Source: Rhodospirillaceae bacterium
Lineage (GTDB): Bacteria; Pseudomonadota; Alphaproteobacteria; GCA-2746255
Direction of reading: 5' to 3'
Length of the DNA stretch: 64,000 nt
Assembly (NCBI GenBank): GCA_002746255.1
Contig: NVWO01000009.1
Span: forward strand, 10,458-74,457
Shown: positions 1-64,000 of the stretch, one piece after another
Layout of the letters: every line of letters begins with the position of its first letter
Position numbering within the stretch: position 1 is the stretch's first letter
Made by a program: the position numbers and the translations under genes
Notes under the pieces: model-generated
The model's input: the letters and a program-made list of their open reading frames with translations, nothing else
What the model was told of the DNA's origin: nothing
Database searches by the model: none

Positions 1-527
1 CTTTCCAGTGGAAATTTTGCGTCGATCACAATCGGCCCCGGCGGATTGGGCAGATCCAGCAGGCAGTCCGCGCGCTTGCCGTTGCTCAACGTCGCCTGAA
101 AGCGATAGGCGGACGCCGGCAACACGCCCTGCACCAGATCCTTCAACTGCACCTCGCCAAAGGCGCCACGGGCCTGTTTGTTTGCGAGAATGTCCTGCAG
201 GCCGACGACCTGGGTCGAAAGTTCGGCAATGTTTTTCTGGGCGGCATCGATCACGGCCAGACGCTCGCGAAGATCCGTCATTGTCTTCGTTGTCTTCTCA
301 GTGGATTGCGTCAAACCCTCGTTCAGCCGGCGCGAAACCTGCTCCAGCCGGTCGCCAATGGCACGCTCCTGCGCCTGTAGGCTTTGGGCAAGGTGGTGTT
401 GCGCTTCAGCCACGGCTTGCGCCTGTTGATCCATCCGCCCGCGAAGCTGAGCCACAAAATAAAGAAGGCCGCCACCAAGAAAGATGACGACGGCAAGAAA
501 CAGAACAAACTGAAAAACCGGATCCAT
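1..527 (-). CDS. rmuC: DNA recombination protein RmuC, N-terminal part (runs off left edge)
   Basis: The first 175 codons of an RmuC-family protein, read leftwards off the window. The ATG at 527 is followed by a hydrophobic segment (about residues 5-27), then a Gln/Glu/Ala-rich region typical of the RmuC coiled coil (about 30-115). Next come the conserved RmuC core sequences NKQARGAFGE and, at the edge, IDAKFPLE. RmuC is a membrane-anchored protein of the PD-(D/E)XK nuclease superfamily thought to limit recombination at inverted repeats. The nuclease domain lies mostly outside the window. It is divergent from def, with about 50 bp between the two starts. Confidence 0.9.
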   Translation of the reverse strand, partial: MDPVFQFVLFLAVVIFLGGGLLYFVAQLRGRMDQQAQAVAEAQHHLAQSLQAQERAIGDRLEQVSRRLNEGLTQSTEKTTKTMTDLRERLAVIDAAQKNIAELSTQVVGLQDILANKQARGAFGEVQLKDLVQGVLPASAYRFQATLSNGKRADCLLDLPNPPGPIVIDAKFPLE

Positions 528-579
528 GACGCATCCTACCCGGATTGGCGCATCTTCACAAAAGGGGTATCCTTGAAAG

Positions 580-1098
580 ATGGCAATTTTACCGATTCTG
601 ACAGCGCCGGACCCCCGGCTCGAAGCGATGTCGCAACCCGTTGAGAAAGTGGATGGCGCGATTCGCCGTCTTATGGACGACCTTTTGGAAACGATGTACG
701 CCGCACCGGGCATCGGCCTGGCTGCCCCCCAGGTGGGCGCGCAAAAACGCGTGCTGGTTATCGACATCGCCAAGGATGGCAACCCGCCGGCCCCCTTGCA
801 GCTTGCCAACCCGGAAGTCCTTTGGACCGCAGAAGAAATGCTTATCTACGAAGAAGGCTGCCTGTCCCTGCCGGATCAATATGGGGACGTCGCCCGCCCG
901 GCGCGCGCGCGAATCCGTTACCTCGACCCTGAAAACGAAATCCGTGAGATTGAGGCGGAAGGTCTGCTCGCCACTTGCCTTCAACACGAAATCGACCACC
1001 TGAACGGCGTGCTGTTCGTTACCCATCTTTCGATGCTGAAACGCAACATCATCCTTCGCAAGCTTGCAAAGGTGAAAAGGCTGCAGGCAACCGCCTGA
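580..1098 (+). CDS. def: Peptide deformylase
   Basis: A 172-residue polypeptide deformylase, the usual size. It removes the formyl group from the initiator methionine of nascent proteins, using a metal ion (normally Fe2+). All three family motifs are present: GIGLAAPQ (motif 1), EGCLSLP with the metal-binding Cys (motif 2) and QHEIDHLNG with the HExxH-type metal ligands and catalytic Glu (motif 3). The stop codon overlaps the fmt start (TGATG), so the two are translationally coupled. Deformylase and formyltransferase are functional opposites in the formyl-Met cycle and are commonly adjacent. Confidence 0.97.
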   Translation: MAILPILTAPDPRLEAMSQPVEKVDGAIRRLMDDLLETMYAAPGIGLAAPQVGAQKRVLVIDIAKDGNPPAPLQLANPEVLWTAEEMLIYEEGCLSLPDQYGDVARPARARIRYLDPENEIREIEAEGLLATCLQHEIDHLNGVLFVTHLSMLKRNIILRKLAKVKRLQATA

Positions 1099-2051
1099 TG
1101 ACACCTCTTAAGATCGCCTTTCTCGGCACGCCAGAATTTGCCATCCCAACCCTGGCCGAATTGGTCAAAGCGGGCCATCGGATGGCCGCCATCTATGCCC
1201 AACCGCCGCGCCCGCGCGGTCGTGGCCAGAAAACCCGGCCCTCGCCCGTGCAACGCTTTGCCGAAGAACGCGGGCTTCCGGTGCGAACGCCCAAAAGCCT
1301 GAAGACGGAAGAAGAAGCCCGCGTCTTTGCCGATCTGGACCTGGATGTGGCGGTTGTTGCCGCCTATGGCTTGCTGTTGCCGCAAGCGATCCTTGAAGCG
1401 CCCCGGCTTGGCTGCATCAATTTGCATCCCTCGCTGTTGCCCCGCTGGCGCGGTGCGGCCCCGATCCAGCGCGCCCTGCTTGCCGGCGACGCAATGACCG
1501 GGGTAACAATCATGCAAATGGGCCTTGGCCTGGACGATGGCCCTGTGCTGCTTCAGGAGGAAATCCCTGTTCTGGCCGAGGATACGGGCGGCAGCCTGGA
1601 AGCGCGCCTGGCCCAACATGGGGCGACGTTAATGCGAAAGGCCCTGGACGCGGTGGCGGCAGGGAACATTGCGCCACGGCCCCAACCCGATGCCGGCGTC
1701 ACCTATGCCGAAAAACTGCACCGCGACGAGGCTGCACTGGACTGGCGGCTTGCAAGCGACGTGCTTGAACGCCGCGTCCGGGCCTTTAACCCCAAGCCGG
1801 GCGCGTGGTTCCCCCATAAGGGCGAAGCCATCAAGGTGCGGTCCGTCACATTTGGCGAAGGCCACGCCCATGGGGCACCCGGCACCCTGCTTGACGACCA
1901 ATTGACCATCGCCTGCGGTAAGGGCACCATCCGCATTCTGGAATTGCAGCGCCCGGGCCGCGCGGTCCTGACGGCGGCTGAATTTCTACGCGGCAATGCC
2001 ATGCCAGCCGGCACGGTGCTGGCCTGCCCAGAAACAAAAACCGAACCATGA
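1098..2051 (+). CDS. fmt: Methionyl-tRNA formyltransferase
   Basis: A 317-residue protein that formylates Met-tRNAfMet with 10-formyl-tetrahydrofolate. The N-terminal sequence [10 protein letters not shown] and the folate/catalytic signature [15 protein letters not shown] are clear. A C-terminal OB-like tRNA-binding region follows from about residue 205. The ATG at 1098 overlaps the def stop and gives a family-typical N-terminus. The frame stays open upstream inside def, but that stretch is a shadow. truA starts 10 bases downstream, so def-fmt-truA is one operon. Confidence 0.97.
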
Positions 2052-2061
2052 CCCGCTGCAA

Positions 2062-2799
2062 ATGACCCGTTTCAAACTCACCATTGAATATGATGGCGGC
2101 CCCTTCGTCGGCTGGCAACGTCAGGCAAACGGCCTGGCCGTGCAAGAGGCCATCGAAAAAGCGATCACGCGCCTGACCGGCGAAACCTGCACCCTTTACG
2201 GTGCCGGGCGAACGGATGCCGGCGTCCACGCCCTTGGCCAGGTGGCCCATTTCGATCTGGATCGCGCCTTCGAAAGCATCCGCGTCCGCGATGGCCTAAA
2301 CGCCCATCTCCGCCCGCAGCCGGTCGTGATTGTAGATGCCGAAGCCGTCGACCCCGGCTTTGACGCCCGCCATTCGGCAAAAAAACGCAGCTATCGCTAT
2401 CGCATCCTGAACCGGCGCACACCAAGCACCCTTGACGCGGGCCGCGTCTGGCACGTCAGCACGGCGCTTGACGTCGACGCGATGGCCGAGGCCGCCACCG
2501 CGCTGGTTGGCAAGCATGATTTCACAACGTTCCGTTCGACCTTTTGCCAGGCGGCGTCGCCCATCAAAACCCTGGACCGGCTTTGTGTCAAAAAACGGGG
2601 CGACGAAATTCACATCGAAGCCAGCGCGCGTTCCTTCCTGCACAACCAGATCCGCATCTTTGCCGGAACCCTGAAAATGGTCGGCGAAGGCAAATGGACG
2701 AAGGCAGATGTTGAAGCGGCACTAGCCGCCCGGGACCGGGCGAAAGGCGGGCCGACAGCACCGCCGAAAGGGCTTTACCTTGTCGGCGTGCGTTATTGA
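2062..2799 (+). CDS. truA: tRNA pseudouridine(38-40) synthase TruA
   Basis: A 245-residue TruA that isomerises uridines 38-40 of the tRNA anticodon arm. The catalytic motif [11 protein letters not shown] carries the essential Asp. The N-terminal [16 protein letters not shown] and the late SFLHNQIR are also family hallmarks. The ATG at 2062 gives the standard start. The last 7 bases overlap the 3' end of dapE on the other strand, a convergent overlap with no room for a stand-alone terminator. Confidence 0.96.
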
Positions 2800-3953
2800 T
2801 TCGCAGTAGAGAAAAAAGATTCCAGAATCGTCCGGTAGATTTCTGTCAGCGCCTCAAGATCGGCAAGCGCAACGCGCTCGTCGGTCTTGTGCATCGTTGA
2901 ACCGGCCAAACCAAATTCGACAACCGGCGCGACGTCTTTCAAAAAACGCGCGTCCGATGTGCCGCCGGTGGTGCTGAGTTCCGGAGTCTTGCCGGTTGTT
3001 TTCGCAACCGCCGCCGCAACAAGGTCCGTCAACGTGCCCGGTGCGGTGAGAAAAGCTTCCCCCGTAACGGCAATGTCGAGGGTGTACGCAATTCCCGTGG
3101 CGTCAAGGCAGGCGCGCAAATGGCGTTCCAGACTGGCCGCTGTAAAACTGTCGCCGAAACGGACGTTGAAACCGGCTTCGGCCCGTCCCGGAATAACATT
3201 CGTCGCCCCATTGCCAACGTCAATGGTTGTCATTTCCAGATGCGAGGGCTGAAAATTTTCGCTTCCCCGATCGAGAGACGTTGCCAGCAACGCGTCCAGC
3301 AAAGCCAGCAGCTTTGGGATCGGATTGTCGGCCAGATCGGGATAGGCCACATGGCCCTGCACACCGTCCACGGCAAGCCTGCCGCACAGACTGCCCCGTC
3401 TGCCGATCTTCATCATCTCGCCAAGGTAGCGCGGATTTGTTGGCTCCCCCACCAGACAGGCGTCGAAACTTTCGCCCTCCCGGGTAAGCTGCTCCAGCAC
3501 CTTGCGCGTCCCGTTGACAGACCGGCCCTCTTCGTCGCCGGTGATTAACATGGCGATGGACCCGGAAAATTCGCCGCCGCGCGCATCAAGAAAGGCCGCG
3601 ACGGCAGCCGCAAAGGCGGCCAGCGCCCCCTTCATGTCCACGGCCCCCCGGCCATAAAGAAAACCGTCGGCAATTTCAGCGGCGAAGGGCGCCACGGTCC
3701 ACGCCGCGTCATCGCCCACCGGCACAACGTCGGTGTGGCCGGCAAAACAGAAAACCGGCGCGGCGTCACCAATGCGCGCATAAAGATTATCCACGCTGTC
3801 CACCGCATCCGAAAACGGAAGCCGCCGACAGCGAAAGCCAAGCGGCACCAGAGCCGCTTCCAGCACCCCAAGGGCACCGGCATCCTCGGGCGTTACGCTG
3901 GGACAGCGAATGAGGTCGCGCGCAAGGGCAAGGGCATCCAGAGAAGCCGTCAT
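2793..3953 (-). CDS. dapE: Succinyl-diaminopimelate desuccinylase
   Basis: A 386-residue M20-family zinc peptidase-fold enzyme. It hydrolyses N-succinyl-L,L-diaminopimelate to L,L-diaminopimelate and succinate in lysine and peptidoglycan precursor synthesis. Visible are [12 protein letters not shown] (metal-ligand His, catalytic Asp), [10 protein letters not shown] (bridging Asp), ITGDEEG (general-base Glu and metal Glu) and a late His in STMHKTDE. Its ATG overlaps the dapD stop by 4 bases (ATGA), so dapD-dapE is a coupled operon. Confidence 0.96.
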
Positions 3954-4816
3954 TGCCGCAACAGTTCGTTAATGGACGTTTTCGCGCGCGTGCGTTCATC
4001 CACACGCTTGACGATCACCGCACAGGCAAGCGCCGGTGCTGGACGCCCATCGGCAAGCGGCGCACCGGCAAGGGTTCCCGGCACAACAACGGAATAAGCC
4101 GGCACCCGGCCATAGGTGATGTCGCCGCTGGCGCGATCGACAATCTTCGTCGAGGCCCCGATGTAAACGCCCATTGCCAACACGGCGCCTTCCTCAACGA
4201 CGACGCCTTCGGCAACTTCGGAACGCGCACCGATAAAACAGCCGTCCTCGATAATCACCGGCGAAGCCTGCAAAGGTTCCAGCACGCCGCCGATGCCCAC
4301 ACCACCGGAAAGATGGCAGTTCTTTCCAATTTGCGCGCAGGAACCGACCGTCGTCCAACTGTCAACCATCGTGCCTTCGCCCACATAGGCACCGATGTTT
4401 ACAAAGCTCGGCATCAGGACAACCCCCGGTGCGATATAGGCGCTACGGCGTACGATGGAGCCGGGCACGGCGCGAAAGCCCGCCTGGCGAAATTTCTTTT
4501 CGTCCCATCCCGCGAATTTCGACGGCACCTTGTCGAACCAGGCTGCCGGACCCGCCTGGGGATCCCCCGGCCCGCCCGGAAGGATCGCCATGTCGTTCAG
4601 GCGAAAGGAAAGCAGCACCGCCTTCTTCAGCCACGCGTTCACCTGCCAGCCGCCCTCGGCACTCTCACTGGGTTCGGCAACGCGCAAAGCCCCGCTATCA
4701 AGGGCCGTCAGCGCCGTCTCAACGGCATCGCGCAGCCCCCCCTTCGTCTTTGGCGACAGGGTTTCGCGCGCGTCCCAGGCGGCATTGATTTCATTTTCGA
4801 GCGTAACAATGTTCAT
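3950..4816 (-). CDS. dapD: 2,3,4,5-tetrahydropyridine-2,6-dicarboxylate N-succinyltransferase
   Basis: A 288-residue acyltransferase of the left-handed beta-helix type. It uses succinyl-CoA to succinylate tetrahydrodipicolinate, the step that feeds DapE. The hexapeptide-repeat region runs from about residue 110 to 230 (for example [23 protein letters not shown]). The chosen ATG at 4816 has AAGGTGG just upstream and gives the canonical N-terminus. The frame is open a further 25 codons upstream, but that extension does not look like the family. Confidence 0.95.
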
Positions 4817-4906
4817 TCGATCCACCTTGCCCTTCGGTCCTGCGTCAGATTGGCGGCGAAGATGAGCCCGCCCCCCCGGCCTGTCAACCACGCGCCTGTC
4901 CGGCCC

Positions 4907-5617
4907 TCAACCGCCTGAATCATTGCACACAGCCCCCTTCAGCCATTTTGTGAGATCGTCGGCAATGTAATGAATGTGGTCTTCCCCTTCACCGGGACCG
5001 GCATCCTCCCATCCGGTCCGCAACCAGACCGTCGCCATGCCAAGGGCCGCCGCCGGAGCAAGATTTTTCGGCAGATCATCAATCATGACCGCTTTGGCTG
5101 GATCGATCTCGTGGCGGTCAAGCAACCGCCGATAAACCACCGGCTTCGGTTTCGGAAGAAAATTGGCGGCTTCAATATCGAAAATGCCATCGAAATGCGC
5201 CCCGACACCAAGCCGGGACAGCACCTCCATCACATGGGAGGCCGGGCCGTTCGTGAAGATGAATTTCCGCCCCTGGAGCTGCGCCAGCGCTCCATCCAAA
5301 TCGGGGTCGGCCAGAACCGGCGAAAAATCGACGGCGTGGACATAGTCGAGATAGCCGACCGGGTCCACATCGTGACATTCCATCAGGCCGTACAGCGTGG
5401 TTCCATAGCGATGAAAATATTCTTTTTGCAAACGATGCGCCTCGTCCGCCTCAACGCCGAGAAGGTTGCGAATAAATTCCTGCATCTTGCGGTCAATCTG
5501 CGCAAACAGCCCACAGCTTGCCGGGTAAAGCGTGTTGTCGAGATCAAAAATCCAGGTCTCGACATCCTCCAGAGAAGGCGGGGGGCCCAAGGTGCTCGGC
5601 AAATTCATGACAGACAT
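4907..5617 (-). CDS. HAD-family hydrolase, pyrimidine 5'-nucleotidase type
   Basis: A 236-residue HAD phosphatase of subfamily IA. Motif I is IFDLDNTLYP (nucleophile Asp plus the second Asp), motif II is the Thr in FIFTNGP, the motif III Lys lies near KPKPVVYR, and motif IV is MIDDLPKN. The DNTLY form and the helical cap resemble the SDT1/pyrimidine 5'-nucleotidase group that dephosphorylates UMP/CMP. The substrate is inferred. The gene lies about 90 bp upstream of dapD on the same strand and may share its transcript. An internal Met at residue 4 is an equally possible start. Confidence 0.85.
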   Translation of the reverse strand: MSVMNLPSTLGPPPSLEDVETWIFDLDNTLYPASCGLFAQIDRKMQEFIRNLLGVEADEAHRLQKEYFHRYGTTLYGLMECHDVDPVGYLDYVHAVDFSPVLADPDLDGALAQLQGRKFIFTNGPASHVMEVLSRLGVGAHFDGIFDIEAANFLPKPKPVVYRRLLDRHEIDPAKAVMIDDLPKNLAPAAALGMATVWLRTGWEDAGPGEGEDHIHYIADDLTKWLKGAVCNDSGG

Positions 5618-5770
5618 TCTCTCTTGAAAACCCTTGAAACTGCCGGTTTTTCAGGCAAACCGACCCCGAGCCTGAGGAATTCCTTAACCTTCCGCATCTA
5701 AAATCCCCCTAGCAATAGGCTTTGGTTTTAACACAGACAAGACAATGGCTAGGCAGTGGGGCGAAGTGGG

Positions 5771-7492
5771 ATGAACGACCCGCTCGTATCGACAGACTTC
5801 ATATCTCCGGAAAATGCCCCGGCAACCCCGCGCTTTGACACCCTGTTCGCGGCAGCAGGCGCGCTGGCCGAGGCAGCTTTCCCAGCATGCCTTGCCGACG
5901 GCCGGGGACAAATTCACCAGGCCAACGCGGTGGCCAGATCCCTGCTTGACCGCCTCGACAAAACCACCGCCCAAAGCCTTGCCGCAAAGATTGCCGAAGC
6001 CCTGGACGCGAACGCGGCCCGCCAGGTCGAATTGGTGTTTCCGGAAGATAGTGCAACAAATGGCACCGACATTCCCGCCGCCACCCTTGGTTTTTTCCTG
6101 CTGCCTTTCCCGGAAGACGGCCTTGTCCTGCTTCTTGGTCAAGACGTGACATTTGACCGGAATTTACGCGAAGCCTTGATCGAATCCCGCCAGCGCTACA
6201 AGGAGCTGGCCGAAACGGCAAGCGATTTCGTCTGGGAAACCGGGGCGGATGGCTGTTTTACTTTTCTTTCTTCCACGGGCGCGCTGGGCTTTCCGGCAAA
6301 CGCCCTGCTTGGACGCAATCCCGCAAGCCTTCTTTTCGACGCAACGGAAACCGAACTGGCAATCCCCTTCCATGCAATTTCTGAAATGACGGGGGTTGAA
6401 CTTTGGTTCCGGGACGCCAAAGGAAGTGCCGCCTGTCTTTCAATCTCGGCCCGGCCGCTTGGTGACGAAACCGGCATCTGGAAAGGCGCGCGCGGCGCCT
6501 GCCAGGACATCACGGAAATGCGTCTGCACCAGATGGAAATCGCCCGCTTTCAAAGTCGGGAACGCCTGTTGCTTTTCCTGGTACGCACCATCCGCGACGA
6601 GGTCGAACCCGACAGAATGCTTGCCCGCGCCGCCGCGGCCATCGCACACGCAACCGGTGCCGAGGGTTGCCGGATTGTTACCCTGATGGAAAAAGGCTCC
6701 CCCAGCCATGGGGCCGAATTTGGCGATGTGCCCGCCTTCGATGTCGAAAAAACCGTCCTTTGCGACCCAAAAACCACCTTTCCAGCCGCCTTTTCCTCCC
6801 CCCGACCGGGCCTGTTATCGCCAACCTCCTATCAGGGGCGACAAAACGGGGCGGTTAGCATCTGGCGAGAAGCGCGCCCCTTCGACCCGGACACAGGCGA
6901 CCTTTTAATCAGCGTTGCCGACCAGCTTGGCATCGCCAATGAACAAATTGCCATCCACCACCGCCTGGTGCATTTATCGACGACAGACGCGTTGACGGGC
7001 CTTCTCAACCGACGCGCCTTCCATGACAAACTGAACCGCCGCTTTGCACGCGCCGCACACGGCCAGGAAAAAGCGGCGCTGTTCTACCTTGATCTCGACA
7101 ATTTCAAGCAGACGAATGACCACCATGGTCATGGAGCAGGGGATGCGGCCCTTCGCAAGACCAGTGAAATTCTGCTGCGGAACACGCGCGGCAATGACCT
7201 TGTCGCCCGGCATGGTGGCGATGAATTCGTCCTTTGGCTGGAAAATACGAATGCCGCAACGGCGGAAGAAAAGGCGCGCGCCCTTCTCGACGATGCTATC
7301 GCCCTTGCCGAATTTTCAGGCGGCACGAATTGCCCGCTTGGCTTCTCGATCGGGATTGCCATTTTCGACCCGGATCACGGCGAAACCCTTGCCGATCTCC
7401 TGAGCCGCGCCGATGCCGCCATGTATCTGGCAAAACAGGACGGCAAGGGTGGCTATCGCCTTGCTAGCGCGACCCGGGCAACGCCGCGATGA
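5771..7492 (+). CDS. PAS-GAF-GGDEF diguanylate cyclase
   Basis: A 573-residue cytoplasmic signalling protein with no clear membrane segment. In order: an unassigned N-terminal region (1-140), a PAS domain (about 146-256), a GAF-like domain (about 270-400) and a C-terminal GGDEF domain (about 405-570). The active site is intact: GGDEF at 482-486, preceded five residues upstream by RGND (473-476), the RxxD product-inhibition site. It should make cyclic di-GMP from GTP under feedback control. The ATG at 5771 was preferred over an in-frame GTG at 5756 because of codon choice. Its last bases overlap the next gene (ATGA), which implies coupled expression. The sensed signal is unknown. Confidence 0.93.
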   Translation: MNDPLVSTDFISPENAPATPRFDTLFAAAGALAEAAFPACLADGRGQIHQANAVARSLLDRLDKTTAQSLAAKIAEALDANAARQVELVFPEDSATNGTDIPAATLGFFLLPFPEDGLVLLLGQDVTFDRNLREALIESRQRYKELAETASDFVWETGADGCFTFLSSTGALGFPANALLGRNPASLLFDATETELAIPFHAISEMTGVELWFRDAKGSAACLSISARPLGDETGIWKGARGACQDITEMRLHQMEIARFQSRERLLLFLVRTIRDEVEPDRMLARAAAAIAHATGAEGCRIVTLMEKGSPSHGAEFGDVPAFDVEKTVLCDPKTTFPAAFSSPRPGLLSPTSYQGRQNGAVSIWREARPFDPDTGDLLISVADQLGIANEQIAIHHRLVHLSTTDALTGLLNRRAFHDKLNRRFARAAHGQEKAALFYLDLDNFKQTNDHHGHGAGDAALRKTSEILLRNTRGNDLVARHGGDEFVLWLENTNAATAEEKARALLDDAIALAEFSGGTNCPLGFSIGIAIFDPDHGETLADLLSRADAAMYLAKQDGKGGYRLASATRATPR

Positions 7493-9045
7493 CCGGGCAA
7501 CGACCGATGTCGCAGGATTACGAAAACGCCAAGGCCATCGCACGGGACGCCGACGCCAATGTCCGGCGCGACCTTGCGGCGCGAGAAGATATTCGCCCGG
7601 AAATTCTTTACTACCTCGCCGAGGACAGCGATGCAGACGTGCGCGCAACCATTGCCGCAAACCAAAAAACGCCGGGCCATGCCGACCTTCTTCTCGCGCG
7701 CGACCCAAACGATGCCGTGCGCTGCCAGCTTGCCCGGAAAATAGGCCGTCTTGTTCCCAATATCTCCGAGGCGGCACAAGACCGCATGCGTGACCTGACC
7801 CTTGAGATTCTCCAAATTCTTGCCCGGGATCGCCTGCCGGATGTCCGGCGGATGCTGGCCGAGGAATTGCGGGCGACGACGCAGGCACCGAGAGATGTCA
7901 TCCGCAAACTCGCCCGGGATCGGGAAATCGAGGTGGCCGCACCGGTGCTGGAATTTTCCCCGCTGCTGACGGATACCGATCTGCTGACGCTGATTGCCAC
8001 CGGCCCTGACAAAGAATTGGTAACGGCCATTGCCCGACGGGACGCCGTTTCTAAACCCGTCTCGGACGCCATCGTCGAAACCGAAAACGTCCCGGCCATT
8101 GCCACCCTTCTGGCCAACCCGTCAGCACAGATTCGCGAAGAGACCCTGGACCGCCTCGTGACAAGGGCCCCTGCCATTCCTTCCTGGCACGCCCCGCTTG
8201 CGCGTCGCCCGGAACTTTCCCCATCCATGATCCGTAAACTCACCGGATTTCTTGCCGCTTCCCTGCTAAAGACCCTGCAAAACCGTGGCGACCTTGACCC
8301 GGAAACCGCAGCCATGGTGGCCACCGCGATCCATGACCGCCTGCAGAGAGAGGAGGCCGGCGACCTGGCCCCATCGGAAGGGAACGCGCAGCAAAATGCC
8401 GCATCGGACGTGCGCGCCCTGCTGGAAAAGGGCCAGCTTGATGAAAAGGCAATCGCAGCGGCGGTGGGCGAAGGAAAACATTTCTTCGTTACCGAAGCCC
8501 TTGCCGCCCTCGCCCATGTGCCGGTCAAAATGGCGGCGCGCATCCTTGGTGCCGGCAATGCCGCCGCCGTTGCGGCGCTTAGCTGGAAAGCCTCCCTTGG
8601 CGCACGTCTCGCGTCACGCATCCAAACCCGTATCGCGCATGTGCCACCAACCGAGGCCCTAAGCGTCGAAACGGACACCTATCCAATGGACGAAGCGGCG
8701 ATGCGCCTGCAACTGGACTCATTCCAATCCGCCACAGAAATGGAAATCGACGCCGCAACCGGGGAACCGCCAAGCGGCGGCGGCCTCATGGAACCCGACT
8801 GGGCGACGGGCGAAACAAACCCGGCGCAGCAAGTCGCGGAACCGGACTGGGCGACGGGTGACGCAAACCCGGCGCAGCAAGTCGCGGAGCCGGACTGGGC
8901 GACGGGCGAAACAAACCCGGCGCAGCAAGTCGCGGAGCCGGATTGGGCGACGGGCGACGCAAGCCTGGCGAACGAAGAAGAAAAAGAAGAAGCGGCAAAG
9001 ACGCCGCCTGCAAAAACATCGGGAAAGACCGCCCCGGACGCCTAA
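7489..9045 (+). CDS. DUF2336 domain protein with C-terminal 16-residue repeats
   Basis: A 518-residue protein resembling alphaproteobacterial DUF2336 proteins. It is alpha-helical and HEAT-like with recurring Asp-Arg-Ala units (for example IARDADANVRRDLAARE and LARDPNDAVRCQLARK). The function of the family is not established; some members are linked to signalling. After about residue 430 the sequence becomes low complexity, with four copies of a 16-residue unit (EPDWATG..NPAQQVA) and then a charged Glu/Lys tail. It is translationally coupled to the upstream diguanylate cyclase, so a shared signalling role is plausible but inferred. An alternative ATG lies at 7507. Confidence 0.8.
   Translation: MTGQRPMSQDYENAKAIARDADANVRRDLAAREDIRPEILYYLAEDSDADVRATIAANQKTPGHADLLLARDPNDAVRCQLARKIGRLVPNISEAAQDRMRDLTLEILQILARDRLPDVRRMLAEELRATTQAPRDVIRKLARDREIEVAAPVLEFSPLLTDTDLLTLIATGPDKELVTAIARRDAVSKPVSDAIVETENVPAIATLLANPSAQIREETLDRLVTRAPAIPSWHAPLARRPELSPSMIRKLTGFLAASLLKTLQNRGDLDPETAAMVATAIHDRLQREEAGDLAPSEGNAQQNAASDVRALLEKGQLDEKAIAAAVGEGKHFFVTEALAALAHVPVKMAARILGAGNAAAVAALSWKASLGARLASRIQTRIAHVPPTEALSVETDTYPMDEAAMRLQLDSFQSATEMEIDAATGEPPSGGGLMEPDWATGETNPAQQVAEPDWATGDANPAQQVAEPDWATGETNPAQQVAEPDWATGDASLANEEEKEEAAKTPPAKTSGKTAPDA
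8791..8970 (+). repeat. 48-bp tandem repeat inside the DUF2336 gene (3 full copies plus a partial)
   Basis: Units begin at 8791, 8839, 8887 and 8935. The first three are 48 bp, nearly identical and in frame; the fourth diverges after about 30 bases. Copies 1 and 3 encode GETNPAQQVA and copies 2 and 4 encode GDAN/GDAS, so the array looks like a duplicated 96-bp pair. Such arrays can change copy number by slippage. Confidence 0.95.
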
Positions 9046-9066
9046 ACCAGAAGGCCAGGCCGCCGC

Positions 9067-9975
9067 CTAACCGGCGCGGACCAGCGTGCCAACACCATGG
9101 GCCGTAAAAATTTCCAGCAACAACGCATGGGGCACACGTCCATCAAGGATGACGGCAGCCTCGACATTTTCCTGCACCGCTGTCAGGCAGGTTTCGGCCT
9201 TCGGAATCATGCCGCCATGGATCGTGCCGTCGGCGATGGCGGCCTTGACGGCAGAGGCTGCCATCTCCGGGATAAGCCCCCCCTCCTTGTCGAGGATGCC
9301 CACCACGTCCGTCAGCAAAAGCAACCGCGTTGCGCCCACGGCCTGAGCCACCGCACCCGCCACCGTATCCGCATTGATGTTGAAGGTTTCGCCACGACTG
9401 CCGCTGCCGATTGGGGCAATGATCGGGATGATTTGGGATTCAACCAGGGACAGCAGAATGGTTGGATCAATTTCGGTCGGTTCGCCGACGAAGCCAAGAT
9501 CGAGAATTTTCTCGATGTTGGAATCCATGTCCCGCTTCGTCCGCCGCAGCTTGCGCGCCCGGATAAGGTTGCCATCTTTGCCTGAAAGACCCACGGCCAA
9601 ACCACCCTCGGCACTGACCGCAGCGACGATCGCCTTGTTGATCGTCCCCGCCAGCACCATTTCGACGACGGCGACGGTTTCCTTGTCGGTCACCCGAAGC
9701 CCGTCGATAAATTCACTTTTTAGCTTAAGCCGTTCCAGCATTTCGCCGATTTGCGGCCCGCCACCGTGAACGATGATTGGATGAATGCCGACCTGCTTAA
9801 GCAACACAACGTCGCGGGCGAATTGCGCCGCCAAGTCTGCGTTGCCCATCGCATGGCCACCATATTTGATAACAAATATCTCGCCGGCATAGCGCCGCAT
9901 ATAGGGAAGCGCATGGGAAAGTGTCTTCGCCTGGTCAAGCCATTTGGAATCAATCTTGAAATCTATCTTTTTCAT
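9067..9975 (-). CDS. argB: Acetylglutamate kinase
   Basis: A 302-residue amino-acid kinase that phosphorylates N-acetyl-L-glutamate with ATP, the second step of arginine synthesis. Family motifs are [10 protein letters not shown] (phosphate binding), [12 protein letters not shown] (substrate and glycine-rich loop) and the late [13 protein letters not shown]. The N-terminal extension before KYGG, containing a helix, is typical of arginine-inhibited hexameric enzymes. It is last in the rpmH-rnpA-yidD-yidC-engB-argB series, 11 bases after engB. Confidence 0.96.
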
Positions 9976-9986
9976 AACGAAAAACT

Positions 9987-10676
9987 CTAGTGGAATTCGG
10001 CCGGCTGCGCCAGCATAGCCAGATGCGCGCGAAGCTCGGGGATGCCGCTTCCGGTTTTAGCGCTGGTGACAAGAATTTCCGGATGCGCCGCCCCGTGGGT
10101 GCGCGACTCGCGTTCGGTTTCGGCAAGCCGGGCGGCAAGCGCTTCCGGCTTCAGGCAATCGGCCTTTGTCAGGACAATCTGATAAGAGACGGCGGCCTTG
10201 TCCATCATCTTTAGAAGATCGCGATCCAAATCTTTAAAGCCGTGTCGCGCATCGACAAGCAGCAGCACCCGTTTCAAACTGGACCGGCCCTGCAAATAAA
10301 GGCTGACGAATTCCGTCCATTCCCGCACGGTTTTTTTCGAAACACGCGCATAGCCATAGCCGGGAAGATCGACGAGGGTTTGCCGGTTGTCCCCAAGCCG
10401 GAAGAAATTAATCTGCTGCGTCCTTCCCGGCGTCTTCGAGGTCCGGGCCAGAGCATTTTGCCCCGTCAGCGCGTTCAACAGGCTGGATTTTCCGACATTC
10501 GACCGCCCGGCAAACGCGATTTCCGGCAAATCCGCTTCAGGCAACGCCGCAAGAGTGGTCGCGCCAAACTCAAAAACGCAAGGGCCAAGATACAGCCGCC
10601 GGCCAATTTCCAGCGCCGCCGCATCTTCCGCCACGGAGGTCGCCGGTGTCTTCGCCCTGTCGCCTGTCTCTGTCAT
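9987..10676 (-). CDS. engB: Ribosome biogenesis GTPase EngB (YihA/YsxC)
   Basis: A 229-residue small GTPase needed for large ribosomal subunit assembly. Visible are the P-loop [12 protein letters not shown] (G1), the switch region [12 protein letters not shown] (G2), [10 protein letters not shown] (G3), LTKADCL (G4) and VTSAKTG (G5). The ATG at 10676 was chosen; an in-frame GTG lies three codons upstream. It sits between yidC and argB, as in many alphaproteobacteria. Confidence 0.95.
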
Positions 10677-10727
10677 TTTTTCCACTTTCCAGGCCCGCCA
10701 GACCGGCCCAAGCCCCGCAGAACGCCG

Positions 10728-12515
10728 TCAGCTTTTTTCGGCCGCTTCCCTGGTCGTCTTGCGCAGGATCACCCATTGCTGGGCAATTGAGAGCACGTTG
10801 TTCCATGCCCAATAGATCACCAGCCCGGCCGGGAAATTGGCAAGAAGAAACGTAAAGACAAGCGGCATAAACTGGAAAAGCTTCGCTTGAATAGGGTCCG
10901 CGGGCGGCGGGTTCAGCTTGAACTGCGCCCACATCGTAATCCCCATAAGGATCGGCCAGATGCCGAGATGCAGAAAATCCGGCGGCGTCCAGGGGATTAG
11001 CCCAAAGAGATTGAAGAGCGAGGTTGGATCTGGTGCCGAAAGGTCTCTGATCCAACCATAGAAAGGCGCGTGACGCATTTCAATCGTCACAAACAGCACC
11101 TTGTACAAAGAGAAGAAGACGGGCAACTGAATTAGCACCGGCAAGCACCCGGCCAGGGGGTTGATCTTCTCGCGCTTGTAAAGCTCCATCATCTCCTGAT
11201 TCATGCGCGGGCGATCATCCTTTAGACGCGCGCGCAACTCGACGACTTTCGGTTGCAGCAATTTCATCTTGCTCATCGAGCGGTAGGATTTGTTGGCAAG
11301 CGGGAAGAAGACAAGCTTGATTAAAACCGTCAGCGCAAGAATGGCCAGCCCGAAATTTCCAATCAGCTGGTTCATGTAATCGAGCAGGTAAAAAATCGGC
11401 TTCGTCAGAAAGTAAAACCAGCCGAAATCGACGGCACGATCGAAGAGCGGAATGTTTAGATTTTCCCCATAGCCATCAAGCAGGCGGACTTCCTTTGCGC
11501 CGATGAAGAGACGGGTGACGGACTCGATCACACCACCCGCCGGAAGGGCCAGAGCAGCGCCCCGGAAATCCACCTGGTATTTGTCGCGACCGGTCGCAAG
11601 GCGGTGCGTAAAGCGGTAGTGATTTTCGACGCCTTGATCGGGAATAAGGGCGGCAAGCCAGTATTTGTCCGTAATCCCGATCCAGCCACCCTGGCTGTTG
11701 CGCACCATGTCCGGCGTTTCCTGAAGGTCGTCGTAATCCACTTCTTCAAGGGTTTGATCGAAGACGCCGAGCAACCCCTCATGCAGGATGAAGAACCCTT
11801 GGGTTTCCGGCGTCCCGGTGCGCGAAACAAGGCCGTATGGATAAAGCGTCAGCGGGGCCGCAGCGACGTTCCTGACGCTGTCCGTGACGGTGAAAAGATA
11901 GGTATCGTCAAGCGCAATCTGACGGGTGAATTCGAGGCCCTGACCGTTTTTCCAACGAAGAACCAAGGGCTTTTCCGGCGTCAGGGTCGCGGCGTCCGCC
12001 TGCCAGAGGGTGTCAGCATTTGGAACCGCCATGGCGACATCCCCCGCGCCCACCACCCAGCCAAATTCGGCGTAATAGGGCAAGGCCGTTCCCGAAGGCT
12101 GGAAAAGAACAATCTCCGCGCTCGATGGGTCCGTCGTCTCACGGTAGGCCTTGAGCGCAATATCGTCGAGGCGGCCGCCCTTGAGGCGAACCGAACCGCG
12201 AACACGGGATGAGTCGATGACGATCCGGGCATCTGTCGCCAGCGCCGTACCGCGATCCAGCCCACCGGCAAGCGGCCCGCCGACCTCCAATCCGCTGGCC
12301 ACACTGGCAGGTGCCGACACAGCGCCGGTCCCAACGCCAGGCGCGGGCACGGCATTTGCCGAACCCGTCGCCGGCGTTCCGGGAACCGCCACCGCCGTTT
12401 CCTGGTGCGGCAACACATCCGCCGGTGCCGGATAGTGGTAGTCGTAAAACGATTGGAAGCTCAACAGGATCCCAAGCGAAAGAACGACGGCAATAAGAAG
12501 GTTGCGCTGTTCCAT
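10728..12515 (-). CDS. yidC: Membrane protein insertase YidC
   Basis: A 595-residue Gram-negative-type YidC. It has an N-terminal membrane anchor (about 5-22), a Pro/Ala/Gly-rich linker, a large periplasmic beta-domain (about 100-330) and the conserved Oxa1-like core of five membrane segments from about residue 355. Core hallmarks are PLANKSYRSMSKMK with the basic cytoplasmic loop, MNQEMMELYKREKINPLAGC, and the late WAWNNVLSIAQQW. It inserts inner-membrane proteins alone or with SecYEG. It follows yidD by about 18 bases. Confidence 0.97.
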   Translation of the reverse strand: MEQRNLLIAVVLSLGILLSFQSFYDYHYPAPADVLPHQETAVAVPGTPATGSANAVPAPGVGTGAVSAPASVASGLEVGGPLAGGLDRGTALATDARIVIDSSRVRGSVRLKGGRLDDIALKAYRETTDPSSAEIVLFQPSGTALPYYAEFGWVVGAGDVAMAVPNADTLWQADAATLTPEKPLVLRWKNGQGLEFTRQIALDDTYLFTVTDSVRNVAAAPLTLYPYGLVSRTGTPETQGFFILHEGLLGVFDQTLEEVDYDDLQETPDMVRNSQGGWIGITDKYWLAALIPDQGVENHYRFTHRLATGRDKYQVDFRGAALALPAGGVIESVTRLFIGAKEVRLLDGYGENLNIPLFDRAVDFGWFYFLTKPIFYLLDYMNQLIGNFGLAILALTVLIKLVFFPLANKSYRSMSKMKLLQPKVVELRARLKDDRPRMNQEMMELYKREKINPLAGCLPVLIQLPVFFSLYKVLFVTIEMRHAPFYGWIRDLSAPDPTSLFNLFGLIPWTPPDFLHLGIWPILMGITMWAQFKLNPPPADPIQAKLFQFMPLVFTFLLANFPAGLVIYWAWNNVLSIAQQWVILRKTTREAAEKS

Positions 12516-12533
12516 ATGTCTCGAATGCTTTGG

Positions 12534-12791
12534 TTAGATGTTTTCCGGATGCAGAGTCGGTTTTTCAACCTGCGGCGGTACGGGATCGTAGCCATCGCCA
12601 CCCCAGGGGTGACAACGCCCAAGACGCTTCAAGGCGAGCCAGCCGCCACGCGCCGGGCCAAAATTCGTGATCGCTTCCTCTGCATATTCCGAACAGCTTG
12701 GGAAATAGCGGCAGCTTGGCGCAAGCCATGGCGAGAGCGTCCACTGGTACAGCTTGATGCCTCCACGCAGAAAATTCGCAATCGCTTTCAT
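12534..12791 (-). CDS. yidD: Membrane protein insertion efficiency factor YidD
   Basis: An 85-residue small basic protein starting [16 protein letters not shown]. It contains the conserved Cys-rich signature [15 protein letters not shown] and the [13 protein letters not shown]-terminus. YidD assists YidC-dependent insertion at the inner face of the membrane. The ATG at 12791 overlaps the rnpA stop by 4 bases. The upstream in-frame extension is a shadow of rnpA. Confidence 0.95.
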
Positions 12792-13186
12792 TTTGCCTCT
12801 CCTGGGCCGGATGCGTCTGGCCCGGTTGCTTCGACAAAAGAATCCAGGCGCACAAGGGCCGCTTTCAGGTCTTGAACAAGACTGCGAAAGGGCCGTCCGA
12901 GGGAAGCGCGCCGCCCGATGACAACATAGTCTCGCCCACGCCTGCCATGACAAGCCAGCACTTCTCGCACGGCAGCTCTCAGACGGCGGCGCACCCGGTT
13001 GCGTTCAACCGCGTTGCCAACCCGCCGGCTTGCCGTAAAACCTACGCGCACGCCTTCTTCATCGGATCCGGCTTCCGCCGTTGCCATGGATGCCACCTGA
13101 AGAACCAATCCTGGGGTAACCCATTTGCGGCCCCGGCCGGCAACACGAAGAAAATCGGCCCGGTGCTGCAGACGTCCAACCGACAT
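12788..13186 (-). CDS. rnpA: Ribonuclease P protein component
   Basis: A 132-residue basic protein that binds the RNase P RNA and helps mature tRNA 5' ends. The RNR signature is [14 protein letters not shown], preceded by [14 protein letters not shown]. The ATG at 13186 has AAAGGG a few bases upstream; an in-frame GTG at 13192 is too close to that site. The C-terminus is slightly extended and acidic/Gly-rich. It lies directly behind rpmH, the classical pairing. Confidence 0.95.
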
Positions 13187-13195
13187 CCGCACCCT

Positions 13196-13330
13196 TTAAG
13201 CCGACAGTCGCTTGCGGCCTTTCGCGCGGCGCCTGGCCAGCACACAACGCCCGCCAACCGTCGCCATACGGCTGCGAAAGCCATGACGACGTTTTCGAAT
13301 AAGAACACTGGGTTGATATGTACGCTTCAC
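13196..13330 (-). CDS. rpmH: 50S ribosomal protein L34 (GTG start)
   Basis: A 44-residue L34, translated M(GTG)KRTYQPS, continuing through [17 protein letters not shown] to [12 protein letters not shown], an almost perfect family match. No in-frame ATG lies near the N-terminus, and GGAG sits 9 bases before the GTG, so GTG is the start. The promoter at 13372-13400 reads into it. It is the first gene of the rpmH-rnpA-yidD-yidC-engB-argB series. Confidence 0.96.
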
Positions 13331-13371
13331 CGATAATACTCCATCCGGCGGACCTGTCCCACAAGCCCCGC

Positions 13372-13400
13372 TGTATAAGGGCTTGAACGGGGCAAGTCAA
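13372..13400 (-). promoter_or_regulatory. Sigma70-type promoter of rpmH operon
   Basis: On the minus strand TTGACT (13395-13400) is followed after exactly 17 bases by TATACA (13372-13377). That is close to consensus for both boxes, with ideal spacing. It lies about 42 bases upstream of the rpmH GTG. The match and position make it the likely main promoter of the ribosomal/translation operon. Confidence 0.75.
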
Positions 13401-13465
13401 CGCTATCCGGGCATTGTGGGGCCTGGCGGAACCTTCACGCTCTTTTGATGGCCGTTGACTTGCCC
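13390..13465. repeat. 13-bp perfect inverted repeat spanning divergent promoter region
   Basis: GGGCAAGTCAACG at 13390-13402 is matched exactly as its reverse complement at 13453-13465, with 50 bases between. Each arm contains a TTGACT -35-like hexamer. The left arm serves rpmH; the right arm points at the TVP38-type gene on the plus strand. It could be two copies of the same promoter core or a binding site for a common regulator. Confidence 0.7.
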
Positions 13466-13524
13466 GGCCCCTTTGGAAACGCTACACCCGGTTGAAAATC
13501 AGCGGCAAACGGTGCGTCTCCCAC

Positions 13525-14271
13525 ATGAACTCGCCCACACCCGAAACACCCGTCACGGCCCAAAAAGGGGTTTTTTGGCGGATACTGCCACTCGCCATCC
13601 TGGCCCTGGGCCTGGGCGCCTTCTTCGTTTTCGACCTGCATAGCTACCTTTCCTTCGAAACCCTGAAGGCAAACCGCGAGGAGCTTCTTGACTTTGTCGA
13701 CCGGCACCGCGTTCTGGCAATCCTTCTCTATGGTGCCGGCTATACGGTCGCCGTCGCCTTTTCCTTTCCCGGCGCGGCGATTTTAACGATCGCCGGCGGG
13801 TTCCTGCTGGGGCTGACAACCGGCACCCTTGCCACGGTGGTTGGCGCCACCCTTGGCGCGACAGGTGTTTTCCTCGCCGCGCGGCTGGCCTTCGGCGATT
13901 TGCTGCGTAAAAAAGCGGGAAACGCCATTCTCAAAATGGAAGCCGGATTTCAGGAAAACGCCTTTCACTACCTTCTCGTGCTGCGCCTCATCCCGGTCTT
14001 TCCATTCTGGATTGTCAATCTTGCGCCGGCGCTTCTAAAGGTACCGCTTCGGACCTATATCACCGCCACCTTTCTCGGCATCGTTCCCGGAACCTTTGTC
14101 TATACAAGCATCGGCAATGGCCTCGGAGCGATTTTTGATCATGGCGAGACGCCGGATCTCGGCATTGTCTTTGAGCCGGCAATTTTGATTCCGATCATGG
14201 GCCTTGCCCTTCTGGCATTACTGCCAATCGCCATCAAAAAAATCCGGGCGCACAAGCAACCCCCAACCTAG
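13525..14271 (+). CDS. TVP38/TMEM64-family (VTT domain) membrane protein
   Basis: A 248-residue integral membrane protein related to DedA/VTT proteins. The N-terminal membrane segment is about residues 18-36. The family core AVAFSFPGAAILTIAGGFLLG (about 70-90) and the re-entrant motif LRLIPVFPFWIVN (about 148-160) are clear. Relatives are linked to lipid scrambling and membrane homeostasis, but the bacterial TVP38 substrate is unknown. The ATG at 13525 is preferred over a TTG at 13492. It lies 13 bases upstream of a disulfide oxidoreductase, an often-seen pairing that suggests a redox link. Confidence 0.85.
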   Translation: MNSPTPETPVTAQKGVFWRILPLAILALGLGAFFVFDLHSYLSFETLKANREELLDFVDRHRVLAILLYGAGYTVAVAFSFPGAAILTIAGGFLLGLTTGTLATVVGATLGATGVFLAARLAFGDLLRKKAGNAILKMEAGFQENAFHYLLVLRLIPVFPFWIVNLAPALLKVPLRTYITATFLGIVPGTFVYTSIGNGLGAIFDHGETPDLGIVFEPAILIPIMGLALLALLPIAIKKIRAHKQPPT

Positions 14272-14284
14272 GCGGGACCGCAAC

Positions 14285-15712
14285 ATGACAACCCTTCTTA
14301 CCCCTGACATTTGCGTCATCGGCGCCGGTTCAGGCGGCCTTTCCGTCACCGCAGGCGCTTCGCAAATGGGTGCCGAAACCGTGCTGATCGAACGCGGCAA
14401 GATGGGCGGCGATTGTCTAAACACCGGCTGTGTGCCGTCGAAAGCCCTGCTTGGTGCCGCGCATGCGGCGGCGGCGGTGCGCCGTGCCCCTCTTTTCGGC
14501 GTACAGGCGGGGGAGCCTGAAATCGACTTTCCGGCCGTGCAAAAACACGTTCAGGACGTCATCGCGGCAATTGCGCCGAACGATTCCGTCGAACGTTTTG
14601 AGGGCATGGGCGTAAATGTCCTCCAGGAAGAGGCTCACTTCACCGGCCCCAGGGAAGTCTTTGCCGGCGACACACGCATCCGCGCGCGACGTTTCGTCAT
14701 CGCCACCGGTTCGCGTGCCGCCGTGCCCCCCATTCCCGGCATCAAGGACGTTCCCTATTTCACGAATGAGACGATTTTCAACAATTCCGAATTGCCCGAA
14801 CACCTTGTTGTCATCGGCGGCGGCCCCATCGGGATTGAAATGGCCCAGGCCCATTGCCTTCTCGGCGCCCGGGTCACCGTGCTGGAAATTGCCAGCATTC
14901 TTCCCCGGGACGACCCCGAACTTGTTGACCTTCTGCGCACGCTTTTGCGCAAAGACGGGCTGGCCATCCGCGAAGGCGTCAACATTACCCGTCTTGAAAA
15001 AAAGGACGGCAAAATCTGCGTCATGCTGAAAAAAAAGGATGGCGGCGAAGAATGCATCATGGCGTCCCACCTTCTGATCGCCGCCGGCCGGCAGGTGAAT
15101 GTCGAGAACCTCGGCCTGGACGCGGCCGGCATCGCCTGGCATCCAAAAGGCATTTCCGTAAACGCCCGCCTGCGCACGACGAACCGACGGGTCTATGCCA
15201 TCGGCGACGTCGCCGGCGGGCCGCAATTCACCCATGTGGCGAGCTACCACGCCGGGATTGTCATTCGGAATATGCTTTTTCGCCTGCCTGCAAAAGCCGA
15301 TACGACAAACGTGCCCTGGGTGACCTACACCACGCCCGAACTTGCCCATGTGGGCTTGAGCGAACGCGAAGCAAAAACGGCAACGGGTTCCATTCGTGTC
15401 CTGCGCTGGCCGTTTTCGGAAAACGATCGCGCCCAGACCGAACGCCTGACGTCGGGGCTGGTAAAAATCGCAACAGACAAGAAAGGCCGCATCCTTGGCG
15501 CCGACATCCTCGGCCCCCGGGCGGGCGAGCTGATCCAGCCCTGGGTGCTGGCCATTGCAAGCGGGCTAAAGATCGGCGCCATGGCCAACGCCATGGCCCC
15601 CTATCCCACCCTGGGCGAAGCCAGCAAGCGCGCCGCCGGAAGTTATTACGCCCCCACCCTTTTCGGAGAACGGACGCAGAAACTGGTCCGCTTCCTGGCC
15701 AAATTTGGATAG
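14285..15712 (+). CDS. FAD-dependent pyridine nucleotide-disulfide oxidoreductase (mercuric reductase-like)
   Basis: A 475-residue flavoprotein of the dihydrolipoamide dehydrogenase/MerA class. It has an N-terminal FAD motif (VIGAGSGG), the redox pair GGDCLNTGCVPSK (Cys44, Cys49), a second Rossmann motif VVIGGGPIG for NAD(P)H and the FAD motif AIGDVAGG. At the C-terminus the usual HPT catalytic His region reads MAPYPTLGE, so Tyr stands where many lipoamide dehydrogenases have His. There is no HMA domain and no C-terminal Cys pair, so true mercuric reductase activity is unlikely. The substrate is unknown. It probably acts with the TVP38 protein upstream. Confidence 0.85.
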   Translation: MTTLLTPDICVIGAGSGGLSVTAGASQMGAETVLIERGKMGGDCLNTGCVPSKALLGAAHAAAAVRRAPLFGVQAGEPEIDFPAVQKHVQDVIAAIAPNDSVERFEGMGVNVLQEEAHFTGPREVFAGDTRIRARRFVIATGSRAAVPPIPGIKDVPYFTNETIFNNSELPEHLVVIGGGPIGIEMAQAHCLLGARVTVLEIASILPRDDPELVDLLRTLLRKDGLAIREGVNITRLEKKDGKICVMLKKKDGGEECIMASHLLIAAGRQVNVENLGLDAAGIAWHPKGISVNARLRTTNRRVYAIGDVAGGPQFTHVASYHAGIVIRNMLFRLPAKADTTNVPWVTYTTPELAHVGLSEREAKTATGSIRVLRWPFSENDRAQTERLTSGLVKIATDKKGRILGADILGPRAGELIQPWVLAIASGLKIGAMANAMAPYPTLGEASKRAAGSYYAPTLFGERTQKLVRFLAKFG

Positions 15713-15781
15713 GAAGTAATTGTTTTTAAATAAAAAAATTCCGTATCCTGTTCCAAGGAACGGAGCGGGGTAGAATAGGAA

Positions 15782-17236
15782 ATGGCCCCGCAAAACCTGC
15801 AATTGCCTGGATTTGGAAGAAGCCTTTCGGCGCGGCTTCTGATGCTGACGGTCTCGTTTGTGATGGTCAGCGAAATGCTGATCTTCTTCCCGTCGATCAG
15901 CCGTTACCGGATCAATTATCTTCAGGAACACATCAACGCCGCCCATGTTGCAACCCTTGCCCTTGAAGCGACGCCGACCCTCGAAGTAAGCCCGGAACTG
16001 GAAGAAAAACTTCTCGACAACGCGCGTGTGGACGATGCGGCAACCTTTCACAAAGGCTCGGCAACGTACATGCTTCGCCGCGCGATGCCGACACCAATCG
16101 AAGTCATGTTTGACCTTCGTGAAGACAGTTTTTTTACCCATCTCCACCAGGCGATGACCGCATTGTCCCAGAATATCAACCGCGTCATCCAGGTGACCGG
16201 AAACCCGACAACGGCACCGGACTCCGTCGTGCGCATCGTCATGGATGAACAGCCGCTTCGCGAGGCCATGTACGATTTTGCCGTTCGCGTGATTACGCTT
16301 TCAATCGTGATTTCCCTGATTACCGCCAGCCTCGTTTACATCGCCCTGCATCGCCTTCTCGTCCGACCGATGCAGCGGATTACAGCCAGCATGGTTGCCT
16401 TCCGCAAAGCGCCCGAGGACGCGACGCGACGCGAGCCGCTTAGCACCCGCATGGACGAGATCGGCCTCGCCGAGCGCGAATTGGCCCATATGCAGAAAGA
16501 ATTGCGCCTTGCCCTCACCCAGAAGACGCGCCTCGCCGCCCTTGGTGAAGGGGTCGCCAAAATTCACCACGATTTACGCAACATCCTTGCAACGGCGTCC
16601 CTTGTTTCTGACCGCCTCTCCCTCAGCAGCGACCCGGAAGTAAAACGCGTCGCGCCGCGCCTGCTCGATGCCATCGACCGGGCCGCGTCGCTTTGCACGC
16701 AAACCCTGGCCTTCGCACGGGAAGGACCGCCGCCTTTGCAGCTTGCCCAGGTCTCCCTTCGCAATCTGGTTGACAAAGTGGGGACCGGCCTTCTTTTCGC
16801 CGAGAAGGAAAAGCGTGTTTTTGCCATCGACAACCGGGTATCGGCGGATTTTGTCCTCGAACTGGATCGCGACCAGTTTTACCGGGCGCTGAGCAACCTC
16901 GCCCGCAACGCGGTAGAAGCGGGTGCCAATTGGCTGACGATTTCAGCCGTCCTTGTCGGGGATGAAATCATCATCGATGTTGCCGATAATGGCCACGGCA
17001 TCCCGGAAAAAACTCTCGAACACCTGTTCCAGCCCTTCGCCGGCTCGACGCGAGCCGGGGGCACCGGTCTTGGCCTTGTCATTTCCAACGAGCTTCTCGC
17101 AGCGCATGGTGGCCGGCTTGAGCTTGTCAAAACGTCCGGAGAAGGAACGACGTTTTGCATTCACCTGCCAGCCAAAATCCACGTTCCCTCCCGCCGCTGG
17201 CGCACCTTTCGAAAAAATGACGGCACCGCCGCCTGA
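15782..17236 (+). CDS. Membrane sensor histidine kinase (orphan)
   Basis: A 484-residue sensor kinase. TM1 is about 17-38, a periplasmic sensor region 40-165 and TM2 about 168-192, then HAMP (about 192-245) and a dimerisation/phosphoacceptor region with HHDLRN (likely His263). The ATP-binding domain has an N box LARNAVEA, a G1 box DVADNGHGIP and a G2 box GTGLGLV. No response regulator is next to it, so its partner is elsewhere. The start ATG has AGGA immediately upstream. It precedes an RND/MMPL exporter by about 50 bases, and the two may be co-expressed. Confidence 0.9.
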   Translation: MAPQNLQLPGFGRSLSARLLMLTVSFVMVSEMLIFFPSISRYRINYLQEHINAAHVATLALEATPTLEVSPELEEKLLDNARVDDAATFHKGSATYMLRRAMPTPIEVMFDLREDSFFTHLHQAMTALSQNINRVIQVTGNPTTAPDSVVRIVMDEQPLREAMYDFAVRVITLSIVISLITASLVYIALHRLLVRPMQRITASMVAFRKAPEDATRREPLSTRMDEIGLAERELAHMQKELRLALTQKTRLAALGEGVAKIHHDLRNILATASLVSDRLSLSSDPEVKRVAPRLLDAIDRAASLCTQTLAFAREGPPPLQLAQVSLRNLVDKVGTGLLFAEKEKRVFAIDNRVSADFVLELDRDQFYRALSNLARNAVEAGANWLTISAVLVGDEIIIDVADNGHGIPEKTLEHLFQPFAGSTRAGGTGLGLVISNELLAAHGGRLELVKTSGEGTTFCIHLPAKIHVPSRRWRTFRKNDGTAA

Positions 17237-17285
17237 TTTTCAAGCCGCCCCCTTCCAACCAACTTGGAAAGCCTGATCAATAACG

Positions 17286-19589
17286 ATGGAAGACCGTGTC
17301 ATTCGCTATGCCAATTGGGTGATCCGCTATCGCTTCGTCGTCATGGTCGGCTGCATTCTGGTGACCGTTCTTGCAGGCCTTGGCATGGGCCGGCTGCAAT
17401 TCGAAAAGGATTACCGCGTTTATTTCGGCGAGAACAATCCGCAGTTGCAGGCTTTCGAAGCCTTGCAGGCTATCTATGGCCGCAACGACAACGTTCTTTT
17501 CGTCCTTGCGCCGAAAGACGGCCGGGTGTTCACCCGGGAAACCCTGGCAGCCGTTCGTGAACTGACCGAGGAAGCCTGGAAAACCCCCCATTCGACGCGC
17601 GTCGATTCAATCACGAATTATCAACACACCCGGGCCGAAGGAGACAATCTGATCGTTTCCGATCTGGTGCCGGATGCGACAAAACTTTCCCCCGAAACCC
17701 TTGCCGAAATCCGGCGCGTTGCCCTTGGCGAGCCGTTGCTCCTGCGCCGCCTGATCTCGGAGACGGCCCACGTCACCGGCATCAATGTGACCATTTACCT
17801 GAAACGGAAAAACCCGAAGGCCGAAGAAGAAACCGTTGCCTATGCGCGCAAGCTGGCCGAAAAAATTCGCGGAGCCCATCCAAATGTGGCCGTTTACCTG
17901 TCCGGGCTTGTGATGCTGAACGCCGCCTTTGCCGAAGCCAGCATTGCGGACATGGAGAACCTGACGCCGCTTATGTACGGCATCTTGCTGGTGGCGATGA
18001 TCCTGATGCTGCGCTCTTTCGCAGGCGTGCTTGGAACCGTCAGCATCATTCTGCTTGCCGTCGTCACCGCGATGGGGCTTGCCGGGTGGCTCGGCATTCT
18101 GCTGACCCCGTCCTCGGTGGGTGCGCCCACCGTCATCATGACTCTGGCAGTCGCCGACAGCGTGCATATCCTGATTTCGATGTTTGCCGCCATGGGCCGG
18201 GGCATGAACCGCAACGAGGCCCTTGTTGAAAGCCTTCGCATCAACATGCAGCCGGTTTTCCTTACCAGCCTGACCACCGTCATCGGCTTCCTGACCATGA
18301 ATTTCAGCGACGCGCCGCCCTTTCAGGATTTGGGCAACATCACCGCCATGGGGGTCGTGGCGGCCTTCTTCTATTCCATCCTGTTCCTGCCGGCGCTTGT
18401 CGCGTCGCTTCCGGTGCGTGTGCCTGCAAAAACCCGCACGACCGGGACACCGATGAACGCCCTCGCCAATTTTGTCATCGCGCGCCGGAAACCGCTGCTT
18501 TACGGCATGAGCGCGCTGATCGTCCTGGTCAGCCTGATGATCCCGCGTATCGAGTTTAACGACGAGTGGGTTGGCTATTTCGATGAGAAAATGGAATTCC
18601 GGCAGCACACGGATTTCGTGATGAACAATCTGACCGGCATTTCGATTATCGATTATTCCCTTGAAGCCGCCGAAAGTGGCGGCATCGCGGAACCGGATTA
18701 TCTGGAAAATGTCGCACGCTTTACCGAATGGTACCGGCAACAGCCCGGCGTCATCCACGTCAACACACTGACCGATACGTTCAAACGGCTGAACAAAAAC
18801 ATGCACGGCGACGACCCGGACTGGTACCGCCTGCCATCCAGCCGCGAACTCGCCGCGCAATATCTGCTGCTTTACGAGCTGTCGCTTCCCTTTGGGCTTG
18901 ATTTAAACAACCAGATCAACATCGACCGTTCCGCCGCACGCTTCGTCGTCACAACGGAAAACATGAACACCGAGGCCTTGAAAAATCTTGCTGCCAGATC
19001 GGAGGCCTGGCTTCGGGAAAACACGCCCAGCCACATGTGGGCGGAGGGAAGCGGCGGCTCGATCATGTTTGCGCATATTTCCGAGCGCAACATCCGCAGC
19101 ATGTTGATTGGAACATCCCTCGCGGTTCTGCTGATCGGGTTGACGCTTGTGCTTGCGCTGCGCAGCATCAAGATCGGAATGCTGAGCATGATCCCAAATC
19201 TGGTGCCGATGCTTTTGGCCTTTGGCCTTTGGGGCGCCGTTGTCGGACAGATCAACGTTTCGGCCGCCATCGTCGCGGCCATCTGCCTGGGCATCGTTGT
19301 CGACGACTCGGTGCACTTCCTTAGCAAATATCTGCGCGCCATGCGGGAAATGAAACTAACCTCCGAGGACGCCGTCCACTATGCCTTTGCAACGGTCGGC
19401 AAGGCGATGGTGACGACGTCGGTTATTCTTATCCTCGGATTCCTTGTTCTGACTTTATCGACCTTCCAGGTGAATGTGACCTTCGGACTGCTTTCCGCGG
19501 TCACAATTGCCCTCGCCCTGCTATCGGATTTTCTGTTCCTGCCGCCTTTGCTGATGTGGCTTGGAAAGAAAAACGCCCCGCTGCCGTGA
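17286..19589 (+). CDS. RND/MMPL-superfamily exporter
   Basis: A 767-residue membrane transporter with the duplicated RND/MMPL plan. A TM segment near residue 15-35 and a periplasmic loop are followed by a five- to six-TM block (about 215-380); the second half repeats this (TM about 400-420, loop, TM block from about 605). Matching motifs in each half are LAVADSVHIL (first) and LGIVVDDSVHFL (second), the position of proton-relay acids in the family. At half the size of drug-efflux RND proteins, it resembles lipid/hopanoid-type MMPL exporters. The substrate is not identifiable. No adaptor protein gene is adjacent. Confidence 0.85.
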   Translation: MEDRVIRYANWVIRYRFVVMVGCILVTVLAGLGMGRLQFEKDYRVYFGENNPQLQAFEALQAIYGRNDNVLFVLAPKDGRVFTRETLAAVRELTEEAWKTPHSTRVDSITNYQHTRAEGDNLIVSDLVPDATKLSPETLAEIRRVALGEPLLLRRLISETAHVTGINVTIYLKRKNPKAEEETVAYARKLAEKIRGAHPNVAVYLSGLVMLNAAFAEASIADMENLTPLMYGILLVAMILMLRSFAGVLGTVSIILLAVVTAMGLAGWLGILLTPSSVGAPTVIMTLAVADSVHILISMFAAMGRGMNRNEALVESLRINMQPVFLTSLTTVIGFLTMNFSDAPPFQDLGNITAMGVVAAFFYSILFLPALVASLPVRVPAKTRTTGTPMNALANFVIARRKPLLYGMSALIVLVSLMIPRIEFNDEWVGYFDEKMEFRQHTDFVMNNLTGISIIDYSLEAAESGGIAEPDYLENVARFTEWYRQQPGVIHVNTLTDTFKRLNKNMHGDDPDWYRLPSSRELAAQYLLLYELSLPFGLDLNNQINIDRSAARFVVTTENMNTEALKNLAARSEAWLRENTPSHMWAEGSGGSIMFAHISERNIRSMLIGTSLAVLLIGLTLVLALRSIKIGMLSMIPNLVPMLLAFGLWGAVVGQINVSAAIVAAICLGIVVDDSVHFLSKYLRAMREMKLTSEDAVHYAFATVGKAMVTTSVILILGFLVLTLSTFQVNVTFGLLSAVTIALALLSDFLFLPPLLMWLGKKNAPLP

Positions 19590-19599
19590 GGCGGCCTTC

Positions 19600-22287
19600 T
19601 TAGCCAGCCTTTCCAAGACGGCGAAGCACGTAATGAAGAATGCCGCCGTTTCGGAAATATTCCGCCTCGTTCGTCGTGTCGATGCGACATAGCAGGGACA
19701 GCATTTCGCTTTCCCCGTTTGCGCGCGTGATCCGGCAGTTGACTTTCATGCGCGGCGTCACGCCGGCACTCAGGCCCAGCAGGTCAAACATTTCGCTGCC
19801 GTCGAGCCGAAGCGATTTGCGGTCAACGCCTTCCGGGAAACAAAGGGGCAGCACCCCCATGCCGACAAGGTTCGAGCGGTGAATGCGCTCGAAACTTTCC
19901 GTAATCACGGCCAGCACGCCAAGCAGGCGTGTGCCCTTCGCCGCCCAGTCGCGCGACGACCCGGTGCCATATTCCTTGCCGCCGATGACAACCAGCGGCA
20001 CGCGTTGCTCGCCATAGGCCATCGCCGCGTCGTAAATCGACATTGCTTCGCCGTCTGGCATGTGGCGCGTGACGCCGCCTTCCGTTCCCGGCGCCATCTC
20101 GTTACGCAGACGGATGTTTGCGAATGTGCCGCGCATCATGATTTCGTGATTGCCGCGCCGCGCCCCATAGGAATTGAAATCGGCCCGGGCGACGCCCCGC
20201 TCCAGCAGATAAGCCCCGGCGGGAGATGCCTCCTTGATGGCCCCGGCAGGCGAAATGTGGTCCGTCGTCACACTGTCGCCAAGGATGGCAAGCGGACGTG
20301 CACCAAGAATGTCGGTGATGGCCGCCGGTGTGTCCGAAAGGCCTTCAAAATAGGGCGGATGCTTGACATAGGTGCTGTCCGCTTCCCAGCGATAGGTCTC
20401 GCCGACAGGCGCTTGCACCGCGCGCCATTCTTCAGGCCCCTCGAAGACATTTCCATAACGTTTGCGAAACATGTCCGGTCCCAGCACCGCTTTGACCGCC
20501 GCATGGGTTTCGGCGTTCGTCGGCCAGATATCGCGCAGATAGACCGGCCCATCCGTCCCCTCGCCAAGCGGCGTCTTTTTTAAATCCACGGTGACGGAAC
20601 CCGCTAGCGCATAGGCCACAACCAGCGGCGGCGAGGCCAGGTAATTTGCCTTCACCGATGGGCTGATGCGGCCTTCAAAATTGCGGTTTCCGGAAAGCAC
20701 GCTGGTTGCAATCAAATCGCCCTTCTCGACCGCCGCAGCAATCGGCGGGGCCAGCGGACCGGAATTGCCGATGCAGGTCGTACATCCATAGCCGACCAGA
20801 TTGAACCCAAGCTGGTCAAGGGGGGCCTGCAGGCCCGCAGCTTCAAGATATTCCGTCACGACCTGCGAACCGGGGGCCAGCGACGCCTTCACCCATGGCT
20901 TGACCGCAAGGCCCTTTTCAATGGCTTTCTTTGCCAAAAGCCCGGCGGCGATCATGACGGTCGGGTTCGAGGTGTTTGTGCAGCTGGTGATAGCGGCGAT
21001 CACAATGTCGCCGTCCGACAATGCGTAATCCGTTCCCTCAACCGCGACGCTTCGTTTTTCAGGCACGCCCGCAGACGCAAGCGTCTCGCCGAAGGACGTC
21101 GGCACGTCGGAAAGCAAAAGCCGGTCCTGGGGCCGTTTCGGCCCGGCCAGGCTTGGTTCGACCTCGCCAAGGTCAAAGGCAAGCGTCTCGGTAAAGATCG
21201 GGTCCGGATTGGCAGAGTCGCGCCACATTCCCTGAAGTTTCGCGTAAATTTCGACGCGTTCAATGTCCGCGTCCTCGCGGCCGGTAAGCCGCAAATAGCG
21301 AAGGCTTTCCTCATCGACCGGGAAAAAACCGCAGGTCGCACCATATTCCGGTGCCATGTTGGCAACTGTGGCGCGGTCGGCCAGGGGCAAATGATCGAGG
21401 CCGGGGCCGAAGAACTCAACGAATTTCCCAACGACGCCTTTGGCACGAAGTTTTTCCGTAATCATCAGCACCAGATCCGTTGCGGTGGCGCCTTCCGCCA
21501 ATTTGCCGGTCAACCGGACGCCGATGACGTCGGGAATCAGCATGGAAATCGGCTGGCCCAGCATCGCCGCTTCCGCTTCGATGCCACCAACGCCCCAACC
21601 GAGAACGGCAAGGCCGTTCACCATGACCGTGTGACTGTCCGTGCCGACCAGGGTGTCGGGGTAGGCAATCTCGGCCCCCGCCACTTGCGACGTCCAGACG
21701 ACCTTGGACAGATATTCGAGATTGACCTGATGGCAGATGCCGGTGCCTGGCGGCACGACGCGAAAATTGTCGAACGCCGCCTGACCCCAGCGGAGAAAGC
21801 TATAGCGTTCGCGGTTGCGCTTGAACTCGCCGGCGACATTTTTCGCAAACGCCCCGGCGCTGCCTGCGTAATCGACGGTGACGGAATGATCGATGACAAG
21901 ATCGACCGGTGAAAGCGGGTTGATCTGGCCGGCATCGCCACCCATCGCCACCATCGCGTCGCGCATCGCCGCCAGATCGACAACGGCGGGAACGCCGGTA
22001 AAATCCTGCATCAGCACGCGTGCCGGACGGAACGCAATCTCGCGCTGGACGGTCCGGGTTTCCGTCCATTTTGCAAGGGCCTCAATGTCCGCAAGGGTGA
22101 CCGTCTCGCCATCCTCATGGCGCAGAAGGTTTTCCAGCAACACTTTCAGCGAAAAAGGAAGCCGGGCGACATCGCCGAACTTCGCTGCCGCCTCAAGGCT
22201 GAAATAGTCGTAAGCCCTGCCCCCGCTTTTGAACGATTTTCTGGCGTGCAAGCTATCGGATGGCGTGGGGGACGTCGTGGCGGGCAT
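19600..22287 (-). CDS. acnA: Aconitate hydratase A
   Basis: An 895-residue aconitase of the AcnA/IRP1 type that interconverts citrate and isocitrate in the TCA cycle. The [4Fe-4S] ligands are seen in SCTNTSNP and the pair in CTTCIGNSG. Other signatures are [13 protein letters not shown] and the swivel-domain sequence [17 protein letters not shown]. It ends 10 bases from the convergent exporter gene and is transcribed alone. The start is confirmed by a perfect Shine-Dalgarno sequence. Confidence 0.97.
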
Positions 22288-22293
22288 AAGTTT

Positions 22294-22300
22294 CCTCCTT
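22294..22300 (-). promoter_or_regulatory. Strong ribosome binding site of acnA
   Basis: AAGGAGG on the minus strand, six bases before the acnA ATG: a full match to the 16S anti-Shine-Dalgarno sequence. It fixes the acnA start and suggests high translation. Confidence 0.85.
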
Positions 22301-22522
22301 GGGGTTCAAGCGCGCCAAAGCTAACACAAATTGCCGCCGCCGTCCTCACGCCCGAGGATGCCGGAGCCCTTTTTCTGGAAAATTTTTAAAGAGGTGAGAC
22401 CGACGCGTCGCGGGGGGGGCTGAACCTGCACCTGCGGCGCGCGCCAGGGTATCCCAGACTTCTGGACCGTCGCCACCCTTTCCCTATACTCGTGTCCGAA
22501 ACCAATGCGACGAAGGCACCTC

Positions 22523-23149
22523 ATGGCGGCATTTACCGGCCAAAACCTCACCTGCATTCGCGGCGAACGTCACGTCTTCGAAGGGCTGGACTTTGCCATC
22601 GAGGACGGCGGCGCGTTGATGCTGACAGGGCCGAATGGCAGCGGCAAGACGAGCTTGCTGCGTCTGATGGCCGGCCTTCGTGGCCCCGATGCCGGTGCCA
22701 TCTGCTGGCAGGGGATCGCGATCACCGACGACCCCGACGCCCATCACGCAAGGCTTTGCTTTGTCGGCCATGGGAACGCCGTCAAGGCAAGCCTGAGTGT
22801 CGAAGAAAACCTTACCTTTTGGGCCACCCTGCATGGCACCGAAGAAAAGGTGCCGGCGGCCCTTGGCATCTTCGGGCTCGACCGTCTGGCCGACCTTCCG
22901 GCGCGATTTCTTTCGGCAGGCCAGCGCCGCCGGCTGACCCTTTCCCGGTTATGCGTGACGGACGCCCCGCTGTGGCTGCTCGACGAACCGGAAACCGCCC
23001 TGGACACCCAGGCAATGAATAGCTTACGCGATGCCATTGCCCGCCACCGCGACCATGGCGGCATCGTTGTCTTTGCAACCCATGGCGACGACATGCCCCC
23101 GGGCCATACAACCCTCGAACTTGTCGTTGCGGCGTGGAAGGGGGTTTGA
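22523..23149 (+). CDS. ccmA: Heme exporter ATP-binding protein CcmA
   Basis: A 208-residue ABC ATPase of the CcmABCD complex that releases holo-CcmE during cytochrome c maturation. Walker A is GPNGSGKTS, the signature is LSAGQRRRLTLSRL, Walker B is LWLLDEPETALD, and the H-loop is ATHGD. Chosen start: ATG 22523, with GAAGG nine bases upstream. An in-frame ATG at 22505 is possible. It is the first gene of a complete ccmABCDEFGHI operon. Confidence 0.95.
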   Translation: MAAFTGQNLTCIRGERHVFEGLDFAIEDGGALMLTGPNGSGKTSLLRLMAGLRGPDAGAICWQGIAITDDPDAHHARLCFVGHGNAVKASLSVEENLTFWATLHGTEEKVPAALGIFGLDRLADLPARFLSAGQRRRLTLSRLCVTDAPLWLLDEPETALDTQAMNSLRDAIARHRDHGGIVVFATHGDDMPPGHTTLELVVAAWKGV

Positions 23150-23153
23150 ACCC

Positions 23154-23819
23154 ATGAACCGTTTTACCGCCCTTCTCCGCCGTGAACTGCGACTGGCCTA
23201 TCGCCAAGCGAGCGACAGCGCCACGGCTGTGCTTTTTTTCCTGTTGGGTGCCCTGCTCTTTCCCTTTGGTGTCGGTCCGGAAGCCGAAATTCTGGCGCGG
23301 ATTGCCGCCGGCGTGATCTGGGTGATGGCACTGCTGGCCGCCATGCTTTCCCTGGAACAGCTTTTTCAGGCGGATTTTGAGGATGGCAGCCTGGAACTTC
23401 TTGTCATCGCGCCCGTGCCGCTGGAAGCCATTGTTCTGGCAAAATGCCTGGCCCATTGGCTGACGACCGGCCTGCCGCTGTTGATCGCCGCCCCCATTCT
23501 GGCCTTGCTGCTGAACCTGCCCATCTCGGCCATCGGCACCATGGAACTGGCGTTGCTGCTTGGAACGCCGGTTTTAAGCTTTTTAGGTGCCGTGGGCGCA
23601 GCGCTTGTTCTTGGTGCGCGCCGGGGCGGTGTTCTGCTGGCGCTGCTGTTGCTGCCATTGCTGGTTCCGGTCCTGATTTTCGGGGTTGCCGCCGTGGATG
23701 CCGCCATTCAAGGCACCGATCCCACCCCGCGGCTTGCCGTGCTTGGAGGCTTTCTTGTCCTTGCCCTTGCCTTCTCGCCATGGGTCAGTGCGGCGACCTT
23801 GCGCCAGGCGCTGGAATAA
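23154..23819 (+). CDS. ccmB: Heme exporter permease CcmB
   Basis: A 221-residue six-TM permease partner of CcmA, starting MNRFTALLRRELRLAYRQ. Family sequences LLPLLVPVLIFGVAAVDA and MLSLEQLFQADFEDGSLE, the latter near the cytoplasmic coupling region, are present. The ATG at 23154 follows the ccmA stop by four bases, with GGAAGGGGG before it. It works with CcmA, CcmC and CcmD in the inner membrane. Confidence 0.95.
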   Translation: MNRFTALLRRELRLAYRQASDSATAVLFFLLGALLFPFGVGPEAEILARIAAGVIWVMALLAAMLSLEQLFQADFEDGSLELLVIAPVPLEAIVLAKCLAHWLTTGLPLLIAAPILALLLNLPISAIGTMELALLLGTPVLSFLGAVGAALVLGARRGGVLLALLLLPLLVPVLIFGVAAVDAAIQGTDPTPRLAVLGGFLVLALAFSPWVSAATLRQALE

Positions 23820-23834
23820 GGTTGTCTGCGCCCC

Positions 23835-24575
23835 ATGTTTCGCCTTGCCAACCCAAAGCACTTTTTAAAACTCGCTGACTTGGTTCTCCCCTGGGTGGCT
23901 GGCCTTGCCGTGCTGAGCCTGCTTGGGGGCCTTGGCCTTGGCCTTTTCGCCTCCCCACCCGACTATCAGCAGGGAGAAAGCGTGCGCATTATGTACGTCC
24001 ATGTGCCATCGGCCTGGGTCGGCATCGGCGCCTATACAATGCTGGCTGCCGCCAGCGCCTTCTTTCTTATATGGAAATATCCACTGGCGGACATTGTGGC
24101 GCGCGCCGCCGCACCAATCGGTGCCAGCTTTACCCTGCTGACCCTTGTCACCGGATCGCTTTGGGGAAAACCGACCTGGGGCACATGGTGGGTGTGGGAT
24201 GCGCGGCTGACATCGGTGCTTATCCTTTTCTTTCTTTACCTTGGCTACATCGCCTTGCAGAACGCCTTTGACGACCGGGGGCGCAGCGCCAAAGCCGCCG
24301 CCATCCTGGCGCTGGTTGGTTTTGTGAACGTGCCGATCATCAAAGGGTCCGTCGAGTGGTGGCACACGCTCCACCAGCCGGCGAGTGTGCTCCGCCTGGA
24401 CGGACCGACGATCCACATTTCCATGCTGGCACCCCTTCTTCTGATGGCCGTGAGCTTTGCCGCCATTTTCGTCGTTCTCCTGCTTATTCGCGTCAAAAGC
24501 GCCCTGCTGGCCCAGAAAATTCGTGTGCTTCGCCTTGCTCAAGCTGGCACAGACCCTCATATTGCAGGGAATTGA
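23835..24575 (+). CDS. ccmC: Heme exporter/handling protein CcmC
   Basis: A 246-residue six-TM heme-handling protein that loads heme onto CcmE. The Trp-rich periplasmic motif WGTWWVWDARLTS, which binds heme, is intact. Flanking His residues (MYVHVPSAW; WWHTLHQPAS) are the expected axial ligands. It starts 15 bases after ccmB. Confidence 0.96.
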   Translation: MFRLANPKHFLKLADLVLPWVAGLAVLSLLGGLGLGLFASPPDYQQGESVRIMYVHVPSAWVGIGAYTMLAAASAFFLIWKYPLADIVARAAAPIGASFTLLTLVTGSLWGKPTWGTWWVWDARLTSVLILFFLYLGYIALQNAFDDRGRSAKAAAILALVGFVNVPIIKGSVEWWHTLHQPASVLRLDGPTIHISMLAPLLLMAVSFAAIFVVLLLIRVKSALLAQKIRVLRLAQAGTDPHIAGN

Positions 24576-24597
24576 GCGCGCTCCTGTCTGAGGCAAC

Positions 24598-24780
24598 ATG
24601 AACCAGATCGAAAATTTCCTGACTCTGGATGGCTATGGCGTCTTTGTCTGGCCCGCCTATGGTCTTGCCCTTCTTATGCTGGCAGGGCTTTTCACATGGA
24701 CCTTGCGCGAGCTGCGCCATAACAGGCAAGCGCTGCACCGTCTTCGGTCGCAGGCAGCGAAGGCTGGGCCAGAAACATGA
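24598..24780 (+). CDS. ccmD: Heme exporter protein CcmD
   Basis: A 60-residue single-TM protein (TM about 14-36: VFVWPAYGLALLMLAGLF), with a basic C-terminal helix. It stabilises the CcmABC-CcmE release complex. GAGG precedes the ATG. Its stop overlaps ccmE (ATGA), and the small size and position are diagnostic. Confidence 0.93.
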   Translation: MNQIENFLTLDGYGVFVWPAYGLALLMLAGLFTWTLRELRHNRQALHRLRSQAAKAGPET

Positions 24781-25238
24781 CGCCCAAACGCCGCCGTCTT
24801 TTCTTCGTTCTTTCCGGATTGCTCGCCTTAGGCGTGGCCGCCGCTTTGATTCTTTCCTCCCTTGAGGACAACCTCGTCTTCTTCCATTCCCCAACGGACC
24901 TTCAGACAAATCCCGTCCGCGCGCAGGAACGCATCCGCATCGGCGGGCTTGTCGAAGAAGGCAGCATCGCGCGCGGTGCCAACAGCCTGGAAATAACCTT
25001 TCGGGTGACGGATCTGCGCAACACCATTCCCGTACACTACCGCGGGTTGTTGCCGGATCTTTTCCGCGAAGGCCAGGGGATCGTTGCCGAGGGTTACTTG
25101 CAGGAAAACGGCATTTTCGAGGCAAGCGAAATTCTGGCCAAGCATGATGAAAACTACATGCCACCAGCGGTGACGGACGCCTTGAAAAAATCCGGCCAAT
25201 GGAAGGACGGACAGCGGAAAGAAGAGCCGCTGGAATGA
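24777..25238 (+). CDS. ccmE: Cytochrome c-type biogenesis heme chaperone CcmE
   Basis: A 153-residue periplasmic heme chaperone with an N-terminal anchor (about 8-28) and an OB-fold domain. The motif LAKHDENYMP provides His123, which binds heme covalently, and Tyr127. This is the classic His-type CcmE. The stop overlaps the ccmF ATG. Confidence 0.96.
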   Translation: MTPKRRRLFFVLSGLLALGVAAALILSSLEDNLVFFHSPTDLQTNPVRAQERIRIGGLVEEGSIARGANSLEITFRVTDLRNTIPVHYRGLLPDLFREGQGIVAEGYLQENGIFEASEILAKHDENYMPPAVTDALKKSGQWKDGQRKEEPLE

Positions 25239-27217
25239 TCCCCGAGCTTGGTCACTACGCATTGGTGCTCGCCCTTTTCGCAGCGGGCGTACAGGGCCTC
25301 CTTGGCCTGCTGGGCGCCGCACGAAAAGATGCCTATTGGATTCTGGCGAGCAGATCGGCTGCCTCGACGCAATTCCTGCTCGTCGCATTTGCTTTCCTTG
25401 CCTTGACTTACACCTTCGTCACGTCCGATTTTTCCGTCGCCATCGTCGCGAAATATTCCCATTCCGCAAAACCGCTTCTTTATAAAATCAGCGGTGTCTG
25501 GGGAAACCACGAAGGCTCGATGCTGCTGTGGGTCTTTATTCTTGCCATCTATGGCCAGCTTCTTGTCCTGCTTGGAAAAGACCTGCCCCACGGCCTGCGA
25601 GCCCGCATCCTTGGCGTGCAGGGATGCCTTTCAACGGGCTTTCTGCTTTTCATTCTTTTTACGTCGAATCCCTTTCTCCGCCTCGATCCGGCGCCGATGA
25701 ATGGCCAGGGCCTGAACCCGCTGTTGCAGGATCCGGGCCTCGCCTTTCATCCGCCCTTTCTTTATCTCGGCTATGTCGGCTTCTCCATCGCTTTTGCGTT
25801 TGCAATCGCCGGCCTTCTTGAGGGCCAGATCGGATCGGCCTGGGCGCGGCGGGTGCGGCCCTGGGTGCTGGCCGCCTGGAGCTTTCTTACCATCGGCATC
25901 GCCCTTGGAAGCTGGTGGGCCTATTACGAACTTGGGTGGGGCGGGTTTTGGTTCTGGGACCCGGTTGAAAATGCCTCCCTTCTTCCCTGGCTTGCCGGCA
26001 CGGCGCTTCTTCATTCCGTCTGCATCGTCGAAAAGCGTGAATGTCTGCAAAGCTGGACGGTGCTGCTGGCCATCCTCGCTTTTTCGCTAAGTCTGATTGG
26101 CACCTTCCTTGTGCGCTCCGGTGTTCTGGTCTCCGTCCATGCTTTCGCGACGGACCCAACGCGCGGCGTCTTCATCCTGGCTCTGCTGGGGATCACGATC
26201 GGCGGATCGCTGTCCCTCTATGCGGCGCGCGCCCATACGCTAAAAACACCCGGCACCCTCAGACCCTTGTCACGCGAAGGCGCCCTGTTGCTCAACAACC
26301 TGCTGATCATAACGGTCACCGCCACCGTTTTCCTCGGCACGCTCTATCCCCTTCTTCTTGATGTGCTGAGCAACGACAAGGTTTCCGTCGGCGCGCCCTT
26401 TTTCAACGCGACCACCTTTCCGCTTTTGTTGCCGCTTGTCTTCATGATGGCAATCGGACCGTTCCTGCCATGGAAGAAGGCCGACATTTTTCCGGTTTTA
26501 AAGCGCCTTTGGGCAGCCGGGCTGGCAAGCCTTGCCGTCGCCGTCATCGCCTATGCCTTTCATTCGGACCAATCGCCCCTTGCCCTTCTCAGCATCGGCC
26601 TGGCCACATGGCTGTTTGCCAGCCTGCTCGTGTTGCTGAGCGAACGTGTGCAGCTTTTTCGCGTCGCCCCCATGGCAAGCCTGGCAAGGCTTCGCCGCCT
26701 GCCCATCCGTTTTTTCGGCATGCTTGTCGCCCATGGCGGCATTGCCGTCCTGCTGGCCGGTATCACCGGCGCGACGGTGTGGCAAACGGAAGAAATCCGT
26801 GCCTTGAAAGTGGACGAGGTTGTTGACATCGCCGGGTATCAAATCAGCTTTAAGGGGACCAAGCGCGTCCAGGGGCCAAACTACCTTGCCGATCGCGGCG
26901 ATTTCCGCATCCATCGGGACGGCACGCTTCTGACCACCCTTGCACCGGAACGGCGCTATTACCCGGTCGAGAAACGCTGGACGACGGAAGCCGCCATTCA
27001 TACCACATGGCTTTCCGACCTCTACGTCGTGCTTGGCGAACAATCGGAAGACGCCGACACCTGGGCCGTGCGCCTTTATCACAACCCGTTGGCCCCCTGG
27101 ATCTGGATTGGCTCTATCCTGACGGCCCTTGGCGGCGGACTGTCGCTGATGGAACGGCGCCGCCGGAAGCAGACCCCGCGCAAGGCAGGCCGCCTGCCAC
27201 AAATCGGGAAAAGCTGA
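25235..27217 (+). CDS. ccmF: Cytochrome c heme lyase subunit CcmF
   Basis: A 660-residue polytopic protein that attaches heme to apocytochrome c with CcmH and CcmI. The Trp-rich heme motif GWGGFWFWDPVENAS, HPPFLYLGYVG and WGNHEGSMLLW with ligand His residues are all present. The ATG at 25235 overlaps the ccmE stop and matches the family N-terminus (MIPELGHYAL). Confidence 0.96.
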   Translation: MIPELGHYALVLALFAAGVQGLLGLLGAARKDAYWILASRSAASTQFLLVAFAFLALTYTFVTSDFSVAIVAKYSHSAKPLLYKISGVWGNHEGSMLLWVFILAIYGQLLVLLGKDLPHGLRARILGVQGCLSTGFLLFILFTSNPFLRLDPAPMNGQGLNPLLQDPGLAFHPPFLYLGYVGFSIAFAFAIAGLLEGQIGSAWARRVRPWVLAAWSFLTIGIALGSWWAYYELGWGGFWFWDPVENASLLPWLAGTALLHSVCIVEKRECLQSWTVLLAILAFSLSLIGTFLVRSGVLVSVHAFATDPTRGVFILALLGITIGGSLSLYAARAHTLKTPGTLRPLSREGALLLNNLLIITVTATVFLGTLYPLLLDVLSNDKVSVGAPFFNATTFPLLLPLVFMMAIGPFLPWKKADIFPVLKRLWAAGLASLAVAVIAYAFHSDQSPLALLSIGLATWLFASLLVLLSERVQLFRVAPMASLARLRRLPIRFFGMLVAHGGIAVLLAGITGATVWQTEEIRALKVDEVVDIAGYQISFKGTKRVQGPNYLADRGDFRIHRDGTLLTTLAPERRYYPVEKRWTTEAAIHTTWLSDLYVVLGEQSEDADTWAVRLYHNPLAPWIWIGSILTALGGGLSLMERRRRKQTPRKAGRLPQIGKS

Positions 27218-27219
27218 CC

Positions 27220-27747
27220 ATGCGCATTACCGTTCTTCTGCCGCTGCTTTTCTTCGTCGGCCTTCTTGCCGTCTTTCTGGTGGGCCTCGGCCTTGACCCT
27301 GCCGTCGTGCCGTCGCCCCTGATCGATAAACCAGCGCCGGAGTTTGCGCTTCCCTCCCTCGAAGGCGGCGAAGACGGGTTCAAAAAAGCAGATCTGGTGG
27401 GGAAGGTGACCCTCGTTAATTTTTTTGCTTCCTGGTGCCTGCCCTGCAAGATCGAACACCCCCTGCTTCTCAAGCTGAAACAGGAAGGCCGAATTGCCGT
27501 CGTCGGCATTTCCTACCGCGACACGCCCGAAGCAACGCAAAGCTGGCTGGCCGAGCGCGGCGATCCCTATGACCGCATCGGCGTTGATCTTTCCGGCCGT
27601 ACCGCCATCGATTGGGGCGTTTATGGTGTGCCGGAATCCTATCTGGTGGATCGCGAAGGTCGCATACGCTGGAAACATGTGGGCATGCTCACCCCAGACG
27701 CCTGGCAGGAAGATTTTCTGCCTCTGATTGAAGAGCTGGAAAAATGA
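27220..27747 (+). CDS. ccmG: Thiol:disulfide interchange protein CcmG (DsbE)
   Basis: A 175-residue membrane-anchored thioredoxin-fold protein that keeps apocytochrome cysteines reduced. The TM anchor is about 5-24. The redox site is SWCLPCKIEHP (Cys73, Cys76), whose Leu-Pro dipeptide differs from the common WCPxC form. The cis-Pro region is YGVPESYLVD. It starts two bases after the ccmF stop and overlaps ccmH. Confidence 0.94.
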   Translation: MRITVLLPLLFFVGLLAVFLVGLGLDPAVVPSPLIDKPAPEFALPSLEGGEDGFKKADLVGKVTLVNFFASWCLPCKIEHPLLLKLKQEGRIAVVGISYRDTPEATQSWLAERGDPYDRIGVDLSGRTAIDWGVYGVPESYLVDREGRIRWKHVGMLTPDAWQEDFLPLIEELEK

Positions 27748-28220
27748 GGGCCGTTTTCATCGCGCTGCTGTCTTTCGCCATGATGCCGTCCCTCGTCATG
27801 GTGCCGGCCCTTGCCATTGAACCGAACGAGATCATGAAAGACCCGGCGCTGGAGGCGCGCGCGCGCGTAATCGGCAAAGGGTTACGCTGCCTTGTTTGCC
27901 AGAATCAGTCGATCGACGATTCGGACGCCCAACTTGCGCGCGATCTGCGCATGCTTATCCGCGAACAATTGCTGGCGGGGGCATCGGACGACGAGGCCCT
28001 TGCCTTCGTCGTCGAACGTTATGGCGATTATGTGTTGCTGCGCCCACCCTTGAAGCCGACGACCTATCTTCTGTGGTTGGGCCCCTTTCTTCTTTTCGCG
28101 ATCGCCATCACCGTCACCGCCTTTTATCTTCACCGGCGAAGACGTCATCTTGCACCACCACGGACGCTTTCGCCCGATGAAGAACGCCGTATTCAGGAAA
28201 TTTTGGATCGCCACCCATGA
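27744..28220 (+). CDS. ccmH: Cytochrome c biogenesis protein CcmH
   Basis: A 158-residue CcmH (CycL type) with a signal peptide (about 1-24) and the redox motif LRCLVCQNQSI (Cys49, Cys52). A helical domain and a C-terminal TM (about 109-128) follow. It reduces the apocytochrome disulfide for heme ligation. It is the short, CcmI-separate form and overlaps ccmG and ccmI by ATGA junctions. Confidence 0.95.
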   Translation: MRAVFIALLSFAMMPSLVMVPALAIEPNEIMKDPALEARARVIGKGLRCLVCQNQSIDDSDAQLARDLRMLIREQLLAGASDDEALAFVVERYGDYVLLRPPLKPTTYLLWLGPFLLFAIAITVTAFYLHRRRRHLAPPRTLSPDEERRIQEILDRHP

Positions 28221-29071
28221 GCTATTTCTGGCTGCTTGCCATCCTTCTTACCGGTGTCACACTTGTTCTGTTGTTGCGCCCGTTCATTCGCCGGCATGAA
28301 ACCATCGAGGCCGCCTTTACAGACAACGCCGATCTTGCGATCTATCGCGACCAGCTGGACGCGCTTCAGCGTGACATTGAAACCGGAACCCTTTCCCCGG
28401 AAGAAGCCGCAGCGATGCGCGCAGAAATTGGCCGCCGGTTGATCGCCGCAGAGAAAGAAGCGCCGAAAGCCCATTTCTATTTCGACCCCCTGAGGACGGC
28501 CGGCCTCATCGTGCTTTGCGTGACCATCGGCGCCGTGATCATCTATGCGTACCACGGCGCGCCGATGCTTCAGAGCCGCCCCTTTGACGCCGAAACCGCC
28601 GCCGCAGACCCCCAGGGCAAGGTGACCAAGCTTCTCGAAAAACTGGAAAAAACACTCCAGGACGAACCGGAAAACGCCGATGCCTGGACAAAATTAGCCC
28701 TGATTTACCGCTTTCTTGGCCGTTACGCAGAGGCGGCAGAGGCCTATTCTGTCGCTGTCGGACTGCTGGGAACGGAACGCCCGGACCTGCTTGCCGCCTA
28801 TGGCGAAACGCTGGTGCTTGCAGAAGAAGGCGCGGTAACGCCCGAAGCGAGGCGCGCCTTTTCCTCTGTCCTCGACTACGACCCGAAGGACCCGTCGGCC
28901 CGCTACTATCTCGGCCTCGCTGCCATGCAGGACAAGAAATTCGCCGACGCGTTGTTGCGCTGGCAACGTCTGATCGTGGATTTACCCGCAGACCACCCCC
29001 TGCTTACGCCCCTCAAAAGCCAGGTCAAATGGCTCGAAGAAAAGATGCGCGAAGACGCCACCGAAAAATAA
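28217..29071 (+). CDS. ccmI: Cytochrome c biogenesis protein CcmI (CycH)
   Basis: A 284-residue apocytochrome c chaperone with two N-terminal TM segments (about 3-20 and 93-112) flanking a cytoplasmic loop, and a periplasmic TPR region from about 130 (AWTKLALIYRFLGRYAEAAEAY; ARYYLGLAAMQDKKFADAL). The C-terminal extension is shorter than in some alphaproteobacteria. It is the last gene of the ccm operon. Confidence 0.92.
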   Translation: MSYFWLLAILLTGVTLVLLLRPFIRRHETIEAAFTDNADLAIYRDQLDALQRDIETGTLSPEEAAAMRAEIGRRLIAAEKEAPKAHFYFDPLRTAGLIVLCVTIGAVIIYAYHGAPMLQSRPFDAETAAADPQGKVTKLLEKLEKTLQDEPENADAWTKLALIYRFLGRYAEAAEAYSVAVGLLGTERPDLLAAYGETLVLAEEGAVTPEARRAFSSVLDYDPKDPSARYYLGLAAMQDKKFADALLRWQRLIVDLPADHPLLTPLKSQVKWLEEKMREDATEK

Positions 29072-29099
29072 TTCCAGACGCAACGGCCCGAAGCCTGAC

Positions 29100-29930
29100 T
29101 TAGGCAAGGTTCTTGCGCAGCGCTGCCCGGGCGGTCGGGTGAAAATCAAAGGGGCCGGGAAAAGCGTCAATCGGCGCGGTATGGCTGACAAACCCGTCCT
29201 TGGCATCCCACATATGCAATTGAAAGCCCGGCGGCTCCAGTACATAGCCCGTCAGTTCCGTATTAAAATCAAGGTAGAGTTGATGGGCCGTGCTGGGGGA
29301 TACGCTGACAAGCGCATGTTCCCAACGGGTCTGAATGGGCCGATGCACATGACCGCAGATAACGCGTTCCACCTGGGGGTGGTCGGCAAGAAGGGCACGC
29401 AATTTGTCCCCGTTTGCACATGTCAGTGCATCCATTTCCTGCATCCGGGTAAGAAAAGGCGGATGGTGCATAAACAAAAGCGTCGGCCGGTCCGACGCCT
29501 CGTCAAGACGCGCCGCAAGCCAGTCCAGGCGTTCCTCGCAAAGGAGGCCGGCGTCATTGCCCAAGATTGTCGTGTCCAGACCAATCAGGCGCAGCGGAAG
29601 ATCCTCGATCACATAATTGAGGAACCCCGCCTCTGGCAGATACGGATAACGGGAACGCAGCACCGCGCGTAAATTGTCGCGGTTGTCGTGATTTCCGGGA
29701 ATCAGGAAGAGCGGAATTTCCATCGGCTCAAGGGTTTCGGCCAGCAACCGGTATTCATCGGGGCGCCCGCAATCAACCAAATCCCCCGTCACGATGACGG
29801 CATCGGGCCTGGGGGTCAGCGCGTTTAACCGCGCGACGGCATTTTTCAGCATCTGGATCGGGTCAAACTGAAAATGCGAAGGAATATCGGGGGAACGGAC
29901 GTGAAGATCGGTAATCTGAGCCAAAATCAT
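29100..29930 (-). CDS. Calcineurin-type phosphodiesterase (CpdA/GpdQ-like)
   Basis: A 276-residue binuclear metallophosphoesterase. Metal motifs in order are DLH (near residue 8-10), GDLVDCG, GNHDNR, a His in MHHPPF and CGHVHR. This pattern is shared by cAMP phosphodiesterase CpdA and glycerophosphodiesterase GpdQ. The closing Pro-rich C-terminus favours the GpdQ/CpdA group but does not settle the substrate. It is convergent with ccmI (28 bases apart). Confidence 0.85.
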   Translation of the reverse strand: MILAQITDLHVRSPDIPSHFQFDPIQMLKNAVARLNALTPRPDAVIVTGDLVDCGRPDEYRLLAETLEPMEIPLFLIPGNHDNRDNLRAVLRSRYPYLPEAGFLNYVIEDLPLRLIGLDTTILGNDAGLLCEERLDWLAARLDEASDRPTLLFMHHPPFLTRMQEMDALTCANGDKLRALLADHPQVERVICGHVHRPIQTRWEHALVSVSPSTAHQLYLDFNTELTGYVLEPPGFQLHMWDAKDGFVSHTAPIDAFPGPFDFHPTARAALRKNLA

Positions 29931-29965
29931 AAATAAGAATCCTGCGTTGCGCGTAAAAAACCCGC

Positions 29966-29992
29966 GAAAAATCCGAAAAATCCGAAAAATCC
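29966..29992. repeat. Three tandem copies of a 9-bp unit
   Basis: GAAAAATCC occurs three times without interruption (29966-29974, 29975-29983, 29984-29992), about 40 bases upstream of the phosphodiesterase start. It is a simple slippage-prone repeat or a repeated protein-binding half-site. Confidence 0.9.
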
Positions 29993-30111
29993 AAAGTGAA
30001 GGACGACACTATACGCTATTGGCGGTGGCGCGCAGGGAAGGATACCCATCCGGCCCCGCCCCCTGGAATCCTCGACCCATCTGCTTTTTCTTATTAGGCT
30101 GGTGAAGGACC

Positions 30112-30210
30112 ATGTCGAAAAATCAACTCCCCCATGAACGCATTGCCGAAGCAACGCATTGCCGGGATAAAATGCAGCGCCGGAACAGGCCCACACGGCT
30201 GGCTGCTTAG
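30112..30210 (+). CDS. Possible small basic protein (32 residues)
   Basis: ATG at 30112 preceded by GAAGGAC, encoding 32 residues that begin MSKNQLPHERIAE and end in an Arg-rich stretch. I recognise no family. The ribosome site and a start inside an otherwise empty gap are the only support, so this is tentative. Confidence 0.2.
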   Translation: MSKNQLPHERIAEATHCRDKMQRRNRPTRLAA

Positions 30211-30301
30211 TCTAGATCAAGAATCCACCCTGGCCGTGGCGGGTGCGCCAACGGTTGCTGGAAGCCACAACATCCGCCCGAGATCAGACCTCCTATATGA
30301 A

Positions 30302-32014
30302 TCAGCCCAAAAGCCTGTAAAGCAGAACCATCACCGTCGCCAGAAGCAACAAGGCCGTGCTTTTCCAAAATCCGGCGGGGTTTTTTTCGATCCAGGGACG
30401 TTTTTTACGGGTAAGAAACGCCGTATTTGGCCGTGAAAGATCGGTGATAAAAGCCGATAGCACGTCGTAGCGTTTTTCCGGATCGCGAGCCACGGCCTTG
30501 GCGAGAGCCGCGGCCACCCATGTCGGCAAATCCAGATTGTGGCGCGTGGCGGGAACAAAGGAACGCCGCTGCGCAGAGCGCCGCGACGAAAACCCATCCC
30601 CGTAAGGCCGCTCACCTGTCAGCATTTCGTAAGCGATAACCCCCAGGGAAAAAATGTCGGTCCGGTTGGTGGATGGCTGGTCAAGCCAGCCTTCCGGGGC
30701 CGTATAGGCAAGGGTTCCAAGAACGCCGCCCGAGTTAACAGGTGAAGCAACTTCCTCAAGGCCGGTGACCTTGACGGATCCGAAGTCGATAATCTTCACC
30801 GTGCCATAAGCATCGATAAGAATATTCTCCGGCTTCAAATCCTGATGGATCATCTCCCTGCGGTGGAAGGCCCGAAGCCCCATGGCAATCTGCGCGACAA
30901 GATCACGGACTTCCATCAGGCTGGGTGTCGGGTGGTCCGTCATCCATTGGCGTAAGGTCGGCCCTTCGACATATTCGCTGATGTAATAGAGGCACTGCTT
31001 TTTCCGTTTCGGCTCGATAATTTTCAGCACATGGGGGCTCGCCAGGCGGCGGCCGACCCATTCCTCGCGCGCAAAGCGTTCAAGATAGGCTTCGTCATCC
31101 TCGAAATTGACTGACGGCGTCTTCATGACCACGCGCAAATCCGTCTCCGTATCAACTGCCAGGTAAACCTGGCTACGTTTACTGGCGTGCAATTCGCGAA
31201 GGATGCGATAGCCGTCCAGCACCATCCCCGGTTCCAGATCCGGCGGGAAGGGAAGCGCCTGAAGCTTTTGAAAATAGGCTTCGTTGTCCTCAATGCCCGT
31301 ATCGTCGACGCGAACAATCTGGCAGGTAACGTTGTCGGTGCTCCCATGCTCCAAAGCCGAAGCGACCAGCTTTCCAGCCGCCTCGTTCAAAGTTGACGCA
31401 GATGCAATTGTTGCCACGATCTCGCTGTCCGGCAAAAAATCGTGGATGCCGTCGGTGGTGAAAATGAAGACGTCACCGGCTTCCACCTCGATCTTGCGAT
31501 GGTCGATTTTAAGATCCGTATCGACCCCCATGGCACGGCTTAGATAGGTCTTGTTGCCCGCAACCTGCATCCGGTGATCCCGGGTCAGGGTTTCAAGCCC
31601 GCCCCCTCGCAAGCGGTAGATGCGCGAATCACCAATATGGAAGATGTAGGCGACGGTGCCCGGTTTTAGAATAAGCGCGCTTAGGGTGCTGACCATGCCC
31701 ATGCCGGCTGGAGCAAGCGCCATCCCCTGACTGCAAAGCCAGCGATTGACGGCAACCATCACGCGTTCCACCGAGGTCTGCACCGACCAGGATTCATGGG
31801 TGCAAAGGTAATCGGACAGCAGGCTTTTGACGCAGCTTTCGCTGGCTTCCTTGCCTGCTTCGCTGCCGCTCATGCCGTCGGCGATGGCCATGACAATGCC
31901 CTTGGTGGTGAGCAGCGGCTCATCAGGAATAAGAATTCCAAAAGAATCCTCATTCCTCTCCTTCCGTCCGGCCTCGGAATGCTGGCCAATGGTAAGCGTT
32001 GGTGTCCGTCCCAT
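30302..32014 (-). CDS. PP2C phosphatase - Ser/Thr kinase fusion of nitrate assimilation locus
   Basis: A 570-residue two-enzyme protein. The N-terminal PP2C phosphatase (about 1-240) has metal-binding acids in NEDS (22-23), ADGMSG (Asp46), TTDGI (Asp188) and STDN (Asp227). The Hanks-type kinase (about 265-530) has Lys298 (VVMK), HQDLKPEN (Asp392), DFG (410-412) and APE. A C-terminal TM helix follows (about 550-567). The glycine-rich loop is degenerate (LHASKRSQVYLA), and HRD is HQD, so activation-loop control is not expected. It follows narK by 15 bases on the same strand. Similar kinases are known beside nitrate assimilation genes in Pseudomonas. Its target is unknown. Confidence 0.92.
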   Translation of the reverse strand: MGRTPTLTIGQHSEAGRKERNEDSFGILIPDEPLLTTKGIVMAIADGMSGSEAGKEASESCVKSLLSDYLCTHESWSVQTSVERVMVAVNRWLCSQGMALAPAGMGMVSTLSALILKPGTVAYIFHIGDSRIYRLRGGGLETLTRDHRMQVAGNKTYLSRAMGVDTDLKIDHRKIEVEAGDVFIFTTDGIHDFLPDSEIVATIASASTLNEAAGKLVASALEHGSTDNVTCQIVRVDDTGIEDNEAYFQKLQALPFPPDLEPGMVLDGYRILRELHASKRSQVYLAVDTETDLRVVMKTPSVNFEDDEAYLERFAREEWVGRRLASPHVLKIIEPKRKKQCLYYISEYVEGPTLRQWMTDHPTPSLMEVRDLVAQIAMGLRAFHRREMIHQDLKPENILIDAYGTVKIIDFGSVKVTGLEEVASPVNSGGVLGTLAYTAPEGWLDQPSTNRTDIFSLGVIAYEMLTGERPYGDGFSSRRSAQRRSFVPATRHNLDLPTWVAAALAKAVARDPEKRYDVLSAFITDLSRPNTAFLTRKKRPWIEKNPAGFWKSTALLLLATVMVLLYRLLG

Positions 32015-32029
32015 AGAGCGTTACGCGCC

Positions 32030-33502
32030 TCAGCCAGCGTCGATCATCTGTACGGTGCCGTCGGGCAACACCTCCACCATATGACCCTCAGGCTCATTCA
32101 GAAACAAATAGATGCCGATCAGGACCAGCACCGCCGTCCCCGCGATAACCAGGAAAAACACGTGCGGTGAAACAAAGGACAGCACGGTCAGAAAGACCAC
32201 GGCGCCGACATTTCCATAAGCGCCCACCATGCCGGCAATCTGGCCGGTCAGGCGACGCTTGATCAGCGGAACCATGGAAAAAACAGCCCCCGCGCCAGCC
32301 TGAACAAAGAAAGAGCAGAACATGGAAACCAGGACCGCCAGCGGCACCCACCAGCCTTGGTCGATTTGCGACATCGCGAGGAAGCCAAAACCGAGACCGC
32401 CGATCAACACCATCAGAACGCGCTTGCGACCGAACCGGTCCGAAAGCATGCCGCCACCGGGCCGCGCGAAAAGATTCATGCAGGCAAAGCCCGCCGCCAA
32501 TATTCCGGCCACAATTTGCGAAAGCCCGAACGTATCCATGAAAAACAGAGGCAACATGGAAATCACCGCAAGCTCCGAACCGAACGTCACCAGATAAGCA
32601 AGGTTCAACACCGCCACCTGCTTGAAGTGATAACGGTGAATTTTTGCTACCGGCGCGGTGAAGACCTGTCGGTTGATCTGGTAGCTGCGGAAAATCTGAT
32701 AGATATAGAACGCACCAAGCACCCCATACGCCAAGGCAACGCCCAAAGGAGAGAGAAGCGCCAAATAACCGGGTCCGAGCTTCCAGGCAAGCAGGCCCGG
32801 CGCCAAATATAATGGCACCTGCATCAGCGCATGAAGGAAAAAGTCGGTCTTGTCCGACACCTCAATGGCCCCGGTTTTCTTTGGCTTGAAATAGGTTGAA
32901 CCTTTCGGCGTGTTGCGAGCCCAACGGTAATAGATTCCCGCATAAACAAGCGCGACCAACCCAGTCGCACCAACAGCGTAACGCCAGCCATCGGCACCAC
33001 CAAACATCAGCGCCACGGTGGGCAGCCCCACGGCGGCGGCAGCCGCACCAAAATTCCCCCAGCCACCATAAATGCCTTCGGCAAGACCAACCTGGCGCGC
33101 CGGGAACCATTCGCCGATGGCGCGGATACCGATAACGAATCCGGCACCCACAAACCCAAGAAGGAAACGCGTCAGGGCCAGCATTTCGAAACTGTCGGCC
33201 ACGGCGAATAGCAAACAAAGCACGCCCGAGACCGCCAGCAACGCCGTATACACAAGCCGCGGCCCGTGGCTGTCGACCAACATGCCGATGAGAATGCGCG
33301 CCGGGATGGTCAACGCCACGTTGAGAATCAAAAGCGCGCCAATTTCCTGATCGGTCAGATGCAACGTATCGCGAATGGAGGCCAGCAAGGGTGCGTGGTT
33401 AAACCAGATGACGAAGGTGATGAAAAACGCCACCCAGTTCAGGTGAAGCACGCGCATGCGCCCTTTGAACGAGAAGAGATGAAGTTTCGCAGGGGTTTCC
33501 AT
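32030..33502 (-). CDS. narK: NarK/NasA-type nitrate/nitrite transporter
   Basis: A 490-residue major facilitator protein with about 12 TM helices. The two nitrate-signature loops are present: GGWGNFGAAAAAVGLP in the first half and GAYGNVGAVVFL in the second. Arg residues expected for nitrate binding lie in TM2 (PARILIGMLVD) and TM8. The cluster with nirBD-nasA favours assimilatory nitrate uptake. The ATG at 33502 (GGAG 11 bases upstream) is preferred over a TTG at 33523. A sigma54-type promoter lies about 64-80 bases upstream. Confidence 0.92.
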   Translation of the reverse strand: METPAKLHLFSFKGRMRVLHLNWVAFFITFVIWFNHAPLLASIRDTLHLTDQEIGALLILNVALTIPARILIGMLVDSHGPRLVYTALLAVSGVLCLLFAVADSFEMLALTRFLLGFVGAGFVIGIRAIGEWFPARQVGLAEGIYGGWGNFGAAAAAVGLPTVALMFGGADGWRYAVGATGLVALVYAGIYYRWARNTPKGSTYFKPKKTGAIEVSDKTDFFLHALMQVPLYLAPGLLAWKLGPGYLALLSPLGVALAYGVLGAFYIYQIFRSYQINRQVFTAPVAKIHRYHFKQVAVLNLAYLVTFGSELAVISMLPLFFMDTFGLSQIVAGILAAGFACMNLFARPGGGMLSDRFGRKRVLMVLIGGLGFGFLAMSQIDQGWWVPLAVLVSMFCSFFVQAGAGAVFSMVPLIKRRLTGQIAGMVGAYGNVGAVVFLTVLSFVSPHVFFLVIAGTAVLVLIGIYLFLNEPEGHMVEVLPDGTVQMIDAG

Positions 33503-33565
33503 ATTTGTGTGAGGCTCCGGCAAATCAGCTGAACGGAAAAAATAAGACCTGTTGCCAGCAAAGAT

Positions 33566-33581
33566 TGCGAAAGCTGTGCCA
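33566..33581 (-). promoter_or_regulatory. Sigma54-type (-24/-12) promoter candidate for narK
   Basis: On the minus strand the sequence TGGCACAGCTTTCGCA matches the RpoN consensus TGGCAC-N5-TTGCA in 15-16 positions' layout: GG and GC are spaced by exactly 10 bases and only one base of the -12 box differs. It would place the transcript start about 50 bases before the narK ATG. RpoN/NtrC control is the known mode for nitrogen assimilation. No clear NtrC site was found. Confidence 0.55.
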
Positions 33582-33649
33582 AGTCGGAACCACCACCGTC
33601 TTAGGATATTTTTCCTTTGATTTTAATGAGTTGCTTAAACTGACTGTTT

Positions 33650-33676
33650 TTTAATCAGCCAAATTGTGTGATTAAA
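33650..33676. promoter_or_regulatory. Inverted repeat, possible operator of the nitrate locus
   Basis: TTTAATCA (33650-33657) and its exact reverse complement TGATTAAA (33669-33676) are separated by 11 bases, so the arms are 19 bases apart centre to centre, roughly two helix turns. This is the geometry of a dimeric regulator site. It sits between the divergent promoters. Confidence 0.5.
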
Positions 33677-33756
33677 TGTTAGGCAGAGTTTCTAGGCCCT
33701 GCGCAGGAAATGGCCAGATCCGTTTCGCATCCGCACTTTCCACCGCCCAAAAAACC

Positions 33757-33875
33757 CTTGGAAAACCAAGAAAATTCGCAAAATTCCGGGCAAATTCCGG
33801 GTTGGCAAGCTTCTTGCTCTCTTTCTGGTAATGGAGGGGCACGAAACAAGAAAAAAACGCGCGCGAACGGTCGGA
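33757..33875 (+). other. nirB leader region with short hairpins and a near-direct repeat
   Basis: Within the nirB 5' region are CTTGG-AAAA-CCAAG (33757-33770), GCAAG-CTT-CTTGC (33805-33817) and CGGT-CGGAA-ACCG (near 33868-33880), plus two tandem AATTCCGGG units around 33782-33801. Nitrate assimilation operons in other proteobacteria carry leader RNAs read by ANTAR proteins such as NasT. I do not see a clear hexaloop pair or terminator, so this is only suggestive. Confidence 0.3.
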
Positions 33876-33928
33876 AACCGGGCCGGCGGAAATTGCGCCC
33901 GAAAGCCAGGCAAAAGGAGAGAAGGCTT

Positions 33929-36373
33929 ATGAAAAAACGCTTGGTCGTTATTGGCAATGGCATGGCCGGAATGCGCACCGTCGAAGAACTGCTGGCGCTG
34001 GCGCCCGACCTTTACGACATCACCGTGTTCGGCGCGGAACCCTTCGGCAATTACAACCGGATTTTGTTGTCGCCGGTGTTGGCCGGGGAAAAAACCATTG
34101 ATGAAATCATGCTCAACGATTTCAACTGGTACGACGCCAACGGAATCACTCTGAAATCCGATCGTAAAATTGTCGGCATCGACCGGCGTGTGCGCAATGT
34201 AACGGATGAGACGGGAGAGACGACCCCCTATGACCGGTTGCTGCTGGCAACCGGGTCCGATCCGGTAATACTGCCGCTGCCCGGTGCTGACCTTCCCGGG
34301 GTCGTGACCTTCCGAGACCTCCATGACGTCGACGCCATGATCCAGGCTGCCGATAAACACAAAAACGCCGTGGTAATCGGCGGCGGCCTGCTTGGCCTGG
34401 AAGCTGCAAACGGCCTGATGAAGCGGGGCATGTCGGTCACCGTGGTGCATCTCAGCACCAGTCTGATGGACCGTCAGCTAGATAAAGCCGCAAGTGAAAT
34501 GCTTCGCGCCTCCCTCAACACAAGCGGCTTGACCTTCGCCATGGAGGCCGAGACCGAGGCCATCCTGGGCGACGGCCATGTCAGCGCCGTACGCCTCAAG
34601 AACGGTCGGAAAATTGCCGCCGATCTGGTGGTCATGGCGGTCGGCATTCGACCAAATGTCAGCCTTGCCCGTAAGGCGGGCCTCTATGTGGAACGCGGGA
34701 TCGTCGTGGGTGACACCTTGCAGACCTATGACCCTGCCATCTACGCGGTTGGCGAATGCGTCCAGCACCGGGGCACCTGCTATGGCCTCGTCGCGCCCCT
34801 GTTCGAACAGGCCAAGGTCTGCGCCGTACATCTGGCAATGCTTGGCTATGCCGCCTATAGCGGCTCTCTCACCTCTACCAAGCTCAAAGTAACAGGCATT
34901 GATCTGTTCTCGGCAGGGGATTTCTCCGGCGGCGACGGCACCGAAGAAGTGGTGCTCCAGGACAAGGCGAGCAACGTTTATAAAAAACTGGTCCTCAAAG
35001 ACGGGCGCATCAAGGGTGCCGTGCTTTACGGCGACACCATTGACGGCAGCTGGTATTTCCGGCTGATGCGCGACGGCACCGATATTTCGGCCATGCGCGA
35101 CGGGCTGGTGTTCGGCCAGGCCTATCTTGGCAATTCGGAACATGGCACCAGCCAGTCGATCGTTTCCCTTCCCGACAACACCGAAATTTGCGGCTGCAAC
35201 GGCGTTTGCAAGGGTAAAATCGTCAACGCAATTACGACCAAGAAATTATTCACCCTGGACGAGGTGCGCGCCCACACCAAGGCGTCTTCTTCCTGTGGAT
35301 CTTGCACCAGCCTGGTGGAACAGCTCATCGCGTTCACCCTTGGCGGCGACTATTCCGCAACGCCCAAGGAAAAGCCCCTTTGCCCCTGCACCGAACACAG
35401 CCATGACACGGTGCGGCACGCAATCCTGGATCAGGAGCTGATGTCCATTCCCGATGTGATGGAATTCATGGAATGGCACACGCCTGACGGTTGCCAGAAA
35501 TGCCGCCCGGCGCTGAATTACTACCTGATCTGCGCCTGGCCGGATGAATATGTGGATGACAGTCAGTCGCGTTTTATCAACGAACGCGCCCACGCCAACA
35601 TCCAGAAAGACGGCACCTATTCGGTGGTGCCGCGCATGTGGGGCGGCACGACAAATTCTGCGGAATTGCGCGCCATTGCCGATGTCGCCGACAAATTCGA
35701 AATCCCGACGGTGAAAATTACCGGTGGCCAGCGCATCGACCTGCTGGGCGTGAAGAAGGAAGACCTGCCAGACGTGTGGCACGATCTGAACGCCGCCGGG
35801 ATGGTATCGGGCCACGCCTATGGCAAGTCGCTTCGGACCGTCAAAACCTGCGTCGGTTCTGAATGGTGCCGTTTCGGCACCCAGGATTCAACCGCCATGG
35901 GAATCGAACTTGAAAAAATGTGCTGGGGCAGCTGGACACCCCATAAGTTCAAGATGGCGGTGTCGGGATGCCCACGCAACTGCGCCGAAGCCACCATCAA
36001 GGATTTCGGCGTGGTGGCCGTGGAGTCGGGATGGGAACTTCATGTTGGCGGCAATGGCGGCGTCAAGATTCGCACCACCGACCTCTTGTGCCGGGTGACA
36101 ACACCCGACGAGGTGAAGGAATATTGCGGCGCCTTTATGCAGCTCTACCGCGAAGAGGCGCATTATCTGGAGCGCACCGCCCCCTGGATCGAACGGGTCG
36201 GCCTTGCCTATGTCAAATCGCATGTTGTCGAAGATGCCAAAGGCCGTCAAAGCCTCCATGCCCGTTTTCTCGCCGCCCAGGCCGCATGCCAGCACGATCC
36301 ATGGGCCAGGCGGACCGAAAAAGACGCCCCCGAACGGCGCGAATACGTACCCCTTGCGGAGCTAGGCGCATGA
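33929..36373 (+). CDS. nirB: Assimilatory nitrite reductase large subunit NirB
   Basis: An 814-residue NAD(P)H-dependent siroheme nitrite reductase subunit that reduces nitrite to ammonium. Order: FAD domain (VVIGNGMAG), NAD(P) domain (VVIGGGLLGLEAA), a BFD-like [2Fe-2S] domain (CGCNGVCKGK and SSCGSCT), then the ferredoxin-like and siroheme/[4Fe-4S] domains with the four Cys in CVGSEWCRFG and SGCPRNCAE. The ATG at 33929 is supported by GGAGAGAAGG upstream. It overlaps nirD by ATGA. Confidence 0.96.
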   Translation: MKKRLVVIGNGMAGMRTVEELLALAPDLYDITVFGAEPFGNYNRILLSPVLAGEKTIDEIMLNDFNWYDANGITLKSDRKIVGIDRRVRNVTDETGETTPYDRLLLATGSDPVILPLPGADLPGVVTFRDLHDVDAMIQAADKHKNAVVIGGGLLGLEAANGLMKRGMSVTVVHLSTSLMDRQLDKAASEMLRASLNTSGLTFAMEAETEAILGDGHVSAVRLKNGRKIAADLVVMAVGIRPNVSLARKAGLYVERGIVVGDTLQTYDPAIYAVGECVQHRGTCYGLVAPLFEQAKVCAVHLAMLGYAAYSGSLTSTKLKVTGIDLFSAGDFSGGDGTEEVVLQDKASNVYKKLVLKDGRIKGAVLYGDTIDGSWYFRLMRDGTDISAMRDGLVFGQAYLGNSEHGTSQSIVSLPDNTEICGCNGVCKGKIVNAITTKKLFTLDEVRAHTKASSSCGSCTSLVEQLIAFTLGGDYSATPKEKPLCPCTEHSHDTVRHAILDQELMSIPDVMEFMEWHTPDGCQKCRPALNYYLICAWPDEYVDDSQSRFINERAHANIQKDGTYSVVPRMWGGTTNSAELRAIADVADKFEIPTVKITGGQRIDLLGVKKEDLPDVWHDLNAAGMVSGHAYGKSLRTVKTCVGSEWCRFGTQDSTAMGIELEKMCWGSWTPHKFKMAVSGCPRNCAEATIKDFGVVAVESGWELHVGGNGGVKIRTTDLLCRVTTPDEVKEYCGAFMQLYREEAHYLERTAPWIERVGLAYVKSHVVEDAKGRQSLHARFLAAQAACQHDPWARRTEKDAPERREYVPLAELGA

Positions 36374-36711
36374 GCAATTGGGTCGCCATTGGCCATGTCA
36401 AAGACATCCCGCGCCTGGGCGCGCGGGTGGTGCGCAGGAACGGCATCGACATTGCCGTTTTCCGCGTCGCCGGGGACCAGATTTACGCGATTGAGGATCG
36501 CTGCCCACATAAGAGCGGGCCGCTGAGCCAGGGCATCGTCCATGGCGGGCGCGTGACCTGCCCACTCCACGACTGGACCATCGACCTTGCCGCCGGCAAA
36601 GCCGTCGCCCCCGATCAGGGCTGCGTCACCACCTATGCTGTGCGCATTGCCAATGACAAGATCGAAATCAACCTCGCCAAAAACGGCCAGGCCGTCACTT
36701 CCGTCCAATGA
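36370..36711 (+). CDS. nirD: Nitrite reductase small subunit NirD (Rieske type)
   Basis: A 113-residue Rieske-like [2Fe-2S] protein that partners NirB. The cluster ligands are CPHKSGPL and CPLHDW (C-x-H and C-x2-H), so this NirD retains cluster ligands that some homologues have lost. It overlaps both neighbours by 4 bases. Confidence 0.95.
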   Translation: MSNWVAIGHVKDIPRLGARVVRRNGIDIAVFRVAGDQIYAIEDRCPHKSGPLSQGIVHGGRVTCPLHDWTIDLAAGKAVAPDQGCVTTYAVRIANDKIEINLAKNGQAVTSVQ

Positions 36712-39404
36712 CAAGAGAGGTCAAGACCACGTGCCCCTATTGCGGGGTCGGCTGTGGCCTGATTGCGTCATGCGGCGTTGCGGGTGACGTTGTCATCAAA
36801 CCCGACCCTGCACATCCAGCCAATTTCGGCCGGATCTGTTCCAAGGGCGCCGCCCTGGACGAAACCCTCGACCATAAGGGCCGCCTGCTTCATCCCATGG
36901 TCGATGGGAAACGCACGAATTGGGACACCGCTCTTTTCCGCGCCGCAGAAGGCTTCACCAAAACTATCGCCAAACATGGACCGAACGCCGTGGCGTTCTA
37001 TGTATCCGGTCAACTTCTGACCGAAGATTATTACGTCGCCAACAAGCTGATGAAGGGCTTTATCGGCAGCGCAAATATCGACACCAATTCACGGCTGTGC
37101 ATGGCCTCATCGACGGCCGGACACAAGCGCGCCTTTGGCAGCGATAGCGTGCCCGGAAATTACCAGGACCTCGACGAAGCCGACCTTGTCATTTTTGCCG
37201 GTTCCAATGCCGCCTGGTGCCACCCGGTGCTTTACCAACGGATCATGGCGGCACGAGAAAAGAACCCCACCCGGCGGATGGTGATCATTGATCCCCGCCG
37301 CACCGCCACCTGCGAAGGAGCCGATCTCCACCTAGCGCTGAAGCCTGGCAGCGACACCACGCTGTTCAACGGCCTTTTGATGCATCTGGCTGCCAAGGAT
37401 CAAATTTCCAGCGGCTTCGTCGCAGACCACACCACGGGCCTCGACCCGGCCCTGGCGGTGGCCAGACTTGGCCCTGAAAGGGTTGAGGACATCGCGACCG
37501 CCTGCGGCCTTGCCACAGCGGACGTCAAAAAATTCTTTGACTGGTTTGCCAAAACCGAACGCACGGTGACCCTTTATTCCCAGGGGATCAATCAATCCTC
37601 TGCCGGAACCGACAAGGTCAATGCCATCCTCAATTGCCATCTGGTGACGGGCCGCATTGGCCGTCCCGGCATGGGGCCATTTTCCCTGACCGGCCAACCG
37701 AACGCCATGGGGGGACGCGAGGTCGGCGGCATGGCCAACCAGCTTGCCGCCCATATGAACATCGAAACCGCTTCCCATCGCAACCTGGTGCAAAAATTCT
37801 GGACCGCGCCGGTGATAGCCGACACGCCGGGGCTCAAGGCCGTGGACATGTTCCAGGCCGTTGCCGACGGCAAGATCAAGGCCATCTGGATCGTCGCAAC
37901 CAATCCGGTTGTCAGCCTGCCCGATGCCGGGCGTGTCGCCGGTGCGCTTGCCGCCTGTCCTTTGGTTGTGGTGTCCGATTGCATGGCAAAGACCGACACC
38001 ACCGCCCATGCCGATGTGTTGCTACCAGCGCTGACCTGGGGCGAAAAAAATGGAACCGTCACCAATTCCGAACGTCGCATTTCGCGCCAACGCGCCTTTC
38101 TGGATCCGCCCGGCGAAGCCAAGGCCGATTGGTGGGCCTTCTGCGAAGTTGCAAAACGCATGGGGTTTGTGACCGGCTTTCGCTATCAAGCACCGGCAGA
38201 TATTTTCCGCGAGCATGCGGCCTTGTCCGGCCACCAAAACAATGGCACGCGCAGTTTCGACATTTCCGGCCTGGCATTGCTTGACGATGCCGGGTACGAC
38301 GCCCTTGCCCCTATTCAATGGCCAGTGACGAACGCGCAGGCCAACGGTACCGCGCGCCTGTTTACGACCGGAAAATTTTTCAACCCTGATGGCCGCGCGC
38401 AATTTGTTGCCGTGCCGCCCCATAGCCCGGCCAACGCCCCCAGCCATGAACGCGATAGGGCCTATCCCCTTGTCCTGAACACGGGTCGAACCCGGGACCA
38501 TTGGCACAGCATGACGCGCAGCGGGGCCTCGCCAAAACTATCAGCCCATATGGAAGAACCGACGATCGCAATTCACCCGAACGATGCCACGGCCTACGCA
38601 TTAAAGGCGGGGAATTTTGCGCGCCTCGTCAGCCGGTGGGGTGAAATGACGGCCCGGATTGCGACCGAACCCGGCCAAATTCCCGGGCAGGTTTTCGTCC
38701 CCATTCATTGGAACAATCAATTTACCAATGCGGGCTGCGTCGCCAATCTTGTCAATCCCGTGACGGACCCGGTCTCTGGCCAGCCCGAATTAAAACACAC
38801 GCCGGTTGCTATCAAACCTGTATCAACCTCGTGGCAGGCCCTGGCGTTAACCCGGAACAGGACTCGCCCCGCCGCCGCAGATTATTGGACATGTGCGCGC
38901 GGCAACGGCTTCTGGCGTCACCACCTTGCAGGCAGGCAAACCCCGGTTGATTGGGATGCCCATGCGCGCATGCTTTTGCCCGATGCGCACAAGGACGCCG
39001 AATGGATATCTTACCGGGATGCCGCCTCGGGCATCTATCGCTATGCCTGCTTCATGGATGGGCGGCTTGAAGCCAGCCTGTTCGTAGCCGATGTCCAGGT
39101 CGAAGAAGCCTTCGACTGGATCGGGCAATTGTTTGCGGCAGAAAGCGTTACCGCGTTAGAGCGCGCAACCCTGCTTTCCGGTCAGCCACCCGCCGGCCGA
39201 AAGGATATCGGGGCCATCGTCTGCGCATGTTTTTCCATAGGCTGTAAGCAAATCGCTTCCGCCATCGCGCTTGGCGGCCTGACAAGCCTCGACGAAATTG
39301 GCGAAAGCCTTGGCGCGGGGACCAATTGCGGTTCGTGCAAACCAGAACTCAGCCGCCTCCTTGAAAAGGCGGCCACCCCTGCCACACAAGCACCACGCGC
39401 ATAA
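36708..39404 (+). CDS. nasA: Assimilatory nitrate reductase catalytic subunit
   Basis: An 898-residue molybdopterin oxidoreductase reducing nitrate to nitrite. The N-terminal [4Fe-4S] motif is CPYCGVGCG plus ICSKG. The bis-MGD region includes INQSSAGTDKVNAI and GRIGRPGMGPFSLTGQPNAMGG. The C-terminus carries a BFD-like [2Fe-2S] domain (CACFSIGC and TNCGSC), the NasA/NarB type fed electrons without a separate ferredoxin subunit. It ends 8 bases from cusA (convergent). The symbol follows the enterobacterial naming; some bacteria call it nasC. Confidence 0.95.
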   Translation: MTREVKTTCPYCGVGCGLIASCGVAGDVVIKPDPAHPANFGRICSKGAALDETLDHKGRLLHPMVDGKRTNWDTALFRAAEGFTKTIAKHGPNAVAFYVSGQLLTEDYYVANKLMKGFIGSANIDTNSRLCMASSTAGHKRAFGSDSVPGNYQDLDEADLVIFAGSNAAWCHPVLYQRIMAAREKNPTRRMVIIDPRRTATCEGADLHLALKPGSDTTLFNGLLMHLAAKDQISSGFVADHTTGLDPALAVARLGPERVEDIATACGLATADVKKFFDWFAKTERTVTLYSQGINQSSAGTDKVNAILNCHLVTGRIGRPGMGPFSLTGQPNAMGGREVGGMANQLAAHMNIETASHRNLVQKFWTAPVIADTPGLKAVDMFQAVADGKIKAIWIVATNPVVSLPDAGRVAGALAACPLVVVSDCMAKTDTTAHADVLLPALTWGEKNGTVTNSERRISRQRAFLDPPGEAKADWWAFCEVAKRMGFVTGFRYQAPADIFREHAALSGHQNNGTRSFDISGLALLDDAGYDALAPIQWPVTNAQANGTARLFTTGKFFNPDGRAQFVAVPPHSPANAPSHERDRAYPLVLNTGRTRDHWHSMTRSGASPKLSAHMEEPTIAIHPNDATAYALKAGNFARLVSRWGEMTARIATEPGQIPGQVFVPIHWNNQFTNAGCVANLVNPVTDPVSGQPELKHTPVAIKPVSTSWQALALTRNRTRPAAADYWTCARGNGFWRHHLAGRQTPVDWDAHARMLLPDAHKDAEWISYRDAASGIYRYACFMDGRLEASLFVADVQVEEAFDWIGQLFAAESVTALERATLLSGQPPAGRKDIGAIVCACFSIGCKQIASAIALGGLTSLDEIGESLGAGTNCGSCKPELSRLLEKAATPATQAPRA

Positions 39405-39412
39405 GCGTCGCA

Positions 39413-42400
39413 CTAACGCAGTCCGGCCCGTTTCCAGATCAGAAACACCGCCGGAATAACCAGCAAGGTAAGTACCGTGGCGCTCACCATGCCCCCCACC
39501 ATGGGGGCGGCAATGCGGCGCATGACTTCCGATCCGGTGCCGGACCCAAGCATGATGGGAAGCAGCCCGGCGATGGTCGCCGTCACCGTCATCAGGATCG
39601 GACGCACGCGCATCAAGGCGCCATGGACGATGGCGTGGCGCAGATCGTCCAGGGTCAACACGCGGCCCTCTTTTTCAGCGATGGCACGTTGCCCGGTCAG
39701 GGCCTGTTCCAGATAGACCATCATCAAAACGCCGATTTCGACCGACACCCCGGCAAGGGCGATAAAGCCGACGCCCACGGCCACCGAGAAATTGTAGTCA
39801 AGCAAAGCCATAAGCCACAGACCGCCAACAAGCGCCAGCGGCAACGTGCTCATGATAATCAACACCGGCGCAACGCGCCGGAAGTTCAAAAACAGAAGCA
39901 AAAGAATGATAGCAAGGGTCACCGGCACCACCACCGACAGGCGTTCTTTCGCGCGCTCCATATATTCATACTGGCCAGACCAGGTGAGCGAATAACCCGG
40001 CGGCAGAACGATGCCCGCAGCCACCGCCTTTTTAGCGTCGGCCACGTAAGAGCTGATATCACGGCCTGCAATGTCCACATAGATCCACCCGTTCAGCCGG
40101 GCGTTTTCGCTACGGATCACGCCGGGCCCGTCGGAAATGGAAATATCGGCAAGCCGCTCAAGGGGAATCTGCGCGCCCATGGGTGTGACCACCGGCAGGG
40201 TTTTCAATTTTCCCAGACTATCGCGGTAATCGCGCGGATAGCGAAGATTAATCGGATAGCGCTCCAGCCCTTCAACGCTCTGGGTAATCGTCATGCCGCC
40301 AATGGCCGTTCGCACCACGTCCTGCACATCGGCCACGTTAAGCCCAAAACGCGCCGCTTCGGCGCGGCGGATATCGATATCGATAAAGCGTCCTCCGGTG
40401 ACCCGCTCCGCATAGACGGACGCCGTGCCGGGAACGGTTTTGATGACATTTTCAATGGCCTCGCCGATCGCACCGATGCCCTTTAAATCGGGGCCGGCCA
40501 CCTTGATGCCAACGGGCGTCTTGATACCGGTGGCCAGCATGTCGATGCGATTTTTAATCGGCATGATCCACACATTTGTCAGGCTTGGCACCTGCACGAT
40601 GCGATCGAGTTCCTTCTTCAGCTTTTCCATGGTCATGCCGGGCCGCCACTGATCGTGCGGATGCAGGCGGATGGTCGTTTCCACCATGGTCAGCGGCGCC
40701 GGGTCGGTTGCGGTGTCGGCGCGTCCGGCCTTGGCATAGGCGCTTTTTACCTCTGGCACGGTCATAATCAGCTTGTTGGTCTGCTGAATGATTTGCGCCA
40801 TTTTGCCCGCCGAGGCTGCGGGAAAGGCGCTCGGCATATAAAGAAGATCCCCTTCATCGAGATCCGGCATGAACTCGCCGCCCACACGCGACAACGGCAC
40901 CATTGCACTTGCCAGCACAAGGCCTGCGACAAGCAACATCCGGACAGGGTGTTTCAACACCAGGCCGATAAAGGGCCGATAGAGGGTGATCAGCATCCGG
41001 TTGATCGGATTTTTCTGTTCCGCCAACACGCGCCCGCGAATGAAATAGCCCATCAGCACCGGCACCAGCGTAACGGCAAGTCCCGCCGCCGCCGCCATGG
41101 CGTAGGTTTTGGTATAGGCGAGGGGATGAAATAGGCGGCCTTCCTGGGCCTCCAGAGCAAAAATCGGCACAAAGCTGAACGCGATAATCAGCAGCGAGAA
41201 AAAGACCGCCGGCCCCACTTCCGTGGCCGCATCGGCAACGAGACGCCAGCGGTTTTCTTTTGTCAGCCCCGTGCGCTCAATATGTTTGTGCATGTTTTCA
41301 ATCATCACGATGGCCGCATCGACCATGGCACCAATGGCAATGGCAATGCCGCCCAATGACATAATATTGGCGTTGATGCCCTGCAGGTTCATCACGATAA
41401 AGGCGATGAGCACGCCCAGGGGCAGGCTAAGCACAACGACCAGGGCCGAACGCAGGTGAAAAAGAAAGATGGCGCAGACCAGAATGACGACGATGAATTC
41501 TTCGGTAAGCTTTTCGCGCAACGTATCGACGGCGCGTTCAATCAGCGACGAGCGGTCATAGGTCGTAACCAGTTCCACCCCTTCGGGCAGACTTTTTTCC
41601 AAGGACGTCAGCTTTTTCTTCACGCGTTCAATGACGCGAAGGGCATTTTCGCCAAAACGCATGATGATGATACCGCCAACGGCCTCGCCCTCGCCATTCA
41701 GTTCGCCAATGCCACGGCGCAATTCCGGTCCGATGCGAATCTGCGCCACGTCCCTAAGAAGCACCGGCGTGCCGTCTTTGGTGACTTTCAGCGGAATCTG
41801 GCGCAAATCTGCCTCTGATTTGATGTAGCCACTGGCGCGCACCATGTATTCGGCCTCGGCCATTTCAATGATGCGCCCGCCGCTTTCCTGATTGCCGCGC
41901 GCGATGGCGGTGCGCACTTTCGAAAGCGGAATTTCAAAACTTCGCAACTTGTCCGGATCGACAACAACCTGGTACTGGCGAACCATGCCACCAATGCTGG
42001 CAACCTCGGAAACCCCCGGCACGGTCTGCAATTCATATTTCAGAAACCAGTCCTGAAGAGAGCGCAATTGCGCCAGGTCATGTTTTCCGGTGCGATCGAT
42101 CAACGCGTATTGATAGACCCAGCCGACACCCGTGGCATCCGGCCCCAGGGCCGGTTTGGCCCCATCCGGCAGGGTCGGTGCAACCTGCGAGAGATATTCG
42201 AGCACGCGCGAACGCGCCCAATAGAGGTCCGTGCCGTCTTTGAAAATAATGTAGACAAAACTGTCATTAAAGAAAGAATAGCCGCGCACCGTGACTGCGC
42301 CCGGCACCGCCAGCATGGCGGTTGTCAGAGGATAGGTCACCTGATCCTCGACCACTTGGGGCGCCTGACCCGGATAAGAGGTCTTGATAATCACCTGCAC

Positions 42401-42532
42401 GTCGGAAAGGTCCGGAATGGCATCAAGGGGCGTATTTTTCAACGCATAGGCCCCCCAGCCCGCCAGCAACAAAGCCAGCATGACGACCAGAAAACGGTTG
42501 CCGATGGACCAGCGGATGAGCGCGACAATCAT
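39413..42532 (-). CDS. cusA: Cu(I)/Ag(I) efflux RND pump CusA
   Basis: A 1039-residue heavy-metal RND proton antiporter spanning the inner membrane and periplasm. It closely follows CusA: the periplasmic methionines are conserved in LLYMPSAFP, APLTMVETT and NRIDMLATG, matching the Met triad that selects Cu(I)/Ag(I). Signature VGFIALAGVSVEIGVLMMVYL lies in the TM domain. It overlaps cusB by 4 bases. Order on the minus strand is cusC-cusB-cusA. Confidence 0.95.
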   Translation of the reverse strand: MIVALIRWSIGNRFLVVMLALLLAGWGAYALKNTPLDAIPDLSDVQVIIKTSYPGQAPQVVEDQVTYPLTTAMLAVPGAVTVRGYSFFNDSFVYIIFKDGTDLYWARSRVLEYLSQVAPTLPDGAKPALGPDATGVGWVYQYALIDRTGKHDLAQLRSLQDWFLKYELQTVPGVSEVASIGGMVRQYQVVVDPDKLRSFEIPLSKVRTAIARGNQESGGRIIEMAEAEYMVRASGYIKSEADLRQIPLKVTKDGTPVLLRDVAQIRIGPELRRGIGELNGEGEAVGGIIIMRFGENALRVIERVKKKLTSLEKSLPEGVELVTTYDRSSLIERAVDTLREKLTEEFIVVILVCAIFLFHLRSALVVVLSLPLGVLIAFIVMNLQGINANIMSLGGIAIAIGAMVDAAIVMIENMHKHIERTGLTKENRWRLVADAATEVGPAVFFSLLIIAFSFVPIFALEAQEGRLFHPLAYTKTYAMAAAAGLAVTLVPVLMGYFIRGRVLAEQKNPINRMLITLYRPFIGLVLKHPVRMLLVAGLVLASAMVPLSRVGGEFMPDLDEGDLLYMPSAFPAASAGKMAQIIQQTNKLIMTVPEVKSAYAKAGRADTATDPAPLTMVETTIRLHPHDQWRPGMTMEKLKKELDRIVQVPSLTNVWIMPIKNRIDMLATGIKTPVGIKVAGPDLKGIGAIGEAIENVIKTVPGTASVYAERVTGGRFIDIDIRRAEAARFGLNVADVQDVVRTAIGGMTITQSVEGLERYPINLRYPRDYRDSLGKLKTLPVVTPMGAQIPLERLADISISDGPGVIRSENARLNGWIYVDIAGRDISSYVADAKKAVAAGIVLPPGYSLTWSGQYEYMERAKERLSVVVPVTLAIILLLLFLNFRRVAPVLIIMSTLPLALVGGLWLMALLDYNFSVAVGVGFIALAGVSVEIGVLMMVYLEQALTGQRAIAEKEGRVLTLDDLRHAIVHGALMRVRPILMTVTATIAGLLPIMLGSGTGSEVMRRIAAPMVGGMVSATVLTLLVIPAVFLIWKRAGLR

Positions 42533-44013
42533 TGCACCGGTCCTTTTTTCTTCGCCACTTTCCGAATGGCCGTGATGACAAAATCCCCGTTTTTATTCGC
42601 CTTTCCGCGAATGGTGAAACGCACGGCATCCCCGGCCTCAAGGTTTTGCAAAAAACCTGGATTGATGACGAAATTCATGTTCATGGCAGGCCAGCCAAAA
42701 GCCTCAACGGGCTCGTGACGAATGGCAATCATCCCGTGGTCAGCCATCATGGATTCCACCACGCCCGTGGTTTCAGCCTCGCTGGCAAAATCCGTAACGG
42801 GCGCGTACATGCGCAGGCTGGTGCCGCGCAGACTGGCTTCGGAATCAATCAGGAACTGGCTGGAAATAACCACGGTCTCGCCTTCTGCCAGACCCTCCAG
42901 GATTTCAACCTTGTCACCCGATTCCATTCCGGCCACCACATGGGCCGGGCGAAAGCGCCCATCGCCAAGGGCCAGGATCACCCGGTCCGCCTTGCCGGTA
43001 CGGATCAGGGCCTCGCGATCAATCGCCAGCACGCCGACATGCGGCTCGGCCTTGATGTTCACTTTTGCGTACATGTCCGGCTTCAAGGCACCATCCGGAT
43101 TGTCAAACCGCAGGCGCACCTGCACGGTGCGCGAACTGGCAATCAGCGTGGGATAGACATAATCCACCACGCCCTTCCAGACGCGCCCGGGGCTGGCATC
43201 GATGCGCATGTCCACGTTTTGCCCGGCTTTCACCCACCCGGCCTGACTTTCAAAAACTTCCGCCAACACCCAGACCCTTGAAAGGTCCGCCAGCATCATA
43301 ATCTGCCGGCCCGGCTTGACGAAGGCCCCCTCGCCCGCACCAAGCATGGTGATGACGCCGTCTTGTGGCGCATACATACGGATCAGGCGCTGCGCCTTGG
43401 CGGACTTCCGAACCGATGCAATCTGCGCCACGCTCATGCCAAGGGCCTGCAAACGGCTCTTCGACGCGCGGATCAGCGAGGCCTTGCCAATACGCACCGC
43501 CTGTAAATATTCTTCCTGCGCACTCACCAGAGGCCGCGAATAAAGATCAAACAAGGGCTGACCACGGCGCACCACCTCGCCCGGTGATTTCACATAAAGT
43601 TTTTCAATCCAGCCTTCGGAACGCACATCCACAATGGCGGTTTTGTCATCGTCGGCGCGCACGAAACCAACCGTATCGATGTTGCGGTAAAGCGTCGCGC
43701 GCACAACCCGCGCAATGCGCACGCCGATGTTGTTTTCAACCACCGGGTTGATGCGCACATAATTTTTATCACCCGCGCCAGCTTCTTCCTCCCCATAGAC
43801 CGGGATCAGATCCATCCCCATGGGAGATTTTCCGGGCTGGTCCCTTCTGAAATTCGGGTCCATCGGGGCCTGCCAATAGAGAATCTTTTTTGTATCCGAT
43901 GCGGGCGCATCACTTTTGCCGCCGCCATGACCCGTCCATTCCGACAGGGCAAAGCCGCCCGCAAGGCCAAGGGCCAGCACGAAAGCGAACCCGATGATCT
44001 TTGGCTTATTCAT
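42529..44013 (-). CDS. cusB: Cus adaptor protein CusB fused to a CusF-like metal chaperone domain
   Basis: A 494-residue periplasmic adaptor with an N-terminal anchor (about 6-24), then a heavy-metal-binding domain (WQAPMDP..., PMGMDLIPVY), a barrel-sandwich and helical hairpin region, and a C-terminal CusF-like domain (about 405-490). That last domain carries HEPVEAFGWPAMNMNF, which matches the CusF copper site with His, Trp and two Met. In E. coli CusF is a separate protein; here it is fused. The start ATG 44013 has GGAGAAGG before it and overlaps cusC by 8 bases. Confidence 0.93.
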   Translation of the reverse strand: MNKPKIIGFAFVLALGLAGGFALSEWTGHGGGKSDAPASDTKKILYWQAPMDPNFRRDQPGKSPMGMDLIPVYGEEEAGAGDKNYVRINPVVENNIGVRIARVVRATLYRNIDTVGFVRADDDKTAIVDVRSEGWIEKLYVKSPGEVVRRGQPLFDLYSRPLVSAQEEYLQAVRIGKASLIRASKSRLQALGMSVAQIASVRKSAKAQRLIRMYAPQDGVITMLGAGEGAFVKPGRQIMMLADLSRVWVLAEVFESQAGWVKAGQNVDMRIDASPGRVWKGVVDYVYPTLIASSRTVQVRLRFDNPDGALKPDMYAKVNIKAEPHVGVLAIDREALIRTGKADRVILALGDGRFRPAHVVAGMESGDKVEILEGLAEGETVVISSQFLIDSEASLRGTSLRMYAPVTDFASEAETTGVVESMMADHGMIAIRHEPVEAFGWPAMNMNFVINPGFLQNLEAGDAVRFTIRGKANKNGDFVITAIRKVAKKKGPVQ

Positions 44014-45253
44014 GGCCTTCTCCATTGAGGTAGAGCAACGCCGCATGGGCTTTTTTACGGTCGGTGCGCAGATGCAAAAGGGTTAACTCGGCGTCCAGCA
44101 CGGCAAGTTCTGCGCGCACCAGTTCGGAAAAATCCGCCGTTTCATTTTCATACCCGATGAGAGCGGCCCCGGCGGCGTGTTGCGCCCGTTTGCGCACGTC
44201 GCCATCGTAAAGTGCGACACGCTCGCCAAGGCGCGTCCATTCAGCGTAGGCGCGTCCAAGCTCACGGTTCAATTCCAGCAATTGCGCGTCGCGGCCAAGA
44301 CGCTCGGAAGCCTTCAGGCGCTTGGCGGCGCGAAGGTTTGGGGCCTGGCGGTTCGCGGTAAAAAGCGGCACGCTGAGCACCACACCGATTGTGCCAAAAT
44401 CCGAGCGGCTGTCACGCAGGCCATAGGCGCCCTCAACGGAAAAGCCGGGTTTGTATTGCTCACCCGCAATGTCCACGTCGCGGTCACGGGCGGCGATTCT
44501 GGCATCAAACGCCTTCATGCTTGGATGATGGATCAGGCCCGTCTTTATTTCCTGCACCGCCGGAAGGGGTGGCAAATGCGGCAATGTCCCTGGCAACGGA
44601 CGCACCGCATCGGCCATGCCGATCAGCCGGGTAAGGTCCGCACGCGCCATATCCGCCTTGCGGCTAATTTCCACCAGGCGCGCGTCCAAAAGACTGGTTT
44701 CCAGATCAATGCGCAGCACATTCTGCGCAGCACTGCGTCCAGTGGCAAACACTGCCTCTGCAATGCCGCCAAGCTCGGCAATTTGCGCCCGGCTTTCTTT
44801 GATAATCCTGTGCGCACCCTGCCAGTAAAAAATCTCCAGCCATGCGGTGCGCGTCTGAAGGGCGATCTGCCGCTCGCGCAACGTTTTTTGTTCGCGCTCG
44901 GCCGAAGCTTCGCTAAAACGCTTTCGCCGGATCAGACGAAGGCTGTCGCCCTTTGGAAAGGCCTGGCGCACGCCAAGAGACAATTGCGTCATGCCTTCGC
45001 GGTTGATGTCCAGGGAAGAAAGCGGCACGTTCTGCATGCGCGCCGTGAAGGTCGGATCAGGGAGTTGGCTGTCGGCAATGGCGCGTTCTTCCAACGCCTC
45101 GGCGCGTTCGTCAAAGAGCGCCACGCTCGGATCATTGGCCCGCACGGCAATGGTCACACTTTCGGCCAGGCCCAGGGGTTGCGCGGCAACCGGAACCGCA
45201 AGCAGCACGCCCGCCACAACGGCCAGCATGCAAGTGAAGATAGGTGAGGTCAT
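44006..45253 (-). CDS. cusC: TolC-family outer-membrane efflux channel CusC
   Basis: A 415-residue outer-membrane factor with a signal peptide (about 1-24) and two repeated OEP halves of coiled helical hairpins. It lacks the lipobox Cys after the signal, unlike E. coli CusC. It completes the tripartite cusABC pump, and identity is inferred mainly from the operon because family sequences vary. Confidence 0.85.
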   Translation of the reverse strand: MTSPIFTCMLAVVAGVLLAVPVAAQPLGLAESVTIAVRANDPSVALFDERAEALEERAIADSQLPDPTFTARMQNVPLSSLDINREGMTQLSLGVRQAFPKGDSLRLIRRKRFSEASAEREQKTLRERQIALQTRTAWLEIFYWQGAHRIIKESRAQIAELGGIAEAVFATGRSAAQNVLRIDLETSLLDARLVEISRKADMARADLTRLIGMADAVRPLPGTLPHLPPLPAVQEIKTGLIHHPSMKAFDARIAARDRDVDIAGEQYKPGFSVEGAYGLRDSRSDFGTIGVVLSVPLFTANRQAPNLRAAKRLKASERLGRDAQLLELNRELGRAYAEWTRLGERVALYDGDVRKRAQHAAGAALIGYENETADFSELVRAELAVLDAELTLLHLRTDRKKAHAALLYLNGEGHE

Positions 45254-45365
45254 GAGGTACGCCCCTTTTTTTCAAAGCCGAAATCTTTACATTACGCGCA
45301 CAGGCCAATGGGCCTGCGAAAATAGCCCCGCAAAAAATGCAGGCCTGAAAATGCGTTGAAAAGAT

Positions 45366-45761
45366 CTAGCTTCGAGGAGGCGGCGTGTTCTGCGCAATCA
45401 ACCGGCCATCCCGGTTCCAGTCGGTCTGGATTGGATCGTACATTTTCGGCGTTCTTTCAGCAGAACGAATTTCCGGAAGGACCGCAAACAACCCGGAAAA
45501 TGCGCCGCAGGGAAGGTTGCAATTCATATCCGCCGGACAGGCCCCGCCTTCATGCTGGTCGCAACAGGCATGGGCCGAACCCTGAGTCCTATCCGTAGAA
45601 TGCGCAGAATGCATAGAAGTAGAATGCGTGTCGGCGCTTTCCATTGAAGCCACCGGCGCGGCAGACGGATAGGCAAACGCCCCGGGTGCCAGCACGACAA
45701 CCGCCAGCAGCAGCAATGCCATGGCGGTTTTCAGCCTTAAATTCGCACCAATTCTGCCCAA
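45366..45761 (-). CDS. Small Cys/His/Met-rich exported protein of the cus operon
   Basis: A 131-residue protein with an N-terminal signal peptide (about 14-30: a long Leu/Val stretch ending PGAFA). A region rich in His, Met, Ser and Thr follows (residues about 40-60), then a Cys-rich patch (HACCDQHEGGACPADMNCNLPC). This composition suits metal binding in the periplasm. I recognise no family. The TTG start at 45761 has AAGGA upstream; an ATG at 45722 is an alternative. It lies 112 bases upstream of cusC on the same strand. Confidence 0.7.
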   Translation of the reverse strand: MGRIGANLRLKTAMALLLLAVVVLAPGAFAYPSAAPVASMESADTHSTSMHSAHSTDRTQGSAHACCDQHEGGACPADMNCNLPCGAFSGLFAVLPEIRSAERTPKMYDPIQTDWNRDGRLIAQNTPPPRS

Positions 45762-45983
45762 GGGAATCCATCCTTCCGTTCAAATACGATCATAAATACG
45801 GTCAGAGCCGATCGCAACGCCCTTTCCGACACGACAGTTATTCCCGAAAAACGCTGGCAACCGCTGGAAAAGATTGAAAAAACCCCGCCTTTGCCAGCAT
45901 GCACGGCCATTTTGCTGTAGGCTGGCGCGCTGGACATAATAAAAAAAGAGCCCTTTCCAGGGGCAAAGAATACGGAAATTTTT

Positions 45984-47429
45984 ATGGCAGAACGTGACGC
46001 AAAGCACGACCTTCGACGCGGCAAGGCATTTTCGCCGCGTATTGCGGCGGGGCTGTTTGCCATTGGCGACGGGCTTGCCGTTTTTCTGACTGGCTTGTTC
46101 CTCTATCTCGCCTATCTCGGCTGGAATGCGGAGGACAAGGCGCAGCTTTATGTCACGGCCATGGTCATTCAGTCCGCTATCATTGTAACCACGTTTTATT
46201 TTCTTGGCTTGTATGGCTTCGATTCGCTTCTGCGCCATCTTTATTCGATCAAACGAATTATCCTCAGCGTTTCCATCCTGTTCCTTGTCCTGATCGGGCT
46301 CGCATTCGCATTAAAGCTTTCCTTCGAATATTCGCGCATATGGTTTTTTTCCTGGTATCTGCTGACCGTCGCAGCGTTGAGCATACTCAGGGGCACAACG
46401 TCCTATCTGGTTCGCTCTCTGGCAAGAGCCGGAAAACTAACGCGCAACCTCGTTATCGTTGGCGGCGGCGAACAGGGGGTTCGCCTGCTCGAAGCGCTGG
46501 AGAAACATCGCGAGCCGTGGATTCGGATTCTTGGTTTTTTCGATGACCGCACCGACCGCATCCCATGCCAGCTGGGAAACCACAGGCTGCAAGGCAATCT
46601 GGATGGCCTGATTGAATTTTCCAGACATACGCGGGTCGATGAAGTGCTGATCGCAATTCCCTGGGAGGCCGAAAACCGGTTGCTCGACATTTTCAGAAAA
46701 CTCAAAGTCATTCCGGCGCGCATCCGATTAAGCCCGGACAAGATTGGATTAAATCCCCTGTTTCATAATTTTGACCGCTGCTGCAGCATTCCGATGCTGG
46801 ATATTTTCGACAAGCCAATTTCGGATTGGAATTACGTCCTGAAAATAATCGAAGACCGCGTGGCCGGCGCCGTCCTTCTGGCCGCTTCCGCTCCGATAAT
46901 GTTGCTGATCGCCATCGTCATCAAAACCACCAGCCCCGGCCCGGTTCTGTTTCGCCAGCAACGCTATGGGTTTAACAATCAACTCATCGAAGTCTATAAA
47001 TTTAGAACCATGCATCATGGCCAGACAGACCAGGACGCAAGCAAGCTGGTGACAAAGGGAGACTCAAGAGTGACCCCGTTTGGTGCCTTTTTGCGGCGGA
47101 CAAGCCTGGATGAACTCCCCCAGTTTTTCAACGTGTTACAAGGGAACATGTCGATCGTTGGGCCACGCCCCCATGCGCTGCAGGCAAAGGCGGGCAACCG
47201 GCTTTATGAAGAGGTTGTCTCGCAATATGCCAGCCGGCATAAGGTAAAACCCGGCATCACCGGATGGGCGCAGGTCAGCGGCTGGCGCGGTGAGACCGAT
47301 AATGAAGAAAAAATTCAACGGCGCCTTGAACACGACCTCCATTACATCGAAAACTGGTCGTTGCTGTTCGACCTTCGAATCATCCTCCGCACGATCCTGG
47401 TTTTGTTCAAGAATGAAAATGCGTATTAG
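45984..47429 (+). CDS. Undecaprenyl-phosphate sugar phosphotransferase (WcaJ-like)
   Basis: A 481-residue polyprenyl glycosylphosphotransferase that starts repeat-unit assembly by moving a sugar-1-phosphate (probably glucose or a similar sugar) onto undecaprenyl phosphate. It has four N-terminal TM helices (to about residue 135), a CoA-binding-like Rossmann domain (LVIVGGGEQG, about 152), a fifth TM and the catalytic domain. Catalytic motifs are VYKFRTM, RRTSLDELPQ (Asp-Glu) and SIVGPRPHA. It opens the polysaccharide cluster and overlaps nothing; the next gene starts one base after its stop. Confidence 0.93.
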   Translation: MAERDAKHDLRRGKAFSPRIAAGLFAIGDGLAVFLTGLFLYLAYLGWNAEDKAQLYVTAMVIQSAIIVTTFYFLGLYGFDSLLRHLYSIKRIILSVSILFLVLIGLAFALKLSFEYSRIWFFSWYLLTVAALSILRGTTSYLVRSLARAGKLTRNLVIVGGGEQGVRLLEALEKHREPWIRILGFFDDRTDRIPCQLGNHRLQGNLDGLIEFSRHTRVDEVLIAIPWEAENRLLDIFRKLKVIPARIRLSPDKIGLNPLFHNFDRCCSIPMLDIFDKPISDWNYVLKIIEDRVAGAVLLAASAPIMLLIAIVIKTTSPGPVLFRQQRYGFNNQLIEVYKFRTMHHGQTDQDASKLVTKGDSRVTPFGAFLRRTSLDELPQFFNVLQGNMSIVGPRPHALQAKAGNRLYEEVVSQYASRHKVKPGITGWAQVSGWRGETDNEEKIQRRLEHDLHYIENWSLLFDLRIILRTILVLFKNENAY

Positions 47430-48633
47430 ATGAAGATGCCGACACGCACCCCGCCAATGACAAGTGAACGTTCTTCTTCGGCGGCAATCATCCTCGCCGA
47501 TTTTGTGACCGGGCGAATAACGGGTGGGCATCAAAGCGACTACCTCGCCGCCCTCGAAGAGGCCCTCTCACCGCTCGGCACCGTGACCATCGCACCCTAT
47601 CGCGATGGGCATGCCGTCATTCAACAGGCCCTTGCCAGCCTTCCAAAAATGCCTTTAACACCTTCCCGCTTTGGGCGTTATTTTGGAAGTCTTTGGCTGT
47701 TTCACAGATTGCTGCGAAACCGGCGAACGCAACTGATCCTCTTTCCATCTCCGGAATTTCGGGATTTCGTTATTTTTTTTCTGGCGTCCGTTTTTCAGAT
47801 ATCCAGACACAAAACGGTTGCCCTGTTCGTCTTTCGGCGGGATGCCGCAGGCATCGTTGGACGGGTTTCCTGGAAATCACGTTTGATTGACCGCATGACG
47901 CGATGGCTGTCAAAACGGCATTACCTGTATCCGGTTTCCGATTCCAGGGTTGCCTTAACCTATTGGGAGGCCGTCACGGGACTTCCGGGAAGCCTTGTCG
48001 GCATTCCCATGCGCCGCCCCTCCGGCGCAAGGCGTCCCAGACAAGCGACGGACCCGCTGATCATTGGACTGATTGGCCTTTTCCGCCTGGAGAAAGGGGC
48101 TGCAGCCTATGATCGCGTTACCGGGGAAGCCCTTGCCTTTGGCCCGCCGGCAAAGGTTATTCTGCAGCTTAATCCTTCAAACATGCCCGAAGAAGAAAGG
48201 CTGGCAGCCGAACTTCGCCGCAAATGGCAGGACGCAGGAAGCGTCCAAATCATCGACGAACATCTCAACGCCGATGCCTATGCCTCGCTTCTCGGTTCGC
48301 TCGACATCCTGGTGCTTCCCTATGACGCAGGCTAGCTACGGGGTTGGCACAAGCGGCATCATGTTTGAGATACTTGCCATGGATGGCGTTGTCGTCGCCA
48401 CCCGGTTTGAATGGGGCGTTGCGCGTTTCGGAGACAATCCGAACGTGGTCTGGCTGGACGATGTGGAACCCGTCACCATCCAGAACGCGTTGAAAGAGGC
48501 GGCAAGACTGGTCGCCTCCGATTCTCGCGCACAATTGCCGGATGATTTCACATCGAGCTGGCATGCCGCCATTCAGCAGGCCTGCGCCAGCCTTCCAAAA
48601 AAGCGCTTCGATGCCCATGGAACGGGCAGATAA
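47430..48633 (+). pseudogene. Glycosyltransferase-like gene broken by a 1-base frameshift
   Basis: Two overlapping frames encode one family. Frame 1 (47430-48335) ends at VLPYDAG then TAG. The remainder continues in the next frame from about 48331 (SYGVGTSGIMFE) to 48633. Deleting one G of the GG at 48330-48331 restores DAASYGVGTSG, which aligns with DAESYGPGTSG in the intact paralogue at 58463-59617. The restored protein would be about 400 residues, like the paralogue. It resembles GT-B glycosyltransferases at the C-terminus. It could be a sequencing error, a real pseudogene or, less likely, a frameshift-expressed gene. Confidence 0.85.
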
Positions 48634-48645
48634 CGGTAGATTCAA

Positions 48646-49491
48646 ATGGACATGTTAAAATGCCTCATCAAGCGTCTCATCGGCAGGGACCCCAGGATCA
48701 AACAACTGGAGCAGGAGCTTCGCCTGTGCCAGGCTCAGTTCGAGGTTCTCTTCTCGGACGTGGCAACGTTTGCGAGCAAATCGGATTTGCCGAAACCCGG
48801 AAATGTTTCAATCACGACTGAACATCCAGTCGCCATTGCCTCCAACGATCACCTGCATCCAAAAGGCACGAAGAACGACATCACGCGCCATCCGCGATTC
48901 GTGGCGGCGTTAAAAAAATGCCTCGGAAATGATCTCGCCTATCTGGATCTTGGCTGTTCCGGCGGCGGCCTGGTCTTCGACTTCCTGATGCGTGGCTTTG
49001 AGGCCTATGGCATCGAGGGCTCGGACTATAGCCGGAAGCACAAACGCGCCTTCTGGGGCATTATTCCGGATCGCCTGTTTACGGCCGACATTACGAAGCC
49101 TTTCCAATTGCGCGAAAAGGACGGCGATGGACCAAAGACCTTTCGGGTCATCGGCGCATGGGAGGTCCTCGAACATCTGGAGGCGACGGCGCTGGAGAGC
49201 TTCTTTCGGAACGTGCGGGATCATCTGCGAGACGACGGGCTCTTCGTTGCTTCCGTGGCAACCACTGACGACATCGATCCTCTAATGGGGATTAACTGGC
49301 ACAAGACCGTGAAGCCGAAAGACTGGTGGATTGAGAGATGCGCGGCGTTCGGCTTTGAGGAAGCGGAGATTGCTTTTGCCATCGCTGATTTTCCGAGAGG
49401 ATCCGGAAATCCGACTTCACTGGACTGGAATTTTGCAATGAACCCTGAGATGGGGTTTCACCTCGTGCTCAGGAAACGGCCCCATTCATAG
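48646..49491 (+). CDS. Class I SAM-dependent methyltransferase
   Basis: A 281-residue protein with the SAM-binding motif YLDLGCSGGG, the acidic end of strand 2 (IEGSD) and WEVLEHLE at the family's post-II position. A short N-terminal helical region precedes the domain. The substrate is unknown; by context it may methylate a sugar or polymer end. It lies just after the broken glycosyltransferase, and the gene after it is convergent. Confidence 0.8.
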   Translation: MDMLKCLIKRLIGRDPRIKQLEQELRLCQAQFEVLFSDVATFASKSDLPKPGNVSITTEHPVAIASNDHLHPKGTKNDITRHPRFVAALKKCLGNDLAYLDLGCSGGGLVFDFLMRGFEAYGIEGSDYSRKHKRAFWGIIPDRLFTADITKPFQLREKDGDGPKTFRVIGAWEVLEHLEATALESFFRNVRDHLRDDGLFVASVATTDDIDPLMGINWHKTVKPKDWWIERCAAFGFEEAEIAFAIADFPRGSGNPTSLDWNFAMNPEMGFHLVLRKRPHS

Positions 49492-49518
49492 GGCCATTGG
49501 ATTGAATGGCGGACATCA

Positions 49519-50520
49519 CTACGGTTTCATTTCAAGAATTGTAGCGCCTTCTTTATCGACCGAAAACGCAACACAGTTTCGGAGACCAATCTTTTCCATC
49601 AAGGCCGTTCGGCGTTCCGGCGGCACGATGACAAGCAAGAAGCCGCCGGCCCCCGCGCCACATAGCTTGCCCCCGAGTGCCCCTTCGCGCAGGCAGAGAT
49701 CGTAAAGCTCGTCGATTGCGTCGTTTGTAACCTTTGAAGACAACCCCTTTTTCAACTGCCAAGACTCGTTCAGAAGCAGGGCAAGACGGCCAGGAATTTC
49801 CGCCGCGTCGCCTCCTCCTTCCAGGATACGCTGCGCTTCATCCACCATGTCACGCATGCGGCCTAAATTCGCATCCAGCTTGCGGGTTGTCATACGCGCA
49901 ATCTGCTCGTCCAGAACGTGGCTTGCACGCCGCGTCTGACCGGTGAAAATGAGGAGCATCCATTCCGTTAACCGGTTAATTCCTTCGTTGGAAATCTGGA
50001 TTTTTTGCGCCGATATTTGATCCTTGTGAAAATCATAGCGCCGCAACCCGCCAAAGCTTGCATGGAGCTGGTCCTGAATGCCGACCCGTTCGTTCAGGAT
50101 TTCATGCTCCACATGAATAGCCTTTCTGGCAAGCGCCATCGGGTCGCATGGCTTGCCCTGAAGCCTCCAGATCAAATGTTGAAATCCGACCGTAAAGGTC
50201 GAGGAACTTCCCAGTCCCGCACCGGCCGGAAGGTCGGCCTGAACGCTGAAATCCGTCGGCACGGAATAGCCTTCCTCGCGCATCACTTCCCGGACAACCG
50301 GATGCTGAATTTCTTCCACCTTCTCGCAAGTCTCGACCCGCGAGTAACCAACCCGGTAGCGATACTGCACCATCGCGCCCAGTGGCAAGGCGCTGATATA
50401 GATGTATTTATCGATCGCAAAGCCAAGGGTTGCCCCCGGCTGTTCCCGGAAATATTCCGGATAATCCGTCCCCCCCCCAAACAAGCTAACGCGAAGTGGC
50501 GTTCGGCTGACCAACAGCAT
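49519..50520 (-). CDS. GHMP kinase, HddA-like heptose 7-phosphate kinase
   Basis: A 333-residue GHMP-family sugar kinase. Motifs: TPLRVSLFGGGTDYP near the N-terminus, the ATP loop LPAGAGLGSSST, and GGKLCGAGAGGFLL near the C-terminus. The pattern matches D-glycero-D-manno-heptose 7-phosphate 1-kinase (HddA). That enzyme makes heptose 1,7-bisphosphate toward GDP-heptose. The substrate assignment is strengthened by an HddC-like gene in the same cluster. GGGGAG precedes the ATG. Confidence 0.85.
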   Translation of the reverse strand: MLLVSRTPLRVSLFGGGTDYPEYFREQPGATLGFAIDKYIYISALPLGAMVQYRYRVGYSRVETCEKVEEIQHPVVREVMREEGYSVPTDFSVQADLPAGAGLGSSSTFTVGFQHLIWRLQGKPCDPMALARKAIHVEHEILNERVGIQDQLHASFGGLRRYDFHKDQISAQKIQISNEGINRLTEWMLLIFTGQTRRASHVLDEQIARMTTRKLDANLGRMRDMVDEAQRILEGGGDAAEIPGRLALLLNESWQLKKGLSSKVTNDAIDELYDLCLREGALGGKLCGAGAGGFLLVIVPPERRTALMEKIGLRNCVAFSVDKEGATILEMKP

Positions 50521-50534
50521 GACCGGCTCCCCTG

Positions 50535-51446
50535 TTACGAAAGCCGCTTCAGGCGATCGGACAGATAGGAATCGATCGTCGCACGCAATCCCGTTTCCAA
50601 CGGCGTGTAATCGAAATTAAACAGGCTGTCTATCCTGGATGTATCGAGTATCTTTTTCAGAACGCCCACATAGCGGCTGGTATCATATTGAATGTCATCC
50701 GGGTCGTATCCGACGATCTCGCATATCTTTTGGGCATATTCCTTTATCGAATAGCCGGCCCCGCTGGCCACATTGAGGATGTCGTTTGATATTTTTCCGG
50801 CCGTAAGTTCGATCAGACGCACCGCATCTTCGACATAAATCAATTCGCGTATTTGCGAACCATCCCCCCACAAGACAACCGGGTCGCCATTCTCCTTGCC
50901 AGCCACGATCTTCCGGATCAGATCGAAGACAAAGTGGGTATCTGAAGGATCAAACTCGGGTCCGTACAAAGTGGAGGGAACCAGATAGCGGTAGTTCAGA
51001 CCATACTGATGACGCAGGGCGACCAGTCCCTCGTAAAGCATCCGCTTTGTCATCGTATAGGTATAAAGATCCGGGTCCGGATCCCCTTTCATGTAACTCT
51101 CTTCCTTCAAGGGAAATCCCGGGGAATAGGCGCAACTGGTCCCCATGGCAACCAACTCGGCCTGGGGCTGAAATTCCTTCCAGAACCACAGAACATTCGT
51201 ATTGAGCTGCTGGTTGACGATCCATTGTTCGCCCTTGTGATACAGGCAGTAGTCGCCTGCCTTCGTCCAGGCGGCCAAATGATAGATCCGATCGAATTTT
51301 TCATCCTTGAGGGATAAAAGATTTTCCTGTCGCGTAAGATCGCAGGTTTTCGTATTTACGATCACGACCGACATGCCGTCCCGTTCGAGGACGCGCACAA
51401 GATGACGCCCCAGAAATCCCGTTCCGCCAGTAACAAGAACATGCAT
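50535..51446 (-). CDS. NAD-dependent epimerase/dehydratase (GDP-sugar type)
   Basis: A 303-residue short-chain dehydrogenase of the extended class. The nucleotide motif is VTGGTGFLG, and the catalytic pair is YTMTK (Tyr-x3-Lys) with Ser/Thr in GTSCAYSP. It resembles GDP-fucose synthase and GDP-sugar epimerase/reductases. The product is not determined. It lies 14 bases upstream of the GHMP kinase on the same strand. Confidence 0.85.
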   Translation of the reverse strand: MHVLVTGGTGFLGRHLVRVLERDGMSVVIVNTKTCDLTRQENLLSLKDEKFDRIYHLAAWTKAGDYCLYHKGEQWIVNQQLNTNVLWFWKEFQPQAELVAMGTSCAYSPGFPLKEESYMKGDPDPDLYTYTMTKRMLYEGLVALRHQYGLNYRYLVPSTLYGPEFDPSDTHFVFDLIRKIVAGKENGDPVVLWGDGSQIRELIYVEDAVRLIELTAGKISNDILNVASGAGYSIKEYAQKICEIVGYDPDDIQYDTSRYVGVLKKILDTSRIDSLFNFDYTPLETGLRATIDSYLSDRLKRLS

Positions 51447-51478
51447 GAGCTGTTTCCAATCCGGAAAGTGATGAAAAT

Positions 51479-52417
51479 TTACACGTTCGAGAATTTCGAA
51501 CTGTCGATCATTGTATAGGCTTTCGCAAGCTCACCGATGCCCGCTTTGAGCGCCCAGTCGGGGCAATACCCGGTGGCCTCGATTTTCTCGTTCGAGACGA
51601 TGTAGTTCCGCTTGTCCGGGTCCTCTCCGAACGGGGCCTCCAGATAGACAAAATCCGTCAGGACGGATTGAATAAGCTGGCACAATTCGATTTTTGAAAG
51701 ATTGGCATCGGAAAGGCCGACATTGTAGGCATCCCCCTTCATCGCATCGTAATTTGCAATCGCATGCATGAATGCCTTTGCAACGTCGCGGACATGGATG
51801 TAGTTCCGCTTGAAATGCCCTTCGAAAATAACGATGAAACGGTCCCGAATCGCCCGATAAGTAAAATCATTTACGAGAAGATCCAGCCGCATGCGTGGCG
51901 AGACGCCAAAGACCGTGGCCAGACGGAGCGTGACCCCCTTGTTTGCGCTCAGAATGGCTTCTTCCGCCTCGACCTTCGTCCTGCCGTAAAGCGAGATGGG
52001 ACGCAAAGGGCTTTCCTCGGTGCAGGGCACATCCGCGTCCCCCGTCCCATAACCGCTGTTGCTGTTCGGAAAGATGATTTTCTGTTCCGTCCCGACCATC
52101 TCAACAATTTTCAGAACCGCGTCGCGATTCACAGCCACCGCGTTATACGGGTCCCGATCGCAAAGGGGCGCGCCAACCAGGGCGGCCAGGGGAATGACGA
52201 TATCGGCCTTCGGAAGCAAATTTTTCAGCAGCCGCTCATCCCGCGTGTCACCGCGAATGGGCGTAAAATATTCAAACTGGCAGCACTCCGCAAGATAGGT
52301 GTTGCCGCTTGGGAAATTGTCCAGCACCGTGACCCGGTAGCCCTCTTTAAGCAACATCGGCGTCAGGACCGAGCCGATATAGCCGGCGCCGCCGGTGATC
52401 AGAACCTGTTGTCTCAC
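51479..52417 (-). CDS. NAD-dependent epimerase/dehydratase (GTG start)
   Basis: A 312-residue extended short-chain dehydrogenase. The Rossmann motif is ITGGAGYIG; the catalytic region is NSNSGYG...YGRTK with Tyr and Lys. It starts with GTG, preceded by GGGGA. The family acts on nucleotide sugars (UDP, GDP or dTDP); the exact substrate is unclear. It forms a run with the neighbouring reductase and kinase. Confidence 0.85.
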   Translation of the reverse strand: MRQQVLITGGAGYIGSVLTPMLLKEGYRVTVLDNFPSGNTYLAECCQFEYFTPIRGDTRDERLLKNLLPKADIVIPLAALVGAPLCDRDPYNAVAVNRDAVLKIVEMVGTEQKIIFPNSNSGYGTGDADVPCTEESPLRPISLYGRTKVEAEEAILSANKGVTLRLATVFGVSPRMRLDLLVNDFTYRAIRDRFIVIFEGHFKRNYIHVRDVAKAFMHAIANYDAMKGDAYNVGLSDANLSKIELCQLIQSVLTDFVYLEAPFGEDPDKRNYIVSNEKIEATGYCPDWALKAGIGELAKAYTMIDSSKFSNV

Positions 52418-52437
52418 GATATATTCCCCATCATTTT

Positions 52438-53193
52438 TTACTGACTTCTTTCTTTTTTCACGAAAATAGCATGCCCGTTCAGGTTATGTATGAATAAGCG
52501 GTCTGATTCATAGGCCAATTCATTCACAAGCCGTGTAATCCCCGGACAATAAGTGAAACCATAATCATCAAACACAACAATCCCACCGACGACCAGCCTA
52601 GGCCATACCCACTCAAGGATATCCTTAGCAGATTGATAAATATCAACGTCAATATGGCAAAAACGAAAACACCGCTTAGAAATTGCGTCTCCCGTTTCAT
52701 CGGGAAATACCCCTATTAAGAGCTCAATATTTACTCCCAATTTGCGGGCCAGGTTCACGACATCTTCTTGCTTAGAATCGGCATGAGCACCGTCCACATA
52801 ACCGCCATCAATTGGCCCGGCCTTCACAACACCAGCAAACGTATCCGCAAGAAAGACGTTGGCTTCAGGTATATCCTGCTGAAATCTATACGCTAAAAGG
52901 CAGCCGGATGCGCCGCGCCATACACCCACCTCAAGGATGTCTCCCTCTGGAAGCTTGGCTGCCTGTAAGGCAAGCGACTAAAGTTCATAGCAACGATATT
53001 GATCAACGAGACAATTCGATGAAACTTTCTGATAAACTTTTTGGAACTCGGAATCAGATAGCCAAGGCGCATAACTCATAATTGGCAGCACCATTTCATA
53101 ATCCAGATCAGGATCATGTGACGTCATGCTGGGTACACGCCACAATTTATACCCCATGGCACGTAGCACGGATTGAATCATTTGTTTAAGCAC
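52438..53193 (-). pseudogene. TylF/MycF-like methyltransferase interrupted by in-frame TAG
   Basis: A single reading frame encodes about 251 residues, broken only by TAG at 52978-52980 (codon 72). Upstream residues end VDQYRCYEL; downstream resumes SLALQAAKLPEGDILEVGVW in the same frame. TylF-type O-methyltransferases usually have a Trp near here, so a TGG-to-TAG change is likely. Later motifs: LADTFAGV, HIDVDIYQSA, IVVFDDYG (metal Asp residues). The gene is visibly AT-richer than its neighbours. Translation could also restart at GTG 52929, giving an incomplete SAM fold. Confidence 0.85.
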
Positions 53194-53208
53194 TACATGT
53201 TTCCCGCT

Positions 53209-54426
53209 TTATGCTGGCGTGATTACCGTCTTCGGCATCAAAACTCTTAACATCGCTGGGTACACTACGTCACGATCGACATTCTGGCATACGTAGTTTC
53301 GCCCCGCCATGCCCATCGCGCGTTGTCGCTTCGGATCTTCCAAAAGTGCGAGTGCAGCCCCGGAAAAAGCTTCCGGGTCGTCTGGCGGAACACAGAGACA
53401 TGCGCCGGTGTTTTCCATCAACTTCCAAAGCGCCGTGCCCGGCAGAGCCGTAGCAATCGAGGGTCTGCCGGCGGCCATGGTTGTATAAATTTTACTTGGC
53501 ACTGCAAAACTTGCTCCGGCCTCAAGCTGGGGAACAAGATGCACATCGCCTTCGCAAAGCGACTGGTTGAATGCGTGTGCCGGGACCAGCCCTTCAAAAT
53601 GCACATTTCCAAGACCAAGGAAACGAGCCCGCGCTTTCAACGCGACTTCCTGACTGCCGCCGCCGCGAAGGAGGATGCGCACATCCGGGGCGCGTTCCTG
53701 CACGCAGGAAGCCATGGCGAGAACCTGCTCAAGCCCCTGTTTATGCCCGAGATTTCCGCTGTACATCAGGGTCGGCGGGGCGGCATCAGGCCTCGGTAAA
53801 GGGAAAACCATCTTTGTATCGACAGGCGTTGGAAAAACAGCAATCGGCACGCGGACGCCAATGCTGCGTATGTGATCCGCCATGTGATCCGAAAGCACGA
53901 TAACGTGATCGACGCGATTAAGGACAGTCGCTTCCAGACGTTCGGCAAGAAAAGCCAACGCCCCACCGCCACGCATAAGCGCGCGCGCCAACCCCGATTG
54001 AATGTCATGAACAACCGCCACGTGACGCCCACCACGCGCCTTTAAGAAAAGCGCCCCGAAAACCGCAAGGATCGAAGGTGAGAGCGAGACCACACAGGGC
54101 GCGGGTGCATGATGCCCCCGAAGACGGCCCGCCACCAGATGCACGAAGAATGCACCTTCCGGAAGAACCCGGCCAAGCAGACCGCCCCAGCGTGACGCCA
54201 GTGTCGGGGTGCGATGCACCACAACGCCATCTTCAATCCCGTGATCCCGTTCCCCCGCCGCAAAGCCTGGAAACGCCATCCCAACCGGATAGCCCGGCCG
54301 GACCGTAAGCACGCTTACGTTGCTTCCGCTGGCGGCCAGCCATTTTGCAAGATCGGCAATAAAGGGCGCGCTCCCGGTTGGTTCGGGCGCGTAATGCCGG
54401 GTAACGATGGCTATCCTTTCACTCAT
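53209..54426 (-). CDS. GT4 glycosyltransferase (WcaI-like)
   Basis: A 405-residue GT-B glycosyltransferase. The N-terminus ITRHYAPEPTGSAPFIADLA matches WcaI-type enzymes of colanic acid synthesis. The C-terminal nucleotide-sugar domain includes MYSGNLGHKQGLEQVL and SKIYTTMAAGRPSIA. It probably acts at the cytoplasmic membrane face on the lipid-linked repeat unit. The sugar donor and linkage are unknown. It overlaps the FkbM gene by 4 bases. Confidence 0.85.
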   Translation of the reverse strand: MSERIAIVTRHYAPEPTGSAPFIADLAKWLAASGSNVSVLTVRPGYPVGMAFPGFAAGERDHGIEDGVVVHRTPTLASRWGGLLGRVLPEGAFFVHLVAGRLRGHHAPAPCVVSLSPSILAVFGALFLKARGGRHVAVVHDIQSGLARALMRGGGALAFLAERLEATVLNRVDHVIVLSDHMADHIRSIGVRVPIAVFPTPVDTKMVFPLPRPDAAPPTLMYSGNLGHKQGLEQVLAMASCVQERAPDVRILLRGGGSQEVALKARARFLGLGNVHFEGLVPAHAFNQSLCEGDVHLVPQLEAGASFAVPSKIYTTMAAGRPSIATALPGTALWKLMENTGACLCVPPDDPEAFSGAALALLEDPKRQRAMGMAGRNYVCQNVDRDVVYPAMLRVLMPKTVITPA

Positions 54427-55190
54427 GCCGTTTGTTCCAGGAACAAGCGTACACGATCCCGCTGGGCATCGCCTGCAAAGAAGAGAAAATTGTTCGGAAT
54501 GAACATATTGGAGCCAGCCTTCCCGAGGGCCTCGATGGGATAAAGTTCTCGGTCCTTAAGAAAATAGCCGGCATAGCCATGCCTATTTAAAAAAGCGACA
54601 AGCGTGCCGATGGCGTCTTTGCGATGCCGTTCCTCGGCCTCAATCAGGAAGCTTGGGCGGTGAGCGGCAATAAAGCGCCGCCCACCCTCAAGGGCCGACA
54701 GCTCATGGCCTTCCACATCGATTTTCACGAACCCAACGGGCCGCTCCAGAAAATCGTCCAGACAGCGGGTCGGGACTTCGACCTTGCGCCCAATTGGAAG
54801 GCCCGCCGCGCCTTCGCCATCAATGCTTCCAAGCCCCGGCTCTTCAATGCCTTCGACGAGGGGAATGGAAAGGGCGGCAACCCCTTCCCGGCTGGAAAGC
54901 GCGCATTCCTCAATCTGCACCCTGCCACCAAAACCGCGACGCAGTTGCGCCGCAAGCTCCGGATGTGGCTCAAACGTCATCACGGCTTTGGAAAAACGGG
55001 CCATAAAATATGTGTAAACGCCCAGGTTTCCACCAATATCGAAGGCGCATTTCTCACGATCACACAATGCCGGCAACAGACGAAGTTCTGCCTCGCCAGA
55101 ATAGAAATGCTTCCACGCCCGAAGCGCGACCGCCGCCTTTGGGGCAAAGGCCTCCAGCGTTCGAACGATTGGCTTAGGCAATCCGCGCAA
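54423..55190 (-). CDS. FkbM-family methyltransferase (TTG start)
   Basis: A 255-residue FkbM-type SAM methyltransferase. The SAM motif is FDIGGNLGVYTYFMA. The family feature FVKIDVEGHELSALEGG is present. The start is TTG at 55190, with GGAGG five bases upstream. It likely methylates a sugar hydroxyl of the polymer. It is coupled to the glycosyltransferase downstream. Confidence 0.82.
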   Translation of the reverse strand: MRGLPKPIVRTLEAFAPKAAVALRAWKHFYSGEAELRLLPALCDREKCAFDIGGNLGVYTYFMARFSKAVMTFEPHPELAAQLRRGFGGRVQIEECALSSREGVAALSIPLVEGIEEPGLGSIDGEGAAGLPIGRKVEVPTRCLDDFLERPVGFVKIDVEGHELSALEGGRRFIAAHRPSFLIEAEERHRKDAIGTLVAFLNRHGYAGYFLKDRELYPIEALGKAGSNMFIPNNFLFFAGDAQRDRVRLFLEQTA

Positions 55191-55200
55191 TTGCGCCTCC

Positions 55201-55926
55201 TTACGGCTTCCGCTCAGGGCTAGGCCTTATCGGCTTGACGGCCTCGATGACGTAACAGAAGCCTGTAAAATCCCACAAATCATAAAGCACAAACGTCCGG
55301 TTCCGGATGCAACGATAGGGAACCAGAACGGGTGCCAGAAGCATCCTCAATGGATGCCGCCGTTTGCCGGCGCGAAGAATTTCCAGGCCCTTGCCGCGTA
55401 TGATTTTTTCTATCCGTTCCAATGGAAAGGTATCGACATGGGTGCCATCGTCATAAAAATTCAGCCCAACGCCACGGATCGGAAAATGCTTCGATTCGAT
55501 GGAAGGCCATTCGAGATAGAGGTGGCCACCTGGCCGGATTTTGTCGCACATCTCAGAAACAATTTTTTCCCCATGGCCCAGATGTTCAATGAGGTGCGAA
55601 CTGATGACATAGTCAAAGCGTTCGTTCGCCAGAAAGGTGAGGTCCGACTTATCAAGGTCTGCAACATGGTATTTCTCAAATAATTTATATCCGGCAATTT
55701 CTTCCAGAGGCTTCTTGATGTTTACCGCTTCAATCGCAACCGTGCGAAAAAGCCGTTTGGCGATGATTGCGTCCGCAGGCTCGCCACCGACATCGAGAAT
55801 GCGATGGAATTCGTCGAATTTTTCCACAGGAAAATGCTGATAGCGTGGGTTTAGGGCCCGCACAACGGCCGCCAGCATGGCGTCTTTGAAGGAACGGCGC
55901 GGGTCTGTTTTTGAAGCATCTGGCAT
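55201..55926 (-). CDS. Class I SAM-dependent methyltransferase
   Basis: A 241-residue protein with SAM motif ILDVGGEPADAI (weakened: the usual GxGxG is GGEPA), YVISSHLIEHLGHGE at the post-II motif and IRPGGHLYLEWP. The degenerate glycine loop makes SAM use less certain. The ATG at 55926 was chosen 8 bases after the upstream stop; the open frame extends 25 codons further. Substrate unknown. Confidence 0.7.
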   Translation of the reverse strand: MPDASKTDPRRSFKDAMLAAVVRALNPRYQHFPVEKFDEFHRILDVGGEPADAIIAKRLFRTVAIEAVNIKKPLEEIAGYKLFEKYHVADLDKSDLTFLANERFDYVISSHLIEHLGHGEKIVSEMCDKIRPGGHLYLEWPSIESKHFPIRGVGLNFYDDGTHVDTFPLERIEKIIRGKGLEILRAGKRRHPLRMLLAPVLVPYRCIRNRTFVLYDLWDFTGFCYVIEAVKPIRPSPERKP

Positions 55927-55934
55927 TTCGCCGC

Positions 55935-57125
55935 TTACCCTTTCCGAAGACCTGCAAGCAGCCATTCGCCACGTTCGGCCCAGGAAAAACCTTCCCTGCA
56001 TTGCGAAAAAGCGCGGCCCTGCAATCGATTGAGCAGGTGCGCATCGTCCAGACTTTCCAGCACGCCTTCGACCAGACGTTTCATATCCGGAAAGACGAGA
56101 ATCCCCTCTCCGGCGCGCATCGGAAGCCCCGCCACGGACCCTTCCAGACAGGCGATCGGCAGGCGCTGAAATATGTAGGAAAGCGCCTTATGCTTGAAAC
56201 CACCGCCGGACTGTTCCGGGATAATCCCGACACGCGATTCTCGCAAAAAAGAATAAACATCTTCCACCCGTCCAACGGCGCGCACTGCCCCGAAGCGGGC
56301 CTCGATGGCCTTGCCATAACCATCGGGCATATCGCCAACGACAACAATTTCCGCGCCCGCTGCCTCAAAACGTGGTGAGGCAATGGCAAGGAACGCCTCC
56401 AGATTCATGCGCTTTGCAACCCAGTTGAAACTACCAAGCACGACAACCCGCCGAGGGATTTCTGCAAAATCCGGGGACCGCTCACGAACCGGCCCATCGT
56501 AGCCGGGCGGCAGGGTAAGGAGATGCGCCGCCAGTTTGTGCGTCTGGAACAGGGCCCGGTCTTCTTCGGTATTGACGGTGATCAGATTGACGCATTCCGT
56601 TACCCGGCGTTCCAGGCGCGTGGTCTTGATCGCGTCCAGAAACAATCCGAATTTCATAAATAAAGCCCCATGAAAGTCGCGATAGACGTCATACCGGGTC
56701 GTCTCTTCGTGATTATGGGAGACATAGGCCAGAACGGGAGGCGTCCGGTTCCGGTAATGGCGCAGGATCGGCGCGATTGCCCACCCCGTTCCGATGTGAT
56801 CGATCAGGATCGCGTCCCAGTCCTTCGCCCCAAGTTCCTCTTCAAGGGCGGCGCGAATTTTCACTCCACCAAAACGATAGGCCAGGCTCGGCAGGGTGCT
56901 AAACAGGCTTGCCGCCTGACGACGTTGGCGAGCACACACGATGCGCCAGGTAACTCCTGCGGTTTCTGGAATTCCGGGAACTTCCCGGCGGTCTGGCGCC
57001 TGACAAAGAACCGCAACCGACGCCCCCGCCTTCGCGAGGGCCTCAATCAAATGGGACGAATAAATTGCGTCCCCGCCATAGAAAGGCGGGTAAGGCGGCA
57101 TCCTGGTAATCCATAGACATTTCAA
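55935..57125 (-). CDS. GT4-like glycosyltransferase (TTG start)
   Basis: A 396-residue GT-B protein beginning MKCLWITRMPPYPPFYGGD. The C-terminal domain includes VVLGSFNWVAKRMNLEAF and GIIPEQSGGGFKHKALSYIF. The start is probably TTG at 57125, with GGAG nine bases upstream; an upstream TTG at 57158 is also in frame. Donor and acceptor are unknown. It is the first gene of a long minus-strand run. Confidence 0.78.
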   Translation of the reverse strand: MKCLWITRMPPYPPFYGGDAIYSSHLIEALAKAGASVAVLCQAPDRREVPGIPETAGVTWRIVCARQRRQAASLFSTLPSLAYRFGGVKIRAALEEELGAKDWDAILIDHIGTGWAIAPILRHYRNRTPPVLAYVSHNHEETTRYDVYRDFHGALFMKFGLFLDAIKTTRLERRVTECVNLITVNTEEDRALFQTHKLAAHLLTLPPGYDGPVRERSPDFAEIPRRVVVLGSFNWVAKRMNLEAFLAIASPRFEAAGAEIVVVGDMPDGYGKAIEARFGAVRAVGRVEDVYSFLRESRVGIIPEQSGGGFKHKALSYIFQRLPIACLEGSVAGLPMRAGEGILVFPDMKRLVEGVLESLDDAHLLNRLQGRAFSQCREGFSWAERGEWLLAGLRKG

Positions 57126-57351
57126 GCTGTTCTCCAGACCTGACGGCCACCCTGCCAATTTTCAATCCCGGATGTTTAACAGAAAATTTTAAAGCTCCTG
57201 ATACTAGTCTCTACCTTTCAAGGATTAAACCGCAACCTCGGTGAAATAAGTCCAATAAAGACCCGCACCCGTTGCCTTCCCGTGAACGTTTCGGCAAAAT
57301 GCGGCAGCAAATGGAAATCGAGCAATCAAAAATGACAGCCTGTCCAATAGC
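57126..57351. other. Divergent AT-rich intergenic region
   Basis: A 226-bp gap between two divergent glycosyltransferase genes, lower in GC than its surroundings. It should contain promoters for both directions, but I could not pick a convincing box pair. Confidence 0.5.
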
Positions 57352-58461
57352 ATGACGAAAATATTGCATGTAACGCTCGACAAGACCTACGAGCCCTTAA
57401 AAGGCGGTGGCGGCGTTGCAAGGTTCATCCATGGTCTATGCCAGGAATTAAGCGATTTGGGTGCCGAGCCAACGGTAGCTGCTGAGCAAACCGATGCAAC
57501 CGGAAGCCGCTACAGCGTTATCAACGCAGTTGGGATAACGTTATTCAAAGAAATTTGCCGGACAGATGTCGTGCATCTTCACGGGCCGCGACTGCCACGA
57601 ATGGCATTTCTTGCCTTTCTAGCCACCCTAAAAGGCAAGCCGTTTATTTTTACCCCCCATGCCTATTACGACCAGATTCCACCAACCCAAGCCATGCAAT
57701 GGATGCTCTGGAAGGTTAAGCAATTTATAAAGAAAAGGCTTTACGACAAGACCGTAGAAAGATTTCTCTACACCCATTGCTTCGCAGCTCTCCTTGAAAA
57801 TGAGCATTGGATGAGTTTCATACGCGACGAAATGCGACTACCCGTCGATCGTGCATCTGTGCTTCCAAATTGTATCCGCCAGGCGGATATACGGCCCCTG
57901 CCGCGCCATCAGGGTGTGCCGCTGCGTGGAAAACCTTCAATCCTTTCTGTGAGCCGCCTTGATGAAGTCAAATGCCTGGATCACGTCATCGAAGCGCTAT
58001 GCCTGCCAAAGATGGCACAGGCGGTTTTTCATATTGTGGGAAAAGGGCCGGATCGTTCGCGCCTTGAAAAACTTGCCGGTGATCGCAAGGTCCAGGACAG
58101 GATTGTATTTTATGGCGTCCTTGATGATGCCAAGGTCGCAGCCATGACGGCAAATTGTGACGTTTTTGTACTTCCCTCACGACAGGAGGGTATGCCGACA
58201 GCACTTATCGAAATGCTGTTACATGGCATACCTGTTGTCACCTCGGACATTCCTGGAAGCATGGCCATCCTGAAGATTGCCGGTGCAAAAGGTGCTTATC
58301 CCTTTGGAAATATCGAGATGCTTGCTGCCACCATCCTGCAACAAGCAGGCACAACGATTCCGGATAAAGTTCGTCAACGCGTGATCGAATGCCTCACATG
58401 GGAACGTCGTGCCCCGGACTATCTGGCGCTTTACGAACGGGCTGCGACAGGCAAACGGTAG
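57352..58461 (+). CDS. GT4 glycosyltransferase
   Basis: A 369-residue GT-B glycosyltransferase. The N-terminus has a Gly-rich acceptor loop (LKGGGGVARFIHGL). The C-terminal donor domain has ILSVSRLDEVKCLDHVIEAL, GKGPDRSRLEKLA and the motif PSRQEGMPTALIEMLLHG with the key E-x7-E. It precedes the paralogue of the broken gene by one base. Lower GC content than the housekeeping part suggests later acquisition. Confidence 0.85.
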   Translation: MTKILHVTLDKTYEPLKGGGGVARFIHGLCQELSDLGAEPTVAAEQTDATGSRYSVINAVGITLFKEICRTDVVHLHGPRLPRMAFLAFLATLKGKPFIFTPHAYYDQIPPTQAMQWMLWKVKQFIKKRLYDKTVERFLYTHCFAALLENEHWMSFIRDEMRLPVDRASVLPNCIRQADIRPLPRHQGVPLRGKPSILSVSRLDEVKCLDHVIEALCLPKMAQAVFHIVGKGPDRSRLEKLAGDRKVQDRIVFYGVLDDAKVAAMTANCDVFVLPSRQEGMPTALIEMLLHGIPVVTSDIPGSMAILKIAGAKGAYPFGNIEMLAATILQQAGTTIPDKVRQRVIECLTWERRAPDYLALYERAATGKR

Positions 58462-58462
58462 C

Positions 58463-59617
58463 ATGGCTGTATTGACAAAAAACCCGAGCCGGAACATTCC
58501 CGATAGCAATATTGTTCTAGCTGATTTTCTTACGGGCAGAGTCCCGACCGGCCATCAAGAAGATTATCTTCTTGCGCTTGAAACAGCACTTGCCGATTTT
58601 AACCCGGTGACGGTCGCGCCATTCCGATACCCGCAGCTTCATGCACCAGCGGATGTGCCAACAATTGAAAGGGGTAATCGCATTGGCCGATATTTGGCAA
58701 CGTTTCGCGTAAGCATGCGCTATTTAAACGCCCCAACGCCCACTTTGCTGATCTTTCATGGCCCTGAATTTCGCGACTTCATCGCCTTTGCCGCAGCCGC
58801 CCTAATGCGCCGACGCAGAGGGCAAGGGCGCGGTGTGTTTGTGATGCGCCGCAAAGCCTGGGCCATTGTAGGGCGAAGAGGTTTGAAAGCACGGTTGCTT
58901 GATGCGGTGATTAAATGGATGGCCCCAAGCCGTTTTTTTTACATGTTGTCTGATTCGCGTAGCGTCATGGATTACTGGCTTGGCTGCACTGGCGTCGACG
59001 GTCCCATCCTTTCCATCCCCACCCGCCGTCCGGTTGAAACGGTCACGCGCAAACCCGAAGACTCCGTCGTCATAGGCTTGCTTGGAGGCTTTCGGCTTGA
59101 GAAAGGCGCATCGCTTTACAGTGCTGTGATTGCAATGGCCCTGGGTGAATCTTCAACAGAGGTCGATTGCCAAATTTCCGAGAATGCCGCCGAGTCCGAA
59201 GAAATCGCACTGATGCGATCCCTGACAAACAAATGGCAGGGCAATCCCAGGGTGCGATTTCACTGTGGCCATTTGGATGCGACCGCCTTTGCCAGACTTC
59301 TCTACTCCGTCGACATCGTCGTACTTCCATATGACGCGGAAAGCTATGGACCCGGCACAAGCGGCATTCTTTTTGAGGCCCTAGCGGCAGGACGCATCGT
59401 TGCGATCACACGCATTGACTGGGCCGTACAGGAATACGCCGATCATCCCAACATTCTATGGTTAGAGGACAGAAATTCGGACACAATAAAGGCGGCGCTA
59501 AAGAATGCCACTGAACGGGTTGTCACAGCACGCAAAACCGGCGGATTATCGGTCCCCGATACTGACCAATTCAAGCAGACATGGTGCGCAGCGCTAAAAG
59601 ATGCAGCACGCGATTGA
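58463..59617 (+). CDS. Glycosyltransferase-like protein (intact paralogue of the broken gene)
   Basis: A 384-residue protein of the same family as 47430-48633. Shared segments are ILADFLTGR/ILADFVTGR-like starts, PEFRDFI, LGGFRLEKGA and VLPYDAESYGPGTSGI. The last resembles the donor-binding region of GT-B enzymes, but the N-terminal half is not one I recognise. The ATG at 58463 follows the upstream stop by one base. The function is inferred from context. Confidence 0.75.
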   Translation: MAVLTKNPSRNIPDSNIVLADFLTGRVPTGHQEDYLLALETALADFNPVTVAPFRYPQLHAPADVPTIERGNRIGRYLATFRVSMRYLNAPTPTLLIFHGPEFRDFIAFAAAALMRRRRGQGRGVFVMRRKAWAIVGRRGLKARLLDAVIKWMAPSRFFYMLSDSRSVMDYWLGCTGVDGPILSIPTRRPVETVTRKPEDSVVIGLLGGFRLEKGASLYSAVIAMALGESSTEVDCQISENAAESEEIALMRSLTNKWQGNPRVRFHCGHLDATAFARLLYSVDIVVLPYDAESYGPGTSGILFEALAAGRIVAITRIDWAVQEYADHPNILWLEDRNSDTIKAALKNATERVVTARKTGGLSVPDTDQFKQTWCAALKDAARD

Positions 59618-59653
59618 ATTGAATCCGAATAATTTTCGATAGGCTCAAATAGC

Positions 59654-60601
59654 ATGGCCACAAAAAATAACATCGCTTGGATAACCGGAGCATCGGGATT
59701 CCTAGGATCACACGCGGTACGCTTGCTTGGCGCACGCGACTGGCAAGTGGTAGGCGTGTCTCGCTCACCACAGCCATCATCTTCGACCGCCACCCCTGCG
59801 TGCAAAGGATGGAGCGATGCAGGCATAAACGAGAGATCTCTTTTGGCCCTATTGGACCAATTCGGACCGCCCGCGCTTGTGTTTCACACCGCTGGCGCTG
59901 GTTCTGTCGGACAGGCAGCTGAAAACCCATTGCAAAGCTTTAATGACATGGTCACGACAACCGCAATATTGTGCGAAATTCTTCGCCTACACGCCCCGGA
60001 CGCAACGCTGCTGCTTGCATCCAGCGCGGCCGTGTACGGGGTGCGTGAGCCGGTGGCGCTGAAGGAAAGCGACGCTGCAAAGCCGGTTTCTTCCTACGGA
60101 TGGCACAAGCATATGGCTGAGGAGCTATGCTGTCAGGCCAGCGCCTTACACGGCCTTCGCACCATCGTAATTCGTTATTTTTCGCTCTATGGGCCTGGAC
60201 TGCAAAAACAGATTATCTGGGATATTTCACGGCGAATGAACGCGGGTGAAAAATCTATCGAATTGTTTGGCGATGGCGGAGAAACCCGTGATTTTCTGTT
60301 CATCGACGACGCCGTGAATTTGGCCTTGGAAGCCTACGAAAAAGCGCCCAAATTGCATTCCGTTTTCAACGGCGGCAGCGGGACGCCCGCAACAATCGCC
60401 GATTTGTCCCAGGCTCTCGCTCACACCTGGGACAGTAATGCTGTCATCACCTTTAATGGGAAGATTCGGGAAGGTGATCCACGACATTTCCTAGCCTGCC
60501 CGGCCAAAGCGCAAACACTAGGATTCCGGCCCAAAACAGATCTGAACGATGGCCTTGCACAGGTTGTGGCCTGGAGCCAGCATTTCTCCAAAATGGAATG
60601 A
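59654..60601 (+). CDS. NAD-dependent epimerase/dehydratase
   Basis: A 315-residue extended short-chain dehydrogenase. Motifs are ITGASGFLG, ASSAAVYG and YGWHK (Tyr-x3-Lys), then IRYFSLYGPG and GGETRDFLFIDDAV, the latter typical of nucleotide-sugar epimerases. It likely supplies a modified sugar nucleotide to this cluster. Next gene is convergent, 81 bases away. Confidence 0.84.
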   Translation: MATKNNIAWITGASGFLGSHAVRLLGARDWQVVGVSRSPQPSSSTATPACKGWSDAGINERSLLALLDQFGPPALVFHTAGAGSVGQAAENPLQSFNDMVTTTAILCEILRLHAPDATLLLASSAAVYGVREPVALKESDAAKPVSSYGWHKHMAEELCCQASALHGLRTIVIRYFSLYGPGLQKQIIWDISRRMNAGEKSIELFGDGGETRDFLFIDDAVNLALEAYEKAPKLHSVFNGGSGTPATIADLSQALAHTWDSNAVITFNGKIREGDPRHFLACPAKAQTLGFRPKTDLNDGLAQVVAWSQHFSKME

Positions 60602-60682
60602 TGCCAGCTTTTTCCGTCATCGCGCCAACCTTGAGTCATGGCCGCTATATTGGGAAATAGATATTCCTGATCTGTCTTGGAC

Positions 60683-61897
60683 CTAGGCATCCTCACAGGC
60701 TCGATAATCGACCACACCAGCGACAGCAGCCAGTGCAAAGAGCTGTGGCAGCAAGAGCCCCCCAGCCAGAACCAGGATCAGGACCGGCAAAATCATGAGT
60801 AGCAGGGCCCTGGCATGATAGAAGGAAGAGGCAAACAGAAAGGCTATCAGAAAGCCGAAGACACCCATTTCGGCCCAGAGATTGAGGATTGCAAGATCGG
60901 ATTTGTATAAAACCGCCCGGAAGAGATCGATAAAATTATCGAAATCCGCCCCATAAGCCGCATATTCCTGAAAATTTCCATATCCTACCCCCAACAGAAC
61001 GTCATGCCAGATCACATCGAAGGCGATGGCAATCGATGCGAGGCGCATATTTGCCGATGGGTCACTGAGGCTCGCGACCTCTCCAATTCGATCCCATAGC
61101 ACGAAGGACATGACCGCGACGGCGGCGGTGCCGAAAAACATCGTCCAGCCCAGGCGGGTTTTTCCTTCCCTTTGCTCCAGAGCCATAAAGGTCAAAAAGA
61201 CAGCAAGGAAGATGATTGAGGTGCCCGTACGGATAAACGCAAAGGCGACGATCATTGCGATCAACGCGCCGGTTTGTTTCCGGGGATGTAAATAGTAAAT
61301 ACCAAGATAGGTGGTGGCCAGCGTAATGGCGGCCAAGGCTGGTTCGCGTGACAGGCCGGACGGCCGGTAATCGAAGAATTCCGGCAATGGCGTAGGATTC
61401 AACAAAAAACCGATGCTGATATCCGTGTCGGTAAGGTGCCAGAGCGCGAAGGTCAGCACGATGTAGGAAACAAATAAATAATGGACGATCAGGAGGGCCC
61501 GGCCAAGAAGAACCGCCAAATCCTGACCATGGTCCGTCGCGAAGGCCGCCCGAACGATAGGTAGAAGGCAGACGAAGGTGGCAAGTTGCAGATAGCCGAG
61601 CACATAGACCGATATCCCAAACAGGGTCTGCACCAGCCACCAGATTAGAAAGAAACTTGCGATCAGGAGGGCCCGGGAAAACCCCTCAGGCCGAATGTGC
61701 CCACCCACCACATACCAGAAGGCGAGAGCTAAAAAGAGCATCGGGAAAATCAACAGATTGGGTGGCACGGCCCCGCCGGTAATGTCATAGAGCGCATACA
61801 ACGGGCCATCCAGGTAACAAATGAACAACACCAGCAGCGTGAAGACCACAACCGCCACGATGCCGGGCTGATACACAGATATCTGCGCGTCGTTCAT
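60683..61897 (-). CDS. Wzy/O-antigen-ligase-like polytopic membrane protein
   Basis: A 404-residue hydrophobic protein with about 10-11 TM segments and a large periplasmic loop around residues 160-190 (TDISIGFLLNPTPLPEFF and following). A late motif LLGVGYGNFQEYA resembles the closing periplasmic loop of polymerases and ligases. Sequence conservation in this class is low, so it may be a polymerase or a ligase; the position beside a flippase supports either. Confidence 0.75.
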   Translation of the reverse strand: MNDAQISVYQPGIVAVVVFTLLVLFICYLDGPLYALYDITGGAVPPNLLIFPMLFLALAFWYVVGGHIRPEGFSRALLIASFFLIWWLVQTLFGISVYVLGYLQLATFVCLLPIVRAAFATDHGQDLAVLLGRALLIVHYLFVSYIVLTFALWHLTDTDISIGFLLNPTPLPEFFDYRPSGLSREPALAAITLATTYLGIYYLHPRKQTGALIAMIVAFAFIRTGTSIIFLAVFLTFMALEQREGKTRLGWTMFFGTAAVAVMSFVLWDRIGEVASLSDPSANMRLASIAIAFDVIWHDVLLGVGYGNFQEYAAYGADFDNFIDLFRAVLYKSDLAILNLWAEMGVFGFLIAFLFASSFYHARALLLMILPVLILVLAGGLLLPQLFALAAVAGVVDYRACEDA

Positions 61898-61907
61898 GAT
61901 CTCTCTT

Positions 61908-63263
61908 TTAATATTTCTTCATGGGAATGGATTCTCTGCCTGGATAATAATATTTCAAATAGATCCGATGCACAGCAGGCACCACATAAAGGGAAATAAC
62001 GGCCAGGAAAAAATAGGCGATGTAAGCGATGGGAAACCACAAAGCCGCCACAACCGTGCCCGTTATCATAAGGACAGCGGCGCTGGCCGAAAGTCCCACA
62101 AATGGTTCAACCTTGCCGAACCGGACGGCAACCGTCTCAACATTGCTCTTTTGAAGGGGGATCGCAACAAGGACAAAGGCAATAAAGGGAAATATCGGGC
62201 CAAAACGAAAACCATATTCCGGCAAATAAGCCTTTATCACAGAAACGAGCCCAAGCCCAACGACTGCAAGCCCAACCGCCGTCACGGTGGATTGCCGGAT
62301 CGTCTTCGCAACCAGCCTGCGAAGCCCGGAAAAATCTTTTTGCGAAATAAATTCCCCGAATTTCGGCTGCACGGCCGTCAGCCAGGCAGAGGCAACCTGA
62401 TTTACCGCCTGAAAGGCCTGAAGCATGACGCCGAGCTGGCCGGCCACGACCGCCCCCTGAATTTGAAAGACAATGGGCACGAAGCTCTGAAACATAAAGA
62501 ACCCGCACAGCCAGCTCGTGAAAATGCGTTTTTGCTGCGGCCAGAACTCATGCCGCCAGGAGACCGGCGGATGGGCATGTTTCTCGAAGGCGAGGCGCAG
62601 AAGGGGAAGAACGGCAGGCAAGGAAAGCACGTGGCGCAGAACCGCACGCACCCCAACCAGAACAACGAGGGCCATCAGTTCGGCACCAAAAATCATGGCT
62701 ACCCAGGCCGATACACCGCCGATAACATCGCTGATTAACTGATTTTTCTGACTTTTCCAGACAAGCCCCGTCCCTTCAAGCAAGGCATGCATGGGAGACG
62801 TCAACAACGCGACCGCCGTCAAAATGGTCAGCAGCCACCATGTAAGGCGCCATGCCACTTCCGGGGTTTCGCTCACCGAAAAATAAAAATCGCCGCCGAT
62901 GCCAAGAAGAGCGACGAAGCAGGTTGAGACGGCGAAAAAGTAAAAAAGGCTTACCCGGACCAGAGAGGAAAGGCGCGCAAGGGCGGCAGCATCCCCGTTT
63001 ATTTTTCCGTCCTTCTCCCGTTTCAGCCATGCCCATTCGTGACTTGAAAACTGGATGAGAACGATTGCAAAACCGGCATCGGCAAGCTGCTGCAACAGGA
63101 GCAGGCCGATAAAAGCATAATAATATCCCTGTTGTACCGGGGACAGGAATGTCACCACCAGGGCGAGCATGACAAGGCCGGAAACGACCGCCCATATCCT
63201 GCCGCCAAGCGCGTAGGCGACTTCCGGCGTCACGTGCCGAAAATGGGAAATCAGGGGTTTCAT
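61908..63263 (-). CDS. Wzx-like oligosaccharide flippase
   Basis: A 451-residue multispanning protein of the MOP/polysaccharide exporter type with about 12-14 predicted TM helices. Charged segments inside the helices and the FQIQGAVVAGQLGVMLQAFQ stretch fit flippases that move undecaprenyl-linked repeat units to the periplasm. It overlaps the hddC-like gene by 4 bases. Confidence 0.8.
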   Translation of the reverse strand: MKPLISHFRHVTPEVAYALGGRIWAVVSGLVMLALVVTFLSPVQQGYYYAFIGLLLLQQLADAGFAIVLIQFSSHEWAWLKREKDGKINGDAAALARLSSLVRVSLFYFFAVSTCFVALLGIGGDFYFSVSETPEVAWRLTWWLLTILTAVALLTSPMHALLEGTGLVWKSQKNQLISDVIGGVSAWVAMIFGAELMALVVLVGVRAVLRHVLSLPAVLPLLRLAFEKHAHPPVSWRHEFWPQQKRIFTSWLCGFFMFQSFVPIVFQIQGAVVAGQLGVMLQAFQAVNQVASAWLTAVQPKFGEFISQKDFSGLRRLVAKTIRQSTVTAVGLAVVGLGLVSVIKAYLPEYGFRFGPIFPFIAFVLVAIPLQKSNVETVAVRFGKVEPFVGLSASAAVLMITGTVVAALWFPIAYIAYFFLAVISLYVVPAVHRIYLKYYYPGRESIPMKKY

Positions 63264-64000
63264 TCGTTAGGCTCTTGTCGCAATGACCGGAAGAAGGCGC
63301 TTGCCGATGCCAGGGATTCCGGCGTGCCAATGTCTATAAAATTTTCCTCTGCCCGATACCCGTATAAGAGGCCAGCAGCCGCCCATTTCGGGAATATTTT
63401 ATTCTCCAGCGAGACAGGCCGATCGCTTGGAATTTCATGCAGCAAGTCCCTTGATAGCAGGTAAATGCCTCCGTTAATCCAACCGCCCTGGTGTGCATCC
63501 GATTTTTCTTCAAAGGCGGTAATCTTCCCATCGTCATCTATGGAAACGGAACCAAATCGCGCCACATCATCGGTCTTAACAAGGAGAAGCGACCCCTTAT
63601 GATGCGCTTGCAAATGCCAGGAAATAAACGGACGAAGGTCCGTTGCGACATATGAATCCCCATTCATGATCAAGGCAAGTTTTTGTTCCATCCGGCTTTC
63701 GGCAAGACGAAGCGCGCCCCCCGTGCCAAGCGGTTCTTCTTCACGGGAAGCAATCAAAGCCATCTGCCCGCCGAAACAGTCTCCAAGCGTTTTTTCAATC
63801 TGATCCGCCTTGTAACCCGTGCAAAGGATCGTTCGCCGGATTCCAGCCTTTGCCAATTGATCGAGAAGACGGCTCAGAAACGGCCTGCCGCCAATTTCGG
63901 CAAGCGGTTTCGGCCGGTCCGGCAAGGCGCCCTGAAGCCGCGTTCCAAAACCTCCGGCCAGAATGATTGCTTCCACGGCTTCAGACGATTGGTGCAAAAC
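63260..64000 (-). CDS. HddC-like heptose 1-phosphate nucleotidyltransferase (start near or past right edge)
   Basis: About 245 residues of a sugar-nucleotidyltransferase. The N-terminal signature ILAGGFGTRLQ, the metal Asp in MNGDSYV, and INGGIYLL are typical. It resembles D-glycero-D-manno-heptose 1-phosphate guanylyltransferase (HddC) and the related RfbA-type enzymes. The frame stays open to the window edge. In-frame TTG (63997) and GTG (63976) are possible starts, so completeness is uncertain. Confidence 0.8.
   Translation of the reverse strand, partial: VLHQSSEAVEAIILAGGFGTRLQGALPDRPKPLAEIGGRPFLSRLLDQLAKAGIRRTILCTGYKADQIEKTLGDCFGGQMALIASREEEPLGTGGALRLAESRMEQKLALIMNGDSYVATDLRPFISWHLQAHHKGSLLLVKTDDVARFGSVSIDDDGKITAFEEKSDAHQGGWINGGIYLLSRDLLHEIPSDRPVSLENKIFPKWAAAGLLYGYRAEENFIDIGTPESLASASAFFRSLRQEPNE

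Follow-up and report, generated by a model that had tools for sequence, protein, structure and literature searches.

A membrane-anchored protein phosphatase/kinase encoded beside nitrogen-compound transporters, and its possible role in nitrate uptake

The narK-kinase locus

The window considered here is a stretch of 64,000 nucleotides from a Rhodospirillaceae bacterium (contig NVWO01000009.1, positions 10,458 to 74,457). On its reverse strand, at 30302..32014, lies an intact open reading frame of 570 amino acids encoding a bifunctional PP2C phosphatase/Ser-Thr kinase, named after the RefSeq annotation of plasmid homologues. As an earlier note on this DNA had remarked, the gene adjoins a nitrate transporter: the stop codon of narK (32030-32032) and the ATG of the kinase gene (32014) are 15 nt apart. 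The transporter belongs to the NarK nitrate/nitrite family in its 14-helix long form (32030..33523, reverse strand, likely ATG at 33502; TIGR00886, 2.5e-91, and AF2 model). The kinase gene is followed after 371 nt, in the same orientation, by a gene for a calcineurin-like phosphoesterase (29100-29930).

Divergent from narK-kinase are nirB, for the nitrite reductase large subunit (33929..36373 within a listed ORF from 33710; TIGR02374, 3.7e-283), nirD, for the Rieske-type small subunit (36364..36711), and a gene for a NasC-like assimilatory nitrate reductase catalytic subunit with a C-terminal BFD-type [2Fe-2S] domain (36708..39404, by profile matches), all on the forward strand. An AcrB/CusA-type RND efflux pump (39413-42532) directly follows this nitrate cluster.

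Motif scanning and locus comparison predict a sigma54-type -24/-12 promoter with one mismatch upstream of narK-kinase (33566..33581, reverse strand) and another, likewise with one mismatch, upstream of nirB (33803..33818, forward strand). Since matches with two mismatches occur at chance level across the whole window, the promoter claim rests on this correctly oriented one-mismatch pair and on the comparison between loci. A sigma54-type site lies within 350 bp of 47 of 60 related narK genes, compared with 1.3% of shuffled sequences; it also precedes 35/44 nirB genes and 15/30 FNT genes (some of these loci being counted twice), and is found in the kinase's own upstream region in 5/78 cases. The genome encodes two sigma54 activators. 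Matches to the NtrC-type site TGCAC-N5-GGTGCA are no more frequent in the window than expected by chance, with none in the narK-nirB intergenic region, and no Rfam match was found near the narK-kinase operon.

Domain architecture and known relatives

The N-terminal part of the protein is a PP2C (PPM) phosphatase domain (residues 8-235; 31310..31993, reverse strand), which matches Pfam PP2C_2 over residues 18-198 (4.8e-12) and retrieves PppA (6jkv) and tPphA (2j82) with Foldseek. It is followed by a Hanks-type kinase domain (residues 268-528; 30431..31213, reverse strand) that is supported by the AF2 model, by Foldseek and HMMER matches to S. aureus Stk1 and M. tuberculosis PknB, and by the Pfam protein kinase profile (residues 279-516, 4.5e-39; 134.9 bits against a cut-off of 31.7). 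One hydrophobic stretch, at about 547-570, is modelled by AF2 as a single helix (residues 546-569; 30308..30379, reverse strand) and is preceded by a conserved P-x-x-E-[RK]-[ND]-P-x-x-F-W segment. Built with 45 homologues, the AF2 model is of high confidence, with a mean pLDDT of 88.6; neither the model nor Pfam reveals any sensor domain. The presence of opposing enzymes and a C-terminal membrane anchor on one chain, already read from the sequence in the earlier note, is thus borne out, and the protein probably can both add phosphate to proteins and remove it while anchored to the membrane. It is the only protein kinase above the Pfam threshold in its 2.1-Mb genome.

By its PP2C-kinase-TM architecture and full-length similarity, the protein belongs to the RefSeq family of bifunctional protein-serine/threonine kinases/phosphatases (PA1782-type), which has the same domain order and whose plasmid-borne members so named share 38-49% identity with it over 96-97% of its length. 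The RefSeq annotation gives neither a partner nor a function. PA1782 of P. aeruginosa presumably lies beside nasA and nirB. It is a predicted Ser/Thr kinase (PMC8560001), and those of its mentions in the open-access literature that were consulted do not deal with its function; nor did that literature yield a functional paper on the bifunctional family or on a role in switching transporters. While the family is thus already named, the clade A loop, the HQD motif and the pairing with long NarK are described here.

The closest solved kinase domains are those of the PASTA kinases (PknB/Stk1/StkP), at about 25-30% identity, but the protein scores only 181.9 bits with the PASTA kinase profile NF033483, whose cut-off is 450. 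Unlike these kinases, it has neither the glycine loop nor the HRD Arg, and its phosphatase is part of the same chain, whereas a separate gene encodes it in PASTA systems. PppA (of T6SS) and cyanobacterial tPphA share the PP2C fold at 28-29% identity but are stand-alone phosphatases, and the window protein has a Lys at the motif I Arg position.

Catalytic motifs

The kinase lacks GxGxxG. In its place is the loop ELHASKRSQVY, of which HASKRSQVY (residues 276-284; 31163..31189, reverse strand) conforms to the consensus HASxR(T/S)QVYLA of the clade; Arg280 is present in 80 of 81 homologues, and AF2 models a normal beta1-beta2 hairpin here with good confidence. The loop of the FNT-linked clade is likewise glycine-poor. 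The catalytic motif reads HQD (residues 390-392; 30839..30847, reverse strand) in 81/81 homologues, Gln replacing the Arg before the catalytic Asp that marks RD kinases. In the broader set, this residue is Gln in 89/93 kinases beside long NarK and in 20/24 beside FNT, and HRD is mostly kept in kinases adjoining short NarK or eutBC. Lys298 (VAIK), alpha-C Glu317, Asp392, Asn397 and Asp410, the latter in the DFG motif (residues 410-412; 30779..30787, reverse strand), are each found in all 81 homologues. The same holds for Asp23 and the metal ligands Asp46, Asp188 and Asp227 of the PP2C half, and for Lys18, which occupies the phosphate-binding Arg position of motif I, an Arg called invariant in PP2C/PPM phosphatases (PMC1821046).

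The earlier note was therefore right that Lys, the catalytic Asp and DFG are kept and that GxGxxG and the HRD Arg are absent, but the words "lost" and "degenerate" do not fit: since the HQD motif and the Arg280 loop are near-invariant in 81 homologues, they represent a family signature and not decay in this genome. The missing glycine loop and the replacement of the HRD Arg by Gln could still suggest that the kinase half is a pseudokinase or a nucleotide-binding regulator, only the PP2C half being active, or that the whole protein is a scaffold. However, the residues whose loss would make a pseudokinase (Lys, catalytic Asp, DFG Asp) are all present, Lys298, Asp392, Asn397 and Asp410 do not vary, the hairpin is well formed in the model and deeper clades keep HRD. 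The invariant catalytic residues rule out decay or a pseudokinase as the main reading, and we consider this whole group of explanations very unlikely. A kinase without a glycine loop may nevertheless be weak or specialised.

Association with transporters across genomes

Upstream sequence of 500 nt or more is available for 74 related loci, and in 69 of them narK immediately precedes the kinase gene in the same orientation, with a median gap of 65 nt. The kinase occurs in 94 of 274 gammaproteobacterial genomes, NarK in 118 and both in 88; NarK is thus found in 88/94 genomes with the kinase versus 30/180 of the others (odds ratio 73, Fisher p=1e-37), and the pairing with nitrate genes on which the earlier note had staked its proposal is clearly recovered. 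In all six NarK-less kinase genomes (G331, G412, G432, G434, G447 and G533), an FNT gene is located upstream of the kinase (loci L142-L146 and L148). Two apparent exceptions proved on inspection to be a kinase gene truncated by a contig end (G416) and a single kinase gene flanked by two NarKs (G538). One candidate member (G005/L084) was rejected, its match being an ordinary kinase. In Alphaproteobacteria the family is rarer (13/289). No transporter was found beside seven kinase copies (L009, L066, L072, L147, L149, L150, L155); the copy in L147 (8060-12520) adjoins a PAS-GGDEF-EAL protein. In locus L169 (4074-8891), one kinase gene sits between two long NarK genes.

The clades of the kinase match the type of transporter: a tree of 139 rows needs four label changes, and four labels cannot be placed with fewer than three. 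This is a quick LG+G4 tree in which several long branches were flagged. Its de-duplicated set comprises 93 kinases with long NarK, 24 with FNT and 4 with short NarK, while the broader locus counts include some stretches twice. Clade 1 follows the 14-helix NarK, clade 2 an FNT formate/nitrite transporter (Pfam PF01226, confirmed on one representative, L134), and clade 3 either follows a short NarK or adjoins eutBC. A 34%-identical version of the kinase next to a short NarK exists in the window's own genus (G001); in its loci L083/L128, the different kinase clade and different NarK type stand beside a similar nirBD-nasC, as if swapped together. One contig (L143, G331) has two kinase/phosphatase genes of different clades.

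FNT-kinase pairs without annotated nitrate genes within 7 kb are carried by plasmids of Azospirillum, Methylobacterium, Cupriavidus, Acinetobacter and Psychrobacter, and no conserved third gene accompanies the pairs on these plasmids. An Ideonella plasmid with an FNT-kinase pair also carries nirBD. On the Acinetobacter and Psychrobacter plasmids (L161, 5410-8725; L164, 4867-7947), the pair lies by the cyanase gene cynS and a type I restriction system, which suggests a mobile cyanate/nitrite module; no paper on the FNT-kinase pair, or on cyanase with such a pair, was found in the open-access literature. In two further loci (L152, 3342-8778; L151, 7089-11154), family members are directly adjacent to the ethanolamine ammonia-lyase genes eutB/eutC, and an upstream permease of amino-acid/ethanolamine type was identified in one of them, L152.

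The link to nitrate genes is therefore conserved, but "nitrate locus" describes it imprecisely: the association is with the transporter and extends to FNT plasmids and ethanolamine genes. One might instead suppose that the target is the machinery of nitrate/nitrite reduction (NirB, NasC), with the transporter a mere neighbour since all are nitrogen genes. Indeed, nirB is present in 34/43 and nasC in 31/43 long loci, and NirB accompanies the kinase in 88/94 genomes. However, the kinase diverges in step with NarK and not with NirB. Where all three genes are present (36 loci), the correlation of kinase distances is r=0.81 with those of NarK and 0.63 with those of NirB; the partial correlation with NarK given NirB is 0.67, and with NirB given NarK only 0.13. 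As the pair also exists without reductase genes (plasmid FNT-kinase pairs with no nirB in view, linkage to eutBC), control of reduction is quite unlikely in our view. Where the earlier note had offered transport and reductase control side by side, nitrate transport is now favoured.

A candidate site in NarK

The AF2 model of the window's NarK has two extra helices (225-249 and 259-283) that follow a flexible loop of low model confidence (residues 202-224; 32852..32920, reverse strand). Six membrane helices precede this loop, which by the usual MFS topology would make it cytosolic. It contains TPKGSTY (205-211), a candidate phosphorylation site. All of the 100 kinase-linked long NarKs have TPxGSTY, as do four others that adjoin a kinase (L165, L169, L171, L172). 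It is absent from four of five unlinked NarKs (L135, L166, L168, L173) and kept in L167, in counts that ignore phylogeny and with three of the five sharing just 43-45% identity with the window's NarK. The loop is identical in kinase-linked L171 and L172 (52-53% overall identity) and only 38% kept in unlinked L173 (50% overall identity). Because the unlinked set is small, three of its members are distant and L167 retains the motif, shared ancestry may explain part of this pattern.

The transporter might also act as the sensor, a transporting NarK or FNT controlling the enzyme by membrane contact and the signal passing on to a different protein of the cytosol, for instance a nitrogen regulator or a reductase. 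Such an arrangement would explain why the enzyme pairs with transporters of two unrelated folds, why it is anchored in the membrane and why it has no sensor domain. The Foldseek resemblance of the PP2C domain to tPphA, which has a known role with PII, points the same way. The plasmid pairs without a conserved third gene speak against it, however, and the loop motif of kinase-linked NarKs is no less compatible with NarK being a substrate, so that we regard the sensor model as unlikely, if less so than control of the reductases.

Proposed direct control of the neighbouring transporter

What stays constant across the clades is only that a transporter of nitrogen compounds, replaced by ethanolamine genes in part of the small third clade, adjoins a membrane-tied enzyme that plausibly acts as both kinase and phosphatase. 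The simplest model is direct control of the transporter. We propose that a nitrogen-regulated, membrane-anchored kinase/phosphatase toggles the neighbouring transporter by phosphorylation, and judge this proposal, derived from sequence comparison, to be about evenly poised. The kinase copies with no transporter beside them, and the permease identified in just one of the two eutBC loci, speak against it. Nitrogen limitation would be the signal, driving the narK-kinase operon through the sigma54/NtrC-type promoter. The C-terminal helix would hold the enzyme at the inner membrane beside NarK, where the kinase would phosphorylate, and the PP2C half dephosphorylate, the loop after helix 6 (TPKGSTY, Thr205/Ser209/Thr210), setting nitrate uptake, with phosphate acting either to open or to close the transporter. 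The glycine-free loop with Arg280, together with HQD, may constitute a family-specific nucleotide site independent of activation-loop phosphorylation. Related clades would act likewise on FNT nitrite-type channels, on short NarK and possibly on ethanolamine uptake.

PP2C phosphatases are involved in the control of the plant nitrate transporter NRT1.1. This transporter is switched by phosphorylation at Thr101 (PMC7348705). The likeness of the NRT1.1/CIPK/PP2C system to the window pair is an analogy only, the former being eukaryotic and made of separate proteins acting on an unrelated transporter family.

How bacteria adjust nitrate uptake rapidly at the post-translational level is not well understood. 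If the proposed model is true, it would provide a concrete switch for this uptake, one that unites kinase and opposing phosphatase in a single anchored chain and has a named candidate site. Of the gammaproteobacterial genomes sampled, roughly one in three (94/274) has the family, its gene usually following directly after that of a transporter. It may thus represent widespread, unrecognised kinase-phosphatase cassettes dedicated to transporters, mostly with a glycine-free loop, whose clades would correspond to nitrogen-compound transporters with unrelated folds (NarK in its 14-helix and short forms, FNT, and perhaps ethanolamine uptake) and toggle them post-translationally, a generalisation to which we give slightly less than an even chance. 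One regulator family serving unrelated transporter folds would then be a general design for the control of uptake.
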